Assembly (NCBI RefSeq): GCF_001544615.1
Contig: NZ_FCNV02000011.1
Location: forward strand, 1-64,000
DNA: 64,000 bases
Origin: Caballeronia concitans
Lineage (GTDB): Bacteria; Pseudomonadota; Gammaproteobacteria; Burkholderiales; Burkholderiaceae
Reading direction: 5' to 3'
The position numbers and the translations under genes are program-made. Positions 1-64,000 of the stretch are shown in pieces; the stretch's first letter is position 1, and the number at the start of each line of letters is the position of its first letter. Under the pieces are notes generated by a model. That model was not told the origin of the DNA. It saw only the letters and a program-made list of their open reading frames with translations, and did not search any database.

Positions 1-76
1 GCGGGAGTAGCTCAGTTGGTAGAGCGCAACCTTGCCAAGGTTGAGGTCGCGAGTTCGAGACTCGTCTCCCGCTCCA
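1..76 (+). tRNA. tRNA-Gly (GCC), first copy
   Basis: A complete cloverleaf begins at base 1. The acceptor arm GCGGGAG pairs with CTCCCGC, the anticodon loop is flanked by CTT and AAG around GCC, the TTCGAGA T-loop is present and CCA is encoded. An identical copy follows about 80 bp downstream, so this is a tandem glycine tRNA pair. The promoter must lie upstream of the window. Confidence 0.97.
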
Positions 77-156
77 GATTTGGAAGTTCGGTGTGAGCAG
101 CGCTAATCGGTTCGGTCGGCGAAGCGGCATCGGAAAGCAGTAGCAGTGCAGGATAC

Positions 157-232
157 GCGGGAGTAGCTCAGTTGGTAGAGCGCAACCTTGCCAAGGTTGA
201 GGTCGCGAGTTCGAGACTCGTCTCCCGCTCCA
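157..232 (+). tRNA. tRNA-Gly (GCC), second copy
   Basis: Base-for-base identical to the tRNA at 1-76, with anticodon GCC and encoded CCA. The short spacer contains no obvious promoter, so the two are probably co-transcribed. A hairpin with a T-run follows directly. Confidence 0.97.
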
Positions 233-235
233 GTC

Positions 236-261
236 AAAGGGGAAGCAGCGCTTCCCTTTTT
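236..261 (+). terminator. Rho-independent terminator after tRNA-Gly pair
   Basis: The stem GGGAAGC / GCTTCCC has a three-base loop and is followed by five T residues. It sits four bases after the second tRNA-Gly. It could be leaky, since tRNA-Cys follows within 65 bp. Confidence 0.6.
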
Positions 262-323
262 GTTTGGCAGTCTTTGTTGGTATCTGGCTGGCTTGAGGCC
301 GGTCGGCACACCACACCGCTCGT

Positions 324-397
324 GGCGCGATAGCAAAGCGGTTATGCAGCGGCCTGCAAAGCCGTTTAGACCGGTTCGACTCCGGTTCGCGCCTCCA
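324..397 (+). tRNA. tRNA-Cys (GCA)
   Basis: The acceptor arm GGCGCGA pairs with TCGCGCC, the discriminator is T, and CCA is encoded. The anticodon is GCA within the loop CTGCAAA. The length of 74 nt is normal for bacterial tRNA-Cys. It completes a Gly-Gly-Cys cluster. Confidence 0.96.
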
Positions 398-400
398 CTT

Positions 401-430
401 AAAAAGCCCTGACTCGTCAGGGCTTTTTCT
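401..430 (+). terminator. Rho-independent terminator after tRNA-Cys
   Basis: A perfect inverted repeat (AAAAAGCCCTGAC / GTCAGGGCTTTTT) sits three bases after the tRNA-Cys CCA end and is followed by more T residues. It separates the tRNA cluster from the acetyltransferase gene. Confidence 0.85.
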
Positions 431-504
431 TTTTCCGCGCCGTTTTGCTCCGGCTGCCGCGCGGCATAATTGCGGCACGCCGAAAGGCCCACGATACCTA
501 CATC

Positions 505-999
505 ATGACCACCCAACTCTCCGACCTTGAATGGCGCTGGAAGCGCTTCGACGACCTGACGACCGCCGAGGTCTACGACATGCTCGCCGCCCGCAGCGCC
601 GTGTTCGTCGTCGAGCAGAATTGCGTGTATGGGGATGTCGACGGGCTCGATGTCGACGCGTGGCATCTGCTGGCGTACGGGGAAGGGGAGAAGCGTCCGA
701 CGCTCGCGGGTTATCTGCGCGTGTTGCTGCCGGGCTTTCCGGACGCGAACGAGAAGGACGTGCGCATCGGCCGCGTGCTGACGACCGCCGGCTTTCGGGG
801 CATGAAGCTCGGCAACGCGATGCTCGAACGCGCGCTCCACGAAATCCTCAAGCAATGGCCCGATGAGCCGGTCAGCCTGCACGCGCAGGCGCATCTGCAG
901 CGCTTTTACGGGGCGTTCGGTTTCGTCGCTTCGTCGGGCGTGCATGACGAGGACGGCATTCCGCACGTCTGGATGCGCCGTCCCGGTTTCGATTCCTGA
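505..999 (+). CDS. ElaA-family GNAT N-acetyltransferase
   Basis: The 164-residue protein opens with a tryptophan-rich strand and a YDMLAARSAVFVVEQ segment typical of ElaA-type GNAT proteins. A central acetyl-CoA-binding region (IGRVLTTAGFRGMKLG) is the equivalent of the V/I-x-P-x-x-R-x-x-G-x-G/A loop. It is expected to transfer acetyl from acetyl-CoA to an unknown small amine. The ATG at 505 was chosen because ElaA proteins start just before the LEWRW segment; an in-frame TTG at 445 would add an unlikely basic extension. The last 94 bases overlap the convergent ctaG-like gene. The substrate cannot be inferred. Confidence 0.85.
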   Translation: MTTQLSDLEWRWKRFDDLTTAEVYDMLAARSAVFVVEQNCVYGDVDGLDVDAWHLLAYGEGEKRPTLAGYLRVLLPGFPDANEKDVRIGRVLTTAGFRGMKLGNAMLERALHEILKQWPDEPVSLHAQAHLQRFYGAFGFVASSGVHDEDGIPHVWMRRPGFDS

Positions 1000-1814
1000 C
1001 GCAGCCGCGCCCGCGCCGATAGCCGCAGCCAGTGCCGCAGCGCGATCAGCGCGCCGATCACGCTCATCATCGAGCCGGGAATCCAGAGCAGGAGACCGCC
1101 TACCTGCTGGTCGCGCATCGGCGTGATCCAGGTGAAGGCGCGGCCGCAGATCGAATAGATCGGATAAAGCTCGTGCGACGAAAAAAAGATGAACGCACCG
1201 AGAATGATCTGCGGCGGAATCGCGGCGATGACCACGAGAATGCGTCGTCCGGGCGCGAGCCGAGCGGGCGGCGCGGGGCGCGGATCGAGCACGAGCCACC
1301 AGAAGAGCAGGCCGTCGATCACCATGCTCCAGTTCATCACGCGGTAGAGGCGATAGTCGAGCATCGCCTTGAAATGGATGGGCGAGAGCAGCCAGAAATA
1401 GATCAGCCCGACGAACAGCACCACCGCGACCACCGGATTGAACACGATATCCGCCGCCACGCGCGCCACCCGCGTTTGCGCGGCGGGACGCAGCCAGCGG
1501 CGTCGCCATTCGAACGGCACGCCCGCGCGCAGCGCCGCGCCGGGATACGACAGCGCGATCAGAAAAGGCCCGAGGTGATGCAGCACCAGATGCTGCAGCC
1601 GATGCATGAAGAACTCGTGCTCGAAGAAGTAATCGAGCCGCGTATGCAGCGCGACGTAGAGCGCGCCCAGCCCCAGCCAGAACGCGATCCGGCGCGATAG
1701 CGACACCCGCGCATGCCGCGCGCCGCGCGCGAACAGCACGGCGGCGATCAGCACCGCGATGACGACCGTCGGCGACGGCTCCCACGGATCGAGCCAGTAG
1801 AGGAGCGTCGTCAT
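906..1814 (-). CDS. CtaG-family cytochrome c oxidase assembly protein
   Basis: A 302-residue integral membrane protein with about seven hydrophobic segments and conserved membrane histidines (EHEFFMHRLQHLVLHHLGP around residues 65-85). This pattern fits the Caa3_CtaG family, which helps deliver copper to haem-copper oxidase. It lies two bases downstream of the SCO gene, so the pair is very probably one transcript for Cu-A/Cu-B assembly. The last ~31 residues are hydrophilic and are encoded antisense to the end of the acetyltransferase gene. That tail looks like a read-through extension rather than a conserved part of the family. The gene stands apart from any cox structural operon in this window. 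Confidence 0.85.
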   Translation of the reverse strand: MTTLLYWLDPWEPSPTVVIAVLIAAVLFARGARHARVSLSRRIAFWLGLGALYVALHTRLDYFFEHEFFMHRLQHLVLHHLGPFLIALSYPGAALRAGVPFEWRRRWLRPAAQTRVARVAADIVFNPVVAVVLFVGLIYFWLLSPIHFKAMLDYRLYRVMNWSMVIDGLLFWWLVLDPRPAPPARLAPGRRILVVIAAIPPQIILGAFIFFSSHELYPIYSICGRAFTWITPMRDQQVGGLLLWIPGSMMSVIGALIALRHWLRLSARARLRQESKPGRRIQTCGMPSSSCTPDEATKPNAP

Positions 1815-1816
1815 GG

Positions 1817-2458
1817 TCAGGCGTCCTTCGAGCGGATCACGCGGCGCAAGTCGGCGGCGATCGCGTCGATCGAATCGCGGTCGGTGGCGAGCAGGCGCGC
1901 GTGGCCGTCGCGATCGAAGATATAGACCGCCGAGCTGTGCGTGACTTCATACGCGCCGCTCGGATCGCGCTTCTCCATCTGATACGCGATGCGATACCGC
2001 TGCGCCACCGCTTCGATCGCGCGATCGTTGCCCGTGAGGCCGACGGCGTGCTTGTCGTCGAAGGCGCGGACGTAGGCGTGCAGAAGCGCGGGCGTGTCGC
2101 GCGCGGGATCGACGGAGACGAACATGATGCGCGCCTTGTCCGCATCCGGCCCGAGCTGCTGAAGGACCTGCATGAGGCGCGCCATCGTTTCCGGACAGAC
2201 ATCGGGGCAATGCGTGTAGCCGAAATACACGAGCGTCGCGCGGCCCGCGAAAGACTGGCCGGTGACGTGCGCGCCGGTATCGTCGGTGAGAGAGAAGTCC
2301 AGATCCGGCAGATGCCCGGAAACGTCGGTGAGATGCCACGGCTCGGCAGGACGCGAGCAGGCGGCAAGCGTGCAAAGCGCCAATAGCGCGACGAATCCGC
2401 GCCAGCGTGCGGAGCGCCGAGCGGGCGAAAGCGGTGAAGCTGGGAACGAAGCGTGCAT
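1817..2458 (-). CDS. SCO1/SenC-family copper chaperone lipoprotein
   Basis: A 213-residue thioredoxin-fold protein of the SCO family, which supplies copper to the Cu-A site of cytochrome c oxidase at the periplasmic membrane face. It has a lipoprotein signal with lipobox LAAC (Cys34), the copper/thiol motif CPDVC (Cys84, Cys88) and the ligand histidine in VTHSS (His174). The ATG at 2458 was chosen because it places a short basic n-region before the hydrophobic segment. An in-frame ATG at 2506 would add 16 residues. It is followed after two bases by the ctaG-like gene. Confidence 0.9.
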   Translation of the reverse strand: MHASFPASPLSPARRSARWRGFVALLALCTLAACSRPAEPWHLTDVSGHLPDLDFSLTDDTGAHVTGQSFAGRATLVYFGYTHCPDVCPETMARLMQVLQQLGPDADKARIMFVSVDPARDTPALLHAYVRAFDDKHAVGLTGNDRAIEAVAQRYRIAYQMEKRDPSGAYEVTHSSAVYIFDRDGHARLLATDRDSIDAIAADLRRVIRSKDA

Positions 2459-2721
2459 CGAGATGAGCGAAAGCGGCGTGCTGCGGGGGTTTGAAGGCTG
2501 AAGCATCTATCGCAAAATACACGCCTTCAGGGTCGCAGGTGGCGCATCATCTAGCTTGCGGCCTATTTTTGAGACGATTTGCCGCATACTTCAGGCTCGC
2601 CGAAAGCCCGCCGATTTCGTTCGTAAGCGCGACGACATGGAAACCGAAAGGTTTCGCACGTAACATGCGCGCCTGAGCGCCGGCTCGCGCCCATTCAAGG
2701 CAAACCACAGGCCCACGATCG

Positions 2722-3474
2722 ATGCAAATTCTTCCCGATTCCCTGTCTCTTGCCGAGACCGCGTTTTTCTTCGATTTCGACGGCACGCTCGTCGAGCTCG
2801 CCTCCACGCCCGACGGCATTTTCGTGCCGCGTTCGGTGCCCGACATCCTCGCATCGCTGCGGCGCGCGACGAACAGCGCGGTCGCGGTGCTGTCGGGGCG
2901 CGCCATCGACGCCATCGACGGATTCCTGCAGATGCCTGATCTGCCCGTCGCCGGCATGCACGGCGCGGAGCGGCGCGACGCCAACGGCGATGTCCAGCGC
3001 ATCGGTTTCCACGACGAGCGGCTTCTGCGCATGGAGCACGTGCTCGAAGCCGTCGTCGGCGCGAATCCCGGCATGTTGCTCGAAATCAAGGGCGCGGCGC
3101 TCGCGCTGCACTATCGCAACGCGCCCGAACGCGAGCCGACCGCGCGCGCGGCCACCGAGCGTCTGGTGAAGGAATACGCCGACGCCTACGTGCTTCAGCC
3201 GGGCAAGATGGTCTACGAAATCAAGCCGAAGGACGTCGACAAGGGCCGCGCGCTGCGTGCCTTCATGGCCGAGCCGCCGTTCACGGGCCGCAAGCCGGTG
3301 TTCATCGGCGACGATCTGACCGATGAAAAAGGCTTCGCGGTCGTCAACGAATTCGATGGCCTATCGATCAAGGTCGGCCCCGGCGACACCGTCGCGCGGG
3401 CGCGTATCGAATCGGTGGAACTGCTGCTCGACTGGCTGCAGGTGATCGCGGGCACGGCGGGGAAGCACGCGTGA
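2722..3474 (+). CDS. otsB: Trehalose-6-phosphate phosphatase
   Basis: A 250-residue HAD-superfamily phosphatase that removes phosphate from trehalose-6-phosphate, the last step of trehalose synthesis. Motif I is DFDGT with nucleophile Asp18 and acid/base Asp20. Motif II includes LSGR, and motif IV is GDDLTDE (Asp197/Asp198), all diagnostic of OtsB. The gene overlaps the otsA start by four bases (GTGA), indicating translational coupling. The order otsB then otsA is the reverse of pathway order. The cytoplasmic product is an osmoprotectant and stress disaccharide. Confidence 0.95.
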   Translation: MQILPDSLSLAETAFFFDFDGTLVELASTPDGIFVPRSVPDILASLRRATNSAVAVLSGRAIDAIDGFLQMPDLPVAGMHGAERRDANGDVQRIGFHDERLLRMEHVLEAVVGANPGMLLEIKGAALALHYRNAPEREPTARAATERLVKEYADAYVLQPGKMVYEIKPKDVDKGRALRAFMAEPPFTGRKPVFIGDDLTDEKGFAVVNEFDGLSIKVGPGDTVARARIESVELLLDWLQVIAGTAGKHA

Positions 3475-4853
3475 GCCGGCTCATCATCGTATCGAACCGG
3501 GTCGCGCCGATCTCGGAAGGCGGCCCCGCGGCAGGCGGACTCGCGGTCGGCGTGTACGACGCGCTCAAGGAAACCGGCGGCGTGTGGTTCGGCTGGAGCG
3601 GCGACGTGCTCGCCGCGCCGCCCGAAGCGATCAGCCTGGAAGAGCAGGGGCCGGTGACGTTCGCGACCATCGGGCTCGCGCGCCGCGATTACGACCAGTA
3701 CTACCGCGGCTTTTCGAACGCGACGCTCTGGCCCGCGTTTCACTATCGCCCGGATCTGATCGAATTCGATCGCGACGAATACGACGGCTATTGCCGCGTG
3801 AACCGATGGCTCACCGCGCAGCTCGCGCCGCTGCTCAGGCCGGACGACGTCATCTGGGTTCACGATTACCACCTGATTCCGTTCGCACAGGCGTTGCGCG
3901 AGCTGGGCGTGAAGAATCGCATCGGCTTCTTTCTGCACATTCCGTTCCCGGCGTCGCAGATTTTGCTGAGCGTGCCGCGTCATCGCGAACTCGTCGAGGC
4001 GCTGTGCGCGTTCGATCTGCTCGGCTTCCAGACGGAGCCGGATCTGCGCGCGTTCTGCGATTACATCGAAACCGAAGCGGGCGGCGCGCTCACGCGGCAC
4101 GCGGAGAAGCCGGTCGAAGTCCGCGCGTTCGGCAAGACGCTGAAGGCGGCGGCGTATCCGATCGGCGTGTATCCGGACGAAGTCCGCGCGCTCGCGAAGG
4201 ACGGCGAAAGCGGCCGCGACGTGCAGACGGTCAAGGCGACGCTGCACGAACGCAAGCTCGTGATGAGCGTAGACCGGCTCGATTATTCGAAGGGGCTCGT
4301 CGAGCGCTTCCGTGCGTTCGAGCGCCTGATGGAGCACGATCCGCACCAGCGCAACAACGTGTCGTTCCTGCAGATCGCGCCGCCGACGCGCTCGGACGTC
4401 GACGCCTACCGCGACATCCGGCTACAACTGGAAGCAGAGTCCGGGCGCATCAACGGGCGATACGCCGAACTGGACTGGACACCGATCCGCTATATCCATC
4501 GGCAGTACGAGCGGCCCGTGCTTGCCGCGCTTTTTCGCGAGGCGCATGTCGGCTTCGTCACGCCGCTGCGCGACGGCATGAATCTCGTCGCGAAGGAGTA
4601 CGTGTCCGCGCAGGATCCGGACGATCCCGGCGTGCTCGTGCTCTCGCAATTCGCGGGCGCGGCGCGTGAGCTGACGGCGGCGCTGATCGTGAATCCGCTC
4701 GATATAGACGGCATGGCCGAAGCGCTCGCCACCGCGCTCGCGATGCCGCTCGATGAACGCCGCGCGCGGCATCGGGAAATGTATGCGCTGCTGCGCGACA
4801 ACAACGTGTCCGTGTGGCGCGACAATTTTCTGAGTGATCTGAAGACTCGCTGA
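3471..4853 (+). CDS. otsA: Trehalose-6-phosphate synthase (UDP/GDP-glucose dependent)
   Basis: A 460-residue GT20-family enzyme that joins a nucleotide-activated glucose to glucose-6-phosphate. Visible motifs are the N-terminal SNRVAP and GGLAVG loops that bind glucose-6-phosphate, WVHDYHL near residue 130, FFLHIPFP near 150 and DRLDYSKG near 268. The C-terminal [12 protein letters not shown] segment binds the nucleotide sugar. The length matches the family (E. coli 474). The start is GTG, overlapping the otsB stop. A strong terminator follows directly, so otsBA is a closed two-gene unit. Confidence 0.95.
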
Positions 4854-4856
4854 ACG

Positions 4857-4897
4857 CAAAAAAGCCGCGCTTCCTTTCGGAGAGCGCGGCTTTTTTG
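4857..4897 (+). terminator. Bidirectional terminator between otsA and ABC exporter
   Basis: The stem AAAAAGCCGCGCT / AGCGCGGCTTTTTT encloses a loop of about 11 bases, with T-runs on both strands. It lies between the convergent otsA and ABC transporter genes and can serve both. Confidence 0.88.
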
Positions 4898-4906
4898 TCT
4901 CGATGC

Positions 4907-6730
4907 TCAGGCCGGCTGCTTGTGCGGCGTCGCGACGATCGACGGCAGTTTGCCGTGCTGCTTCGCCAGCAACTCGCGATACAGCCCCGGACGCTCGCGC
5001 AGTTCTTGCGGCGAGCCGTCGTCGATGACCTTGCCCGCGCTCATCACGATGATCCGGTCGAAGTTCTGCAGCGTCGAGAGCCGGTGCGCGATCGCAATCA
5101 CCGTGCGGCCGACCATCAGCCGGTCGAGCGCCTGCTGAATCGCTTCTTCCGATGCGGAATCGAGCGCGGACGTCGCTTCGTCGAGCAGCAGGATCGGCGC
5201 GTTCTTCAGAATGGCGCGCGCAATCGCGATGCGTTGCCGCTGTCCGCCCGACAGCTTCACGCCGCGATCGCCGACGATCGTATCGAAACCTTCCGGCATC
5301 GCTTCGATGAAGTCCGTGCAGCGCGCCTCGCGGGCAGCGGCGAGCACTTCCTCGCGGCTCGCGTCCGGACGCCCATACGCGATGTTCTCGAACACCGTGC
5401 GATGGAACAGCGAAATGTCCTGCGGCACGAGCGCGATCGCGTGGCGCAGGCTGTCCTGCGTGATCGCGCCGATATCCTGGCCGTCGATCTTGATGCTGCC
5501 CTTCTGCGTCTCGTAGAAACGCTGCAGCAGCGCGAGCACGGTCGACTTGCCCGCGCCCGACTTGCCGATCAGCCCGACGCGCTGGCCCGGCTCGATATGC
5601 AGATGGAAGTTGTCGAGAATCGGGCGGCGGCGCGGATACGCAAACGTGACGCCTTCGAAATCGACGCGTCCGCCTTGCGGCACGAGTTCCGTCGCGTCCG
5701 AGCGATCCGGCATGCCGTGCGGCTCGAGCAACGTCTGCACGGCTTCCGCGAGACGCGCGACGTGCTGCGTGACATCGACGAGCGCGACGGCGAGATCCCG
5801 CGTTCCGTGCAGGATCGTGAAGCCGAGCGAGCTGACGAGCACGATGTCGCCGGACGTCGCCTGGCCTTTGGACCATAGCCACAGCGCCCAGCCGAGCAGC
5901 CCGGCGGACAGGATCGCGGTCACGACCGCATGGAACAGGCGCAGCTTCTCCAGATACAGCAGGCTTTGCTGACGCGCGACCATTTCGGCCTTCACGGTCG
6001 AGCCGAAGCGCTTCTGCTCGCGGAAGGTCATGCCGAACGCGCGCACGAGCGACATGTTGCCGATCACGTCGACGAGTTCGCCATCCACCGATGCCGCCTT
6101 CGAAGCGAAGCTGTGATGCCGCGCCGAGCCGCGCTTCGCGAGCCGGTACAGGATGAACGCGAGCACGAGCGAGCAGCACATGAGGCCGGCGGCCATCAGC
6201 GGATTCACCGCGACGATCATCACGATCGCGCCCAGCACCGCGATGCACGGCGGCAGGACGTTCCACGCCATCACGTTCTCGGACGTATAGATCGCGTTCG
6301 ATGTCGCCGTGATCCGGCTCGCGAGCATGCCCGGCTGCTTCTCCGAGAAGTACGTCGGCGAGTGGCCGGACAGATACGAGAAGAGATCCTTGCGCAAGTC
6401 GCCGGTGACGATCACGAAGACGTGCGCGCCGACCCAGCCGCCGACCCGCCAGAGCAGGTTGTCGGCGGCGATCAGGCCGACCAGGATCATGAACGCGCCC
6501 CAGAGCGGACCGGGATGGCCGCGCCCCTGGCCGAGCACGTCGATCAGGTGCTTGATTGCGTACTGCGAGGCCAGCGCGCAACCGACCGCGGCGAACACGC
6601 TGAAGAGCACGACGGCATGAGCGACCGGGTGCCGGCGGATGTAGCGCAGGAGGAACGCGAGCGGGCGATTCGCATAGCTCGCGAGCTTCGCGTTGTGCGC
6701 GTTACGCTGGGAGACGGTGAGTTGGTCCAA
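4907..6730 (-). CDS. ABC exporter, fused membrane/ATPase subunit (MsbA-like)
   Basis: A 607-residue half-transporter with six N-terminal membrane helices (residues ~35-330) fused to an ATPase. Walker A is GKSGAGKST near residue 390, the signature is LSGGQRQR near 495, Walker B is ILLLDEATSALD and the switch histidine is in AIAHRLSTL. It should work as a homodimer pumping a lipid, peptide or drug. The overall form resembles MsbA or glycan-flippase exporters, but nothing nearby names the substrate. Transcribed alone, convergent with otsA. I do not assign msbA, since lpxK does not follow. Confidence 0.85.
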   Translation of the reverse strand: MDQLTVSQRNAHNAKLASYANRPLAFLLRYIRRHPVAHAVVLFSVFAAVGCALASQYAIKHLIDVLGQGRGHPGPLWGAFMILVGLIAADNLLWRVGGWVGAHVFVIVTGDLRKDLFSYLSGHSPTYFSEKQPGMLASRITATSNAIYTSENVMAWNVLPPCIAVLGAIVMIVAVNPLMAAGLMCCSLVLAFILYRLAKRGSARHHSFASKAASVDGELVDVIGNMSLVRAFGMTFREQKRFGSTVKAEMVARQQSLLYLEKLRLFHAVVTAILSAGLLGWALWLWSKGQATSGDIVLVSSLGFTILHGTRDLAVALVDVTQHVARLAEAVQTLLEPHGMPDRSDATELVPQGGRVDFEGVTFAYPRRRPILDNFHLHIEPGQRVGLIGKSGAGKSTVLALLQRFYETQKGSIKIDGQDIGAITQDSLRHAIALVPQDISLFHRTVFENIAYGRPDASREEVLAAAREARCTDFIEAMPEGFDTIVGDRGVKLSGGQRQRIAIARAILKNAPILLLDEATSALDSASEEAIQQALDRLMVGRTVIAIAHRLSTLQNFDRIIVMSAGKVIDDGSPQELRERPGLYRELLAKQHGKLPSIVATPHKQPA

Positions 6731-7629
6731 TGGTCTTTTTTGGTCGTAAAGCGGTTGAGCGTATGTTGCGCCTTCGGGCGATGCCGTTCAGATTGCACGT
6801 CCTGTCCGATACGCGCGCCCGCTGCGGCGCGATTCACGTCAAACCGGGCGACGCAGCGCCGCCTCCACTGGCTGAATTGTAGCCAGTAACACGACGGACG
6901 AACGTCATTCAGGCAAATGATGCGCGGAACATGTTGCCGGCCGAACATCGGGCAGGCGTTCTTCCAGTCAGCCACCTCGACGCTGCCTCGCGCCGCTGCT
7001 GCATGAGTCGCGCGAGCTGCCCCAAGTGGCTTCGGGCTTGGGCGCGCATTGTAAGCACAACGTGCGCTTTTTTGCGATGAAGCGTTGCCAGCGACGCTCG
7101 CCGCTGCGCACCCGTGGCGCCTTCGCGACAGCAGGGACGAAAGCATGCGCCGCGCCAGCATCGCAATGAGAAGACTCCGCGATTTGCGAACGCGAGGACA
7201 TTCCCGTGCATCGCCGCGGCACAGGTCCAATGTAGAACAACCTTAATAAACATGGGTTTGCAAAGTGTTTCCCCGGTGTAACAAGGTAAATAAGTTGAAA
7301 TGACCGCCTGTAGCCGCTGTAAAAAGCGCCATAATCCGCCCCGGGTTTTCACCTAGGTTTTTTGACAGGTTTCTGTAGGAAGCCGTCAACCTGCCGGACG
7401 CAAGCGCGTTAATTCCATGCGTGGCGTTTTTTGAGATATGGTCTCGGACTTGCTTTAGTCCGAATCGCGCCAACCAAGTGATCGGCGACCCCGCTTTTTC
7501 ACTCGAGCACCAAGCGCCTGCGCCGCGGCGAGTACGCGGCGGCAGCTTTCGCCCGAGCCGAGCGATTCGCTTTCGACGTCAACATGACAGCAGTACCTTG
7601 CCTGACCTTTCATTAGGAGTTTCACGACA
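6731..7629. other. Long intergenic region (~900 bp), no convincing gene
   Basis: This stretch separates the divergent ABC exporter and GT4 glycosyltransferase genes. Open frames here are short, arginine/serine-rich and lack ribosome binding sites. The part from about 7230 to 7480 is distinctly more AT-rich and contains a TTGACA box (7362-7367) and a small perfect hairpin (CGGACT / AGTCCG near 7445-7462). It probably holds a long 5' leader and the glycosyltransferase promoter. No known riboswitch pattern was recognised. Confidence 0.5.
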
Positions 7630-8691
7630 ATGCGAATCGCTCAAATCGCGCCCCTCCACGAGGCTGTTCCGCCGAAGCTGTATGGCGGCACGGAACGCGT
7701 GGTGTCTTATCTGACCGAGGCGCTCGTCGAGGCCGGACACGACGTCACGCTCTTCGCGAGCGGTGATTCGCAAACGTCCGCGAAGCTCGAAGCCTTCTGG
7801 CCGCAGGCGTTGCGCCTGGATCCGACGATCCGCGACACCATGGCCCCGCACATGCTGCTGCTCGAAGAAGTCCGCCGCCGCGCCGACGAATTCGACGTGC
7901 TGCATTTCCATATCGACTATTACCCGTTCTCGCTGTTCGCACGCCAGCCGGTGCCGTTCCTGACGACGATGCACGGCCGTCTCGATCTGCCCGAACTGCA
8001 GCCGATCTTCAGCACGTTCAACGACGTGCCGGTCGTGTCGATCTCGGATAACCAGCGCCAGCCGCTGCCGCAGGCGAACTGGCTGTCGACGGTCTACCAC
8101 GGCCTGCCGGAAAATCTGCTGACGCCGATCCCGAACGTGCAGCCGGGCTATCTCGCGTTCCTTGGCCGCATTTCGCCGGAGAAGCGCGTTGACCGGGCGA
8201 TCCGCATCGCGCAGGCCGCGGGCATGAAGATCAAGATCGCCGCGAAGCTCGACAAGGCCGATCGCGCTTATTACGAAGAAGAGATCAAGCCGCTCTTCGC
8301 GCTGCCGCACGTCGAGTACATCGGCGAGATCAGCGAAAGCGAGAAGACCGAATTCCTCGGCAACGCGCACGCGCTCTTGTTCCCGATCGACTGGCCGGAG
8401 CCCTTCGGCCTCGTGATGATCGAGGCGATGGCTTGCGGCACGCCGGTGATCGCGTTCAATCGCGGCTCGGTGCCGGAAGTGATCGAAAACGGCGTGTCGG
8501 GCTTCGTCGTCGAAGACGAACTGTCGGCGATCGCTGCGGTCAAGCGCCTCGATACCCTGTCGCGGGCGAAGGTTCGCGAAGCGTTCGAAACGCGCTTCTC
8601 GTCGAAGGTCATGGCTTCGCGTTACGTGCAGAACTACGAAGAACTGCTGCGCCAGAAGCGCCGCACGGTTCTGCGCGAAGCCAACGCCTGA
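7630..8691 (+). CDS. GT4-family glycosyltransferase
   Basis: A 353-residue retaining GT-B glycosyltransferase. The N-terminal GGTERVV loop (residues 19-25) is typical of GT4 acceptor domains. The C-terminal domain has the donor-binding FLGRISPEKRVD segment and EPFGLVMIEAMACGTPVIAF (from residue 257), which carries the E-x7-E motif. It would transfer a sugar from a nucleotide donor to an unknown acceptor, perhaps in envelope polysaccharide synthesis. A strong AGGAG lies 10 bases before the ATG. It stands alone behind an unusually long upstream region. Confidence 0.88.
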   Translation: MRIAQIAPLHEAVPPKLYGGTERVVSYLTEALVEAGHDVTLFASGDSQTSAKLEAFWPQALRLDPTIRDTMAPHMLLLEEVRRRADEFDVLHFHIDYYPFSLFARQPVPFLTTMHGRLDLPELQPIFSTFNDVPVVSISDNQRQPLPQANWLSTVYHGLPENLLTPIPNVQPGYLAFLGRISPEKRVDRAIRIAQAAGMKIKIAAKLDKADRAYYEEEIKPLFALPHVEYIGEISESEKTEFLGNAHALLFPIDWPEPFGLVMIEAMACGTPVIAFNRGSVPEVIENGVSGFVVEDELSAIAAVKRLDTLSRAKVREAFETRFSSKVMASRYVQNYEELLRQKRRTVLREANA

Positions 8692-8732
8692 GCGTTCCTG
8701 CTTCGACCGTGCCGCAGCGATGCGGCATGAAC

Positions 8733-8766
8733 ACGCCCCGCGCGCCGGAAGGTTCGCGGGGCGTTG
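8733..8766 (+). terminator. Hairpin after GT4 gene, probable terminator
   Basis: A perfect 10-bp stem ACGCCCCGCG / CGCGGGGCGT with a 12-base loop lies about 40 bp after the glycosyltransferase stop. The following T-tract is poor (TGTCGTATT), so termination strength is uncertain. Confidence 0.5.
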
Positions 8767-8827
8767 TCGTATTGAAACAGTAAGATTGAGATTTGGAGCG
8801 CCGGACCGCTTACCGCACGCGAAACCT

Positions 8828-8855
8828 CTGACGAGACGCGCAATCTCCCTATAAT
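8828..8855 (+). promoter_or_regulatory. Putative sigma-70 promoter for membrane protein at 8983
   Basis: A consensus -10 box TATAAT (8850-8855) is preceded at 16 bp by CTGACG (8828-8833), a partial -35 match. Transcription would start near 8862, giving a leader of about 120 nt that is unusually rich in hairpins. Confidence 0.5.
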
Positions 8856-8863
8856 GACCGGGC

Positions 8864-8975
8864 TTCGCGGCGCGCGAAGCGCATCGCCGCGTGGCGGCGT
8901 GCATGATGTATCGACAGCAACTCATTGCATGGGACCGGGTAGGGCGCTCGAGCGCCGATCCCGGTCGACAGGAGC
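8864..8975 (+). promoter_or_regulatory. Highly structured 5' leader of membrane protein gene
   Basis: Three hairpins occur in a row between the putative promoter and the gene: GCTTCGCG / CGCGAAGC, then CGCCGC / GCGGCG, then a two-part stem at 8933-8966 (GACCGGG / CCCGGTC outside, GGCGC-TCGA-GCGCC inside). The last ends just before the AGGAG ribosome binding site. The arrangement suggests control at the RNA level. No named riboswitch class was recognised. Confidence 0.4.
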
Positions 8976-8982
8976 GGACGTT

Positions 8983-9813
8983 TTGGCGAGACCCAAGCAA
9001 ACCACCGCGGCCCCGGCACCGGGCGCAGGCACCGTTTTCGCGCTGCGGGCCATCGGCGTGGTACTCCTGGCGCGATGGGCGTTCTCGATGTCCCAGATGG
9101 GCTATCTGTCCTCGCTGCGCGCGATGACTTCGTCGCCGTGGGCGTGCCTCAATCTTGTCCTCATTTTTCTGCTGATCGTGCTGCCGGGCGCCAAGGCGCG
9201 CATGGAGCGGCCGCTGCATCCGCTGCCGCAGTGGCTTCGGCAAGCGCTGCGGTTCATCGCGCTGCTCGCGTTCGGATTCGCGGTATTTTCGGTCGGCGCG
9301 TTCGTCTGGGCCGCCGGCTGGCGGCGCTTCGTGCATGCGCTCGCCGAAAGCAACGGCTGGGTCGCCGTCGGTCCGGCGCTCTATGCGGTCGTCATGTGGA
9401 TTTGCCGGCCGCGCGCGCTGTGGCGCACGAACATCGCCGCGCGGCGCTTCGCCATCGGCCGATACGCCATTTCACTCGATCCCGTGACCCGCACCGCGAT
9501 GGTCTGGGCGGAAAGCCGCAAGCTCGGCCAGTACGACGCACGCGAGCTTTCGGTGAAATGGCCGATGCCGCGGGAACCCGGCCCATCGCCCGCGCCGATG
9601 CTGACGCCATCGACGCATCCGCCCACGCCGTCGGTGCAATCGAGTGGCGTCGCGCGGCGAAGCTGGCTCGCGCGTCGTCCGAAAGTCGAATTGCTATGGG
9701 ATTCGCCCGCCGCCGCCGGGCACAACCGCAAGACGGTGTTCCGCGCGCCGCTCGCAACAGAAGGCGATCGCAATGCGGCGCGTGCGCTCGACACGACCTT
9801 GCATCAGGTCTGA
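8983..9813 (+). CDS. Conserved hypothetical inner-membrane protein
   Basis: A 276-residue protein with about four hydrophobic segments in its first 145 residues. A soluble, proline-rich C-terminal region of about 130 residues follows (MPREPGPSPAPM and SVQSSG stretches). The TTG at 8983 was chosen because AGGAG lies eight bases upstream; upstream in-frame ATGs lie inside the structured leader. I do not recognise a family. It is followed by the DUF2214 gene after 46 bases, so the two may be co-transcribed. Confidence 0.6.
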   Translation: MARPKQTTAAPAPGAGTVFALRAIGVVLLARWAFSMSQMGYLSSLRAMTSSPWACLNLVLIFLLIVLPGAKARMERPLHPLPQWLRQALRFIALLAFGFAVFSVGAFVWAAGWRRFVHALAESNGWVAVGPALYAVVMWICRPRALWRTNIAARRFAIGRYAISLDPVTRTAMVWAESRKLGQYDARELSVKWPMPREPGPSPAPMLTPSTHPPTPSVQSSGVARRSWLARRPKVELLWDSPAAAGHNRKTVFRAPLATEGDRNAARALDTTLHQV

Positions 9814-9859
9814 GGCGTTGCAAAGAGCAGGTCTTTCTTGTCGATCGTGGGAGGAAAGG

Positions 9860-10333
9860 ATGCTGATACGCTGGTTGCTTGCCGCGCTCCATCTGGTTGG
9901 TTTCGGCTTCGCGCTCGGTTCCGTGCTCGCGCGCGCCCGCGCGCTGCGGCGGCTCGATGCCACGCAGTCCGTGCAAGCCAATGAAACGCGTCTGCGCGAC
10001 GTGTTCCGTTCGGATTCGGTGTGGGGCGTGACGGCCATCGTGCTGATCGTGACCGGCGTGATGCGCGCGTTCGGCGGCTTCGAGAAGGCCGGCGCGTACT
10101 ATCTGCACGAGCCGCTCTTCCACTTGAAGATGACGGCGCTCGTGGTGATCCTGCTGATCGAAGTATCGCCGATGCTCGCGCTGATTCGCTGGCGCATCGC
10201 GCTTGTGCAGGGCGGAGCGATCGATCTTACGCGGGCGCGGCGCTTCGCGTGGATGAGCGATCTGCAAGCGACGCTCGTGATCGTGATGGTGATCGCGGCG
10301 AGCGGGATGGCGCGCGGCGTGTGGGCGACGTGA
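9860..10333 (+). CDS. DUF2214-family membrane protein
   Basis: A 157-residue protein with four predicted membrane helices, matching the DUF2214 family by its LLAALHLVGFGFALGSV opening and the VWGVTAIVLIVTGVMRAF segment. The function of the family is unknown. The ATG at 9860 is preceded by GAGGAAAGG, a strong ribosome binding site. A long in-frame upstream extension exists but is antisense-like and basic. The gene ends before a perfect bidirectional terminator shared with tRNA-Val. Confidence 0.8.
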   Translation: MLIRWLLAALHLVGFGFALGSVLARARALRRLDATQSVQANETRLRDVFRSDSVWGVTAIVLIVTGVMRAFGGFEKAGAYYLHEPLFHLKMTALVVILLIEVSPMLALIRWRIALVQGGAIDLTRARRFAWMSDLQATLVIVMVIAASGMARGVWAT

Positions 10334-10374
10334 GATTCGCAACGTCCGAACACGTAAGCCGGCGAGACAAATGA

Positions 10375-10406
10375 AAAAGGCCCAAGTCGTGAGACTTGGG
10401 CCTTTT
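10375..10406. terminator. Bidirectional terminator, DUF2214 gene and tRNA-Val
   Basis: A perfect 14-bp inverted repeat (AAAAGGCCCAAGTC / GACTTGGGCCTTTT) with a four-base loop lies between the convergent DUF2214 gene and tRNA-Val. It has T-runs on both sides. Confidence 0.88.
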
Positions 10407-10443
10407 GGTCTTCGGTGTCTTGGCGTTACCAGCACCAGAATTC

Positions 10444-10518
10444 TGGTGGGTAGTACTGGGATCGAACCAGTGACCCCTGCCGTGTGAAGGCAGTGCTCTA
10501 CCGCTGAGCTAACCACCC
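10444..10518 (-). tRNA. tRNA-Val (CAC)
   Basis: The reverse strand gives a 75-nt cloverleaf beginning GGGTGGTTAGCTCAG and ending in CCACCA. The anticodon loop TTCACAC places CAC at positions 34-36, reading GTG valine codons. CCA is encoded. Confidence 0.95.
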
Positions 10519-10585
10519 GAAGAGATTGAGATTATGTCAGGACGATCGCTGTTCGTAAAGTCCTTCTTAAAGAAAAATCACAAAA

Positions 10586-11323
10586 TTATGCGGCAACCGC
10601 GTCGTGCTCGATGGCAGGCGCTTCGACGCGCCACACGCTCGTGCCCTTGACCGCCTTGTCGAGATCGTTGAGCACGGCTTCGTGGGAGGCGAGTTCCTCG
10701 GCGGTGGCGGCGATCACCGGCAGATCGAGATCGTCGAGCGAGATGCGCGGCGCGGCGCTCGTGCCTTCCAGTTGCGCGTCGCCCAGCATGTCGATGACGA
10801 GGCTTTCCTGGCCGCGCGTCATCGCGAGATAGACCTCGGCGAGCAGTTCCGAATCGAGCAGCGCGCCGTGCAGCGTGCGATGCGCGTTGCTGATGCCGAA
10901 GCGGTCGCACAGCGCATCCAGCGAATTGCGCTTGCCGGGGAACATCTGCTTCGCGTGCGCGAGCGAATCGATCACGCCCGCGCACATTTCGGTCACCTTC
11001 GGCAGTCCGAGCAGTGCGAACTCCATGTCGAGAAAGCCGATATCGAACGGCGCGTTGTGAATGATCAGCTCCGCGCCGGTGATGAAGTCGCGCAACTCGG
11101 CGGCGATGTCGGCGAACTTCGGCTTGTCGCGCAGAAACTCGGTCGTGAGGCCGTGCACCGCGAGCGCGCCCGGATCGCTGTCGCGCTCGGGGTTCACGTA
11201 GAGGTGCAGGTTGTTGCCCGTCAGCCGGCGATTCACCAGTTCGACGCAGCCGATTTCAATGATCCTGTCGCCCGTGCGAGCGTTCAGGCCGGTGGTTTCC
11301 GTATCCAGTATCAGTTGGCGCAT
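10586..11323 (-). CDS. dnaQ: DNA polymerase III epsilon subunit (3'-5' proofreading exonuclease)
   Basis: A 245-residue DEDDh exonuclease that proofreads for the replicative polymerase. ExoI is DTET (Asp7, Glu9), ExoII is HNAPFDIGFLDMEF with the conserved Asp near residue 93, and ExoIII includes HRTLHGALLDSELLAEVY, giving the catalytic His and Asp. The C-terminal tail after residue ~190 should contact the alpha subunit. The length matches E. coli DnaQ (243). It lies 25 bases downstream of rnhA on the same strand, the common proteobacterial dnaQ/rnhA linkage, here co-directional. Confidence 0.95.
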   Translation of the reverse strand: MRQLILDTETTGLNARTGDRIIEIGCVELVNRRLTGNNLHLYVNPERDSDPGALAVHGLTTEFLRDKPKFADIAAELRDFITGAELIIHNAPFDIGFLDMEFALLGLPKVTEMCAGVIDSLAHAKQMFPGKRNSLDALCDRFGISNAHRTLHGALLDSELLAEVYLAMTRGQESLVIDMLGDAQLEGTSAAPRISLDDLDLPVIAATAEELASHEAVLNDLDKAVKGTSVWRVEAPAIEHDAVAA

Positions 11324-11348
11324 GAAGTGTCTTTGTCGGTGCGTACGT

Positions 11349-11807
11349 TCAGCTGTCCGCGAGCGATGTCACGCCGCGATTGGCGAGCGCATCGGCGCGT
11401 TCGTTTTCGGGATGTCCCGCGTGGCCTTTCACCCAGCGCCATTCGATCTCATGTTGCCCGACGAGCGCATCGAGCCGCTTCCAGAGATCGGCGTTCTTGA
11501 CGGGCGTTTTCGCGGCCGTCATCCAGTTCTTTTTCTTCCAGCCGTGAATCCACTCGCTGATGCCTTTCTGCACGTATTGCGAGTCGGTATGGATCACGGC
11601 GTGGCAGGGACGCTTGAGCGCTTCGAGCGCGGCGATCACCGCCATCAGCTCCATGCGGTTGTTGGTGGTGGCGGCTTCTCCGCCGAACAGTTCCTTTTCC
11701 AGCGAGCCGAAACGGAGCAGCGCGCCCCAGCCGCCGGGGCCGGGATTGCCCTTGCAGGCGCCGTCCGTGTAAATGTCGATTACCTTGGTCGATGCGGATT
11801 CAGTCAT
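11349..11807 (-). CDS. rnhA: Ribonuclease HI
   Basis: A 152-residue RNase H that cuts the RNA strand of RNA-DNA hybrids, clearing primers and R-loops. All four catalytic carboxylates are visible: Asp15 in [11 protein letters not shown], Glu53 in NNRMELMA, Asp75 in HTDSQYV and Asp139 in NERADALA. The ATG at 11807 overlaps the methyltransferase stop as TGATG, so translation is probably coupled. A longer in-frame upstream extension is discarded as arginine-rich shadow sequence. Confidence 0.96.
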
Positions 11808-12628
11808 CAATGCTCGTTGCGAGTGTGCGGGGCGGCGACGGGCGCGAGGCCGGGCGCGAGCGCGGGCTTTTTCAGCTTGCGCGGGCCGATGAGGCGCATG
11901 CCGCGCACGCGCTTCACCGCCGTGATCATGTAGGCCGCGCCGAAAATGGGCCACCAGCGGTCGCCCGCGGGTTCCATGAACTGATAGCGCTGCAGCCATT
12001 TGTCGGTGAGAAGCGGCGGACGATAGCAGCCAAAGCGTCCGCGTTCAAGGTCGAATCCGAGCAGCTTGATCCAGTCCTTGATGCGCGTGAACGCGATCAT
12101 CTCGTGCGCCGCCGGCACGAACGGCCGTCCCGCCACCTTGCCGAGCGATTGCCGCGCGCCCCAGAGACTCAGCGAATTGAAGCCGAGGATGATCAGTTGG
12201 CCTTCGGGCACGAGCACGCGCTCCGCCTCACGCAGCAGCCGATGCGGATCGCGCGAAAATTCCAGCGTATGCGGCAGCACGAGCAGATCGACGCTTTGCG
12301 CCTCGAACGGCAGATCGAGGAGATCGCACCAGACCGTGCTGCGGCCTTCCGGCGAGCTTGCGACAGGAAGCGCGCTGACGCCTTTGCCCGGCGCGAGCGG
12401 CAACGTGTAGGGCGCGCTCGCGCCGCTTTCGGCATCCAGCACCAGCGCGCGGCCCGTCATGCGGTTTTCGCGCAGAGCGTCGAGCTGAGGCATGCCGAGC
12501 TGGAGCGCGTGATAGCCGAAAATGTCCGACACCACGCGGTCGAGCTGCGCCTGCTCCCATTCGAGCACGTAGCGTCCGGGCGCGGAGTTCGTCCAGGCAG
12601 GCCAGTCTATAATCGCTCGGTCAGACAT
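11807..12628 (-). CDS. SAM-dependent methyltransferase (class I-like)
   Basis: A 273-residue protein of the methyltransferase-11 type often found directly upstream of rnhA in Burkholderiales. The canonical glycine-rich SAM loop is weak, but the post-loop [34 protein letters not shown] segment is the typical motif II/III region. [19 protein letters not shown] follows. The C-terminal part is basic. The ATG at 12628 begins MSDRAIIDW; an ATG at 12664 would run into the divergent gloB start. The target of methylation is unknown. Confidence 0.8.
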
Positions 12629-12645
12629 GTTCGGATGCCGCGTAG

Positions 12646-13485
12646 ATGATCGCCATGGATTCACTTGCTGAAGATTCGTCCAAGCCCGCGCTTGAATACG
12701 TGCCGGTTCCGGCGTTCGAAGACAACTACATCTGGATCGTCTCGGACTCGCGCGATGCCGTCGTCATCGATCCGGGCGACGCCGCACCCGTCGAGGCTTA
12801 CCTCGCCAGACGCGGCTGGCGGCTGACCGCTATTTTACTCACGCACCATCATCACGACCATGTCGGCGGCGTGAAAGCCCTGCTCGATAGCCGAACGGCA
12901 GAGGGCGGCGTGCCCGTGTACGGCCCGGCGGGCGAGCGCATCGAGCATGTGACGACGCGTGTAACGGGCGGCGACACGGTGAGCATCGCGCGGCCGGCGC
13001 TGGAATGCTCGGTCATCGACGTGCCGGGTCACACGGCGGGACACATCGCCTATTTCCAGGCGGCCGACACGCGCGGCACGCCGCATCTTTTTTGTGGCGA
13101 TACGCTTTTCGCGAGCGGCTGCGGCCGTCTCTTCGAAGGCACGCCGAAGCAGATGCTCGCATCGCTCGATGCGCTCGCCGCGCTGCCCGACGCCACGCGC
13201 GTGCACTGCGCGCACGAGTACACGCTGTCGAACATCCGCTTCGCGCGCGCATGCGAGCCGGACAGCGCCGCGCTCGCCCGCTGGCACGACGAAGCGCAGG
13301 CCTTGCGCGATGCCGGCAAGCCCACGCTGCCGACGACGATCGCGCACGAAAAGGCGGTGAATCCGTTCTTGCGCGTGGACGAGCCGGCGATCCAGGCGAC
13401 GCTTTCGGCGCAATCCGGCGAGGCGGTGTCGAGCCGCCTCGACGCTTTTCGCGTGATGCGAAGCTGGAAAGACAAGTTCCGCTGA
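12646..13485 (+). CDS. gloB: Hydroxyacylglutathione hydrolase (glyoxalase II)
   Basis: A 279-residue metallo-beta-lactamase-fold enzyme that hydrolyses S-lactoylglutathione to lactate and glutathione, the second step of methylglyoxal detoxification. The metal motif THHHHDH spans His67 to His72. Further ligands lie in VPGHTAGH, FCGDTLFASGCGRLFEG and the C-terminal HEYTLSNIRFA. The length is normal for the family plus a short N-terminal extension. ATGs at 12646 and 12655 are both possible. The gene is divergent from the methyltransferase; a TATAAT box at 12608-12613 may serve it. Confidence 0.94.
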   Translation: MIAMDSLAEDSSKPALEYVPVPAFEDNYIWIVSDSRDAVVIDPGDAAPVEAYLARRGWRLTAILLTHHHHDHVGGVKALLDSRTAEGGVPVYGPAGERIEHVTTRVTGGDTVSIARPALECSVIDVPGHTAGHIAYFQAADTRGTPHLFCGDTLFASGCGRLFEGTPKQMLASLDALAALPDATRVHCAHEYTLSNIRFARACEPDSAALARWHDEAQALRDAGKPTLPTTIAHEKAVNPFLRVDEPAIQATLSAQSGEAVSSRLDAFRVMRSWKDKFR

Positions 13486-13571
13486 GCCGAAAACTTTGCG
13501 GCGAAGTTCATCCGATACATTGGAAACAGCGTTAGATGCAAGATTTTGCAGGGGTTTTACGCGCATTCTTA

Positions 13572-13600
13572 TTGACGTCCTAGGTGCGGTTCCGTACTAT
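13572..13600 (+). promoter_or_regulatory. Sigma-70-type promoter for mltD
   Basis: A -35 box TTGACG (13572-13577) and a -10 box TACTAT (13595-13600) are separated by 17 bp. They lie about 45 bp before the mltD ATG and after the gloB stop. Confidence 0.65.
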
Positions 13601-13645
13601 CGGCTCCAAATTTCCAAGCATCACCTTTTGGAAGCAGAGACGTTC

Positions 13646-15286
13646 ATGCGACTAACACTGAGTGCGCTATCCGTCCTGATGCTGGCCGCCTGTGCCAGCC
13701 AGGGTCCGACAGCGCCCGCCTCGAATACAACTTCCGCTACTCCTACCGCCGCCTCGCAGCAACAAGTCGCCGACACGATTCGCCGCACCGCAGCCGCCAA
13801 GGAAACCATCAACGTCGACAAGACGCCCGTCACCTCGCTCGCGGGGTCGGCCGACTTATGGAGTCGCATCCGCGGCGGATTCCAGATTCCCGATCTGCAA
13901 AGCGACCTCGTCGACATGCAGGCGAACTGGTACGCGCAGCGTCCGGACTACGTCGAGCGCATGACGACGCGTTCGCAAAAATATCTGTATCACATCGTCG
14001 AGGAACTCGAGCAGCGCCATATGCCGACCGAACTGGCGCTGCTGCCGTTCATCGAATCGGCGTTCAATCCACAGGCGCTTTCGGTGGCCAAGGCCGCCGG
14101 CATGTGGCAGTTCGTGCCGGGCACGGGCCGCGACTACAACCTCAAGCAGAACATGTGGCAGGACGAGCGGCGCGACGTGCTCGCGTCGACGAGCGCCGCG
14201 CTTGACTACCTCTCGCGTCTGCACGACATGTTCGGCGACTGGCATCTCGCGCTCGCCGCATACAACTGGGGCGAGGGCAACGTGCAGCGCGCCATTGCGC
14301 GCAACGAAGCGGCCGGCTTGCCGACCGACTACGAAAGCCTGCGCATGCCCAACGAGACGCGCAACTACGTGCCGAAGCTGCAGGCGGTCAAGAACATCGT
14401 GATGAACCCGCAGCAGTACGGCCTCACGCTGCCTGACATTCCGAATCACCCGTATTTCGTGACCGTGACGACCGCGCGCGATATCGACGTCACCATGGCC
14501 GCGAAGCTCGCCGGCATGAGCGTCGAGGAATTCCGCTCGCTGAATCCGTCGTTCGCGAAGCCGGTCATTCTCGGCGCGACGAATCCGCAGATCCTGCTGC
14601 CGTTCGACAACGCCGCCACGTTCCAGCGCAATCTCAGCTCGTACACGGGCGCGCTGTCGTCGTGGACCACGTACACGGTGACCGAGCGGGCGCGTCCTGC
14701 CGCCATCGCCGAAAAAATCGGTGTGGATGCGGACACGCTCATGTCGGTCAACCGCATTCCGGCGGGCATGCGTCTGAAGCCGGGCTCGACCATCGTCGTG
14801 CCGCGCACGGATGACGACGACGAAGACATCAGCGCCGACGTCGCCGCGAACGCCATTCTCGCCGTCGAACGCGACGTGCCGGACACGCGCAAGATGGCCA
14901 TCCGCGTGCGCCGCAAGCAGTCCATCACCATGCTGGCGGATCGTTACAACGTGTCGGTGGCGCAGGTGAAGGCCTGGAACCGCACGAATCGCGATGTCAT
15001 CATGCCCGGCCAGGTCGTCGTGCTGCACGTGCCGTACGGGCGTCCGGTTCCGGCCGAACCCGGTCCGGTGCGCGTCGAGACGGTGTCGGCATCGAGCCGG
15101 TCGTCGGGCGGCGTGAGCAAGATCGGCACGCACGTGACGGCAAAGAGCGCTCACGGCAAGGCGTCGGCGCACACCGTGACGCGCGTATCGGCGTCCGGCA
15201 GCGGCAAGCCGGCCAAATCAGCGCCAGCGAAGGCGACCAAGCCCGTCGCCGCTCATTCGGCCAGCGCCAAGAGCAAGAAAAAGTAA
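13646..15286 (+). CDS. mltD: Membrane-bound lytic murein transglycosylase D, LysM repeats
   Basis: A 546-residue lipoprotein that cleaves peptidoglycan glycan strands at the outer-membrane face. The signal peptide ends in lipobox LAAC. The SLT domain (about residues 75-290) includes ELALLPFIESAFNPQALS with the catalytic Glu, GMWQFVPGTGR and AYNWGEGNV. LysM-like modules follow at about 350-395 and 425-470 (SITMLADRYNVSVAQVKAWN). The C-terminal ~70 residues are Ser/Ala/Lys-rich, likely a flexible wall-binding tail. The ATG at 13646 gives the lipoprotein signal; upstream in-frame starts do not. Confidence 0.94.
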   Translation: MRLTLSALSVLMLAACASQGPTAPASNTTSATPTAASQQQVADTIRRTAAAKETINVDKTPVTSLAGSADLWSRIRGGFQIPDLQSDLVDMQANWYAQRPDYVERMTTRSQKYLYHIVEELEQRHMPTELALLPFIESAFNPQALSVAKAAGMWQFVPGTGRDYNLKQNMWQDERRDVLASTSAALDYLSRLHDMFGDWHLALAAYNWGEGNVQRAIARNEAAGLPTDYESLRMPNETRNYVPKLQAVKNIVMNPQQYGLTLPDIPNHPYFVTVTTARDIDVTMAAKLAGMSVEEFRSLNPSFAKPVILGATNPQILLPFDNAATFQRNLSSYTGALSSWTTYTVTERARPAAIAEKIGVDADTLMSVNRIPAGMRLKPGSTIVVPRTDDDDEDISADVAANAILAVERDVPDTRKMAIRVRRKQSITMLADRYNVSVAQVKAWNRTNRDVIMPGQVVVLHVPYGRPVPAEPGPVRVETVSASSRSSGGVSKIGTHVTAKSAHGKASAHTVTRVSASGSGKPAKSAPAKATKPVAAHSASAKSKKK

Positions 15287-15319
15287 TCGGCGGGCGGCTC
15301 GCGTCATCGCCGTATTCCA

Positions 15320-15346
15320 CGCCGTCGCCAAGGTGACGGCGTTTTC
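15320..15346 (+). terminator. Rho-independent terminator after mltD
   Basis: The stem CGCCGTC / GACGGCG with an eight-base loop is followed by TTTT, 33 bases after the mltD stop and before the MFS gene. Confidence 0.75.
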
Positions 15347-15403
15347 ATTTGGCGACACAGTTAAACTGGCGTCCCAAAAGAATCCAGTAAGCACATCAAA
15401 CGC

Positions 15404-16636
15404 ATGCCGTCCTCCGTTCGTCTCCGGGTATTTCTGCTGTTCGCCGCCGGATACTTCGTCTCGTACGTTTTCCGGGGCGTCAATCTGGGCTTCGCGCCGC
15501 TCATCACGCACGATCTCGGCCTGTCCGCCGCCGATCTCGGTCTGCTGACGTCGCTGTACTTCATCGGCTTTGCCGTGGCGCAGATTCCCGTCGGCGTGAT
15601 GCTCGACCACTTCGGGCCGCGTCCCGTGACGGCCGGCATGCTCGTGTTCGCCGCAGCGGGTATCTGGGTGTTCGGGGCGTCGGGCAGCCTGGCCGGGCTG
15701 ATGGTGGGGCGTTTGTTGATCGGCGTCGGTGTTTCCGTGTGCCTGAGCGCGGCGTTCAAGGCGTCGGCGCAGCATTTCCCGGTCGCGCGACTGCCGCTCG
15801 TCAACGGCTTCACGATGGCGGTCGGCGGCCTCGGCGGCGTCGTGGTCGGTTCGCCGCTTGCCTCGCTGCTGCATGTCGCGAGCTGGCGGCAAGTGTCCGT
15901 CGCGCTCGGCGTGATGACGCTCGTGGTCGCCGCGGCGATCGCGCTGTTCGCGCCGCGCACGACGGATACCCGCCATCAGGCCGATGTCATCAGCCAGTTC
16001 AAGGGGACGTGGCACATTCTGAAAAGCGGCGCGTTCTGGAAGATCGGCTCGTTTTCCGTCGTCACGCAGGGCGTCTTCTACGCGATGCAGTCGCTCTGGA
16101 TTCGTCCCTATCTGCTCGATGTGATGGGCCTCACGCCCGCGCACACCGCGGCGCTCGTCTCGGTGCTCGGTTTCGCGATGATGCTCGGCTGCGTCGGCTT
16201 CGGCGCGGCGGCGCGCGGGATGGAGCGGCGAGGCGTATCGGTCTATGCGTTCTGCGGCGCGGGGATGGCGCTGTATGTCGTCGTGCAATTGCTGATGGTG
16301 CTGCGCGTGCCGCTTCCTCCGGCGACGCTGCTTGCCGCCTACGGCATTTTCGGCGGCACCGGCATTCTCAGCTACGCGGTGATGGCGGAGCACTTTCCGT
16401 CGAACATGATCGGCCGCGCGAACACCACGCTCACGCTCGTGATCTTCCTGTTGATCTTCGGATTTCAGGTCGGAATCGGCGCGATGCTCTCGCTTTGGCC
16501 CGCCGAGAGCGGGCATTTCCCGGCGGCGGCGCATCAGACGGTGTGGGCGGTGCTGATCGCGTTGCAGGTTGCGAGCGCCGTCTGGTACGTGCTGCCGAGC
16601 CGCGCGCTCCGGAAGACCGAGGAAAGGGCAACTTAA
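15404..16636 (+). CDS. Major facilitator superfamily transporter
   Basis: A 410-residue carrier with about 12 hydrophobic segments. The loop between helices 2 and 3 carries the MFS signature in degenerate form (GVMLDHFGPRPV, equivalent to G-x-x-x-D-R-x-G-R-R), and YVFRGVNLGFAPL lies near the start. Its substrate cannot be told from sequence. It lies between the mltD terminator and the carA leader and is probably transcribed alone. Confidence 0.85.
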   Translation: MPSSVRLRVFLLFAAGYFVSYVFRGVNLGFAPLITHDLGLSAADLGLLTSLYFIGFAVAQIPVGVMLDHFGPRPVTAGMLVFAAAGIWVFGASGSLAGLMVGRLLIGVGVSVCLSAAFKASAQHFPVARLPLVNGFTMAVGGLGGVVVGSPLASLLHVASWRQVSVALGVMTLVVAAAIALFAPRTTDTRHQADVISQFKGTWHILKSGAFWKIGSFSVVTQGVFYAMQSLWIRPYLLDVMGLTPAHTAALVSVLGFAMMLGCVGFGAAARGMERRGVSVYAFCGAGMALYVVVQLLMVLRVPLPPATLLAAYGIFGGTGILSYAVMAEHFPSNMIGRANTTLTLVIFLLIFGFQVGIGAMLSLWPAESGHFPAAAHQTVWAVLIALQVASAVWYVLPSRALRKTEERAT

Positions 16637-16971
16637 AGGGTCAGCTATTGTCTTCGGCCGCAAGCAGAATATTCCCGAAAAGTGGCCAAACCGTTGACTT
16701 CGCGCTATAATTCGAAGGTTTGAGCATATCAACCCGCACCCTAGCGCCTACCTCCCATTCCCCGTCGTTCGCTGCGCCTGGCAGCGCGCGCCGCACGCCG
16801 CCGATCGTTCGCTTCGACAAGCACTTGCAGCGCAAGTCAGCCGGTTCGAGCACGACGCCCGCCTGTGAGCCGCCGCCCATGTGCGAAGGAAACCCGCGCT
16901 TCGAAGCGTGGACCCAAGCCTGAATTTCGGACAGACAGGTCGGTAACAGGGTGTTCCCCAAGGAGCTTCCC
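16637..16971 (+). promoter_or_regulatory. carA upstream region and leader
   Basis: A TATAAT -10 box lies at 16706-16711, giving a leader of about 255 nt before carA. A TTGACT sits only six bases upstream of that box, too close to act as its -35. The leader contains CGCTTCGAAGCG-type hairpin sequence near 16898 and no convincing gene. A 14-codon ATG frame at 16879-16923 lacks a ribosome binding site. Confidence 0.45.
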
Positions 16972-18114
16972 GTGTTGCCGTCATTCTCCCCAGCATTACT
17001 CGCACTTGCCGACGGCACGGTCTTTCGTGGTCATTCCATCGGCGCCGCCGGTTCGACGATCGGCGAAGTGGTGTTCAACACCGCCATCACCGGCTATCAG
17101 GAAATCCTGACCGATCCGAGCTATGCCCGCCAGATCGTCACGCTGACCTATCCGCATATCGGCAATGTCGGCGTGAATGCCGAAGACGTCGAAGCCACCA
17201 AAGTCCATGCCGCCGGTCTCATCATCCGTGACCTGCCGGTGCTCGCCTCGAACTTCCGTTCCGAGCAAACCCTCTCCGATTACCTGAAAGCGCACGGCGT
17301 CGTCGGCATTGCCGGCATCGACACGCGCAAGCTCACGCGCGTGCTGCGCGACAAGGGCGCGCAAAACGGCTGCATTCTCGCCGGCAGCGACGACGAAGCC
17401 GAAGCGCTGCGCCTCGCGCGCTCGTTCCCCGGCCTTGCCGGCATGGACCTGGCGAAAGTCGTGTCCACGAAAGAGCGTTACGAGTGGACGCAGAGCGAAT
17501 GGCGTCTCGGCAGCGGCTACGGCCAGCAGAAGTCGCCGAAATTCCGCGTCGTCGCGTTCGATTACGGCGTCAAGTACAACATTCTGCGCATGCTGGCCGA
17601 GCGCGGCTGCCACGTCACCGTGCTGCCGGCCGAAGCCAGCGCTGCCGACGCGCTCGCGCTCAATCCGGACGGCGTCTTCCTGTCGAACGGCCCCGGCGAT
17701 CCGGAACCGTGCGACTACGCAATCCGCGCGACGCGCGAATTCATCGAGCGCGGCATTCCGACGTTCGGCATCTGCCTCGGGCATCAGATCATGGGTCTCG
17801 CCGTCGGCGCGAAGACCATGAAGATGAAGACCGGGCACCACGGCGCGAACCATCCGGTGAAGGACATGGAAGACGGCCGCGTGGTGATCACGTCGCAGAA
17901 TCACGGCTTCGCGGTCGATGCATCGACGCTGCCCGCGAACGCGAAGGTCACGCACGTTTCGCTCTTCGACGGCACGCTGCAAGGCTTCGCGCTGACCGAC
18001 AAGCCGGCGTTCTGCTTCCAGGGCCACCCCGAGGCATCGCCGGGGCCGCACGACATCGCGTATCTGTTCGACCGCTTCATCAAGCTGATGGAGACGGCGA
18101 AGGTCGCCGCTTAA
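16972..18114 (+). CDS. carA: Carbamoyl-phosphate synthase small (glutamine amidotransferase) subunit
   Basis: A 380-residue subunit that hydrolyses glutamine and channels ammonia to CarB for carbamoyl phosphate, the entry to pyrimidine and arginine synthesis. The class I amidotransferase triad is visible: Cys268 in FGICLGHQ, and His352 and Glu354 in QGHPEASPG. The N-terminal half ([14 protein letters not shown] onward) is the CarA-specific domain. The GTG at 16972 was chosen because AAGGAG lies six bases upstream and the protein then begins (M)LPSFSPALL as in relatives; a GTG at 16951 is less likely. carB follows after 34 bases. Confidence 0.96.
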
Positions 18115-18148
18115 GAACGAACAGAACCGAACACCACAGAGCACAGTT

Positions 18149-21100
18149 ATGCCGAAGCGCACAGACATCAAGAGCATTCTCATCATCGGCGCGGGCCCGA
18201 TCATCATCGGTCAGGCGTGCGAGTTCGACTATTCGGGCGCGCAGGCGTGCAAGGCGCTGCGTGAGGAAGGCTACAAGGTCATTCTCGTCAACAGCAATCC
18301 GGCGACGATCATGACCGACCCGAACACGGCCGACGTCACCTATATCGAGCCGATCTCGTGGGAAGTGGTCGAGCGCATCATCGCGAAAGAGCGCCCGGAC
18401 GCGATACTGCCGACCATGGGCGGACAGACCGCGCTCAATTGCGCGCTCGACCTGTTCCATCACGGCGTGCTGGAAAAGTACAAGGTCGAGCTGATCGGCG
18501 CGTCGCCGGAAGCAATCGACAAGGCGGAAGACCGCCAGAAGTTCAAAGACGCGATGACGAAGATCGGCCTCGGTTCGGCCAAGTCGGGCATCGCGCATTC
18601 GATGGAAGAAGCGCTCGCCGTGCAGGCGCAGATCGCCGAGGCGACCGGCAGCGGCGGATATCCGACCGTCATTCGCCCGTCGTTCACGCTGGGCGGCTCG
18701 GGCGGCGGTATCGCGTACAACAAGGAAGAGTTCGAAGAGATTTGCCGCCGCGGTCTCGATCTTTCGCCGACGCGCGAACTGCTGATCGAAGAATCGCTGC
18801 TCGGCTGGAAAGAGTACGAGATGGAAGTTGTCCGCGACAAGAAGGACAACTGCATCATCGTGTGCTCGATCGAAAACCTGGACCCGATGGGCGTCCACAC
18901 CGGCGACTCGATCACCGTCGCGCCCGCGCAGACGCTGACCGACAAGGAATATCAGGTTTTGCGTAACGCGTCGCTCGCGGTGCTGCGCGAAATCGGCGTG
19001 GATACGGGCGGCTCGAACGTGCAGTTCGCGATCAACCCGCAGGACGGCCGCATGGTCGTCATCGAGATGAATCCGCGCGTGTCGCGTTCGTCGGCGCTGG
19101 CGTCGAAAGCGACCGGTTTCCCGATCGCGAAGGTCGCCGCGAAGCTCGCGTGCGGCTACACGCTCGACGAACTTAGGAACGAAATTACCGGCGGTCAGAC
19201 GCCGGCATCGTTCGAACCGACGATCGACTACGTCGTCACGAAGGTGCCGCGCTTCGCGTTCGAAAAATTCCGCGAAGCCGATTCGCGCCTGACCACGCAG
19301 ATGAAGTCCGTCGGCGAAGTCATGGCAATGGGCCGCACGTTCCAGGAATCGTTCCAGAAGGCGCTGCGCGGTCTGGAAGTGGGCGTCGACGGTCTCGATG
19401 AAAAGACCACGAGCCGCGACGAAGTGATTCGCGAAATCGGCGAGCCGGGCCCGGACCGCATCTGGTATCTCGGCGACGCGTTCCGCCTCGGTCTCTCGCA
19501 AGAGGAAATCTTCGAGGAGACGTCGATCGATCCGTGGTTCCTCGCGCAGATCGAGCAGATCATCCTGAAGGAAAAGGCGCTTCAGGGCCGCACGCTCGAA
19601 AGCCTCACGCGCGATGAACTGCTGTACCTGAAGAAGAGCGGCTTCTCGGACCGCCGTCTCGCGAAGCTCACGGGTTCGACGCAAGCCGACGTGCGCAGGA
19701 AGCGTCACGCGATGAACGTGCGTCCGGTGTACAAGCGCGTCGATACGTGCGCCGCCGAATTCGCGACGAAGACCGCGTACATGTACTCGACCTACGAGGA
19801 AGAGTGCGAAGCGAATCCGACGGACAAGAAGAAGATCATGGTGCTCGGCGGCGGGCCGAACCGGATCGGGCAGGGCATCGAGTTCGACTATTGCTGCGTG
19901 CATGCCGCGCTCGCCATGCGCGAGGACGGCTATGAAACCATCATGGTCAACTGCAATCCGGAAACCGTGTCGACCGACTACGACACGTCGGACCGCCTGT
20001 ATTTCGAATCGCTGACGCTGGAAGACGTGCTCGAAATCGTCGATCTGGAAAAGCCGGTCGGCGTGATCGTGCAGTACGGCGGCCAGACGCCGCTCAAGCT
20101 CGCGCTCGATCTCGAAGCGAACGGCGTGCCGATCATCGGCACGTCGCCGGACATGATCGACGCAGCCGAAGACCGCGAGCGCTTCCAGAAGCTGCTGAAG
20201 GATCTCGATCTGCGTCAGCCGCCGAACCGCACGGCGCGCGCGGAAGACGAAGCGCTGAACCTGGCCGAGGAAATCGGTTATCCGCTGGTCGTGCGTCCGT
20301 CGTACGTGCTCGGCGGCCGCGCAATGGAAATCGTCCACGAGCCGCGCGACCTCGAGCGCTACATGCGCGAGGCCGTGAAGGTGTCGAACGATTCGCCGGT
20401 GCTGCTCGACCGCTTCCTGAACGACGCGATCGAATGCGATGTGGACTGCATTTCCGACGGCGAAGCGGTGTTCATCGGCGGCGTGATGGAGCACATCGAA
20501 CAGGCGGGCGTGCATTCGGGCGATTCGGCTTGCTCGCTGCCGCCGTATTCGCTGTCGAAGGAAACCGTCGACGAACTGAAGCGGCAAACCGCCGCAATGG
20601 CGAAGGCGCTGAACGTCATCGGTCTGATGAACGTGCAGTTCGCCATTCAACAGGTTCCGCAGGACGACGGCTCGAAGAAAGACATCATCTACGTGCTGGA
20701 AGTGAACCCGCGTGCATCGCGCACGGTGCCTTACGTGTCGAAGGCGACGAGCCTGCCGCTCGCGAAGATCGCCGCGCGCGCGATGGTCGGCCAGACGCTC
20801 GCGCAGCAAGGCGTGACGAAGGAAATCGTGCCGCCTTACTTCAGCGTGAAGGAAGCGGTGTTCCCGTTCGTCAAGTTCCCGGCGGTCGATCCGGTTCTCG
20901 GACCGGAAATGCGTTCGACCGGCGAAGTGATGGGCGTCGGCCGCACATTCGGCGAGGCGCTCTTCAAATCGCAGCTGGCGGCGGGCTCGCGTCTGCCGGA
21001 ATCGGGCACGGTGCTGCTGACGGTGATGGACGCCGACAAGCCGAAGGCCGTCGAAGTCGCGCAGATGCTGCACGAACTCGGCTACCCGATCGTCGCGACC

Positions 21101-21403
21101 AAGGGCACGGCGGCGGCCATCGCGGCGGCGGGCGTGCCGGTGAAGGTCGTCAACAAGGTGAAGGACGGCCGGCCGCATATCGTCGACATGATCAAGAACG
21201 GCGAGATCGCACTCGTCTTCACGACGGTCGACGAAACCCGCGCGGCCATCGCCGATTCGCGTTCCATCCGCATGAGCGCGCAAGCCAACAAGGTCACGTA
21301 CTACACGACCATGTCGGGCGCGCGCGCGGCGGTCGAGGGCCTGCGTTACCTGCGCGATTTGGAAGTCTATGATTTACAAGGCTTGCATGCTCGCCTAAAC
21401 TAA
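18149..21403 (+). CDS. carB: Carbamoyl-phosphate synthase large subunit
   Basis: A 1084-residue synthetase made of two homologous ATP-grasp halves plus a C-terminal MGS-like allosteric domain (about residues 940-1084). Each half starts with a nucleotide-binding GAGPIIIGQ or GGGPNRIGQ loop followed by EFDYSG/EFDYCC. ATP-grasp motifs such as [18 protein letters not shown] and [17 protein letters not shown] are clear. It uses ammonia from CarA, bicarbonate and two ATP. The length is close to E. coli CarB (1073). The gene ends before a strong hairpin preceding greA. Confidence 0.97.
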
Positions 21404-21430
21404 GGCTTCGATTATCGGTCCAAGCATCAC

Positions 21431-21492
21431 GAGCCGCGGTTAAGCGGCGTCTCTTCGCCTCGAGGAGATGCGCTTAACCGCGGTAATTTTTT
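21431..21492 (+). terminator. Long hairpin with T-run between carB and greA
   Basis: An outer 12-bp perfect stem (CCGCGGTTAAGC / GCTTAACCGCGG) continues past one bulged base into a second stem (GCGTCTC / GAGATGC, one G-T pair). It is followed by AATTTTTTT. It has the form of a strong intrinsic terminator. The T-run ends only about 25 bases before the greA ATG, so it also lies in the greA leader and may act as an attenuator. Confidence 0.85.
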
Positions 21493-21517
21493 TGACGAAT
21501 TTGTTTCTGGGTTGTCT

Positions 21518-21994
21518 ATGAGCACGATTCCCTTGACGAAGCGCGGCGCGGAGTTGCTGCGCGACGAATTGCAACGCCTGAAGGCTGTCGAGCGTCCGGC
21601 GGTCATCAACGCGATCGCGGAAGCGCGCGCGCAGGGCGATCTCTCTGAAAACGCGGAATACGACGCCGCGAAGGAAAAGCAGGGCTTCATCGAGGGCCGC
21701 ATCGCGGAAATCGAATCCAAACTGGCCGCCGCGCAAGTGATCGATCCGACGACGGTCGACGCCGATGGCCGCGTCGTGTTCGGCGCGACGGTGGAGCTGG
21801 AAGATCTCGAATCGGGCGATACGGTCACGTATCAGATTGTCGGCGACGACGAAGCGGACATCGACCACGGCCTCATTTCCGTCAGCTCGCCGATCGCGCG
21901 TGCGCTGATTTCGAAGACGGAAGGCGATGTGGCCTCGGTGCAGGCGCCGGGCGGCGCGCGCGAGTACGAAATCATCGCGGTCCGTTACGTCTGA
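21518..21994 (+). CDS. greA: Transcription elongation factor GreA
   Basis: A 158-residue factor that enters the RNA polymerase secondary channel and stimulates cleavage of backtracked transcripts. The N-terminal coiled coil contains [14 protein letters not shown] with the conserved acidic tip (Asp/Glu of the DLSENAEY loop). The C-terminal FKBP-like domain ends with GARYEI-like [12 protein letters not shown]. The length equals E. coli GreA (158). The ATG at 21518 is preferred to an in-frame TTG at 21512. The stop overlaps the next gene as TGATG. Confidence 0.96.
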
Positions 21995-22509
21995 TGGCGC
22001 ACCGGCTCTTTCGAATCGTCGCGATGATCTGGGTCGGCAGCCTGCTGACCCTCGGTCTCGTCGCGGCGCCCGTCCTTTTTTCGATGCTGGATCGCGCGGC
22101 GGCCGGATCGGTGGCGGCGCAATACTTCCGGATCGAGGCGTTCGTCGGCGTGGTGAGCGCGCTGGTCCTCATTCTGATCGGCAATCGCTTCGTGAAAAAC
22201 GGCATTGCCGACTACAAGCGCGTGCGGTGGATCGTCGCGGTCATGCTCGCCTGCGTGCTCGTCGGCTATTTCGCGCTGCAGCCGTTCATGGAGTCGCTGC
22301 GGGTGGCGGCGCAGGAGTCGGGCGTTGCGCTCGCCGATTCGCCGTACGCGAAGCAGTTCGGCATTCTGCACGGCATTTCGAGCGCGATTTATCTGATTCA
22401 GTGCCTGTTCGGCATTGCGCTCGTCTGGCGTTTGCCGGGCAATGCGCCCACCGCAGTCGTGCCGAAGAACAAGTCGGCGAAGGTCGCGGCCAAGCGGGCG
22501 CGAAGCTGA
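21994..22509 (+). CDS. DUF4149-family membrane protein
   Basis: A 171-residue protein with four membrane helices, matching DUF4149 in its opening RIVAMIWVGSLLTLGLVAAPVLF and the LHGISSAIYLIQCLFGIALVW segment near residue 135. The C-terminus is a lysine-rich cytoplasmic tail. The start overlaps the greA stop by one base, so translation is probably coupled. The position after greA is common in Burkholderiales. Function unknown. Confidence 0.85.
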   Translation: MAHRLFRIVAMIWVGSLLTLGLVAAPVLFSMLDRAAAGSVAAQYFRIEAFVGVVSALVLILIGNRFVKNGIADYKRVRWIVAVMLACVLVGYFALQPFMESLRVAAQESGVALADSPYAKQFGILHGISSAIYLIQCLFGIALVWRLPGNAPTAVVPKNKSAKVAAKRARS

Positions 22510-22563
22510 GACGGTCTTTCGATCACGGCGCGAACGCGAAGCAAAACGTCCGCGCCGCGTCGA

Positions 22564-23103
22564 TTACTTCACTGCCTGGTGCTGGCGCTTCGAACCCGAT
22601 TGACGCTTCTTTGCGCGCTTGACGTTGCCGCCAGCCGTGACGCGCTCGTTGCCGAGCACCTTCAGCGTCTGCTTGCGCGGCTTCTTGACGGCGGGCGCAT
22701 CGCGCGTGATCTTCACGGCCTTGACGATGCGCGGCGCGCGGCCCTTCGCGGGACGCTCGACGGCTTCGCCGGCGCTCGGCGGCATGGTGCTGCGCGTGCG
22801 CGTGGAGCGGCTCTTGGCCGGCGCGGCGCCTTCGGGTCGCCAGATCACGAGGAGCTTGCCGATATGCTGGATCGGCGCGGCGTCCAGGCGGTCGCAGATT
22901 TCGTCGTAGATATCGACGCGCGTCTGGCGCTCGTCGCCGAACACGCGAATTTTGATGAGCTGGTGCGCATCGAGGTGCACGCCGATTTCCTTCAGCACGG
23001 CGTCCGTCAGACCCTCCGCGCCGACGAGCACGACGGGCTTGAGCGCGTGAGCCTGGGAGCGCAGGTCGGAACGTTGGGCAGGAGAGAGTTCAAGAGCTGG
23101 CAT
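22564..23103 (-). CDS. YhbY-family (CRM domain) RNA-binding protein with basic tail
   Basis: The first ~95 residues form a CRS1/YhbY domain (LRSQAHALKPVVLVGAEGLT, then HLDAHQLIKIRVFGD), a KH-like fold that binds pre-50S ribosomes. E. coli YhbY is about 97 residues. This protein has a further ~80 residues that are very rich in Lys, Arg and Ala, likely disordered and RNA-binding. It is divergent from rlmE, another 50S maturation gene, which fits a ribosome assembly role. Confidence 0.9.
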   Translation of the reverse strand: MPALELSPAQRSDLRSQAHALKPVVLVGAEGLTDAVLKEIGVHLDAHQLIKIRVFGDERQTRVDIYDEICDRLDAAPIQHIGKLLVIWRPEGAAPAKSRSTRTRSTMPPSAGEAVERPAKGRAPRIVKAVKITRDAPAVKKPRKQTLKVLGNERVTAGGNVKRAKKRQSGSKRQHQAVK

Positions 23104-23447
23104 GAGAAATTTGGGACTCGACTAAAATGGGCGGCGCGTGCGCCGGGCGGCACGCGAAAAACGCGATGTGCGGAACGCCTGACGACGCGGCGTCCTTACC
23201 GGGAGGGTCCGGCGCGGCGTGATTCACCGCCGCCACAAACAAAATAGGCCGGATACGCGATTGCCGGGCGCATTCGAGCGCCCGCGGAAACGTTCCGGCC
23301 GACAAGACGCGTATTATCCGCTAAAAGCATCGCGCGTTGCAGCAAGATTACACGCGCAAACGACACAGAACACGCATCGGCGCCCGTCCGGCGCGCAACA
23401 GAAACACGTCCCGAGGCGCGCACGCGCGCATCAAGAGTTCAGTTTGA
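23104..23447. other. Intergenic region between divergent yhbY and rlmE
   Basis: About 340 bp with no convincing gene. It must hold the promoters for both directions. A hairpin GGGCGC-ATTCGA-GCGCCC lies at 23267-23284. No other structure was recognised. Confidence 0.5.
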
Positions 23448-24122
23448 ATGGCAAAGAATCGCTTCAATCATTCGTGGTTGCATGACCACATCAACGATCC
23501 CTACGTGAAGATGGCCCAGCGCGAGGGCTACCGCGCGCGCGCCGCCTACAAGCTCAAGGAGATCGACGAGCAGGACAAGCTCATCAAGCCGGGGCAGGTG
23601 ATCGTCGATCTCGGCTCGACGCCCGGCAGCTGGAGCCAGTACGCGCGCAACAAGCTCGCGCAGGGCTCGAAACGCGACGCAGAGCGCGAAGGCGGCATAG
23701 ATGGCACGATTATCGCGCTGGACATTCTGCCGATGGAGCCGATCGCCGACGTGACCTTCATCCAGGGCGACTTCCGCGAAGACGCGGTGCTCACGCAACT
23801 GAACGAAATCGTCGGTGAGCGTCAGGTGGACCTTGTAATTTCGGACATGGCCCCCAACCTCTCAGGCGTGGCGAGTGCGGACGCCGCGCGGATCGAGCAT
23901 CTATGCGATCTCGCGCTGGAATTCGCGCAGAACCATCTGAAACCGGAGGGTGCGCTGCTAGTCAAATGTTTTCACGGCAGCGGTTATAGCCAGATCGTCG
24001 AGAAGTTCAAGCACCAGTTCAAAGTGGTTGCGCCGCGCAAACCCAAGGCGTCTCGCGACAAATCGTCGGAGACTTTTATCCTCGGGCGGCGGCTCAAACA
24101 TCCGGCTGCAGGAGCCGTTTAA
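23448..24122 (+). CDS. rlmE: 23S rRNA (uridine-2552-2'-O)-methyltransferase
   Basis: A 224-residue FtsJ/RrmJ-type enzyme that 2'-O-methylates U2552 of 23S rRNA, a late 50S assembly step. Visible motifs are [13 protein letters not shown] with the first catalytic Lys, [13 protein letters not shown] (SAM loop), [10 protein letters not shown] with the catalytic Asp, and LLVKCFHG with the second catalytic Lys. The length matches the family (E. coli 209). The neighbouring ftsH downstream repeats the classical rlmE-ftsH linkage. Confidence 0.95.
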
Positions 24123-24295
24123 ACGGACCCGGCGAAAATCGGCGATATTTTCACCGAATTTGCCGAAAAAAGACCCTCTTCCGCTATTTAAGCGGTAGGG
24201 AAACCTTATGGCAGGGGTTAGCGGTCTGGATTAGAATGCTTTGGTGGCGCTGCAAGGTTTATGTAGGCGCCCGTCTATGAGTGAGGAGTGGTGCT

Positions 24296-26182
24296 TTGAA
24301 CAACAATATGTTCTCTAAAGCGGCAGTGTGGCTCGTGATCGCACTGGTGCTGTTTACGGTGTTCAAGCAGTTCGATAAGCCCCGCGTCCAGGAAGGCGTG
24401 TCGTATTCGCAGTTCATGGACGACGCCAAGAACGGCAAAGTCAAGAACGTTACCGTTCAGGGCCGCAATCTCACGGTCACTCCGAACGACGGCCAGAAAT
24501 ACCAGATCGTGTCGCCCGGCGACATCTGGATGGTCGGCGATCTGATGAAATACGGCGTTCAGGTCAGCGGCAAGGCTGACGATGAACCGAACGCGCTTGT
24601 CTCCGCGCTGTACTACCTCGGGCCGACCATTCTGATCATCGGCTTCTGGTTCTACATGATGAGGCAGATGCAGGGGGGCGGCAAAGGCGGGGCGTTTTCG
24701 TTCGGTAAGTCGCGGGCGCGGCTGATCGACGAAAACAACAACGCCATCAATTTCACCGACGTGGCCGGCTGCGACGAAGCGAAGGAAGAAGTGTCCGAAC
24801 TGGTCGACTTCCTGCGCGATCCGCAGAAGTTCCAGAAGCTGGGCGGCCGTATTCCGCGCGGCGTGCTGCTGGTCGGCCCTCCGGGTACCGGTAAGACGCT
24901 GCTGGCGCGCGCAATTGCGGGCGAAGCGAAGGTGCCGTTCTTCAGCATCTCGGGTTCGGACTTCGTTGAAATGTTCGTCGGCGTGGGCGCGGCCCGTGTG
25001 CGCGACATGTTCGAACAGGCGAAGAAGCATGCGCCGTGTATCGTGTTCATCGACGAAATCGACGCGGTCGGCCGTCATCGCGGCGCGGGCATGGGCGGCG
25101 GCAACGACGAACGCGAGCAGACGCTGAACCAGATGCTCGTCGAAATGGACGGCTTTGAGGCGAACTCGGGCGTCATCGTGATCGCGGCGACCAACCGTTC
25201 GGACGTGCTGGACAAGGCGCTGCTGCGTCCGGGCCGTTTCGACCGTCAGGTTTATGTCGGTCTGCCGGATATCCGCGGCCGCGAGCACATCATGAAGGTG
25301 CACCTGCGCAAGGTGCCGATCGCGAACGACGTGGATGCATCGGTCATCGCGCGCGGTACGCCGGGCTTCTCGGGCGCGGACCTCGCGAACCTCGTGAACG
25401 AAGCGGCACTGTTCGCGGCGCGTCGCGGCAAGCGCATCGTCGAGATGCAGGACTTCGAAGACGCGAAGGACAAGATCTTCATGGGTCCGGAGCGCAAGTC
25501 GGCTGTCATGCGCGAGGAAGAGCGCCGCAACACGGCGTACCACGAGTCGGGCCACGCGGTGGTGGCGAAGCTGCTGCCGCACGCCGACCCGGTGCACAAG
25601 GTCACGATCATGCCGCGCGGCTGGGCGCTGGGCGTGACCTGGCAGTTGCCGGAGCATGACCGCGTGAATCTGTATCGCGACAAGATGCTGGAAGAAATCG
25701 CGATTCTGTTCGGCGGCCGGGCAGCGGAAGAAGTGTTCATGAACTCGATGTCGACCGGTGCTTCCAACGACTTCGAGCGCGCGACGAAAATGGCGCGCGA
25801 CATGGTCACCCGTTACGGCATGTCGGACGTGCTGGGCACGATGGTCTACGTCGATACAGAACCTGAAGGCATGTTCGGCAAGCTGGGCGCGAAGACGGTG
25901 TCCGAAGCCACGCTGCAGAAGGTCGACGCGGAAATCCGCCGCATTCTGGACGAGCAATACGCGCTCGCCCGCAAGCTGCTGGAAGACAACCGCGACAAGG
26001 TCGAAGCCATGACCAAGGCGCTGCTCGAATGGGAAACCATCGACGCGGACCAGATCGGCGACATCATGGCGGGCCGTCCGCCGCGTCCGCCGAAGAACCT
26101 GCCGCCGCCGTCGGGCGACACGCCGTCGAGCGGCAACAGCGGCACCGAGGTCAAGCCGGGCAGCGCGACAGCGCCGGCCTGA
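24296..26182 (+). CDS. ftsH: ATP-dependent zinc metalloprotease FtsH
   Basis: A 628-residue membrane-anchored AAA+ protease that degrades misfolded membrane proteins and regulators such as LpxC. There are two N-terminal membrane helices (residues ~6-25 and ~100-120). The AAA domain has Walker A GPPGTGKT (194-201), Walker [10 protein letters not shown] and the arginine-finger region. Zinc motif HESGH has His416, Glu417 and His420. The TTG at 24296 was chosen because AGGAG lies seven bases before it and the protein then begins (M)NNNMFSK as in relatives. A terminator follows. Confidence 0.97.
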
Positions 26183-26198
26183 TTTCCTCCAGTCTGAC

Positions 26199-26234
26199 AA
26201 TGGGCCGGTGTGCACTGCACGCCGGCCCATTTTT
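26199..26234 (+). terminator. Rho-independent terminator between ftsH and folP
   Basis: The stem AATGGGCCGG / CCGGCCCATT is followed by TTTTT, 16 bases after the ftsH stop. It argues against folP starting upstream of about 26240. Confidence 0.82.
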
Positions 26235-26288
26235 GCTTTAGGGCCCGCTTCCGGGCCAGTCTTCCGTCCCTCGCTCCGCAGGCTTCGC

Positions 26289-27173
26289 TTGACCACATCT
26301 TCTCCATCCCTCGCTCCCGCGCAGCCGCTGCAATGCGGCCGTTTCACGCTGACCTTCGAACGCCCGCTCGTCATGGGCATCCTCAACGTCACGCCGGATT
26401 CGTTTTCCGATGGCGGCCGCTTCCTTTCCCGCGACGCCGCCTTGGCGCGCGCCGGGCAGATGATCGCCGATGGCGCCGACATGATCGACATCGGCGGCGA
26501 ATCAACGCGCCCCGGCGCGCCGCCCGTGCCGCTCGACGAGGAACTGGAGCGCGTGGTGCCTATCGTCGAGGCGTTGCGCGCGGTGCAGGTTCCGCTTTCC
26601 GTCGATACCTACAAGCCTGCCGTGATGCGCGCCGTGCTCGTTGCCGGCGCAGACATGATCAACGACATCTGGGGCTTTCGTCAGGACGGCGCGATCGATG
26701 CCGTCAAGGACAGCCAATGCGGCCTGTGCGTGATGCACATGCTGGGCGAGCCGCGCACGATGCAGCTTCACGAGCCGGTCTACGACGATGTCGTCGCCGC
26801 CGTGCGCGATTTCTTCGCCGCACGGCTGTCGGCGTTCGAGCGCGCGGGCGTCGCGGGGAATCGCATCAGTCTCGATCCGGGCTACGGTTTCGGAAAGACC
26901 CTCGGGCATAATTACACGCTGCTTGCCGAACTCGCGGCGACCCAGCCGGCCGCCACGTATCATCCGCTTCTGGCCGGGATGTCGCGCAAATCGATGCTCG
27001 GCGGCGTAACCGGACGCGGCGCGGGCGAGCGCCTGCCGGCGAGCCTCGCGGCGGCGGTGTGCGCGGCGGAGCGCGGCGCGGCGATCATCCGCGTTCACGA
27101 CGTCGCCGAAACCGTCGATGCACTGAAAGTCTGGCAGGCTACTCGGGACGCAACCCGTAGCGGGCATCATTAA
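26289..27173 (+). CDS. folP: Dihydropteroate synthase
   Basis: A 294-residue TIM-barrel enzyme that condenses p-aminobenzoate with dihydropterin pyrophosphate in folate synthesis; it is the target of sulfonamides. Motifs are MGILNVTPDSFSDGGRF near the start, DMIDIGGESTRPGA, and the DPGYGFGK and SRKSMLG loops. The TTG at 26289 was chosen since earlier in-frame starts (26208) fall in the ftsH terminator and relatives begin just before this point; the start is not certain. glmM follows after 112 bases. Confidence 0.92.
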   Translation: MTTSSPSLAPAQPLQCGRFTLTFERPLVMGILNVTPDSFSDGGRFLSRDAALARAGQMIADGADMIDIGGESTRPGAPPVPLDEELERVVPIVEALRAVQVPLSVDTYKPAVMRAVLVAGADMINDIWGFRQDGAIDAVKDSQCGLCVMHMLGEPRTMQLHEPVYDDVVAAVRDFFAARLSAFERAGVAGNRISLDPGYGFGKTLGHNYTLLAELAATQPAATYHPLLAGMSRKSMLGGVTGRGAGERLPASLAAAVCAAERGAAIIRVHDVAETVDALKVWQATRDATRSGHH

Positions 27174-27285
27174 GCCGGCTTCGAATCAGGCAGGACTGCC
27201 GCGAAGGCGCTCGCTGGCAGCGTAGTCAACACATACACCGCGGACCACAACAGGCGCCGACAGTCCGCGAGGAGGGTCAATAAAG

Positions 27286-28644
27286 ATGGCACGACGATAT
27301 TTCGGAACCGACGGCATTCGCGGGCGCGTAGGCGCGGCCCCGATCACGCCCGACTTCGTTCTCAAGCTCGGTTACGCTGCCGGCAAGGTGCTCGCCGGCG
27401 CGGACAAAACGGCGCAGAAGGGCAATCGCCCGACGGTGCTGATCGGCAAGGACACGCGCGTGTCGGGCTATATGCTCGAAGCCGCGCTGGAATCCGGCTT
27501 CTCGGCGGCGGGCGTGGACGTCATGCTGGCCGGCCCGATGCCGACGCCCGGCATCGCGTATCTGACGCGCGCGCTGCGGCTGAACGCGGGCGTGGTCATC
27601 AGCGCGTCGCATAATCCTTACGCCGACAACGGCATCAAGTTCTTCTCTGCCGACGGCAACAAACTGCCCGACGAAGTCGAACTCGAAATCGAGGCACAGC
27701 TCGAGCAGCCGATGGAATGCGCGCCGTCCGAGCGTCTCGGCAAGGCGCGCCGTCTCGACGACGCGGGCGGCCGTTATATCGAGTTTTGCAAGAGCACATT
27801 TCCGGCGAGCTTCGACCTGCGCGGGATGAAGCTGGTGCTGGATTGCGCGCACGGCGCCGCGTATGACGTCGGTCCGCACGTCTTCCACGAACTCGGCGCG
27901 GAAGTGGTGTCGATCGGCGTGGCGCCGAACGGCTTCAATATCAACGACGGCGTCGGCGCGACCGCACCGGATGCGCTCGTGCGCGCGGTGAAGGAGCACG
28001 GCGCGGACATCGGCATTGCGCTGGACGGCGACGCGGATCGCGTGCAGATCGTCGATTCCACCGGCCGCCTCTATAACGGCGACGAGTTGCTCTACGTCCT
28101 GGTGAAGGACCGCATCGCGACGCACGGCAAGGTGGAAGGCGCGGTCGGCACGCTCATGACCAACATGGCGGTCGAAGTCGCGCTGAAGACGTCCGGCGTG
28201 CAGTTCGTGCGCGCGGCGGTGGGTGATCGCTACGTGCTCGAGAAGCTGCGCGAGCACGGCTGGCAGCTCGGCGCGGAAGGCTCGGGACACATTTTGTCGC
28301 TGGACCGGCATTCGACCGGCGACGGCATCGTGTCCGCGCTGCTCGTGCTCGCGGCGATCAAGCGCAGCGGCAAGTCCATCGCCGAATTGCTCGATGGCGT
28401 GAGTCTCTTCCCGCAGAAACTGATCAACGTGCGCATGAGCCCGGGCGCGGACTGGAAAAGCAGCGACGAGATTCGTCGCGCCGTCGATCAGGCGGAGCGT
28501 GCGCTGGAATCGAAGGGACGCGTGCTGATTCGCGCGTCGGGAACAGAACCGGTCCTGCGCGTGATGGTAGAAGCCGCCGCGCAGCAGGACGCCGTTCGGC
28601 ACGCGGAAACGATTGCGCAAGTGGTAAAGGACGTGACTTCGTAG
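27286..28644 (+). CDS. glmM: Phosphoglucosamine mutase
   Basis: A 452-residue alpha-D-phosphohexomutase converting glucosamine-6-phosphate to glucosamine-1-phosphate for UDP-GlcNAc, peptidoglycan and LPS. The substrate start motif [10 protein letters not shown], the phosphoserine loop [12 protein letters not shown] (Ser108), the Mg-binding DGDADR and the sugar loop GEGSGH-like EGSGHIL are all present. [12 protein letters not shown] closes the protein. GAGGAGGG precedes the ATG. It completes the rlmE-ftsH-folP-glmM block and is followed by a terminator. Confidence 0.96.
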
Positions 28645-28675
28645 GCGTTCGCGAAACTTTGTCGTTTTCGCTAAA

Positions 28676-28700
28676 CAGCGGGCCTCGGCCCGCTTTTTTA
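28676..28700 (+). terminator. Rho-independent terminator after glmM
   Basis: A GC-rich hairpin (AGCGGG / CCCGCT around CCTCGG) is followed by six T residues, 32 bases after the glmM stop. It insulates the phosphate operon. Confidence 0.85.
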
Positions 28701-28756
28701 TTGCCCGCCGCCACCTGACAAGTGACCGCTCGATCGACTTTCGACCCGTAAGACGA

Positions 28757-28809
28757 TTGTCACGGAGCCATCACGGAACGTCACATTACTGTCACAGAGA
28801 GTGCCTATA
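28757..28809 (+). promoter_or_regulatory. PhoB-box array and promoter of the pst operon
   Basis: Four TCAC-containing half-sites lie at 28757-28763 (TTGTCAC), 28768-28774 (CCATCAC), 28778-28784 (ACGTCAC) and 28789-28795 (CTGTCAC), spaced 11, 10 and 11 bp. This matches the Pho-box plan of CTGTCAT-like 7-mers with 4-bp spacers. A -10-like CTATAT follows at 28804-28809. Activation by phosphorylated PhoB in place of a -35 box is the expected mode; binding is inferred. Confidence 0.8.
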
Positions 28810-28869
28810 TTTCGCCCTGTCGATTCACACGCCGACAAAGACTCACACGCTCACAACCCTGGAGGTCTC

Positions 28870-29901
28870 ATGAAATTGATGCACACCGCGCTGGCTGGCG
28901 TAATTGGCGCACTGGTCGCCATCTCTGCGCAAGCGGCCGATATCACCGGCGCGGGCAGCACCTTCGCAGCCCCGATCTACACGAAATGGGCAGACGCTTA
29001 CCAGAAAAGCGGCGGCGGCAAGGTCAACTACCAGGGCATCGGTTCGTCGGGCGGCATCAAGCAGATCGTCGCGAAGACCGTGGATTTCGCGGGTTCGGAC
29101 GCTCCGCTGAAGGACGATCAACTCGCGAAGGACGGCCTGTTCCAGTTCCCGACGGTGGTCGGCGGCGTCGTGCCGGTGATCAACGTGCCGGGCGTGAAGG
29201 CGGGCGAAGTGATTCTGTCGGGCGAAGTGCTCGGCGAGATTTACCTCGGCAAGATCAAGAAGTGGAACGATCCGGCCATCGCCGCGCTCAATCCGAAGGT
29301 CAAGCTGCCGGACACGGACATCGCCGTGGTGCGCCGCGCCGACGGTTCGGGCACGAGCTTCATCTGGACGAACTATCTGTCGAAGGTGAACACCGAGTGG
29401 AAGTCGAAGGTCGGTGAAGGGTCGACGGTCAACTGGCCGACGGGCACGGGCGGCAAGGGCAACGACGGCGTCGCGGCTTTCGTGCAGCGTCTGCCGGGCG
29501 CGATCGGCTACGTCGAATGGGCGTACGCCAAGCAGAACAAGATGACCTACGTCGGCATGAAGAATGCGGCGGGCACGGTCGTCGAGCCGGAAACGAAGAC
29601 GTTCAAGGCGGCCGCTGCGGGCGCGGAATGGTCGAAGTCGTTCTATCAGATTCTGACGAACGAGTCGGGCAAGGACGCATGGCCGATCGTCGGCGCGACC
29701 TTCGTGCTGCTGCACTCGACGCAGGACAAGGCGGCTCAGGGCACCGAAACGCTGAAGTTCTTCGACTGGGCGTTCAAGAACGGCGGCCAGGCGGCGAACG
29801 ATCTGGACTACATCTCGCTGCCGGATTCGGTCGTCGCGGAAATCCGCACGCAATGGAAGGCGAAGGTGAAGGACGCGTCGGGCAAGCCGGTCGCGGAGTA
29901 A
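28870..29901 (+). CDS. pstS: Periplasmic phosphate-binding protein of the Pst transporter
   Basis: A 343-residue exported protein that binds inorganic phosphate and delivers it to PstCA. It has a signal peptide ending near AISAQAAD. The mature start [17 protein letters not shown] is the PstS signature, and further phosphate-contact segments are [17 protein letters not shown] and [18 protein letters not shown] precedes the ATG at 28870. It is first in the pst-pho operon behind a Pho-box array. Confidence 0.97.
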
Positions 29902-30035
29902 GCATCGTAGTACGCGAAGCACGCGGAGTTTGAAACTGTCCTAAGCTGCTGTGGCGGGACAGGAAGCAGCACCAGCCGCGCGGCGCGCCGAAGGGCCCGT
30001 CGCGCGGTCTGACACGTAGCGTAACCAAGGCTCCC

Positions 30036-31019
30036 ATGTCGGACATCAACCTAGCGTCGGCACCGCCGGCGGCGCACACGCAGCGCGCGCCCGGCCGCAC
30101 CGGCGACATCATATTCGGCGGCATCACGCGGCTCGCGGCCGTGGTGACGCTGCTTCTTCTCGGCGGCATCATCGTGTCGCTGATCGTCGCGTCGATGCCG
30201 ACCATCGAAAAATTCGGTCTCGGCTTTCTCTGGCGCGCGGAATGGGATCCGCCCAGCGACAGCTTCGGCGCGCTCGTGCCCATCTACGGCACCATCGCGA
30301 CGTCGCTCATCGCGCTCATCATCGCCGTGCCGGTGAGCTTCGGCATCGCGCTCTTTCTCACGGAACTGTCGCCCACGTGGCTGCGCCGGCCGCTCGGCGT
30401 GGCGATCGAACTGCTCGCGGCGATTCCGTCGATCGTCTACGGCATGTGGGGCCTGCTCGTTTTCGCGCCGATCTTCGCGAAATACTTCGAGAAGCCGCTC
30501 GGCGCTGCGCTCGGCGGCGTGCCGCTGATCGGCGCGCTGTTCCAGGGGCCGGCCATCGGCATCGGCATTCTGTGCGCGGGCGTCATCCTCGCGATCATGA
30601 TCATTCCGTACATCGCATCGGTCATGCGCGACGTGTTCGAAGTCACGCCCGTGCTGCTGAAGGAATCGGCATACGGCATCGGCTGCACGACCTGGGAAGT
30701 CATGTGGAAGATCGTGCTGCCGTACACGCGCGCCGGGGTCATCGGCGGCGTCATGCTCGGTCTCGGCCGCGCGCTCGGCGAGACGATGGCCGTCACCTTC
30801 GTGATCGGCAATACGAATCTGCTCGATAACGTGTCGCTCTTTTCGCCGGGCAACAGCATCACGTCCGCGCTTGCCAACGAGTTCGCCGAGGCGAGCCCGG
30901 GCCTGCATACGTCGGCGCTGATGGAGCTCGGCCTGATTCTGTTCGTCATCACGTTCTTCGTGCTCGCGCTCTCGAAGCTGATGCTGCTGCGCATGGAACG
31001 CGGGGAGGGTGTCAAGTGA
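30036..31019 (+). CDS. pstC: Phosphate ABC transporter permease PstC
   Basis: A 327-residue inner-membrane permease with six predicted helices. The cytoplasmic EAA-type loop ([29 protein letters not shown]) docks to PstB. It pairs with PstA. A 134-bp gap separates it from pstS; the next gene overlaps its stop by four bases (GTGA), so pstC-pstA translation is coupled. Confidence 0.95.
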
Positions 31020-31903
31020 GCCGTCCAGCCACGTTCGATCAGAACCACGACCGCGTGCAGGCCACGCGCATGAAACTGCAGCGCCGCCGCCGCGTCACGA
31101 ATGCGATCGCGCTCACGCTGTCGCTCGCGGCGATGGCATTCGGCCTCATCTGGCTCGTGTGGATTCTCTTCACGACGCTCAGGCTCGGCGTCTCGGGCCT
31201 CTCGATCGATCTCTTCACGCAATCGACACCCCCGCCGAACACTGATGGCGGCGGTCTCGCGAACGCGATCGTCGGCAGCCTGATGCTCGTCGTGCTCGCG
31301 ACGTGCATCGGCACGCCGCTCGGCATTCTCGCGGGCGTGTATCTCGCGGAATACGGGCAGAAGCGCTGGCTCGCGAACGTCACGCGCTTCATCAACGACA
31401 TCCTGTTGTCGGCGCCGTCGATCGTCGTCGGGCTGTTCGTGTATGCGCTCGTCGTCGCGAAGATGGGGCGCTTCTCCGGCTGGGCCGGCGTGATCGCGCT
31501 CGCGCTCCTGCAGATTCCGATCGTCATCCGCACCACGGAGAACATGCTGAAGCTCGTGCCGAATGCGCTGCGCGAAGCGGCGTTCGCGCTCGGCACGCCG
31601 AAGTGGAAGATGGTGATGTCGATCACGCTGAAGGCGTCGGTGGGCGGCATCGTCACGGGCGTGCTGCTGGCGGTCGCGCGCATTGCCGGTGAAACGGCGC
31701 CGCTGCTTTTCACCGCGCTGTCGAACCAGTTTTTCTCGATGGACATGAATCAGCCGGTGGCGAATCTGCCGGTGACGATTTACAAGTTCGCGATGAGTCC
31801 GTTCCCGCAATGGCAAGTGCTCGCGTGGGCCGGTGTATTCCTGATTACGCTCGGCGTGCTGGGTCTGAATATCCTGGCGCGTGCGATCTTCACGAAGAAA
31901 TAA
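31016..31903 (+). CDS. pstA: Phosphate ABC transporter permease PstA
   Basis: A 295-residue permease with six helices and the EAA loop [26 protein letters not shown], partner of PstC. The GTG start overlaps the pstC stop. The N-terminal ~30 residues are basic and cytoplasmic. pstB follows after 15 bases. Confidence 0.95.
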
Positions 31904-31918
31904 GGGCGGAGTGATTCC

Positions 31919-32794
31919 ATGAATCTGGTCGAAAGTGGTGTCAACCACCTTGATTCGAAGGCCGGCAACGCAAACATCGAACGCGGTCCCGTGCCGGGCA
32001 GCGTGCGTCCGACGCACGCCTCGCAGCCGGCCGATTCGATCAAGCCGAAGATCGAGGTCAACAACCTCAACTTCTTCTACAACAAGTATCACGCGCTGAA
32101 GAACATCAACCTGCGCATTCCCGAAAAGAAGGTGACGGCGTTCATCGGTCCTTCGGGATGCGGCAAGTCCACGCTTCTGCGCACGTTCAACAAGATGTAT
32201 GCGCTTTATCCGGAGCAGCGCGCCGAAGGCGAGATTCTGATGGACGGCGCGAACCTGCTCGAAACCACGCGCGACATTTCGCTCTTGCGCGCGCGCATCG
32301 GCATGGTGTTTCAGAAGCCGACGCCGTTCCCGATGTCCATCTACGACAACATCGCGTTCGGCGTGAAGATGTTCGAGCAACTGTCGCGCTCGGAAATGGA
32401 CGATCGCGTCGAATGGGCGCTGACTAAAGCCGCGCTCTGGACCGAAGTGAAGGACAAGCTGCAGCAAAGCGGCTATGGATTGTCGGGGGGCCAGCAGCAG
32501 CGTCTGTGCATCGCGCGCGGCATCGCCATTCGCCCGGAAGTGCTGTTGCTCGACGAACCGTGCTCCGCGCTCGATCCCATTTCGACGGGCCGCATCGAAG
32601 AGCTGATCGCGGAATTGAAGAACGACTACACGGTCGTGATCGTCACGCACAACATGCAGCAGGCGGCGCGCTGCTCGGACTACACTGCCTATATGTATCT
32701 GGGTGAACTGATCGAATTCGGCGATACCGAGAAGATCTTCATCAAGCCCGCCCGCAAGGAGACGGAAGACTACATCACGGGCCGGTTCGGCTAA
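31919..32794 (+). CDS. pstB: Phosphate ABC transporter ATP-binding protein PstB
   Basis: A 291-residue ATPase. Walker A is GPSGCGKST, the signature is LSGGQQQRL, Walker B is [13 protein letters not shown] and the switch His is in [10 protein letters not shown]. PstB-specific segments such as [18 protein letters not shown] are present. About 35 N-terminal residues precede the ATPase core, a little longer than the ~257-residue E. coli protein. Besides powering import, PstB is part of the PhoU/PhoR signalling complex. Confidence 0.96.
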
Positions 32795-32838
32795 AGCGTC
32801 AGCTAGCCAATCGCAAAAAAGGACTACAGGAGCAGAGC

Positions 32839-33543
32839 ATGTCCGATAAGCATCTGTCGAGCCAGTTCGACGCCGATCTCAACGCGGTGTCGTCGAAAGT
32901 GCTGCAAATGGGCGGTCTCGTCGAGTCGCAGATCATCGCGGCGATGCACGCGTTGAACGAATTCGACATACAGGTTGCAGATCAGGTGATTGCCGCGGAA
33001 GCGCGCCTGAACATGATGGAAGTGGAAATCGACGAAGAGTGCAGCAACATCATCGCGCGCCGTCAGCCGGCCGCGCGCGATCTGCGTTTGCTCATGGCGA
33101 TCTCGAAGACCATCACGAATCTCGAACGCGCCGGCGACGAAGCCGAGAAGATCGCGAAGCGCGTGAAGCGCATCAACGAAGACGGCGCGGGACGCACCGT
33201 GAATATCGCGGAAATCAAGCTGTCGGGCGAAATGGCGGTGTCGATTCTTCGCCGCGCGCTCGATGCCTTCGCGCGCCTCGACACGGTCGCCGCCGCGCAG
33301 ATCGTGCGCGACGACAAGGCCATCGACGAAGAATTCCGCGCCTTCGTGCGCAAGCTCGTCACGTACATGATGGAAGACCCGCGCACCATTTCGGCGGGAC
33401 TCGATTACCTGTTCATCGCGAAGGCGGTGGAGCGCATCGGCGATCACGCGAAGAACATCGCCGAGTTCATCATCTACATCGTGAAGGGCACGGACGTGCG
33501 CCATATCTCGCGCGACCAGCTCGAACGCGAAGCGCTCAGCTAA
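32839..33543 (+). CDS. phoU: Phosphate signalling regulator PhoU
   Basis: A 234-residue, all-helical protein made of two PhoU repeats. The metal-binding motifs E-x-x-x-D (ERAGDEAEKIA in the first repeat, ERIGDHAKNIAEF in the second) are clear. PhoU links Pst transport to PhoR, keeping PhoB inactive when phosphate is plentiful. AGGAG precedes the ATG. It lies between pstB and phoB in the same operon. Confidence 0.96.
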   Translation: MSDKHLSSQFDADLNAVSSKVLQMGGLVESQIIAAMHALNEFDIQVADQVIAAEARLNMMEVEIDEECSNIIARRQPAARDLRLLMAISKTITNLERAGDEAEKIAKRVKRINEDGAGRTVNIAEIKLSGEMAVSILRRALDAFARLDTVAAAQIVRDDKAIDEEFRAFVRKLVTYMMEDPRTISAGLDYLFIAKAVERIGDHAKNIAEFIIYIVKGTDVRHISRDQLEREALS

Positions 33544-33579
33544 CCACTTTCACTTCAAGAAAAGGTCACAGAGGTGCCG

Positions 33580-34281
33580 ATGCCCAGCAGTATCCTCGTC
33601 GTCGAAGACGAACCCGCGATTTCCGAACTGATCGCGGTGAACCTGCAACATGCGGGACATTGCCCTATTCGCGCGTACAACGCCGAGCAGGCGCAGAACC
33701 TCATCAGCGACGTGCTCCCCGATCTCGTGCTGCTCGACTGGATGTTGCCGGGCAAGTCCGGCGTCGCGTTCGCGCGCGAGCTGCGCAACCATGAGCGCAC
33801 GAAGCACATTCCGATCATCATGCTCACCGCGCGCGGGGACGAGCAGGACAAGGTGCTGGGCCTCGAAATCGGCGCGGACGATTACGTCACGAAGCCGTTT
33901 TCGCCGAAGGAACTGATGGCGCGCATCAAGGCGGTCCTGCGCCGCCGCGCGCCGCAACTGACCGAAGACGTGGTCGCGATCAACGGGCTGCGCCTCGATC
34001 CGGCGACGCATCGCGTGGCCGCGAGCCATTCGGGCAACGACATCAAGCTGGATCTCGGCCCGACCGAATTCCGTCTGCTGCATTTCTTCATGACGCATCC
34101 GGAGCGCGTGCACAGCCGCACGCAACTGCTCGATCAGGTCTGGGGCGATCACGTCTTCGTGGAAGAGAGAACGGTCGATGTGCATATCAAGCGCCTGCGC
34201 GCCGCGCTCAAGCCCGCCGGCTGCGATGCTATGATCGAAACGGTGCGCGGCAGCGGCTATCGCCTCGCGAAAGGCGCTTGA
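33580..34281 (+). CDS. phoB: Phosphate regulon response regulator PhoB
   Basis: A 233-residue OmpR/PhoB-type regulator. The receiver domain has acidic residues Glu9/Asp10, phosphoacceptor Asp53 (LLDWMLPG) and the conserved Lys in TKPFSPKEL near residue 105. The C-terminal winged helix (about 130-233) carries the RTVDVHIKRLRAAL recognition helix. ATG at 33580 was preferred to GTG at 33574, with AGAGG just upstream. Its likely targets in this window are the repeat arrays before pstS, ppk and the olsB-like gene. Confidence 0.97.
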   Translation: MPSSILVVEDEPAISELIAVNLQHAGHCPIRAYNAEQAQNLISDVLPDLVLLDWMLPGKSGVAFARELRNHERTKHIPIIMLTARGDEQDKVLGLEIGADDYVTKPFSPKELMARIKAVLRRRAPQLTEDVVAINGLRLDPATHRVAASHSGNDIKLDLGPTEFRLLHFFMTHPERVHSRTQLLDQVWGDHVFVEERTVDVHIKRLRAALKPAGCDAMIETVRGSGYRLAKGA

Positions 34282-34322
34282 GCGCTGCACGAGCATTCGC
34301 GGTCATCTGATCTACCGACAAC

Positions 34323-35636
34323 ATGAACATCATCTGGACGCGTTCCATCGTGTCCCTTGTCCTGCTCGCCGCGATCAGCGCCGCGATTGGCGCAATCGCC
34401 GGCGTGCGGGCGGCGCTCACGTTCGCGGTGGTCATGCTCGTCGTGCAGGCGTGCTTCAGCACGTTTCACACGCAGCGTTTGTGGCGTCTGCTCGATGCGC
34501 CCGTCTACGGCGAAGTGCCGAGCGCGCTCGGCATCTGGGGCGAAATCTACTACCGCCTGCACAAGCTCGCGAAGCGCTGGCACGCGCAGGTGCGGCAGGT
34601 CGAACAGCAGCATTCGCGCTTCATTCAGGCCATTCAGGCATCGCCGAACGGCGTCGCGATGCTCGACGATCACGATCAGATCGAATGGTGCAACGCCATC
34701 GCCGAGAAGCACTTCGGGCTGGACGCGAAGCGCGACCTGCGTCAGCACATCACGCATCTCGTGCGCCAGCCGGACTTCATCCGCTATCTGAATTCGCACC
34801 ATTACGAAGAGATGCTCATCATGCGCGGCATGGGCGAAAACCGGCAGCGGACCATCTCCGTGCAGGTGTTTCCTTATGGCGAGCATCGCAAGCTCATTCT
34901 CACGCAGGACATCACCGAACTCGAACGCACGGACTCGATGCGCCGCGATTTCGTCGCGAACGTATCGCATGAACTGAAGACGCCGCTGACGGTGCTATCC
35001 GGCTTTCTCGAAACGCTGCGCGAACTGCCGCTCGACGAAGCCGACCGCATGCGCTATCTCGACATGATGGACAGCCAGGCGACGCGCATGCAGAACATCG
35101 TGCGCGACCTGCTCGTGCTCGCGAACCTCGAAGGCGATATCCGTCCGCCCGGCGACGAACTGCTCGACATGCGCGCGGTGTTTCGTCATCTGGAAGAGGA
35201 TGCGAACAGTCTGTCAGGCGGGCGTCATCGTATCGGCTTTGATGTCGACGACTCACTGACGGTCGCGGGCGCGGAAACGGAAGTGGTGAGCGCGCTCGGC
35301 AATCTCGTGACGAACGCGGTGCGCTATACGCCCGAAGGCGGAGCCATCGACGTGACGTGGCAGCGCGAAAACGATCGCGCCGTGTTCATGGTGAAGGACA
35401 GCGGGCCGGGCATCGCCGCCGAACATATCCCGCGTCTGACGGAGCGGTTCTATCGAATCGACCGCAGCCGCTCGCGCGATACGGGCGGCACGGGACTCGG
35501 GCTCGCCATCGTCAAGCATGTGCTGCAACGGCATCACGCCGAACTCGATGTGAAGAGCGAAGTGGGGCGGGGCAGCACGTTCATCGTGCGCTTTCCTGCA
35601 TCGCGCACGGCGTTGAGGAAGTCGCTCGCGGCTTGA
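34323..35636 (+). CDS. phoR: Phosphate regulon sensor histidine kinase PhoR
   Basis: A 437-residue kinase with two N-terminal membrane helices (about residues 8-25 and 30-48), a PAS domain (about 95-200, FIQAIQASPNGVAMLDD) and a DHp helix with phosphoacceptor His216 in VSHELKTPL. The ATPase domain follows: N box NLVTNAVRYTP, G1 DSGPGIA, G2 GTGLGLAIVKH. It lacks a large periplasmic domain, as expected for PhoR, which senses through PstSCAB/PhoU. It follows phoB after 41 bases. Confidence 0.95.
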   Translation: MNIIWTRSIVSLVLLAAISAAIGAIAGVRAALTFAVVMLVVQACFSTFHTQRLWRLLDAPVYGEVPSALGIWGEIYYRLHKLAKRWHAQVRQVEQQHSRFIQAIQASPNGVAMLDDHDQIEWCNAIAEKHFGLDAKRDLRQHITHLVRQPDFIRYLNSHHYEEMLIMRGMGENRQRTISVQVFPYGEHRKLILTQDITELERTDSMRRDFVANVSHELKTPLTVLSGFLETLRELPLDEADRMRYLDMMDSQATRMQNIVRDLLVLANLEGDIRPPGDELLDMRAVFRHLEEDANSLSGGRHRIGFDVDDSLTVAGAETEVVSALGNLVTNAVRYTPEGGAIDVTWQRENDRAVFMVKDSGPGIAAEHIPRLTERFYRIDRSRSRDTGGTGLGLAIVKHVLQRHHAELDVKSEVGRGSTFIVRFPASRTALRKSLAA

Positions 35637-35650
35637 ACTGCTTTAGCGGC

Positions 35651-37714
35651 TCAGGAACAGAACTTCGCGAGCAAGCCCAGCTGTGCATTGCGAATGGCTT
35701 TGCCCGAGCGGCGCTTGCGATAGTGCCCGTCGCTTTGCATGACCCATGCGGATTGATTGTCGCCGAGACATACGGACAGTCCTTCGGCGATCACGCGGCG
35801 CTTGAGCCGCCTGTCGCGAATGGGAAACGCCACTTCCACGCGACGGAAGAAGTTGCGGTCCATCCAGTCGGCGCTCGACAGATACACGTCTTCCTTGCCG
35901 TTCGCATAGAAATAGAAGATGCGATGATGCTCCAGAAAGCGTCCGACGATGGACCTGACCGTGATGTTCTCCGACAGATCTTCGACGCCCGGCTTCAGCG
36001 AACACACGCCGCGCACGATCAGATCGATCTTCACGCCCGCATGCGATGCCTCGTAGAGCGCGGCGATCACGGTCGGTTCGAGCAGCGCGTTCATCTTCGC
36101 GACAATGCGCGCGCGCCGGCCCGCACGCGCATGCTCGGCTTCGGCGCGAATCGCTTCGATGAGCTTCGCGTGCAGCGTGAACGGCGACTGCCAGAGATGC
36201 TTCAGCGCGATCTCGCCGCCGATGCCCGTCAACTGCTGAAACACGTGATGCACGTCTTCGCAGACTTCCTGATCGGCGGTCATCAGACCGAAGTCGGTAT
36301 AAAGGCGCGCCGTGCGCGGATGATAGTTGCCCGTGCCGAGATGCGCATAACGCTTGAGCACGCTCTTGCCGTTCTGCGATACGCGCCGCACGATCAGCAT
36401 CATCTTGGCGTGGCATTTGTGGCCGACCACGCCGTACACCACATGCGCGCCGACCGCTTCCAGTTGCGACGCCCAGTTGATGTTCGTCTCTTCGTCGAAG
36501 CGCGCGAGCAGTTCCACCACGACGGTCACTTCCTTGCCGTTGCGCGCGGCCTGCATGAGCGCGTCCATCAGCGGCGAATCGGTGCCGGTGCGATAGATGG
36601 TCTGCTTGATCGCGACGACTTGCGGGTCCTTGGCGGCCTGCAGCAGCAGTTCGAGCACGGGCTGAAAGCTCTCGTACGGATGATGCAGCAGCAGATCGCC
36701 CTGATCGATCGCATCGAAGAGATTGGTCGTATTCGCGATGCTCTTCGGCACCGCTGGAATGTGCGGCACGAACTTGAGGTCCGGCCGGTCCACCATCTCG
36801 GGCAATTGCATGAGCCGCACGAGATTGACAGGACCGTTCACGCGATAGCAATCGCGCGCATTCAACTGGCTTTCGTCGAGCAGGCGGCGAATGAGATGCG
36901 GCGGCGTTTCAGCCGATACTTCGAGCCGCACCGCGTTGCCGAGATGCCGCGCCGGCAGTTCGCCCTGCAACGCGACGCGCAGATTCGTGATTTCGTCTTC
37001 ATCGACGAAAAGCTCGCTATTGCGCGTGATGCGAAACTGATTGCAATTGCGCACGAGAAGATGCGGGAACAGTTCGCTCACGAAGCGCTGCATGAACGAA
37101 CTCAGCAGCACGAAGCCATGCGGATAACCCGACAGCGCTTCCGGCATGCGCACGAGGCGCGGCAGCGCGCGCGGCGCCTGCACGATGCCCATCACCGCCT
37201 GACGGCCGAACGCATCCGTGCCTTCCAGTTCGACGACGAAGTTCAGGCTCTTGTTCAGCACGCGCGGAAACGGATGCGCGGGATCGAGGCCGATCGGCGT
37301 CAGCACGGGCAGCAGTTCGTTCAGGAAATATTCGCGCGCCCATGCGGTCTGCTGATCGCTCCAGCTTTCGACGCCATGAAAATAGATGCCTTCCATTTCG
37401 AGCGCGGGAAGGACGATATCGTGCAGCATCGCGTATTGTTGATGCACGAGGCGTTGCGCGCGTTCGGAAACGAGATCGTAGACGTGCTGCAGCGACATGC
37501 CGTCCGGCGTGAGCGAGCCGGGGTTGTCGCGCATCTGCTCCTGGAGGCCCGCCATGCGGACTTCGAAGAATTCGTCGAGATTGCTGCTGGTGATGCAAAG
37601 AAAGCGCAGGCGTTCCAGCAAGGGCACCGAAGTATCGGCCGCTTGCGCGAGTACCCGCTCGTTGAAACCTAGAATGCCCAGTTCACGGTTGAAGAGCGGA
37701 TAGCGTATGGACAT
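35651..37714 (-). CDS. ppk: Polyphosphate kinase 1
   Basis: A 687-residue enzyme that reversibly polymerises the gamma-phosphate of ATP into polyphosphate. The N-terminal FNRELGILGFNERVLAQA, the autophosphorylated histidine region VGHKCHAKMMLIVRR and the LGTGNYHP motif are present. The length equals E. coli Ppk (688). The ATG at 37714 begins MSIRYPLFN; an ATG at 37771 would overlap the regulatory repeats. The gene is convergent with phoR and divergent from ppx, with a Pho-box array upstream. Confidence 0.96.
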   Translation of the reverse strand: MSIRYPLFNRELGILGFNERVLAQAADTSVPLLERLRFLCITSSNLDEFFEVRMAGLQEQMRDNPGSLTPDGMSLQHVYDLVSERAQRLVHQQYAMLHDIVLPALEMEGIYFHGVESWSDQQTAWAREYFLNELLPVLTPIGLDPAHPFPRVLNKSLNFVVELEGTDAFGRQAVMGIVQAPRALPRLVRMPEALSGYPHGFVLLSSFMQRFVSELFPHLLVRNCNQFRITRNSELFVDEDEITNLRVALQGELPARHLGNAVRLEVSAETPPHLIRRLLDESQLNARDCYRVNGPVNLVRLMQLPEMVDRPDLKFVPHIPAVPKSIANTTNLFDAIDQGDLLLHHPYESFQPVLELLLQAAKDPQVVAIKQTIYRTGTDSPLMDALMQAARNGKEVTVVVELLARFDEETNINWASQLEAVGAHVVYGVVGHKCHAKMMLIVRRVSQNGKSVLKRYAHLGTGNYHPRTARLYTDFGLMTADQEVCEDVHHVFQQLTGIGGEIALKHLWQSPFTLHAKLIEAIRAEAEHARAGRRARIVAKMNALLEPTVIAALYEASHAGVKIDLIVRGVCSLKPGVEDLSENITVRSIVGRFLEHHRIFYFYANGKEDVYLSSADWMDRNFFRRVEVAFPIRDRRLKRRVIAEGLSVCLGDNQSAWVMQSDGHYRKRRSGKAIRNAQLGLLAKFCS

Positions 37715-37762
37715 CGCTTGTGAGGATGGGATCTCGATTGGAAGGGCAAAAGAACGCTCAGA

Positions 37763-37795
37763 TAATCTCACAGTAAGATGTCTTTATTGTGACAG
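37763..37795 (-). promoter_or_regulatory. Putative PhoB-box array upstream of ppk
   Basis: Read on the reverse strand, three consecutive 11-mers align: CTGTCACAATA, AAGACATCTTA and CTGTGAGATTA. The spacing and AT-rich 4-base spacers match the Pho-box consensus. A TTATCT-like -10 follows. The array lies about 50 bp before the ppk ATG. Confidence 0.6.
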
Positions 37796-37809
37796 AACGA
37801 TTGTCACAA
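37787..37809. promoter_or_regulatory. Perfect inverted repeat in ppk-ppx divergent region
   Basis: TTGTGACA and TGTCACAA form a perfect 8-bp inverted repeat around seven bases. Each arm carries a Pho-like TGTCAC half-site pointing outward, one toward ppk and one toward ppx. It overlaps the ppk-facing Pho-box array. Confidence 0.6.
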
Positions 37810-37973
37810 ATTCTACTCACATTGCGGATAGCGTCGCTAGCGCGAGGCGCGCATTCCCGATCCGATCCTTCGTCGCGCGGCATGGAATAGAATTCGTGCG
37901 CTGCAACAGCGCGGCATAGACCACGCGCAGTGCGTTTCTCACTTCACGCTCAATCACGATTCCCGGATCTCCG

Positions 37974-39488
37974 ATGGTCACACATCCTCATCTCCTTGCC
38001 GCCGTCGACCTCGGCTCGAACAGTTTCCGGCTGATCGTCGGACGCGTCGAGGAAACGCCTGCGGGCAGTCAGATCTATCAGGTCGATGCGTTGCGCGAAC
38101 CCGTGCGGCTTGCGGCGGGCCTCTCGCGCGACAAGATGCTCGATCGCGCATCGCAATTGCGCGGCTGGGATGCGCTCAAGCGCTTCGGCGAACGCCTGCG
38201 CGACTTTCATCCGGATCAGGTGCGCGCGGTCGCGACGAACACGCTGCGCGTGGCCAAGAACGCGCACGACTTTCTCGTCGAAGCGGAAAACGCGCTCGGC
38301 TTTCCGATCGAAGTCATCGCGGGCCGCGAGGAAGCGCGCCTCATTTACGCGGGCGCGGCGCATTCGGTGCCGGCGAGCGCGGGCAAGCGGCTCGTGGTGG
38401 ATATCGGCGGGGGATCGACGGAGTTCATCATCGGCTCGCATTACACGCCGATCCACATGGAGAGCCTTTATATCGGCTGCGTGAGCCACAGCCGCCAGTT
38501 CTTTCCCGCCGGCAACGTCGACGAATTCACGATGCGTCAGGCCGAACTCGCCGCCAAGCGCGAAATCCAGATCATCTCGCGCGAATACAAGCAGACGGGC
38601 TGGGATCAGGCGATCGGCTCGTCCGGCACGGCGCGCGCGCTCGCCGAACTCGTCGAAGCGAACAGCTTCAACGACCCGCAATACACGCACGGCATTTCGC
38701 GCGGCGGCCTGGAGCGCCTGAAGCGCGCCCTGATCAAGGCGGAGAACGTGAACCGGCTGAAGCTCGTCGCGCTCAAGCCCGACCGCATTCCGGTGCTGGC
38801 GGGCGGTCTTTCCATCATGCTCGGCGTATTCGAGGAACTGGGGATCGATTATGTCGATACCACCGACGGCGCGCTGCGTCTCGGCGTGCTCTACGACCTG
38901 CTCGGGCGCTCGCAGCATCAGGACATGCGCACGGTGACGGTGGAAGGCTTCAAGCGCCGTTATGCGGTCGATGCCGCGCAGGCCGAACGCATCGGCGATC
39001 TCGCGATCAGCTTTTACGATCAGCTCGGCGAACCCGACGATGCCGAACGTCGGCAGGAAAACCGCATGTTCCTCGCGTGGGCGGCGTCGCTGCACGAGAT
39101 CGGTTTGTCGATCGCGCATAGCGCGTATCACAAGCACTCGGCGTATATCGCGAGCAACGCGGACATGCCCGGCTTCTCGCGCACGGATCAGGCGCGCCTC
39201 GCGGCGCTCGTGCTCGGCCACGCGGGCAAGCTCGGCAAACTCGCGCAGGCGCGCGACGTCGACTGGACGCTGCTTTTCTGTCTGCGCCTCGCGGCGCTGC
39301 TGTCCCGGCGACGCACGGACGTCGGGCTGCCCGGCATCGAGGTCAAGGCGACGGCGGGCGGCTTCGACGTGCGCCTGCCGAGCGAGTGGGTGACGAACAA
39401 TCCGCTCACCGACTACAGCCTCGTGCAGGAAGCAATGGAATGGGAAAAGATCGGGCGCCCGTATCGCGTGGTCTATACGGGCGAATGA
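37974..39488 (+). CDS. ppx: Exopolyphosphatase (Ppx/GppA family)
   Basis: A 504-residue ASKHA-fold phosphatase that removes terminal phosphate from polyphosphate; GppA-type pppGpp hydrolysis is a possible second activity. The phosphate-1 loop is AAVDLGSNSFRL, phosphate-2 is VVDIGGGSTEF, and GREEAR and SSGTARAL-type segments follow. The C-terminal region (from ~310) resembles the HD-like domain of Ppx. It is divergent from ppk and so balances polyphosphate synthesis. Confidence 0.95.
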   Translation: MVTHPHLLAAVDLGSNSFRLIVGRVEETPAGSQIYQVDALREPVRLAAGLSRDKMLDRASQLRGWDALKRFGERLRDFHPDQVRAVATNTLRVAKNAHDFLVEAENALGFPIEVIAGREEARLIYAGAAHSVPASAGKRLVVDIGGGSTEFIIGSHYTPIHMESLYIGCVSHSRQFFPAGNVDEFTMRQAELAAKREIQIISREYKQTGWDQAIGSSGTARALAELVEANSFNDPQYTHGISRGGLERLKRALIKAENVNRLKLVALKPDRIPVLAGGLSIMLGVFEELGIDYVDTTDGALRLGVLYDLLGRSQHQDMRTVTVEGFKRRYAVDAAQAERIGDLAISFYDQLGEPDDAERRQENRMFLAWAASLHEIGLSIAHSAYHKHSAYIASNADMPGFSRTDQARLAALVLGHAGKLGKLAQARDVDWTLLFCLRLAALLSRRRTDVGLPGIEVKATAGGFDVRLPSEWVTNNPLTDYSLVQEAMEWEKIGRPYRVVYTGE

Positions 39489-39491
39489 CGT

Positions 39492-40283
39492 TCAGCGCGC
39501 CGCGTCGCCGATGAAATGCCGCGCGTAACGCGCGTTGATCTCCGACAGGCGGAATAGCGTCAGAAAGTCCGCCGTGTTGAAGTCCGGGTCCCACGCGGGC
39601 GCGCCGCAGATTTTCGCGCCGAGGCGCAAGTAGCCTTTCACGAGCGGCGGCGCGCTTACCGTGACGCCCGTGCGCAGTTCCTCGAAGGGCAGCGGCGTAT
39701 GCGGGAACGCGCGATATTCCGGCGCGCAGAGCGCATCGGCGGGCAGCGAGCCGTAGAGATTCGCGGCGTAATGGCCGCCATCGTTCATGCCGACGCTCGC
39801 GCAGCCGAGCATCGTTTCATAGCCGTTGTGCTTCATGTACGCGGCGAGGCCGCCCCAGAGCGACATGATGACCGCGCCGCTGCGGTAATCGGCATGCACG
39901 CACGAGCGTCCCACTTCGACGAGGTTCGGCCGCAGATGTGTGAGACGCGAGACGTCGAATTCGCTTTCCGCGTACAGCCGCCCGATGCGCGCGGCCTGAT
40001 GCGGCGGCAACACGCGATACGTGCCGACCACTTTCAGCGTATCGAGATCGCGCACGAGCAGGTGATCGCAGAAGGAATCGAACTCGTCGACGTCGAGGCC
40101 GGCTGGACCCGTGAGCCGTGCGCCCATTTCGTCGGAGAACACGCGATAGCGCAGGCGTTGGGCTTCGCGCACCTCGTCTTCGGTCCGCGCCCACGCGACT
40201 TGCAGCCGGTGCTGGCTGGTGACGGTTTCGGCGGTGCGGGGAAGGTGGCGGCGCGAATGGACGGGCGTCGGCAGATCTTGCAT
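39492..40283 (-). CDS. olsB: OlsB-like ornithine-acyl-ACP N-acyltransferase (GNAT fold)
   Basis: A 263-residue member of the acyl-homoserine-lactone/OlsB GNAT branch, expected to acylate ornithine from 3-hydroxyacyl-ACP to give lyso-ornithine lipid. Visible signatures are EAQRLRYRVFSDEMGARL, DEFDSFCDHLLVRD, VGTYRVLPP and VEVGRSCVHADYRSGAVIMSLWGGL. ATG at 40283 was chosen because GAGG lies seven bases upstream; ATG at 40289 is also in frame. It is convergent with ppx, three bases apart, inside the phosphate gene block. Ornithine lipids contain no phosphate, so phosphate control makes sense. A second gene (olsA) is not in the window. Confidence 0.82.
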   Translation of the reverse strand: MQDLPTPVHSRRHLPRTAETVTSQHRLQVAWARTEDEVREAQRLRYRVFSDEMGARLTGPAGLDVDEFDSFCDHLLVRDLDTLKVVGTYRVLPPHQAARIGRLYAESEFDVSRLTHLRPNLVEVGRSCVHADYRSGAVIMSLWGGLAAYMKHNGYETMLGCASVGMNDGGHYAANLYGSLPADALCAPEYRAFPHTPLPFEELRTGVTVSAPPLVKGYLRLGAKICGAPAWDPDFNTADFLTLFRLSEINARYARHFIGDAAR

Positions 40284-40332
40284 GGGCATTCCTCGGCAGG
40301 ACGTGGCTTGAAGTCCCCGCCAATGTAGTAAC

Positions 40333-40365
40333 GCCCGGTGACGCTCGCATGGCTCTGCAATGACG
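40333..40365 (-). promoter_or_regulatory. Putative PhoB-box array upstream of olsB-like gene
   Basis: On the reverse strand three 11-mers follow one another: CGTCATTGCAG, AGCCATGCGAG and CGTCACCGGGC. They share the CAT/CAC core at exact 11-bp spacing. They lie 50 bp before the chosen ATG, with TACTACATT as a possible -10 region. The match is weaker than at pstS. Confidence 0.45.
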
Positions 40366-40402
40366 TTTCGATGAAACGACACACGCCCGCGCGATTCACC
40401 TT

Positions 40403-40861
40403 CTACAGCAGGTCCGGATTCATCACCGCGCGCAGCACGATTTGCCCGTCGCCGCCGCGCGTGCGCCCCTGGAACCACCAGATGCCTGTTTTCTTGATCG
40501 ACCACTCCGCTTCGTGGCCGGTCATGAGCGACGCCGCGACGCGTCCGAGCGTCGGCTGGTGTCCGACGATCACGACGGTATCGGCGGCGCCGTCGGGCCA
40601 GCCGGCGGCATCGAGCACGTGCTGGGCGGTCTTGCCGGGCGCGAGCTCATCGACGACGCGATAGCGGTCGCCGAACGCCTCGGCGGTCTGGATGGTGCGC
40701 GTGGCAGGGCTGACGAGGAAGAGGGCGTCGTCGTCGATGCGCGCCTTCAGCCACTTCGCGATGCCCTGCGCCTGCTTGCGTCCGCGCGGCGTGAGCTGGC
40801 GCGCGAGGTCGCTCGATGCCTGGTCTTCCGCTTCGGCGTGACGCCAGAGAATGAGGTTCAT
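40403..40861 (-). CDS. sixA: Phosphohistidine phosphatase SixA
   Basis: A 152-residue histidine-phosphatase-superfamily protein. The catalytic loop is LILWRHAEAE (His8) and the second conserved histidine is in VIVGHQPTLG. E. coli SixA removes phosphate from phosphohistidine proteins such as ArcB or NPr. It is short and soluble, with no signal peptide. It lies upstream of olsB on the same strand but separated by the Pho-like repeats, so it is probably its own unit. Confidence 0.9.
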   Translation of the reverse strand: MNLILWRHAEAEDQASSDLARQLTPRGRKQAQGIAKWLKARIDDDALFLVSPATRTIQTAEAFGDRYRVVDELAPGKTAQHVLDAAGWPDGAADTVVIVGHQPTLGRVAASLMTGHEAEWSIKKTGIWWFQGRTRGGDGQIVLRAVMNPDLL

Positions 40862-40929
40862 CGATCGTCTCCGTGAGAGGGGTCGTGTGCGTTTCTACCG
40901 TGCGTAGAACGATGCGTGCCTGGGCTGGA

Positions 40930-40958
40930 TTGCGGTTCGCAATCATCGACGCTACAAT
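40930..40958 (+). promoter_or_regulatory. Sigma-70 promoter of tRNA-Pro
   Basis: A -35 box TTGCGG (40930-40935) and a -10 box TACAAT (40953-40958) are separated by 17 bp. They lie 11 bp before the tRNA, so transcription would start very near its 5' end. Confidence 0.75.
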
Positions 40959-40969
40959 ACGCGGCTTGT

Positions 40970-41046
40970 CGGAGCGTAGCGCAGCCTGGTAGCGCATCTG
41001 ATTTGGGATCAGAGGGTCGAAGGTTCGAATCCTTTCGCTCCGACCA
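40970..41046 (+). tRNA. tRNA-Pro (TGG)
   Basis: A 77-nt cloverleaf with acceptor CGGAGCG / CGCTCCG, anticodon loop TTTGGGA giving TGG, a GGTTCGAATCC T-arm and encoded CCA. It has its own promoter and terminator. Confidence 0.96.
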
Positions 41047-41055
41047 CGAAACACA

Positions 41056-41098
41056 CGAAGGGGTTACAAGTTGCGGCTTGTAACCCCTTCGTTTTTTT
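41056..41098 (+). terminator. Strong terminator after tRNA-Pro
   Basis: A perfect 15-bp stem (CGAAGGGGTTACAAG / CTTGTAACCCCTTCG) with a six-base loop is followed by seven T residues, starting ten bases after the tRNA. Confidence 0.92.
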
Positions 41099-41119
41099 CG
41101 ACACCCGCAAAGAGGCCAC

Positions 41120-41296
41120 ATGCCGCGTCACGTTCTTTCTCTCGCCTGCGCCGCGTTCGTCGCGCTTGCCCTTTCAGCATGCGCCGATTCTTCGACGCCC
41201 CACAAGCATCCGCCGCAAGATCCGCCCGACTACAAGGGCGTGCCGACCGACACGCGTCCGCCATCGATGCTGATCGCGCCTGCGCAGCCGGAGTAA
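41120..41296 (+). CDS. Small predicted lipoprotein (58 aa)
   Basis: The signal peptide MPRHVLSLACAAFVALALSA is followed by a lipobox cysteine (LSAC, Cys21). The mature part of about 38 residues is proline-rich (HKHPPQDPPDYKGVP). AGAGG lies four bases before the ATG. It sits just after the tRNA-Pro terminator. Function unknown; possibly a small outer-membrane lipoprotein. Confidence 0.7.
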   Translation: MPRHVLSLACAAFVALALSACADSSTPHKHPPQDPPDYKGVPTDTRPPSMLIAPAQPE

Positions 41297-41412
41297 GGGG
41301 GATTGAAACGAGAGTCGGTCATCGCTACTCGGTGACTCTCGTTAGCCGTGATTCGAGCGCAAAATTTGCCGGACCATTATGATCGCAATATTTGTTGCAA
41401 TCGGGTCCCGTC

Positions 41413-41556
41413 ATGAATCTGCTGTGGGTTTTCGCGGCTATTGGGCCTGTCGCGCTCGCATCGCTCGTCGCGTTCGCCGCGCATATCGATCCGTTGTCGG
41501 GCCACTGGCGATCGCTGAACTTCAAGGGCCGCAAGCGCGAAACATCGGGCGCTTGA
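41413..41556 (+). CDS. Possible small membrane protein (47 aa)
   Basis: The 47-codon frame encodes one clear membrane helix (LLWVFAAIGPVALASLVAFAA) followed by a basic cytoplasmic-type tail (FKGRKRE). No good ribosome binding site is seen (TCGGG only). It is convergent with the lipoprotein gene at 41566, nine bases apart. The protein-like profile supports it; the weak start signal argues against. Confidence 0.42.
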   Translation: MNLLWVFAAIGPVALASLVAFAAHIDPLSGHWRSLNFKGRKRETSGA

Positions 41557-41565
41557 GCCGGCGCT

Positions 41566-41895
41566 TCACTGCTTGCAGCGAATGACCATCGATCGATTCT
41601 TGATGTTCGCGCCGAAGATTCCCGCCACCGATCCGCCCGCCGTCGCGCCGTTGTCCGCGTCTTTCGACACCACATCGTACCCATACGCGCCGCACACTTC
41701 GCCCGCCTGCTTGTAGCACGCAGCCCAGCTCGTGCTCGCGTCGCTGCCGCTGCAGTTGATGGCGAAGCCGGTGTCGCCCGACGGCAGGTAGGTCATCGTC
41801 GCGGTGTGGGCGCAGCCGCCTAGCGTCGCGGTGAGCGCGGCGGCCGCGAGAACCACGGCCGTCATCGCCGCGTTCGTCTTCTTCGTCGATCTCAT
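41566..41895 (-). CDS. Predicted lipoprotein with glycine-rich segment (109 aa)
   Basis: A 109-residue exported protein with signal MRSTKKTNAAMTAVVLAAAA leading to lipobox LGGC. The mature part has four cysteines (NCSGS, AACYK, EVCGAYGY, IRCKQ), likely paired as disulfides, and a GATAGGSVAGIFG stretch. GAGGAAG precedes the ATG at 41895. A much longer in-frame extension upstream runs through the next gene and is discarded. Function not recognised. It lies 29 bases downstream of the LysM/LytM lipoprotein gene on the same strand, so both may belong to one envelope operon. Confidence 0.72.
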   Translation of the reverse strand: MRSTKKTNAAMTAVVLAAAALTATLGGCAHTATMTYLPSGDTGFAINCSGSDASTSWAACYKQAGEVCGAYGYDVVSKDADNGATAGGSVAGIFGANIKNRSMVIRCKQ

Positions 41896-41924
41896 CAATC
41901 TTCCTCGTAACGCCGTCACGCGCT

Positions 41925-42662
41925 TTAGCGCGGCGGCAGATAGCGCGACGGGTCCGTCGAGCGGCCCATGTAGCGCACTTCGAAATGCAGCATCGTGCGA
42001 TCGCTGTCGGTGTCGCCCATTTCGGCGATCTTCTGCCCCTGCTGCACGGTCTGGCCTTCCTTGACCAGCAGCGTCTTGTTGTGGGCGTAGGCGGTGAGGT
42101 AATCGTCGCTGTGCTTCACGATCAGCATGTTGCCGTAGCCGCGCAAGCCGTTGCCCGCATACACGACACTGCCTGCCGCCGCCGCGACGATCGGCGTGCC
42201 CGCCGCGTTCGCGATGTCGATGCCCTTCGAATTCTTGCCATCGAAGCCGCGAATGACCGTGCCTTGCGTCGGCCACGCCAGCGAGACGCCGGGGCCCGCC
42301 GTGGTCGGCGCGGGCGCGGGCGCGTCGGCGCTGGCTTCGCTCTTCGCAGCGCTCGAACTGCTCGAAGCATTCGAAGCGCTGGAAGCATTCGATCCGCCCG
42401 AACTACGCGATGCCCCCGAAGCCATCGCCGTGCCGGCAGGCGGCTGGACGCGCAGCACTTGGCCGACTTCGATCGCATCCGGGTTCGCGAGCGTGTTCCA
42501 GCGCGTGATGTTTCTGACCGATGTGCGGTTCTCGCGCGCGATCTTGAAAAGCGTATCGCCTTGCTGCACGCGATAGAACCCTGGCGCGACCGGACCCGTG
42601 CCGCAAGCGGTCAGCACGGCGGCGAGCGATGCGCAGACGAACAGTCGAATTCTTTTTTGCAA
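41925..42662 (-). CDS. NlpD-like LysM/LytM lipoprotein, probably non-catalytic
   Basis: A 245-residue lipoprotein (lipobox LTAC, Cys20) with one LysM domain (about residues 29-73, YRVQQGDTLFKIARENRTS). An Ala/Ser-rich linker follows, then a C-terminal LytM (peptidase M23) domain from about 130. The zinc motifs are altered: the usual HKGIDI is SKGIDI and the usual H-x-H is MLHFEVRY. Loss of two ligands suggests an amidase activator like E. coli NlpD or EnvC rather than an enzyme. No rpoS follows, unlike the standard nlpD-rpoS locus, so this is likely a paralogue. Confidence 0.82.
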   Translation of the reverse strand: MQKRIRLFVCASLAAVLTACGTGPVAPGFYRVQQGDTLFKIARENRTSVRNITRWNTLANPDAIEVGQVLRVQPPAGTAMASGASRSSGGSNASSASNASSSSSAAKSEASADAPAPAPTTAGPGVSLAWPTQGTVIRGFDGKNSKGIDIANAAGTPIVAAAAGSVVYAGNGLRGYGNMLIVKHSDDYLTAYAHNKTLLVKEGQTVQQGQKIAEMGDTDSDRTMLHFEVRYMGRSTDPSRYLPPR

Positions 42663-42768
42663 AACCTGACCTCGCTAGGCGCGGCCGTTCCACGGTGCGC
42701 GCGGCAAATCGAAAGGCAGGATTCTACCGTTTCGGCTTTCGTCGGACGGAACGGCGCCTCGCGCTGCC

Positions 42769-43683
42769 TTAATCGGCAATCGGCGTGACGACGAGCCGAA
42801 GCAGCGCCGTCTCCGTCTTGCCGGGCGCGAGCCAGCGCAGTCCGCGCCCGTTGTGGATGGCGTCGGGCAGGCCGATCCACGGCTCCACGCAGTAGAAATC
42901 CGCGGTGTCCGACTCGGTCCACGTGGTGACCGCGTACCAGGGCACCGAATCCGGCTGATGCAGCTCGAAATTGACGACGCGACGAAGCCCCGGCATCACC
43001 AGACGCACGGGTTCGTCGGACGGTCCCGTCAGGCAGTGGAAGCAATCGATGATGCTGTCGTCGCCCAGGGAATAGCGCGGCGCGCCGGGCTCGGCGTCCG
43101 TGATCGAGCCGTCCGCCCGTTGCCGGCGCCGCTCGGTGCGCGGCAGCTCGACACTGCTTTCGGCGCGCTGCGCGTGCGGCAGATGAAAGTAGAAGTGATG
43201 CCCCGTGTAGTACGGCAGCGCGACTTCGCCGGGATTGGACGTGGTGAGTTCCACTTCGAGCGTGGTCGCATCGACGATGCGGTATGCGGCTTCAAAGCGG
43301 AACGCAAACGGATAGCCGTCGCGGGTGGCGTCGCTGTCGACGAGCGTCATGCGCAGGCCGTGGCCGTCGGCATCGCGCGTGGCGGAGAAGGGCAGGTTGC
43401 GCGCGAAGCCGTGCGTCGGCAGCGAATGGACGACGCCGTCCGGATCGCGCCATTTGCCGATTTCGCCATCGACGAAATGTCGGCCGAGGAACGGGAACAG
43501 CAGCGGATTGCCGCCGCGAATCTTGGCGGCGTTCGACCAGGCGGCGTCATCGAGCGGAGCGGGCCAGTGAATGACCGGCTCGCCGCCGACGCGCCAGGTC
43601 ATGAGCCGTCCGCCCGCGTGCGGCGCGAGCTGGATGGCGGCGCCGTCGCGCTCGATTTCGATGATGTCTTTCTCGGTTGACAT
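42769..43683 (-). CDS. Aldose 1-epimerase family protein
   Basis: A 304-residue GalM-like beta-sandwich protein. Recognisable features are the N-terminal HAGGRLMTWRV, RGGNPLLFPF, LPTHGFARNLPF with the first catalytic-type His, GHHFYFHLP, and the C-terminal FYCVEPWIGLPDAIHNG with the catalytic-type Glu. It may interconvert alpha and beta anomers of a free or phosphorylated hexose (YeaD-like). It is transcribed alone; substrate unknown. Confidence 0.85.
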   Translation of the reverse strand: MSTEKDIIEIERDGAAIQLAPHAGGRLMTWRVGGEPVIHWPAPLDDAAWSNAAKIRGGNPLLFPFLGRHFVDGEIGKWRDPDGVVHSLPTHGFARNLPFSATRDADGHGLRMTLVDSDATRDGYPFAFRFEAAYRIVDATTLEVELTTSNPGEVALPYYTGHHFYFHLPHAQRAESSVELPRTERRRQRADGSITDAEPGAPRYSLGDDSIIDCFHCLTGPSDEPVRLVMPGLRRVVNFELHQPDSVPWYAVTTWTESDTADFYCVEPWIGLPDAIHNGRGLRWLAPGKTETALLRLVVTPIAD

Positions 43684-43882
43684 GATGGCAACGCACTCCG
43701 TCGAAGGGCGGCGCGCGGCTTGGGTGTGTGAGCCGGCGACTGTGACTGGTTAAGGGATGGGCCGATTCTGCCTCGCTTTTTCATGCGGAGAAACCCTCTG
43801 CGGGAAATTGCGCCTTTCGAAGCAAATTGCAATGTGTTGTTATACGCAGCGAATGTTGGGAATCAGACGGACAGGAGTCTTC

Positions 43883-43969
43883 ATGGATTTGGCGATGGCA
43901 ATGGGCGTCGCGATGTTCGGCCTCTTCGGAGCGAGCACGGCCCTTTTTCTCTACAAACTCAAGGCTTGA
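43883..43969 (+). CDS. Possible micro-membrane protein (28 aa)
   Basis: A 28-codon frame encodes one membrane helix with a short basic end (MDLAMAMGVAMFGLFGASTA then LFLYKLKA). AGGAG lies five bases before the ATG, an excellent spacing. A TTATAC -10-like box lies about 40 bp upstream. It occupies a gap with no other gene, between the epimerase and uppP. Longer in-frame starts upstream lack signals. Confidence 0.5.
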   Translation: MDLAMAMGVAMFGLFGASTALFLYKLKA

Positions 43970-44216
43970 GCGATACCGGCGGAATGGTCCGGCATTTCGA
44001 TTTGCTTGATATCGCCTTGCAATTGTTTATCTCTTGCCGACACTTTGCTGTCGGTGTCTCTTTGTGTGCGCATAGCGCTTGGCGCTCGAATTGCCGCTAG
44101 GCATAATCGGTCCTCTTGCGCGCCGCACCATTTATTTTCCCTTCATTCGGCCTTTTCGTGTCGTCGAGAAGCGGCTGCGGCGCATCCCTTTTCCTCTTCA
44201 CGACAAGGACCGTCGC

Positions 44217-45047
44217 GTGACTCTCTGGTTTCTCGTTTTTCTCAGCGTTCTTCAGGGCGTGACCGAACTGTTTCCGGTCAGCAGCCTGGGCCATACGCTG
44301 CTCGTGCCTGGCGTCATCGGCATGCATATCGACAAGCATGCGCCGCAATTGCTGCCGTTTCTCGTCGCGCTGCATCTCGGCACCGCCATTGCGCTGCTCT
44401 GGTATTTCCGCAAGCGCTGGATTGCGCTGATCGGCGGCTGGTTCGCGTCCCTGGGCGGCCGACGCAACGAGGAAGGCCATATGATGTGGGCGCTCATCAT
44501 CGGCACCATTCCGACGGGCATCGTCGGTCTGGTGCTCGAGAAGCGGCTCGAAGCCATTTTTCACGACTTGCGGATTGTCGCGGCGGCGCTGATCGTCAAT
44601 GGCGTGCTGCTGTGGCTGGGCGATCGTTTGCAGCGAAGCCGGGCATCGCGCGCGCCGGAGAAGCTCACGTTCAAGCAGGCGTTTCTGGTGGGTCTGGCGC
44701 AGATCGGCGCGCTGATTCCGGGCTTTTCGCGCAGCGGTCTGACGATGATCGCGGGCGTGGGCGCGGGTCTGACGGCGGAAGCGGCGGCGGAATTTTCGTT
44801 CCTGCTCGGCACGCCGATCATCTTCGCGGCGGGCGTGCTCGAATTGCCGAAGCTCTTCCATGCGCCGGGGCAAATGGCCGATGCGCTGCTCGGCGGCGTG
44901 CTGACGGGCATCGCGGCTTATCTGAGCGTGCGTTTTCTGATGCGCTATTTCGAAGGCCACGGCAAGCTGGCGTCGTTCGGCGTGTATTGCGTGATCGCGG
45001 GGATCTTCTTCCTCGGATGGTTCATGACGCACACGCAGCCCGTGTAA
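44217..45047 (+). CDS. uppP: Undecaprenyl-diphosphatase UppP (BacA)
   Basis: A 276-residue polytopic membrane phosphatase that recycles undecaprenyl diphosphate to the monophosphate lipid carrier for peptidoglycan and O-antigen. The first motif is [14 protein letters not shown] (Glu17), and the second is [13 protein letters not shown] at 44217 was chosen because AAGGA lies seven bases before it and the length then equals the family norm (E. coli 273); an earlier start adds 46 non-conserved residues. It confers low-level bacitracin resistance in other bacteria. Confidence 0.94.
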
Positions 45048-45107
45048 TGGCAGCTGGACGCGCGGCAGGGCGGATGAGGTAAAATCCCGGGCTCTGCTGC
45101 GCCATAC

Positions 45108-45184
45108 CCGCCCTTAGCTCAGTTGGATAGAGCAACGGCCTTCTAAGCCGTAGGTCACACGTTCGAATCGTGTAGGGCGGGCCA
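45108..45184 (+). tRNA. tRNA-Arg (TCT)
   Basis: A 77-nt cloverleaf with acceptor CCGCCCT / AGGGCGG, anticodon loop CTTCTAA giving TCT (reads AGA), T-arm ACACG-TTCGAAT-CGTGT and encoded CCA. An accessory-looking gene pair lies directly downstream, and tRNA-Arg genes are common integration sites, but I found no repeated 3' end nearby. Confidence 0.95.
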
Positions 45185-45211
45185 AGTGGAAGTCATCAGG
45201 ATTCAAGCAAG

Positions 45212-45243
45212 ACGCCGCCCTCAAGGGCGGCGTTTTCGTTTTT
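45212..45243 (+). terminator. Terminator after tRNA-Arg
   Basis: The stem ACGCCGCCCT-CA-AGGGCGGCGT is followed by TTTCGTTTTT, 28 bases after the tRNA. It may also stop the reverse-strand gene at 45296. Confidence 0.82.
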
Positions 45244-45295
45244 CGCTTGTCCGATTGCGCCCGATGATGGTTGGTCATGCCTGGACTGCGGCGAA

Positions 45296-45712
45296 TCACC
45301 GGTATTCATCGATGTCGATCTCGATACCCATCGAGTCGGCAATCGCTCTAATGTCGTCCGGAACATCGGGCACGCGGTTGCCCTCGTAGTTGGCCCAATA
45401 ACAGAAGAAACGAGCGTGGCCGTTCTGTCGCTCCAGCAGTGCGCGAAAATCGGCGCGCGGCAGGGCGAGCCGGGAGACAAGATATCGGAAATGCGGCGTC
45501 AACTCGTCACTGCTCACGGCCTCCTCGCTAGAAATGCTCCAGATTCCTTGACGCCACGCAAAGGCGCTCTGCTGCCCAGAACGCGTCAGGCGAGGCTGCC
45601 CTTTCACTCCTGCGGTCGAAGGTGTTACGTCGAAGTATTTCGTCCAGAATTCGGGCAGCTCGACGTCCTGATAGATGCAAAACGAGGCATAGGCTAATTG
45701 GCGTGTTGTCAT
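45296..45712 (-). CDS. DUF4279 domain protein, probable immunity protein
   Basis: A 138-residue soluble protein that fits the DUF4279 family: the N-terminal AYASFCIYQDVELPEF strand, DVTPSTAGVKGQ, a WRQGIWSISSEEAVSSDELTPH segment, FFCYW near residue 106 and an IEIDIDEYR end. DUF4279 proteins are often found beside polymorphic toxins and are regarded as immunity-like. It starts 12 bases after the stop of the toxin-like gene, the usual toxin-then-immunity order. No signal peptide, so it would act in the cytoplasm. Direct neutralisation of the neighbour is inferred. Confidence 0.78.
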   Translation of the reverse strand: MTTRQLAYASFCIYQDVELPEFWTKYFDVTPSTAGVKGQPRLTRSGQQSAFAWRQGIWSISSEEAVSSDELTPHFRYLVSRLALPRADFRALLERQNGHARFFCYWANYEGNRVPDVPDDIRAIADSMGIEIDIDEYR

Positions 45713-45724
45713 GATCGGTGCGAC

Positions 45725-46453
45725 TCAATAGCTGTGCATGTTGTCAATTTTGTTGCCGTTGAAATACACGTCGCCGTTGTCGTGCCAAACAACGTTGTCG
45801 TCGCCGCGTAATTGATTTGCAGCCTTCATCACGTGAATCATGTCGCCGAACTCATCGCGGTCGTATCCAAGCATCTTCGCGGCGTAATCGGGGTTGGTCG
45901 TGCTGGCGGCAACGTCCATGACATCGTCGCCCAGATCCTCCGGCACGTAGTCAAACGGCGCCGCATCGCTCAATGCCGTGTCAGTCAACGCCGTGGCGAT
46001 TCTTCCGTCCGGCAGCACGTCGCCCGGTTTTGCCGCCATGATCGCGAAGAAATCGTCGGCGGGCAGTCTCCGCAGCGTCGAAGGCGTGAACGTACGAACG
46101 GCCGCTGTCACATTGGCCCCGCGACTGAACAATTGCGAGGGTGTGAACGTGACTGATCGTGGTCTCGGCGCATCATCGCCGCGGCTGCCGCGCAGGCCGC
46201 TGCTGGGCGCATCCGGAATCGTCAGCAACTCTCCCGATTCGATGGCGCGCCGGACTTTCCATCGAGCGATCTGTACGTCGTCTTCGTCGAGTTCGAGCAG
46301 GGTACACGCGCGCGAGATGAACGCCTGATCGTGCTCCCACTTGAATGAGTCAGCCAGAAATGCGCGCGCCGCTTGCGTCGCCCGATCTCTCTCCTTCATG
46401 CTTGCGAACCCTGCATCGCGTCGACGGTATAGCGTGAGCGAGCGATCCTGCAA
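45725..46453 (-). CDS. Putative polymorphic-toxin-like protein with C-terminal tip domain
   Basis: About 242 residues, no recognised family. Residues ~20-85 are helical and charged (FLADSFKWEHDQAFISRACT). A Ser/Arg-rich linker and a PADDFFAIMAAKPGDVLPDG segment follow. The last ~60 residues look like a compact domain with conserved-looking polar residues (GYDRDEFGDMIHVMK, DNVVWHDNGDVYFNG, DNMHSY). The layout of variable body, compact tip and downstream DUF4279 gene is that of a polymorphic toxin. TTG at 46453 has GGAG five bases upstream; ATG at 46399 is the alternative. No secretion signal, PAAR, VgrG or Rhs repeats are seen. Confidence 0.55.
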   Translation of the reverse strand: MQDRSLTLYRRRDAGFASMKERDRATQAARAFLADSFKWEHDQAFISRACTLLELDEDDVQIARWKVRRAIESGELLTIPDAPSSGLRGSRGDDAPRPRSVTFTPSQLFSRGANVTAAVRTFTPSTLRRLPADDFFAIMAAKPGDVLPDGRIATALTDTALSDAAPFDYVPEDLGDDVMDVAASTTNPDYAAKMLGYDRDEFGDMIHVMKAANQLRGDDNVVWHDNGDVYFNGNKIDNMHSY

Positions 46454-46930
46454 CCGAACTCCGTTTCGCAACTGCGCCTCCTTCCGCGAGCCGAATGCCG
46501 CCTCACGAAGCGCTGGATGCACTACATCGCGGCGTGCTGCTTGATAATGCGGACTTGCGCGCGGAGCGGGAAGGCGATTGTTCCGAATGTTGGCGAAGAA
46601 AACCGGACGTAGCCGTCGAGGGACGACGAATTGTTCGTTCGCGTCAGGCCGCACTTCTGAAACGTCCGGAGCGCAACCGCTCCTACCGTCGCCAACGAAG
46701 TAGCACCGCCGCTTTCAGAATGCCCATACGGCCCATCCCTGGCCCACTTCCTGCCCGCATTTCGCCCCGTGTCCCTGCGCGAGGCGACCGCTCGACGGCC
46801 CGAGCCCCGCGCGTCGACCCGTCAGCAAGATCGAACCGGCGCGCCCCCGCATCGCACCGATCCGCATTGGTGCGCGCATGCATCGCGATGGCGCGTCATG
46901 CACCGGATGAATCGTCGGAAGAGGGCGACA
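46454..46930. other. Intergenic region, no convincing gene
   Basis: About 480 bp between the divergent toxin-like and receiver-like genes. The open frames are basic, arginine-rich and lack ribosome binding sites. Promoters for both directions should lie here but no clear boxes were found. Confidence 0.45.
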
Positions 46931-47389
46931 TTGAACAATCGAGCATACGAAACCAGTCCGGCGCAATGCTCGCTATGGAATCGCAAGCGGCTGCGCGTAA
47001 TAGCCGAATCACGACGCGTCCTCGTCGCGCAGACGGAGCGCGCGCTCGGCGAATCGCTCGTGTCGCTGTTCGACCTGAAGGGCTTTCCCGCGCGTTACGC
47101 GCCCGATGTCGCATCGCTCAAAAGCGGCGTGAGCGAATGGCGGCCGCACGCGGTGTTCGTCGATACGCGCATCGGCGGTTGCGCCAACTATGCGCTCGTG
47201 CGCGAACTGCGCGCGCATCACGATGACGACGCGCATCGCCTCGTCATCGCGATGAGCGGCTTCCTGCCCGAAGAGCCGCTCGCGCATCTGAAGGAAGCAG
47301 GCTACGACGGCCATTGCCGCCGGCCCTGTCCCGTGTGGCAGATGACCGACATCCTCGACGAATTCTTCGCCTGCCATCTCGTGCGCTGA
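46931..47389 (+). CDS. Degenerate response-regulator receiver-like protein
   Basis: The C-terminal ~115 residues follow the CheY fold. RVLVAQTERALGESLVSLF is strand 1/helix 1, AVFVDTRIGG carries a possible phosphoacceptor Asp, VIAMSGF holds the Thr/Ser position, and CRRPCP stands where Lys-Pro is normal. The acidic pair of strand 1 (usually DDE) is reduced to QTE and the Lys is lost, so phosphorylation is doubtful. No output domain follows. The TTG at 46931 has GAAGAGGG upstream; ATGs at 46898 and 46907 are alternatives. Function unknown. Confidence 0.6.
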   Translation: MNNRAYETSPAQCSLWNRKRLRVIAESRRVLVAQTERALGESLVSLFDLKGFPARYAPDVASLKSGVSEWRPHAVFVDTRIGGCANYALVRELRAHHDDDAHRLVIAMSGFLPEEPLAHLKEAGYDGHCRRPCPVWQMTDILDEFFACHLVR

Positions 47390-47405
47390 TTCGCCCGAAG
47401 AAAGC

Positions 47406-47441
47406 AAAGCGGGCCGCATCGTGAAGACTGCGGCCCGCTGC
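47406..47441. terminator. Hairpin between receiver-like gene and acpA-like gene
   Basis: A perfect 11-bp stem (AGCGGGCCGCA / TGCGGCCCGCT) with a 10-base loop lies between two convergent genes. The T-runs on either side are poor (GCTTTGCTTTC on the reverse strand). Confidence 0.55.
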
Positions 47442-47457
47442 ATCGCACGAAAAAGAC

Positions 47458-49020
47458 TTACTGCGAGAAGTCCAGCGCGTTCGTCAGATCGCCCATCGCC
47501 TTGCCGCCGTTCGCGGTCAGCGCGGCGTCGCGGGCGGAGATGCCCGGCAGCGTCGGCAGCGAGAAGCGCTTGGTGATGAAGCGCAGGATCGACGTCGTGT
47601 CGTACTGCGTATGATCGACGAAGCCCTTCTTTGCATACGGCGACACGATCAGCGCCGGAATGCGCGTGCCCGGACCCCAGCGATCGCCCTTCGGCGGCGA
47701 CACGTGATCCCAGAAGCCGCCGTTTTCATCGTACGTGACGACGACGACCATGTTCTTCCACTGCGGGCTGTTCTGCAGATGCGTGATGAGATCGGCAATG
47801 TGCTGATCGCCCGATGCCACATCCGTATAGCCCGCATGCTCGTTCAGGTTGCCCTGCGGCTTGTAGAACGACACCTGCGGCAGCGTGCCCGCGTCGATCG
47901 CCTTGATGAACTCCGAGCCGTTCGTGCCGCCATCGAGCAAATGCTGCGCGCGATTCGTGGTGCCCGGCGCGAGGTCGGCGAAGTAGTTGAACGGCTGATG
48001 GTGCGTCTGGAAGTTCGGCACCGAATTCGTCGAACCGCCGATGACCGAGCGATTCGCCAGCGCCGCGCCCCACGATCCGCCGTACCACGCCCAGCTCACG
48101 CCCGCGTTGTTGAGCAGGTCGCCGATGTGCGTCTGCGTTTGCGGCGGCAGCGTCGTCGCGACGGTCGGATCCGCGAGCGTCGCATCGCCGCCCGAAGCCG
48201 GCGCGTTGCCGCTCGGCTGATACGGCGGCTGCATCGTGTTGACCGCGAAGAAGTCGGGCGTGAGGTTGCCCGAGTTCACGAACTTCGGTGCGCCTGCGAG
48301 CGCGGAAGCCGGACTATTCGATGCCAGCGTGAGCGACACGCCATCCGCATTCACGACCGAAATCGATCCCTTCGCGACGCTCTTGTCCGCGTTCGGATAC
48401 ACCGGCGTGCACGCGCACACGAGCCACTGGTGATTCAGGAACGAGCCGCCGAACGCGCCCATGAAGAAGTTGTCCGCGAGCGTGTATTGCTGCGCCACCT
48501 TCCACAGCGGCAGCTTGGCGGGCGGCGTGCTGTAGTGGCCCATCACGAGACCGCCCGAATCGGCCCATGCGGCGAACTTGTCGTTCTTGCCGCCGTCGAT
48601 CTGCATCTGGTTCTCGTAGAAGCGGTGATACAGGTCGCGCGTCGTGACCGACAGCGGCGTGTTGAAGCCGTTGGGATCGTCGATCGCGAAGGGCGCGTTC
48701 GGCAGATTCGCCGTCATCGCTTCGCCGATCGCGGGCGTCACGCCCGTCGCCGTCAAACCGGTCCAGATCTTCGGCAACGTGGCCAGCACGCTGCCGTCGC
48801 GATCGAGCTGCTGCGCGCTCGCGGCCGTCACGTTCTGCAGGCCGTTCGCGCCCGGAAAGCTGCCATAGAGATTGTCGAAGCTGCGGTTCTCCGCATAGAT
48901 CACGACGACGTTCTTCACCGATGCAATATCGCTGTTGCGATGATCGCCGCCGCCGCATGCATACAGGCCGAATGCGAGCGCCGATGCGAGCGGCACTGCG
49001 CAAACGAGTTTCTTGTTCAT
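47458..49020 (-). CDS. AcpA-type acid phosphatase / phospholipase C family phosphoesterase
   Basis: A 520-residue exported enzyme of the alkaline-phosphatase-like phosphoesterase family (AcpA/PLC). A lipoprotein-like signal ends LYACGGG. The family hallmark ENRSFDNLYG follows near residue 45, and metal/active-site segments VTYDENGGFWDHV and LIVSPYAKKGFVDHTQYD are in the C-terminal half. It should hydrolyse phosphomonoesters or phospholipid head groups in the periplasm or outside. The ATG at 49020 starts MNKKLVCAVPL. Divergent from the di-heme peroxidase. I saw no Pho-box in front of it. Confidence 0.85.
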   Translation of the reverse strand: MNKKLVCAVPLASALAFGLYACGGGDHRNSDIASVKNVVVIYAENRSFDNLYGSFPGANGLQNVTAASAQQLDRDGSVLATLPKIWTGLTATGVTPAIGEAMTANLPNAPFAIDDPNGFNTPLSVTTRDLYHRFYENQMQIDGGKNDKFAAWADSGGLVMGHYSTPPAKLPLWKVAQQYTLADNFFMGAFGGSFLNHQWLVCACTPVYPNADKSVAKGSISVVNADGVSLTLASNSPASALAGAPKFVNSGNLTPDFFAVNTMQPPYQPSGNAPASGGDATLADPTVATTLPPQTQTHIGDLLNNAGVSWAWYGGSWGAALANRSVIGGSTNSVPNFQTHHQPFNYFADLAPGTTNRAQHLLDGGTNGSEFIKAIDAGTLPQVSFYKPQGNLNEHAGYTDVASGDQHIADLITHLQNSPQWKNMVVVVTYDENGGFWDHVSPPKGDRWGPGTRIPALIVSPYAKKGFVDHTQYDTTSILRFITKRFSLPTLPGISARDAALTANGGKAMGDLTNALDFSQ

Positions 49021-49193
49021 TGGGCTCTCTCTTGTGTTGGGGAGCCGGCGCGTGACGTGTATCCGCTGCATCCGGCGTGCGCAGTGTGCCGCCGCTCTTT
49101 TACGCAGTCATGTAATTAGCCTTTCGCCGCCGTAATGTGCATCGAAGCCGAGCGCGTGAATGCACTCGCCATGACGGATTCAAGGCTTGTCAC

Positions 49194-50597
49194 ATGAAAG
49201 AAATATCGCCGACCTACGCTGCGGCATCTTTCAATTTCGCCGTCACGTTCATGCCTTCGATGCGTCTTCCGTTCGTTCTGTGTTCAATCGCGCTGGCGGC
49301 GTTGTCGGCGGCACTGAGCGGCTGCGATTCCCGCGAGGCGAACGCAGCGACGAACGTAACGACCCACGCGGCAACGAACACGGCCCCGCAAGGTCAATCG
49401 CGCGCCGAAGTCTTCGCGCACGTGAAGATGATGTCGTCGGTCGGCGAGAAGCTCTTCAACGATCCCTCGCTGTCCGGTTCCGGCAAGCTCGCGTGCGCGT
49501 CGTGCCATAGTCCGGCGCATGCGTTCGGTCCGCCGAATGCGCTGTCGGTGCAGCTCGGCGGCAGCGACATGCATCGGCCTGGCTTTCGCGCGGTGCCGTC
49601 GCTCAAGTATCTGCAATCGGTGCCGCAGTTCACCGAGCATTTCCACGATTCCGACGACGAAGGCGACGAAAGCGTCGATGCCGGTCCGACCGGCGGCCTC
49701 ACGTGGGATGGCCGCGTCGATCATGGCGCGGATCAGGCGCGCATTCCGCTCTTGTCGTCGTTCGAAATGGGCAGCACGCAAGCGAAGGTGACGCAGGCGG
49801 TGAAGGCGTCGCCGTATGCGGACGATTTTCGCCGCGCGTTCGGCGCGAACGTCTTCGATAGCGACGACAAGACGTTCGCCGCCGTGCTTGCATCGCTCGA
49901 AGCGTTCGAACAGACGCCGCAGAAGTTCTTCCCGTACACGAGCAAGTTCGACGCGTTCCTTGCCGGCCGCGCGAAACTCAACGATGCCGAACTGCACGGC
50001 CTCCAGCTTTTCAACGACGAGAAGAAGGGCAACTGCGCGTCGTGTCACATCAGCCAGCGCGCGAAGGACGGCTCGCCGCCGCAATTCAGCGATTTCGGGC
50101 TGATCGCGATCGGCGTGCCGCGCAATCGCGCCTTGCCGATCAACCGCGACGCGAACTTCCACGATCTCGGCGCATGCGGTCCCGAGCGCACGGACCTGAA
50201 GGGCCGCGACGAATTCTGCGGACTGTTCCGCACGCCTTCGCTGCGCAACGTCGCGACGCGCAAGACGTTCTTCCACAACGGCATTTATCATTCGCTCGAC
50301 GAAGTCGTGCGCTTCTACGTCGAGCGCGATACGAACCCCGAGAAGTTCTATCCGGTATCGAAGAAGGGCGTCGTGCAAAAGTTCGACGACCTGCCGCGCC
50401 GCTACTGGGAGAACATCAACACGCAGCCGCCGTTCGATCGCAAGCGCGGCGACAAGCCCGCACTCGACGAAGCCGAGATCAAGGACGTCGTCGCGTTCCT
50501 CGAGACACTCACCGACGGCTACGATCCCGCGAAAGACAAGGACGCGCAAAAGGGCACGGCGCTCAAGGACATGAAGTCGGCCGCCAACCGACCCTGA
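49194..50597 (+). CDS. Di-heme cytochrome c peroxidase family lipoprotein
   Basis: About 467 residues. The signal is followed by lipobox LSGC, then two c-type haem motifs: CASCHSP near residue 103 and CASCHIS near residue 283. This spacing and GLFRTPSLRNVATRKTFFHNG fit the CCP/MauG family, which reduces hydrogen peroxide in the periplasm or oxidises other substrates. ATG at 49194 has AAGG eight bases upstream; ATGs at 49251 and 49260 give more usual signal lengths, so the start is open. Divergent from the acpA-like gene with a shared 170-bp region. Confidence 0.87.
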   Translation: MKEISPTYAAASFNFAVTFMPSMRLPFVLCSIALAALSAALSGCDSREANAATNVTTHAATNTAPQGQSRAEVFAHVKMMSSVGEKLFNDPSLSGSGKLACASCHSPAHAFGPPNALSVQLGGSDMHRPGFRAVPSLKYLQSVPQFTEHFHDSDDEGDESVDAGPTGGLTWDGRVDHGADQARIPLLSSFEMGSTQAKVTQAVKASPYADDFRRAFGANVFDSDDKTFAAVLASLEAFEQTPQKFFPYTSKFDAFLAGRAKLNDAELHGLQLFNDEKKGNCASCHISQRAKDGSPPQFSDFGLIAIGVPRNRALPINRDANFHDLGACGPERTDLKGRDEFCGLFRTPSLRNVATRKTFFHNGIYHSLDEVVRFYVERDTNPEKFYPVSKKGVVQKFDDLPRRYWENINTQPPFDRKRGDKPALDEAEIKDVVAFLETLTDGYDPAKDKDAQKGTALKDMKSAANRP

Positions 50598-50683
50598 GGC
50601 GCGGCTGCGCGTGGGCCTCGTGATATTCTCGTTGCGTTCCGGCGGCACGCCCGCCGGACGATTTCGCAACGAGGAGAAACTCC

Positions 50684-51082
50684 ATGCCGATTCATCATCG
50701 AGCGCACGCTCAAGCCTGCATCCGGACGATCGCGGCCGCCGCGCTCGCTGCCGCCAGCGCAGGCGCATTCGCCGCCAATCTCGGTTTCCTGAACAACACG
50801 CCGATCACCTACATGAAGCAGCGCGACCTGCAGCTGCTCAACAAGGCGGCGCAAACCGCGCTCGAAACAAAGAAGGACGGCGAAGCGCTCGAATGGAACA
50901 ATGAGGGCGCCGGCAATCCGGTGCCGGTCAGCGGCACGGTGACGCCGCATGAGGCGTTCGAATCGGACGGCCTCAAGTGCCGCAAGATCACGCTTGTCGC
51001 CAACGCGAAAGGGCAGACGCAGACGTGGATGCCCACGGCCTGCCGCCAGGCGGACGGCAAGTGGAAGCTGAAGAAGCAATGA
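50684..51082 (+). CDS. Exported surface-antigen-like protein (132 aa)
   Basis: A signal peptide (ending near GAFAAN) precedes a ~105-residue domain with ALEWNNEGAGNPVPVSGTV and CRKITLVANAKGQTQ, ending TACRQADGKWKL. This W-x-N...G...V-x-P...C-R...C-x-x-x-D-G-x-W pattern is that of the 17-kDa surface antigen / RT0821 C-terminal domain, an envelope protein of unknown role. GAGGAGAAACTCC precedes the ATG. The two cysteines may form a disulfide. It has its own spacing from the peroxidase gene (86 bases). Confidence 0.75.
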   Translation: MPIHHRAHAQACIRTIAAAALAAASAGAFAANLGFLNNTPITYMKQRDLQLLNKAAQTALETKKDGEALEWNNEGAGNPVPVSGTVTPHEAFESDGLKCRKITLVANAKGQTQTWMPTACRQADGKWKLKKQ

Positions 51083-51104
51083 CCACGACGCGAGCTATCG
51101 CGCG

Positions 51105-51566
51105 ATGACCGGCCGCACTGTATCGTGCGGCGTGGTCATGCTGAACGCGCAAGGCGACGTGCTCCTGTGCCACGCCACCGAAACCACGCACTGGGACGTG
51201 CCCAAGGGCCAGGCCGATCCCGGCGAGAACCCGCGCGACGCCGCGTTGCGCGAACTCGTCGAAGAGACGGGCATCGTGCTGTCGCCCGAACGGCTCGAGC
51301 ATCTGAAGGATCTGGGGCGATTCGTCTATCGGCGCGACAAGGACCTGCATCTGTTCGCGGTGCGCGTGACCGACGGCGAAGTGGATCTCGCGAAATGCGT
51401 CTGCGAGTCGTACTTCCCGCGCTATAGCGACGGCACGATGATCCCCGAGATGGATGCGTACCGCTGGGTCAGCCCGGCGGATGTCGACCGCTTCGCGAGC
51501 CGCAGTCTCGCGCGCCTTTTCCAGACCACGCTATCGCTTGCCGAACTCAACGAAACGCTCGACTGA
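51105..51566 (+). CDS. Nudix hydrolase
   Basis: A 153-residue protein with a complete Nudix box from Gly35 to Ile57 (GQADPGENPRDAALRELVEE continuing TGI), giving the REXXEEXG metal site with Glu50, Glu53 and Glu54. The N-terminal TVSCGVVMLNAQGDVLLC and WDVPKGQ are typical of small (di)nucleoside polyphosphate hydrolases. The substrate is not clear. It follows the surface-antigen-like gene by 22 bases. Confidence 0.9.
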   Translation: MTGRTVSCGVVMLNAQGDVLLCHATETTHWDVPKGQADPGENPRDAALRELVEETGIVLSPERLEHLKDLGRFVYRRDKDLHLFAVRVTDGEVDLAKCVCESYFPRYSDGTMIPEMDAYRWVSPADVDRFASRSLARLFQTTLSLAELNETLD

Positions 51567-51587
51567 GCTTTTGCCGAACGCGGCGAG

Positions 51588-52547
51588 TCAGTCGAGCGTG
51601 CGGTCGTTGGGATTCGCGAAGAGCGCCTTCATTTCCGCCGACATCGGGAATTGCAGATTGACGCCATCGGGCGGAATGGGCTGCATGAACCACGCTTCAT
51701 AGAGCTTCGCCGCTTCGCCGGAGCGCTGCATATTGGCGATCACGTCGTCGACGATGCGCTTGAACACGGGATCGCCCTTGCGCATCATGCAGCCGTAGGT
51801 TTCGTTTCCGAGCGATTCACCCGTCACCCGATAATCGTCGCGCGCCTTGCCTTGCAGCGCGATCTGGCCGTAGAGCAGCGGATCGTCCATCACGAACGCG
51901 ACGGCGCGATCGTTCTTGAGCGCGGCGAAGCCTTCGCCATGATCGCGCGCGCTGATGATGCGCATGTCGAGCTTGCGATCCTTCGTCATTTGCCGAAGGA
52001 TGCGCTCGTCGGACGTGCCCGCGGTGGTCGCGACGGTCTTGTGCGCGAGATCGGCGTAATCGCGAATGCCGGACTTGCGCTTCACCGCCATGCGGATGCC
52101 GTACTGGAAGAAGCTGTTCGAAAAGGCGACGAGCGGATCGCGTTCCGCGAGATGCGCGGTCGAGCCGCACTCGAGATCGACCTGATTGTTGACCACGTAC
52201 GAGATGCGGTTCGCGGACGTGACGACCACGTTTCTCACCGCGAGATTCGGCATCTTGAGCCGCCGCTTGACTTCGTCGACGACCTTGAGCGCGATCGCGT
52301 AGGAGTAGCCGGTGGGCTGCTGCTTCACCATGTACGAGAACGGAATCGACGCTTCGCGCGCGCCGAGTACGATCGCACCGTTCTCCGCGATCTTGCGCAG
52401 CGTGGCCGATGGCGGCATCTGATCGACGAGCGCCTGCGCCGATGCGATCTCGGCGGCGGTCGCGGCATGCGCGACGGGAGAAGCCAACGTCACCGTCGAG
52501 GCGACGGCGCACGCGATGCGACGCAAGGAGCAATGCGGCAGCTTCAT
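51588..52547 (-). CDS. Amino-acid ABC transporter substrate-binding protein (GltI-like)
   Basis: A 319-residue periplasmic binding protein with signal peptide ending SPVAHAA. The family-3 solute-binding pattern is clear: GAIVLGAREASIPFSYM, GYSYAIALKVVDEV, VDLECGSTAHLAERD and VATTAGTSDERIL. The nearest match by eye is the glutamate/aspartate-binding GltI type. ATG at 52547 has GAGGA upstream. No permease or ATPase gene is adjacent, so it is an orphan here. Convergent with the Nudix gene. Confidence 0.87.
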   Translation of the reverse strand: MKLPHCSLRRIACAVASTVTLASPVAHAATAAEIASAQALVDQMPPSATLRKIAENGAIVLGAREASIPFSYMVKQQPTGYSYAIALKVVDEVKRRLKMPNLAVRNVVVTSANRISYVVNNQVDLECGSTAHLAERDPLVAFSNSFFQYGIRMAVKRKSGIRDYADLAHKTVATTAGTSDERILRQMTKDRKLDMRIISARDHGEGFAALKNDRAVAFVMDDPLLYGQIALQGKARDDYRVTGESLGNETYGCMMRKGDPVFKRIVDDVIANMQRSGEAAKLYEAWFMQPIPPDGVNLQFPMSAEMKALFANPNDRTLD

Positions 52548-52599
52548 GATGTCCTCGTTAGAAGCGGCGGGGTGCTGCGCGTATGGTTTGGGAAAGAGG

Positions 52600-52627
52600 G
52601 ACGCCGCATGGCCGTGCGGCGTCTTTT
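52600..52627. terminator. Hairpin between glnS and binding-protein gene
   Basis: The stem GACGCCGCA / TGCGGCGTC with five-base loop is flanked by TTTTT on the plus side and CCTCTTT on the minus side. It lies after the glnS stop on the minus strand, where the T-run is imperfect. Confidence 0.55.
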
Positions 52628-52656
52628 TCATCGATGCAACGGCGATTCAGCCAACG

Positions 52657-54366
<1,710 letters not shown>

Positions 54367-54696
54367 GCGAAAGAGAGTGCCAACGTGCTGCTGCGTGGGG
54401 GATCGGTTCGGGAAGCGTTCCTCACGGCTGGAACGCGTTCGAATGCATTGAATATCGGGTCGATTCTACCTTACGCAACTGCCGCGGGCATGGTTGCGCC
54501 CTCGCGCGTGGCGGACGGCGCGGGCGCGGATCGTAACGACCGTAACGGGAGGTAAATCGGCTTGTGGACGCGGTTCGGGGAATTTTAAGATCGGCTCGCC
54601 TTGTCCGGTGCGAGGACCGTTCCAGGTTCGTCGAGCCGGCCACGCAGCGGACAACACATCACAACACATCACAACGACAACACAAGGAATTCGACC
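54367..54696 (+). other. Intergenic region with CA-rich tandem repeat
   Basis: About 330 bp between the divergent glnS and glycine-zipper lipoprotein genes. At 54651-54670 the 10-mer ACAACACATC occurs twice in perfect tandem, followed by ACAACGACAACACAAGGAA up to the ribosome binding site. This is an unstructured A/C-rich leader. No gene is seen. Confidence 0.5.
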
Positions 54697-54909
54697 ATGA
54701 ACAAGATCGCCAGGACGACCATCAAGCTCGCGGCTGCCGCCGCACTGGTTTCGAGCCTCGCCGCATGCTCCGGCATGTCGCGCCAGCAAGCGCACGCGGC
54801 CATCGGCGCGGGCGCGGGCGGCGCGCTCGGCTACGTGCTGACGGGCGGGCCGATCGGAACCATCGCCGGGGCGGCGGCGGGCGGGCTGATCGGCGCGGGG
54901 ACGCGCTGA
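54697..54909 (+). CDS. Small glycine-zipper lipoprotein (OsmB-like)
   Basis: A 70-residue lipoprotein with lipobox LAAC. The mature part is a glycine-zipper membrane segment (AIGAGAGGALGYVLTGG and IAGAAAGGLIGAG), as in OsmB/YMGG-type outer-membrane proteins. AAGGAA lies before the ATG. The family is often stress-induced; the exact role is unknown. Its leader carries CA-rich repeats. Confidence 0.78.
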   Translation: MNKIARTTIKLAAAAALVSSLAACSGMSRQQAHAAIGAGAGGALGYVLTGGPIGTIAGAAAGGLIGAGTR

Positions 54910-54930
54910 CGAGGCAACGCGCCCGCGTCC

Positions 54931-56151
54931 TCAGATCACGTTTTTCTCGCGCAACTGGGCGATGTGCGCGTCGTCGTAGCCGAGCACGTCGGATAGCACG
55001 CTCGCCGTGTGCTCGCCGAGCATCGGCGGATGCGTGCGCGCTTCGGGCGGCGTCGCGCTCATTTTGATCGGACTCGCGACGAGCTTCACCGCGCCCGCTT
55101 CCGGATGCGGCAGGTCGATCTGCATCTTCCGCGCGACGACTTGCGGATCGTCGAACACTTCGCCGAGATCGTTGATCGGCCCGCACGGCACGCCCGCCGC
55201 TTCGAGCGCCGCGAGCCATTCGTGCTTGCCTTTCTGCCGCACCATGTCCGCGAGAATCGGCACGAGCACGTCGCGGTTGCGCACGCGCGACGGATTCGCC
55301 GCGAAACGTGCGTCGTCGGCAAGTTCGGCGCGTCCGCCCGCTTCGACGAACTTGCGGAATTGCCCGTCGTTGCCGACGGCGACGATGATCCAGCCATCGC
55401 TCGTCTGGAACGTCTGATACGGCACGATGTTCGGATGCGCGTTGCCCCAGCGCACCGGCGGCTTGCCGCTCGCCAGGAAGTTCGTGTTCATGTTGGCGAG
55501 CATGGCGACCTGCACGTCGAGCAGCGCCATGTCGATGTATTGCCCTTCGCCCGTGCGGTCGCGGTGGCTCAACGCCGCCAGCACGCCGACCGTCGCGTAC
55601 ATGCCGGTCATCAGGTCCGCAATCGCCACGCCGGCTTTTTGCGGCCCGCCGCCGGGCTGGCCGTCGCGCTCGCCGGTGATGCTCATGAATCCGCCGATAC
55701 CCTGAATGATGAAGTCGTAGCCCGCGCGCTGCGCATACGGCCCCGTTTGCCCGAAGCCCGTCACCGAGCAATAGACGATGTCCGGTTTCACGGCCTTCAG
55801 CGATTCATAGTCCAGTCCGTACTTTTTCAGCTGACCGACCTTGTAGTTTTCCAGCACGACATCGCTTTGCGCGGCCAGCTCGCGCACGATGCGCTGTCCT
55901 TCCGGCGTCGCGATATCGACGGTCACCGAGCGCTTGTTGCGGTTCGCCGCAAGGTAGTACGCGGCTTCGCGCGTGTCGCCGCCGTCCGGCTTTTTGAGGT
56001 ACGGCGGGCCCCAGTGACGCGTATCGTCGCCGGTGTCGGGGCGCTCGATCTTGATGACGTCCGCGCCGAGATCGCTCAAGGTTTGCGCGCACCACGGGCC
56101 CGCCAGCACGCGGGTCAGGTCCAGTACGCGGATGTGGCTCAGGGCTCCCAT
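54931..56151 (-). CDS. CaiB/BaiF family CoA transferase
   Basis: A 406-residue class III CoA transferase. The opening LSHIRVLDLTRVLAGPWCAQTLSDLGADVIKIE and the region PEGQRIVRELAAQSDVVLENY are family hallmarks, and the nucleophile Asp should be that of AIADLMTGMYA. It moves CoA between carboxylic acids (formyl-CoA, carnitinyl-CoA or succinyl-CoA type); the acids are not known here. ATG at 56151 starts MGALSHIR. A longer in-frame extension is non-conserved. Convergent with the glycine-zipper gene. Confidence 0.9.
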   Translation of the reverse strand: MGALSHIRVLDLTRVLAGPWCAQTLSDLGADVIKIERPDTGDDTRHWGPPYLKKPDGGDTREAAYYLAANRNKRSVTVDIATPEGQRIVRELAAQSDVVLENYKVGQLKKYGLDYESLKAVKPDIVYCSVTGFGQTGPYAQRAGYDFIIQGIGGFMSITGERDGQPGGGPQKAGVAIADLMTGMYATVGVLAALSHRDRTGEGQYIDMALLDVQVAMLANMNTNFLASGKPPVRWGNAHPNIVPYQTFQTSDGWIIVAVGNDGQFRKFVEAGGRAELADDARFAANPSRVRNRDVLVPILADMVRQKGKHEWLAALEAAGVPCGPINDLGEVFDDPQVVARKMQIDLPHPEAGAVKLVASPIKMSATPPEARTHPPMLGEHTASVLSDVLGYDDAHIAQLREKNVI

Positions 56152-56330
56152 TCGATGTTTTCTCGCTTGGCTAGAAGTTTCGATGTCCGGCTGCGCTTTT
56201 CGCGACAATTCCACGACTCTCGCATGAAACGCCGCGTGCGCGAAAGCCGGGCGAATCGCCGCGCGCCGGCGCGAGACGGGCGCGAGCACCGACCGGCGCG
56301 TTATCCGGCGGCCCGCCACGGCGAATCCCG

Positions 56331-56336
56331 TATAAT
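56331..56336 (+). promoter_or_regulatory. Putative -10 box for alaS
   Basis: A consensus TATAAT lies 95 bp before the alaS ATG in the region divergent from the CoA transferase. No good -35 is found at 16-18 bp. Confidence 0.4.
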
Positions 56337-56431
56337 CGAAAACCAACTTTGCCCGGCGAAAAATCCCTTCCGAAGGGCCGTTCCGGGCAACACCGAAACC
56401 GCATCAAAAAACGCTAAGCCGCCCGTACGCC

Positions 56432-59056
56432 ATGAAAGCCGCCGAAATACGCGAGAAGTTCCTGAAGTTTTTCGAATCGAAGAGCCACACGATCGTCCGC
56501 TCGTCGAGCCTCGTGCCGGGCAACGACCCGACGCTGCTTTTCACCAACTCGGGCATGGTCCAGTTCAAGGACGTGTTCCTCGGCGCCGAATCGCGGCCCT
56601 ACACGCGCGCGACCACCGCGCAGCGCAGCGTGCGCGCGGGCGGCAAGCATAACGATCTCGAGAACGTCGGCTATACCGCACGTCATCACACGTTCTTCGA
56701 GATGCTCGGCAACTTCTCGTTCGGCGACTATTTCAAGCGCGACGCCATCCACTATTGCTGGGAGCTGCTGACCAAGGTCTACATGCTGCCGCCCGAGAAG
56801 CTGACCGTCACCGTCTACAAGGAAGACGACGAAGCCTTCGACATCTGGGCGAAGGAAATCGGCGTGCCGGTCGAGCGCATCATCCGCATCGGCGACAACA
56901 AGGGCGCGCGCTACGCATCCGACAATTTCTGGCAGATGGCCGATACCGGCCCGTGCGGTCCGTGCTCCGAAGTGTTCTACGACCACGGTCCGGAAATCTG
57001 GGGCGGCCCGCCGGGATCGCCGGAAGAAGACGGCGACCGTTTCATCGAGATCTGGAATCTCGTGTTCATGCAGTTCAACCGCGACGCGCAAGGCAACATG
57101 ACGCCGCTGCCCAAGCAGTGCGTCGATACCGGCATGGGCCTCGAACGCTTGGCCGCGGTGCTGCAGCACGTCCACAGCAACTACGAAATCGACCTGTTCC
57201 AGACGCTCATCAAGGCGGCCGCGCGCGAAACCGATACCGCCGATCTGAACAACAACTCGCTGAAGGTCATCGCCGACCACATCCGCGCGTGCTCGTTCCT
57301 GATCGTCGATGGCGTGATTCCCGGCAACGAAGGCCGCGGCTACGTGCTGCGCCGTATCGTGCGCCGCGCGATCCGTCACGGCTACAAGCTCGGCAAGAAG
57401 GGCGCGTTCTTCCATAAACTCGTGGCCGATCTCGTCGCGGAAATGGGCGCGGCGTATCCCGAGCTGAAGGACGCCCAGCAGCGCGTAACCGACGTATTGC
57501 GTCAGGAAGAAGAGCGCTTCTTCGAGACCATCGAGCACGGCATGTCGATCCTCGAAGGCGAACTCGCCGACCTGGAAAAGAAGGGCGTGAAGCAACTGGA
57601 CGGCGAACTCGCGTTCAAGCTGCACGACACCTACGGCTTCCCGCTCGATCTGACCGCGGACGTGTGCCGCGAGCGCGGCGTGACGGTCGACGAACCCGCG
57701 TTCGACGACGCCATGGCCCGCCAGCGCGATCAGGCCCGCGCGGCCGGCAAGTTCAAGCTCGCGGCCGGGCTCGAATACTCGGGCGCGAAGACCACGTTCC
57801 ACGGCTACGAGAAGGACATCTTCGACGACGCGAAGATCGTCGCGGTGTATGTCGAAGGCGCGTCGGTGCAGCAGGCGCAAGCGGGTCAGCAAGCGGTCGT
57901 CGTGCTGGATCACACGCCGTTCTACGCGGAATCCGGCGGTCAGGCGGGCGATCAGGGCGTGCTCGTGAACGCGGCGACGCGCTTCGAAGTGGCGGACACG
58001 CTGAAGGTGCAGGCCGATGTCGTCGGTCATCACGGCACGGTCGCGCAGGGCACGCTCAAGGTCGGCGACGTGGTGAAGGCGCAGATCGACGGCATCCGCC
58101 GCGCCCGCACCGCGCGCAACCATTCGGCGACGCACCTGATGCACAAGGCGCTGCGCGAAGTGCTCGGCGGCCATGTGCAGCAGAAAGGCTCGCTCGTCGA
58201 TGCCGACAAGACGCGTTTCGACTTCGCGCACAACGCACCGATGACGGATGACGAAATCCGCCGCGTCGAGGAAATCGTCAATGCGGAGATTCTGGCGAAT
58301 GCGCCGGGCGTCGTGCGCGTGATGCCTTACGACGAAGCGGTGAAGGGCGGCGCGATGGCGCTCTTCGGCGAGAAATACGGCGACACGGTGCGCGTGCTCG
58401 ATCTCGGCTTCTCGCGCGAACTCTGCGGCGGCACGCACGTGCAGCGTACGGGCGACATCGGCCTGTTCAAGATCGTGATGGAAGGCGGCGTGGCGGCGGG
58501 CATTCGCCGCGTCGAAGCCATCACCGGCGACAATGCCGTGCGCTACGTGCAGGAACTCGACGCGCGCATCAACGCGGCGGCGAACGTGCTGAAGGCGCAG
58601 CCCGCGGAACTCACGCAGCGCATCGCGCAGGTTCAGGAGCACGTGAAGTCGCTGGAAAAGGAACTGTCCGCGCTGAAGTCCAAACTCGCCGCGAGCCAGG
58701 GCGATGAACTCGTCTCGCAAGCCGTCGATGTTGCCGGCGTGCACGTGCTCGCCGCGCAACTCGAAGGCGCCGACGTGAAGACGCTGCGCGAAACCGTCGA
58801 CAAGCTGAAGGACAAGCTGAAGAGCGCGGCCATCGTGCTTGCTTCGGTGGATGGCGGCAAGGTCAGCCTGATTGCAGGCGTGACGCCGGATGCATCGAAG
58901 AAGGTGAAGGCGGGCGAACTCGTCAACTTCGTCGCGCAGCAAGTGGGCGGCAAGGGCGGCGGACGTCCCGACATGGCGCAAGCGGGCGGCACCGAGCCGG
59001 CCAACCTGCCGGCGGCGCTCGCTGGCGTGACGGGCTGGGTGCAGCAGCAGCTCTGA
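56432..59056 (+). CDS. alaS: Alanyl-tRNA synthetase
   Basis: An 874-residue class II synthetase. The catalytic core starts [13 protein letters not shown] with motif 1 near residue 65 ([18 protein letters not shown]) and motif 2 following ([17 protein letters not shown]). The editing domain has [11 protein letters not shown], and the zinc-type CGGTHV is near residue 666. The C-terminal C-Ala domain ends [15 protein letters not shown]. The length matches E. coli AlaS (876). It is closed by a strong terminator. Confidence 0.97.
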
Positions 59057-59089
59057 GCATCGCGCTGGAAGTAATCGAGGCAGTATGAA

Positions 59090-59127
59090 GCGGCCCGGTC
59101 GGTTAACGTCGACCGGGCCGTTTTTCA
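59090..59127 (+). terminator. Rho-independent terminator after alaS
   Basis: A perfect 11-bp stem (CGGCCCGGTCG / CGACCGGGCCG) is followed by five T residues, 34 bases after the alaS stop. Confidence 0.88.
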
Positions 59128-59195
59128 TTACAGCTTGTCAGGCATACCGCGTGCAACTGCAGGTGCATTCCTCAACGACGAAAAGGAGATGAACC

Positions 59196-59432
59196 ATGAA
59201 TCGCAAGATTGCATCGATGCTGCTGGCCGCCACGATGATCACCGCAACGGGCGTCGCACAGGCGAAGGGCTGCGTCTCGGGCGCGGCGGTGGGCGGCGTC
59301 GCGGGGCACATGGCCGGCAAGCATGGCACCGCTGGCGCGGTCGGCGGCTGCGCGATCGGCCATCACGAAGCCAACAAGAAGGAAAAGAAGGCGCAGGAGT
59401 CCGCAGCCGCCAGTGCGCCGGCCGCGAAGTAG
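59196..59432 (+). CDS. Small exported glycine-rich protein (78 aa)
   Basis: A 78-residue protein with a signal peptide (MNRKIASMLLAATMITATGV, cleavage after AQA). The mature part has glycine-zipper-like repeats (GAAVGGVAGHMAG, GTAGAVGGCAIGHH) and two cysteines. The tail is Lys/Ala-rich. AAAGGAGATG precedes the ATG. It resembles small envelope proteins of unknown function in Burkholderiales and is alone between alaS and ltaE. Confidence 0.78.
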   Translation: MNRKIASMLLAATMITATGVAQAKGCVSGAAVGGVAGHMAGKHGTAGAVGGCAIGHHEANKKEKKAQESAAASAPAAK

Positions 59433-59556
59433 TCGCGAGGGCGCGCCTGCCGGTCCCGAAGCGCGGGACCGCGCGGGCAACCGCTAAAATGGCCGGCAAT
59501 CCGGGCGCGCGCCGCATCCACGCGCGCGCCACTTCACCAGCCTTCTCGCGATTCCC

Positions 59557-60612
59557 ATGACAGCGCCCACGCCTCTCACGCAGCACTTCGCCTCCGACAA
59601 CTACGCCGGCATCTGTCCCGAAGCGCTCGCCGCGCTCGTCGAGGCGAACACGAGCGGCCACGAGCCCGCTTATGGCGACGATTCGTGGACCGCGCGCGTC
59701 TGCGACCGCATCCGCGAACTGTTCCAGACCGATTGCGAAGTGTTCTTCGTATTCAACGGCACGGCGGCCAATTCGCTCGCGCTGGCGTCGCTGTGTCAGT
59801 CGTATCACTCGGTCATTTGCCACGAACTCGCGCATATCGAAACCGACGAATGCGGCGGCCCCGAATTCTTCTCCGGCGGATCGAAACTGCTCACCGCGAA
59901 GGGCGAGAACGGCAAGCTCACGCCGGACGCGATCGAAGACCTCGTCACGAAGCGCGCCGATATCCACTATCCGAAGCCGAAGGTCGTCGCGCTCACGCAG
60001 GCGACCGAAGTCGGCACGGTCTACACCGTCGAGGAAGTGCGGGTGATCGCGGCCATCGCGAAACGCCGGCATCTGAAGGTGCATATGGACGGCGCGCGTT
60101 TCGCCAACGCGGTCGCCACGCTGAACGTGCATCCGTCGGAAATCACGTGGCGCGCGGGCGTCGACGTGCTGTGCTTCGGCGGCACGAAGAACGGCCTGCC
60201 GGTGGGCGAGGCGGTCGTGTTCTTCGACAAGGCGCTCGCCGCCGATTTCGCGTATCGGCTGAAGCAGGCGGGGCAGCTTGCATCGAAGATGCGCTTCATT
60301 TCCGCGCCGTGGCTCGGCTTGCTCGATGACGACGTCTGGCTGCGCAACGCGCGTCATGCGAACGCGATGGCGCAACTGATGGCCGAGCGTCTCGCCGATA
60401 TCCCCGGCGTCAACGTGCTCTTCAAGCCGCAATCGAACGCGGTGTTCGCGGAATTGCCGGCGCACGTGTCAGCGGCGCTGCGCGCGAAGGGCTGGCGCTT
60501 CTATCAGTTCATCGGCTCGGGCGGCTGCCGGCTGATGTGCGCGTGGGACACGGCGCAGGAGACCGTCGAGCGTTTCACCGACGAAGTGCGCGCGCTCGCC
60601 GCCGCACGCTGA
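59557..60612 (+). CDS. ltaE: Low-specificity L-threonine aldolase
   Basis: A 351-residue fold-type I PLP enzyme cleaving L-threonine and allo-threonine to glycine and acetaldehyde. The FASDNYAGICPE start, TAANSLAL, HIETDECGGPEFF, HMDGARFANAV and the PLP lysine Lys211 in CFGGTKNGLPVG are all present. It is cytoplasmic. The iron alcohol dehydrogenase downstream (92 bases) could act on the acetaldehyde product, which makes the pairing plausible but unproven. Confidence 0.92.
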   Translation: MTAPTPLTQHFASDNYAGICPEALAALVEANTSGHEPAYGDDSWTARVCDRIRELFQTDCEVFFVFNGTAANSLALASLCQSYHSVICHELAHIETDECGGPEFFSGGSKLLTAKGENGKLTPDAIEDLVTKRADIHYPKPKVVALTQATEVGTVYTVEEVRVIAAIAKRRHLKVHMDGARFANAVATLNVHPSEITWRAGVDVLCFGGTKNGLPVGEAVVFFDKALAADFAYRLKQAGQLASKMRFISAPWLGLLDDDVWLRNARHANAMAQLMAERLADIPGVNVLFKPQSNAVFAELPAHVSAALRAKGWRFYQFIGSGGCRLMCAWDTAQETVERFTDEVRALAAAR

Positions 60613-60704
60613 CGCGCTTCGCGTCGAACCCCCGATTGACACGCGCGCCGCGCGGCTCCTAACATGGCCGCACCGTCAACCACCCGATCCGGTCGCCGCC
60701 CGCC

Positions 60705-61853
60705 ATGGCCTTCATCTTCTATCTGACGCATATCCATCTCGGTTACGACTCGCTCGCGATGCTGCAAAGCGAATGCGAGCGCATCGGCATGAAACGGCCG
60801 CTCGTCATCACGGACAAGGGCGTGGCGGCGGCGGGCTTGTCGGGGCGCGTGATCGAAAGCGCGAAGCTCGGCGCGCTGCCCGTATTCGACGATACGCCGT
60901 CGAACCCGACCGAAGCGATGGTCCGCCAAGCCGCCGATCAATACAAACGTGAAGGCTGCGACGGCTTGATCGCGGTGGGCGGCGGATCGTCGATCGATCT
61001 GGCGAAGGGCGTCGCGATCGCGGCCACGCACGACGGCCCGCTCACGACTTACGCGACCATCGAAGGCGGCAGCGGCAAGATTACCGAGCGCGCCGCGCCG
61101 CTGATCGCGGTGCCGACCACGTCGGGCACGGGCAGCGAAGTGGCGCGCGGCGCGATCATCATTCTCGACGACGGGCGCAAGCTCGGCTTCCACTCGTGGC
61201 ATCTGCTGCCGAAATCCGCGATCTGCGATCCGGCGCTCACGCTCGGCTTACCGCCCGGCCTCACCGCCGCGACCGGCATGGACGCCATCGCGCATTGCAT
61301 CGAAACGTTCCTCGCGCCCGCGTTCAATCCGCCCGCCGACGGCATCGCGCTCGACGGCCTCGAACGCGCGTGGGCGAACATCGAACGCGCGACGCACGAC
61401 GGCCAGGACCGCGACGCGCGGCTCAACATGATGTCCGCGTCCATGCAGGGCGCGATGGCGTTTCAGAAGGGCCTGGGCTGCGTGCATTCGCTGTCGCATC
61501 CGCTGGGCGGGCTCGCGGTGAACGGGCGCACGTCGCTGCATCACGGCACGCTGAACGCGGTCGTGCTGCCCGCCGTGCTGCGCTTCAACGAAAGCGCGCC
61601 GACGGTCGTGGCCGAGCGCCGCTTCGAACGCATGCGCCGCGTGATGAACCTTGCCGCCGACGCCGATGTCGCGCAGGCCGTGCACGACATGACCGAGCGC
61701 CTCGGCCTGCCGACGCGTCTATCGCAGATGGGCGTCGATGCGGGCATGTTCGACAAGGTCGTGAAGGGCGCGCTCGCGGATCATTGCCACAAGACGAATC
61801 CGCGCGAGGCGAGCGCCGAGGACTATCGGCGCATGCTGACGGAGTCGCTCTGA
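60705..61853 (+). CDS. Iron-containing alcohol dehydrogenase
   Basis: A 382-residue group III dehydrogenase. The NAD(P) region contains GGGSSIDLAKG near residue 88 and PTTSGTGSEVARGAI near 140. Metal ligands are provided by GMDAIAHCIETF and the His residues of GCVHSLSHPLGG, and a further His lies downstream. It interconverts alcohols and aldehydes; substrate unknown. The next gene starts three bases after its stop, so it heads an operon with the thioesterase and livHM. Confidence 0.92.
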   Translation: MAFIFYLTHIHLGYDSLAMLQSECERIGMKRPLVITDKGVAAAGLSGRVIESAKLGALPVFDDTPSNPTEAMVRQAADQYKREGCDGLIAVGGGSSIDLAKGVAIAATHDGPLTTYATIEGGSGKITERAAPLIAVPTTSGTGSEVARGAIIILDDGRKLGFHSWHLLPKSAICDPALTLGLPPGLTAATGMDAIAHCIETFLAPAFNPPADGIALDGLERAWANIERATHDGQDRDARLNMMSASMQGAMAFQKGLGCVHSLSHPLGGLAVNGRTSLHHGTLNAVVLPAVLRFNESAPTVVAERRFERMRRVMNLAADADVAQAVHDMTERLGLPTRLSQMGVDAGMFDKVVKGALADHCHKTNPREASAEDYRRMLTESL

Positions 61854-61856
61854 ACG

Positions 61857-62294
61857 ATGACGAAGCCGGTTCCGACCACGCGCGCGGATTATCCGCACTT
61901 TCTGTCGATCAGCACGCGCTGGTCCGATAACGACGTCTACGGCCACATCAACAACGTCGTCTATTACAGCTACTTCGATACGGTGGTGAACGAGTATCTG
62001 CTGCGCGCGGGCGTGCTCGATTTCAGCGAGGGCGAGACCATCGGCCTCGTCGTGGAGACGCATTGCAATTTCTTCGCGCCCGTCGTGTTTCCGCAGCAGA
62101 TCGATGCGGGCTTGCGCGTCGAAAAGCTCGGCAACACGAGCGTGCGTTACGAGGTCGCGATCTTCGCGGAAGGCGCTGATGAAGCCGCCGCGCAAGGGCA
62201 TTTCGTGCATGTGTACGTGGATCGCGTGACGCGCCGGCCGGTGCCGTTGCCCGCGCCTCTCGTCGATGCGTTGAAGCCGCTCGTCAACGCTTGA
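61857..62294 (+). CDS. Acyl-CoA thioesterase (4HBT, hot-dog fold)
   Basis: A 145-residue hot-dog thioesterase. The catalytic loop TRWSDNDVYGHINNVVYYSYFD carries the Asp and His-Ile-Asn-Asn motif typical of 4-hydroxybenzoyl-CoA thioesterases. It should hydrolyse an acyl- or aryl-CoA. It starts three bases after the dehydrogenase and ends seven bases before livH, so all are one operon. Confidence 0.9.
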   Translation: MTKPVPTTRADYPHFLSISTRWSDNDVYGHINNVVYYSYFDTVVNEYLLRAGVLDFSEGETIGLVVETHCNFFAPVVFPQQIDAGLRVEKLGNTSVRYEVAIFAEGADEAAAQGHFVHVYVDRVTRRPVPLPAPLVDALKPLVNA

Positions 62295-62301
62295 GGGTTT
62301 C

Positions 62302-63246
62302 GTGTTGCTTCAGTGGTTCACGATGAGCCTGCTCAACGGCGTGAGCGTCGGGCTGCTGCTTTTCATGCTGTCGGCGGGTCTCACGCTGATCTTTTCGATG
62401 CTCGGCGTGCTCAACTTCGCGCACGCGAGTTTCTACATGCTGGGCGCGTATGTCGCGCAGGCGCTCGCGGTTCATCTCGGCTTCTGGGGCGCGCTCGTGA
62501 TCGCGCCGGTCGTCGTCGGCGCGCTCGGCGCACTGTTCGAGCGATGCCTCTTGCGGCGCGTTCACGCGCGCGGCGCGCTTGCCGAACTGCTCCTGACCTT
62601 CGGCGCGGCAATGGTGATCGGCGAGAGCGTGAAGCTCGTCTGGGGACTCGGGCCTTTGCCCGCGACTATCCCGCCCGCACTCGACGGCCCGCTCTTCACG
62701 CTGTACGGCGCGGCGTTCCCGCGCTATCGCGTGTTCATGATGACGCTTTCCATCGCGATGCTCGGCGCGCTCGCCGTCGTGCTGCGCACGTCGAAGACGG
62801 GCCTCGTCGTGCGCGCGGCGCTGACGCATCCGGCGACCGTCGAAACGCTCGGCCATGACGTGCCGCGCGTGTTCACGACAGTCTTCGCCGTCGGCTCGGC
62901 GCTGGCCGCGCTCGCGGGCGTGATCGGCGCGCCGCTCGCCGTCGTCGAACCCGCAATGGCCGATGCAATGGGACCGATCGTGTTCGTGGTCGTGGTGATC
63001 GGCGGGATCGGTTCGCTGCCGGGGGCGCTGGTTGCATCGCTCGTGGTCGGCTGCGTGCAGACGTTCGCGGTGGCATCGACGGCATCGGCGGGCAGCATCG
63101 CCGCAGCGTTCGGCTTGCGCTTGCCGGATGCGTGGGCCGCGCTGACCGTCGCGCAACTCGCGCCCGTCTTGCCGTATGCGCTGCTCGTCGCGATGCTCGC
63201 CGCGCGGCCGCACGGTTTCCTCGGCGAGCGCACGCGCGATGCGTAA
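62302..63246 (+). CDS. Branched-chain amino-acid-type ABC permease LivH
   Basis: A 314-residue permease with about eight membrane helices. The opening LLQWFTMSLLNGVSVGLLLFML and the SMLGVLNFAHASFYMLGAY segment are the LivH signature, and GGIGSLPGALVASLVVG lies near the C-terminus. GTG start with GAGGG upstream. The substrate is uncertain: Liv-type systems also import amides, urea and aromatic acids. The livM partner overlaps its stop by eight bases. Confidence 0.9.
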   Translation: MLLQWFTMSLLNGVSVGLLLFMLSAGLTLIFSMLGVLNFAHASFYMLGAYVAQALAVHLGFWGALVIAPVVVGALGALFERCLLRRVHARGALAELLLTFGAAMVIGESVKLVWGLGPLPATIPPALDGPLFTLYGAAFPRYRVFMMTLSIAMLGALAVVLRTSKTGLVVRAALTHPATVETLGHDVPRVFTTVFAVGSALAALAGVIGAPLAVVEPAMADAMGPIVFVVVVIGGIGSLPGALVASLVVGCVQTFAVASTASAGSIAAAFGLRLPDAWAALTVAQLAPVLPYALLVAMLAARPHGFLGERTRDA

Positions 63247-64000
63247 GTTCGTCGCGCTTATCGCGTTCCTCGCGCTGCCGCCACTCGTCATCGATCAATC
63301 GTGGCTGCTCGCGTACCTCGCGCAAACCGCGACGCTGATCGTCTTCGCGCTCTCCTACAACCTGTTGCTCGGCGAAACGGGCTTGCTGTCGTTCGGGCAT
63401 GCGGTCTATGCGGGGCTTGGCGCGTTCGCCGCCGCGCACGCGTTCAACGCGCTCGGCGTGCCGTTGCCGCTCTTGCCGCTCGTCGGCGGATGCGCTGCCG
63501 TGCTCGCGGCGTTGCCCATCGGCGCGATCTCGACGCAACGCGCGGGCACGCCGTTCGCGATGATCACGCTCGGCATCGGCGAACTCGTCGCGGCGAGCGT
63601 GTGGCTCGTGCCGGGCTGGTTCGGCGGCGAGGCGGGCGTGACCATCGATCGCGCGAGCGGGCCTCCGTTCCTCGCGTGGACGTTCGGCCCGCTGCGGCAG
63701 GCGTATGTGTTGATCGCGTGCTGGTGCGTGGTGTCGTCGATGACGATGTTCGCGTTCTCGCGCACGCCGATGTGCCGTCTCGCCAACGCCGTCCGCGACA
63801 ATCCCGCGCGCACGGCGGCGATCGGCTTCGCGCCGCGCGGCGTGCGCTTTCACATGCTCGTCGTGTCGGCGTTCTTCGCGGGCATTGCGGGCGTGCTGTC
63901 GTTGATCAACGTGGAGCTGGTGTCGGCGGAAAGCGTCGGGCTTGCGCGCTCGACGGGCGTGCTGGTCGCCACCGTCATCGGCGGAACGGGATCGTTCTTC
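63239..64000 (+). CDS. Branched-chain amino-acid-type ABC permease LivM (partial)
   Basis: Starts at ATG 63239, overlapping the livH stop by eight bases, and runs open to the window end (254 codons seen, no stop). LivM features are visible: FALSYNLLLGETGLLSFGHAVYAGLGA, QRAGTPFAMITLGIGELVAA, the loop ANAVRDNPARTAAIGF that contacts the ATPase, and VIGGTGSFF at the edge. The ATPase and binding-protein genes presumably follow outside the window. Confidence 0.9.
   Translation, partial: MRKFVALIAFLALPPLVIDQSWLLAYLAQTATLIVFALSYNLLLGETGLLSFGHAVYAGLGAFAAAHAFNALGVPLPLLPLVGGCAAVLAALPIGAISTQRAGTPFAMITLGIGELVAASVWLVPGWFGGEAGVTIDRASGPPFLAWTFGPLRQAYVLIACWCVVSSMTMFAFSRTPMCRLANAVRDNPARTAAIGFAPRGVRFHMLVVSAFFAGIAGVLSLINVELVSAESVGLARSTGVLVATVIGGTGSFF

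What the first reader, a model, noticed from the sequence alone, without database searches (positions are those of the whole stretch)
45296..46453. Orphan toxin-like protein with DUF4279 immunity-like partner beside tRNA-Arg
Seen: a 242-residue protein with no recognised family and a compact C-terminal ~60 residues rich in H/D/N/W, followed after 12 bases by a DUF4279 protein. Both lie just after tRNA-Arg in an otherwise core region. Known: DUF4279 proteins are commonly encoded beside polymorphic toxins. Inference: the C-terminal tip (DNVVWHDNGDVYFNG...DNMHSY) is a small toxin and the upstream part a delivery or regulatory domain. No PAAR, VgrG, Rhs, TPS or signal peptide is visible, so delivery would be novel, or the pair could be a cytoplasmic toxin-antitoxin or defence module.
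Basis: partly seen in the sequence, partly recalled or inferred. Interest (0 to 1): 0.72.

Follow-up and report, generated by a model that had tools for sequence, protein, structure and literature searches.

The report
Swappable toxin tip with its antidote
A soil bacterium related to Burkholderia carries a small two-gene weapon cassette, an exchangeable toxin tip plus the matching protective protein, probably used to kill neighbouring bacteria and built on protein parts that the family libraries searched do not describe.

Summary
The pair is a polymorphic toxin-immunity cassette. (1) All 40 distinct full-length relatives of the 60-residue tip are followed within 60 bp by a DUF4279 gene. (2) The same front part with another or truncated tip lacks DUF4279 (0 of 16). 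(3) The tip sits behind other front parts, including an RHS core protein and, in Agrobacterium, a PAAR-like protein beside VgrG. (4) Against the genome's second copy, front parts are mostly 77-88% identical in DNA, tip and immunity gene 40-60%. The pair is a ~1.5 kb insert beside tRNA-Arg; 15 of 29 congeneric sites compared are empty.

T6SS delivery is likely but not shown: two relatives lie inside T6SS gene clusters, but 0 of 20 VgrG neighbourhoods carry the family and VgrG co-occurrence shows no excess. The tip has invariant H25, K28, N56 and H58; a nuclease is inferred. Neither tip nor front part matches Pfam or NCBIfam.

The parts
45725..46471 (-). toxin/effector gene, 248 aa, TTG start
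   Evidence: Start: AGGAGG 46482-46477 with 5-base spacer; aligned with starts of relatives. No Pfam/NCBIfam/PADLOC hit for the ORF from 46453.
46190..46471 (-). N-terminal domain (about residues 1-94), ending '..ARWKVRRAIESGELLTIPD'; no known family
   Evidence: Conserved in relatives with different tips; related by hhalign E 4.2e-7 to another front-part type. Matches in 12 of 398 family genomes, a lower bound.
45986..46189 (-). middle segment with 'TFTPSQLF' and 'PGDVLPDGRIATAL' motifs
   Evidence: P149 G150 D151 P154 G156 I158 A159 invariant in 15 rows.
45908..45985 (-). linker 'DAxPFxYxPxxxxxDxxxxA' just before the tip, shared by different front-part and tip types
45728..45907 (-). toxin tip, 60 aa (residues 189-248); invariant A9 M12 G14 Y15 F20 H25 K28 N56 H58
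   Evidence: 39 distinct sequences aligned. 40 of 40 distinct loci followed by DUF4279. Homologue fused to Tox-PAAR-like in Agrobacterium, hhalign E 1.3e-11.
45296..45712 (-). DUF4279 immunity protein, 138 aa
   Evidence: PF14106 24 bits; hhalign E 1.7e-11 to E. coli DUF4279.
46477..46482 (-). Shine-Dalgarno AGGAGG of the toxin gene
   Evidence: Sequence.
45108..45184 (+). tRNA-Arg(tct), left edge of the insertion
   Evidence: ARAGORN; in most congeners listed homology ends at or near its 3' end.
45185..46868 (.). segment holding the pair; 15 of 29 congeneric sites compared have only 184-334 bp here
   Evidence: recounted: tRNA 3' end to conserved response-regulator sequence is 1685 bp in the window.

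Best explanation
The pair is a polymorphic effector-immunity cassette used against other bacteria. SHOWN by comparison: the protein is modular (front part, shared linker, exchangeable 60-residue tip); tip and DUF4279 gene occur together and have been exchanged as one unit near the linker/tip boundary; DUF4279 goes with this tip and not with the front part. INFERRED, in falling order of confidence: the tip is a toxin and the DUF4279 protein binds and neutralises it in the producer and its kin (about 0.93); the front part takes the protein into a contact-dependent injection machine, most likely one of the genome's T6SSs, as cargo (about 0.55); the tip acts in the target cytosol as a small nuclease, probably an RNase, using invariant H25 and K28 and possibly H58 (about 0.45). 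By eye the DUF4279 protein has no signal sequence, which fits a cytosolic target.
For: Tip-immunity linkage 40 of 40 distinct full-length tips, 19-40 bp from tip end to DUF4279 domain start, against 0 of 16 for the same front part with another or truncated tip (12, 4 more); Fisher p 2e-14 (loci are not independent). Swap within this genome: the second copy at G000:C14 has a 73% identical front part, 56% tip, 44% immunity; synonymous change is much lower in the front part (54 of 140 sites) than in tip plus immunity (95.7 of 133), p 3e-8. The window's tip is nearer (dS 0.84) to one behind a different front part in C. catudaia than to its own paralogue's (dS 2.2). Carriers: RHS core (TIGR03696, E 4e-21) with this tip and DUF4279; Tox-PAAR-like PF13665 fusion in a VgrG-DUF2169-PAAR operon in Agrobacterium; DUF4279 beside DUF2169 and PAAR-like genes in E. 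coli. T6SS: relatives between the tssM and tssJ genes of two T6SS clusters, one in this genome (TssM, TssJ, TssK confirmed by Pfam); VipB in 24 of 25 genomes with a match versus 25 of 33 without, one-sided p 0.036. Published: PAAR-Rhs-Ntox33 with a predicted DUF4279 immunity protein in Salmonella (PMC13304343, passages read).
Against: No toxicity, binding or secretion data. VgrG co-occurrence shows no excess: 22 of 25 genomes with a match have a TIGR03361 hit, 28 of 33 without (p 0.52). 0 of 20 VgrG neighbourhoods, from five genomes of the genus, carry the front part, tip or DUF4279. Of 41 P0001 matches 2 lie within 30 kb of a VipB match, where I estimate about 0.8 by coverage (compared by eye). 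The two T6SS clusters with a member were fetched because they have one; of 16 further regions fetched, 13 hold tssJ and none has a member; both members there have odd or truncated N-termini. One of 20 further tip loci has a vgrG-to-PAAR cluster about 2.4 kb away, with two unrelated genes between. The Agrobacterium tip has a partner that is not DUF4279 by Pfam. The co-occurrence p values ignore phylogeny. Some relatives are prophage-borne. H58 is not kept in the Agrobacterium relative, so the catalytic proposal is weak. No structure could be predicted.
Confidence: 0.7

Rival explanations
1. Same toxin-immunity pair, but exported by a route other than T6SS: prophage particles, another contractile injection system, or an unknown exporter that recognises the front parts or linker.
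For: Three IMG/VR contigs carry the tip. In L065 two cassettes with the linker lie about 2.5 kb after an internal-virion-protein gene (PHROG 511, E 8e-96; layout). VgrG neighbourhoods examined lack the family, and VgrG co-occurrence shows no excess.
Against: Most of the 17 loci laid out look like core chromosome by eye, although L058 and L063 have mobile-element-like genes nearby. The PAAR-like fusion beside VgrG, members in T6SS clusters and VipB co-occurrence point to T6SS.
Confidence: 0.23
2. Cytoplasmic toxin-antitoxin module that acts within the producing cell.
For: Two-gene cassette on a small genomic insert; partner without signal sequence by eye.
Against: Long modular front part with swapped tips; tip on RHS and PAAR-like carriers; lone, in part frameshifted, tip+DUF4279 cassettes behind other genes, as expected of polymorphic-toxin reservoirs.
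Confidence: 0.04
3. Anti-phage defence module.
For: Located on a small insert at a tRNA gene.
Against: No PADLOC model matches; no known sensor, nucleotide-binding or nuclease domain by Pfam or NCBIfam.
Confidence: 0.03
4. Degenerate or non-toxic remnant: a protein of ordinary function that happens to neighbour DUF4279.
For: Some relatives are broken (G025, G038:C1, G005:C110).
Against: Window copy intact, dN/dS 0.17-0.24, strict tip-DUF4279 linkage, tip swapping.
Confidence: 0.03

Closest known systems
Polymorphic toxin systems (Zhang et al. 2012, PMC3482391; start of abstract in listing and two table passages read)
   Same: Constant front part, exchangeable C-terminal domain, partner gene directly downstream, lone tip+partner cassettes.
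   Different: Protein is short (248 aa); no Pfam or NCBIfam domain in it, and none for 20 tip members at better than E 0.03.
RIX-type T6SS cargo effectors (PMC10435454; abstract and passages read)
   Same: Short N-terminal domain before diverse toxins in one bacterial lineage; the window's start is also rich in arginine (10 in the first 60 residues, no control for the GC-rich genome).
   Different: RIX is reported only in Vibrionaceae and Moritellaceae; no sequence relation could be tested, and secretion is not shown here.
Ntox33 with DUF4279 immunity (PMC13304343, passages; PMC3482391, passage)
   Same: DUF4279 partner; similar size (Ntox33 model 65 positions; tip model 62); an HxxK pair.
   Different: 0 of 20 tip members match Ntox33 at E<=10; the published motif is [DN]xHxxK, while H-2 here is M in 34 and I in 5 of 39. 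The fold of the tip is unknown.
PAAR-like (PF13665) T6SS effectors with DUF2169
   Same: The Agrobacterium L088 protein carries a homologue of this tip; the E. coli L089 protein is followed by DUF4279.
   Different: The window protein has no PAAR-like domain by Pfam and no VgrG or DUF2169 gene was recognised beside it (by eye).

Membership tests
Polymorphic toxin-immunity system | Constant N-terminal part joined to different C-terminal domains | tested here: met
   Same front part before at least four tip classes.
Polymorphic toxin-immunity system | Same C-terminal domain on different carriers | tested here: met
   11 BLAST clusters of front parts among the 37 of 40 tips with 30 or more upstream residues, one of them RHS (TIGR03696); a few singletons may be frameshift debris.
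Polymorphic toxin-immunity system | Cognate immunity gene directly downstream, specific to the tip | tested here: met
   40 of 40 with DUF4279 within 60 bp; 0 of 16 same-front proteins with another or truncated tip. Exception outside the family: the Agrobacterium tip has another partner.
Polymorphic toxin-immunity system | Toxicity neutralised by the partner | not testable with these tools
   Needs expression and binding experiments.
T6SS cargo effector | Producer has a T6SS | tested here: met
   Two VipB genes in G000, four VgrG-model matches of which two pass the cut-off, one PAAR motif match.
T6SS cargo effector | Gene linked to vgrG/hcp/PAAR or T6SS cluster | tested here: inconclusive
   Window copy is not linked. 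Two relatives lie in T6SS clusters; 13 further clusters with tssJ have none; 0 of 20 VgrG neighbourhoods; 1 of 20 further loci has a vgrG/PAAR cluster 2.4 kb away.
T6SS cargo effector | Known marker (PAAR, Rhs, MIX, FIX, RIX) | tested here: inconclusive
   No PAAR or Rhs by Pfam or NCBIfam. MIX, FIX and RIX profiles as such were not run.
WHIX effectors (PMC12135965, passages read) | WHxxxH motif in the front part | tested here: not met
   No WH pair in residues 1-188 of the window protein (sequence).
T6SS cargo effector | T6SS-dependent secretion | not testable with these tools
   Needs a secretion assay with a tssC deletion.
Ntox33 (PF15533) | Match to the family profile | tested here: not met
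   0 of 20 members at E<=10.
DUF4279 (PF14106) | Match to the family profile | tested here: inconclusive
   E 4.9e-5, 24 bits, one bit under the curated cut-off; hhalign E 1.7e-11 to a clear member. I treat it as a divergent member.
RIX | Homology to the 55-residue RIX domain | not tested
   No RIX sequence was at hand; taxonomic range differs.

The most novel reading that the evidence does not exclude
The interchangeable front parts joined by the 'DAxPFEY' linker are a Burkholderiaceae-specific set of T6SS secretion domains, like RIX in Vibrionaceae, each loading a short cargo effector whose tips (a new 60-residue HxxK nuclease family among them) are exchanged as toxin-immunity cassettes between chromosomal docking sites, prophages, RHS and PAAR-like carriers.
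Probability: 0.38. Interest if true: 0.7.

Novelty: new variant of a known kind. Interest (0 to 1): 0.52.

Why it matters
The authors of the RIX paper speculate that further family-specific T6SS secretion domains exist in other bacterial families (passage read). This family is a concrete, short and easily tested candidate in Burkholderiaceae. It also gives DUF4279, a domain that Pfam still lists as of unknown function, a strictly linked partner, and adds a 60-residue toxin-like family small enough for structural and mechanistic work. Because the window copy and most relatives examined are not beside vgrG, surveys that start from vgrG would miss them.

Tried and rejected
Tip as a known domain: Pfam and NCBIfam scans of 20 tip members at E<=10 gave only sub-threshold matches (best HTH_29, 5 of 20 members, E 0.03; best in NCBIfam E 0.054); Ntox33 not matched. 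A search of 369 genomes for Ntox33 found none, and none in the controls, so it says nothing. PDB sequence searches with tip, immunity and front-part profiles gave nothing below E 0.2. A direct vgrG link was sought and not found in 20 VgrG neighbourhoods from five genomes, two of them short contig ends. An exact repeat of 10 or more bases of the last 40 tRNA bases at the far side of the insert was not found. Promoter scan gave no site; two terminator-like sites equal the chance number. Class-wide search found the tip in no genome but this one of 369. The tip search in phages gave one hit at E 0.7; weak Aminobacter plasmid hits (residues 28-53 only) were looked at and dropped. The E. coli PAAR-like C-terminus is only weakly like the tip (hhalign probability 44%, P 2e-4) and is not counted as a homologue. 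A Pfam scan of the RHS-tip piece gave nothing; NCBIfam gave TIGR03696. Cytoplasmic toxin-antitoxin and defence readings were considered and set low.

Counts left out: partial tip matches and repeats (same tip and same 60 residues before it) were dropped before the 40 of 40 count. Before the 0 of 16 count I dropped the broken loci L018 and L032, which do have DUF4279, and the fragments L036 and L159, which do not. One of the 16, L019, has a truncated tip.

Full report
WHAT IS THERE. On the - strand of the window, beside tRNA-Arg 45108-45184, lie a 248-codon gene (45725-46471) and, 12 bases after it, a 138-codon gene (45296-45712). An earlier TTG at 46471 has AGGAGG five bases upstream and lines up with the start codons of relatives, so it is the more likely start. 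The second gene matches DUF4279 (PF14106) at 24 bits, one bit below the curated cut-off, and its family profile matches a clear E. coli DUF4279 protein with hhalign E 1.7e-11. The first gene matches nothing in Pfam, NCBIfam or PADLOC. The genus is most likely Caballeronia: same-genus genomes have contigs of exactly the length of records titled Caballeronia sp. GAFFF1, C. catudaia, C. arvi and Burkholderia sp. 8Y.

IT IS MODULAR. A scan of genome contigs gave 13 loci, all Burkholderiaceae. Some share nearly the whole protein, some only residues 5-190, some only the last 59-94 residues. A profile search over ORFs of the loci then held showed the same front part with other tips: one with 'HNW' motifs, one with 'DVDYFD..HGHNF', Cys-containing ones ending 'CRGF' or 'CRGY', and others. 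The last 60 residues also occur behind different front parts; upstream regions of 37 of 40 tips (three were too short) fall into 11 BLAST clusters, although a few singletons may be frameshift debris. One cluster is an RHS core protein cut by a contig end (TIGR03696, 75 bits, cut-off 32.5; no Pfam hit) with this tip and then DUF4279. I call the window's front part type A, that of L007/L024/L027/L037 B, of L008/L023/L026/L044 C, of L030/L039 D. By profile comparison A and D are related (E 4.2e-7), B and C too (E 4.5e-10); A-C and A-B are weak (E 0.034 and 0.002). Most carry a linker like 'DAxPFEYxPDxxSxD' before the tip.

TIP AND DUF4279 TRAVEL TOGETHER. Of 40 distinct full-length tips, 40 are followed by a DUF4279 domain 19-40 bp after the tip end. 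Of 16 distinct proteins with the window's front part but another or truncated tip, none has DUF4279 downstream in the DNA held (12, 4 more). Fisher's test gives p 2e-14, though the loci are related by descent. The genome holds a second pair at G000:C14. Front parts are 73% identical in protein, tips 56%, immunity proteins 44%. In DNA, identity is mostly 77-88% along the front part, apart from one block at 55%, and 40-60% from about window position 45858 on, within the first third of the tip. Synonymous differences are 54 of 140 sites in the front part and 95.7 of 133 in tip plus immunity, p 3e-8. So tip and immunity gene were exchanged as one cassette. Lone tip+DUF4279 cassettes, in part frameshifted, stand behind other genes in L007, L009 and L012, a usual sign of a polymorphic-toxin reservoir (recalled).

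THE SITE. In 15 of 29 congeneric loci compared (of 57 other genomes in the search), the tRNA-Arg 3' end and a conserved response-regulator-like gene are 184-334 bp apart; in the window 1685 bp. Three have 935-1034 bp there and eleven had no match to that gene in the stretch held. The pair is thus a ~1.5 kb insert. By eye there is no integrase gene, and no att-like repeat was found. GC is about 0.56 over the tip and DUF4279 gene against about 0.65 in both flanks. Different front-part types occupy what looks like the same neighbourhood in different species (L054, L059 and L061; L052, L053 and L060; read by eye).

HOW IT PROBABLY WORKS. The pattern is that of a secreted antibacterial toxin with a cytosolic immunity protein. 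Evidence on the exporter is mixed. For T6SS: a homologue of the tip (hhalign E 1.3e-11) is fused to a Tox-PAAR-like domain in a VgrG-DUF2169-PAAR operon of Agrobacterium larrymoorei, though with a partner that is not DUF4279; an E. coli DUF4279 gene follows a DUF2169 and a PAAR-like gene, whose C-terminus is only weakly like the tip; a gene with part of the type A front, this tip and DUF4279 lies between the tssM and tssJ genes of G022, in the opposite direction to them, and a truncated relative with another tip lies between tssK and tssJ of this genome's own T6SS cluster (TssM, TssJ and, in this genome, TssK confirmed by Pfam); VipB is present in 24 of 25 genomes with a match and 25 of 33 without (one-sided p 0.036), the exception, G025, holding only broken pieces. 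Against: VgrG (TIGR03361) is present in 22 of 25 and 28 of 33, no difference (p 0.52); the two T6SS clusters with a member were fetched because they have one, and 13 others with tssJ have none; 2 of 41 matches within 30 kb of VipB is little above my rough expectation of 0.8; 0 of 20 VgrG neighbourhoods from five genomes hold the family. Of 20 further tip loci, one has a vgrG-to-PAAR cluster 2.4 kb upstream with two unrelated genes between. I put T6SS delivery at about 0.55. Prophage-borne copies, including two cassettes about 2.5 kb after an internal-virion-protein gene in L065, keep another route open.

THE TIP. In 39 distinct sequences A9, M12, G14, Y15, F20, H25, K28, N56 and H58 are invariant. 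The Agrobacterium relative keeps H25, K28 and N56 but not H58. A small domain with an HxxK pair recalls Ntox33, described as alpha+beta with '[DN]xHxxK' (PMC3482391, passage read), and a Salmonella Rhs-Ntox33 protein is reported with a predicted DUF4279 immunity protein (PMC13304343, passages read). But no tip member matches the Ntox33 model, so I do not file it there. A nuclease, probably an RNase, is my inference.

DISTRIBUTION. The tip is found in 38 of 398 sampled genomes of the family, in 5 of 25 genera; the window's N-terminal domain in 12 of 398, in 3 of 25 genera. Both are lower bounds, since only the best 12-15 candidates per genome were scored. In a class-wide sample of 369 genomes only this genome had the tip.

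NOVELTY. The kind, polymorphic toxin with immunity, is well known. The tip family and the front parts are not in the libraries searched. Full-text searches for DUF4279 (3 papers), DUF4279 with immunity (2), Ntox33 with toxin (3), type VI secretion with Paraburkholderia, polymorphic toxin and immunity (10), type VI secretion with effector and Caballeronia (16, 10 listed), RIX with MIX domain, polymorphic and type VI secretion (6), and polymorphic toxin, Burkholderia, T6SS, N-terminal domain and cargo effector (14, 10 listed) showed nothing that, from the listings and the passages read in six papers, describes this family. No whole paper was read, no supplement was opened, and most subscription journals are not covered.

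Noticed in passing
L092:2240-4622 and L065:3293-9819: Two tandem cassettes with the PFEY linker and different tips lie about 2.5 kb after an internal-virion-protein gene (PHROG 511, L065:3293-4939), with three ORFs between, in a podovirus-like prophage; possibly toxins carried or injected by phage particles.
   Followed up: partly
L054, L059, L061 (one neighbourhood) and L052, L053, L060 (another): Different front-part types occupy apparently the same intergenic site in different species, as if fixed chromosomal docking sites exist for these cassettes (by eye).
   Followed up: no
L047:9418-9894: In this genome's own T6SS cluster a truncated relative with a Cys-containing 'CRGF' tip sits between tssK and tssJ; similar tips end L163, L164 and L039.
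   Followed up: partly
L002, L003, L013, L033 and L004, L005, L006 C-termini: Two further tip classes (HNW and DVDYFD/HGHNF) with small downstream genes; the four downstream proteins scanned (L002-L005) match no Pfam family above its cut-off.
   Followed up: partly
L015:1477-2662 (G000:C14): Second intact pair in the same genome, next to a DsbA/FrnE-like gene (by eye).
   Followed up: yes
window 46769-47389: Single-domain response-regulator-like gene (PF00072, 20 bits, below cut-off) next to the insert.
   Followed up: no
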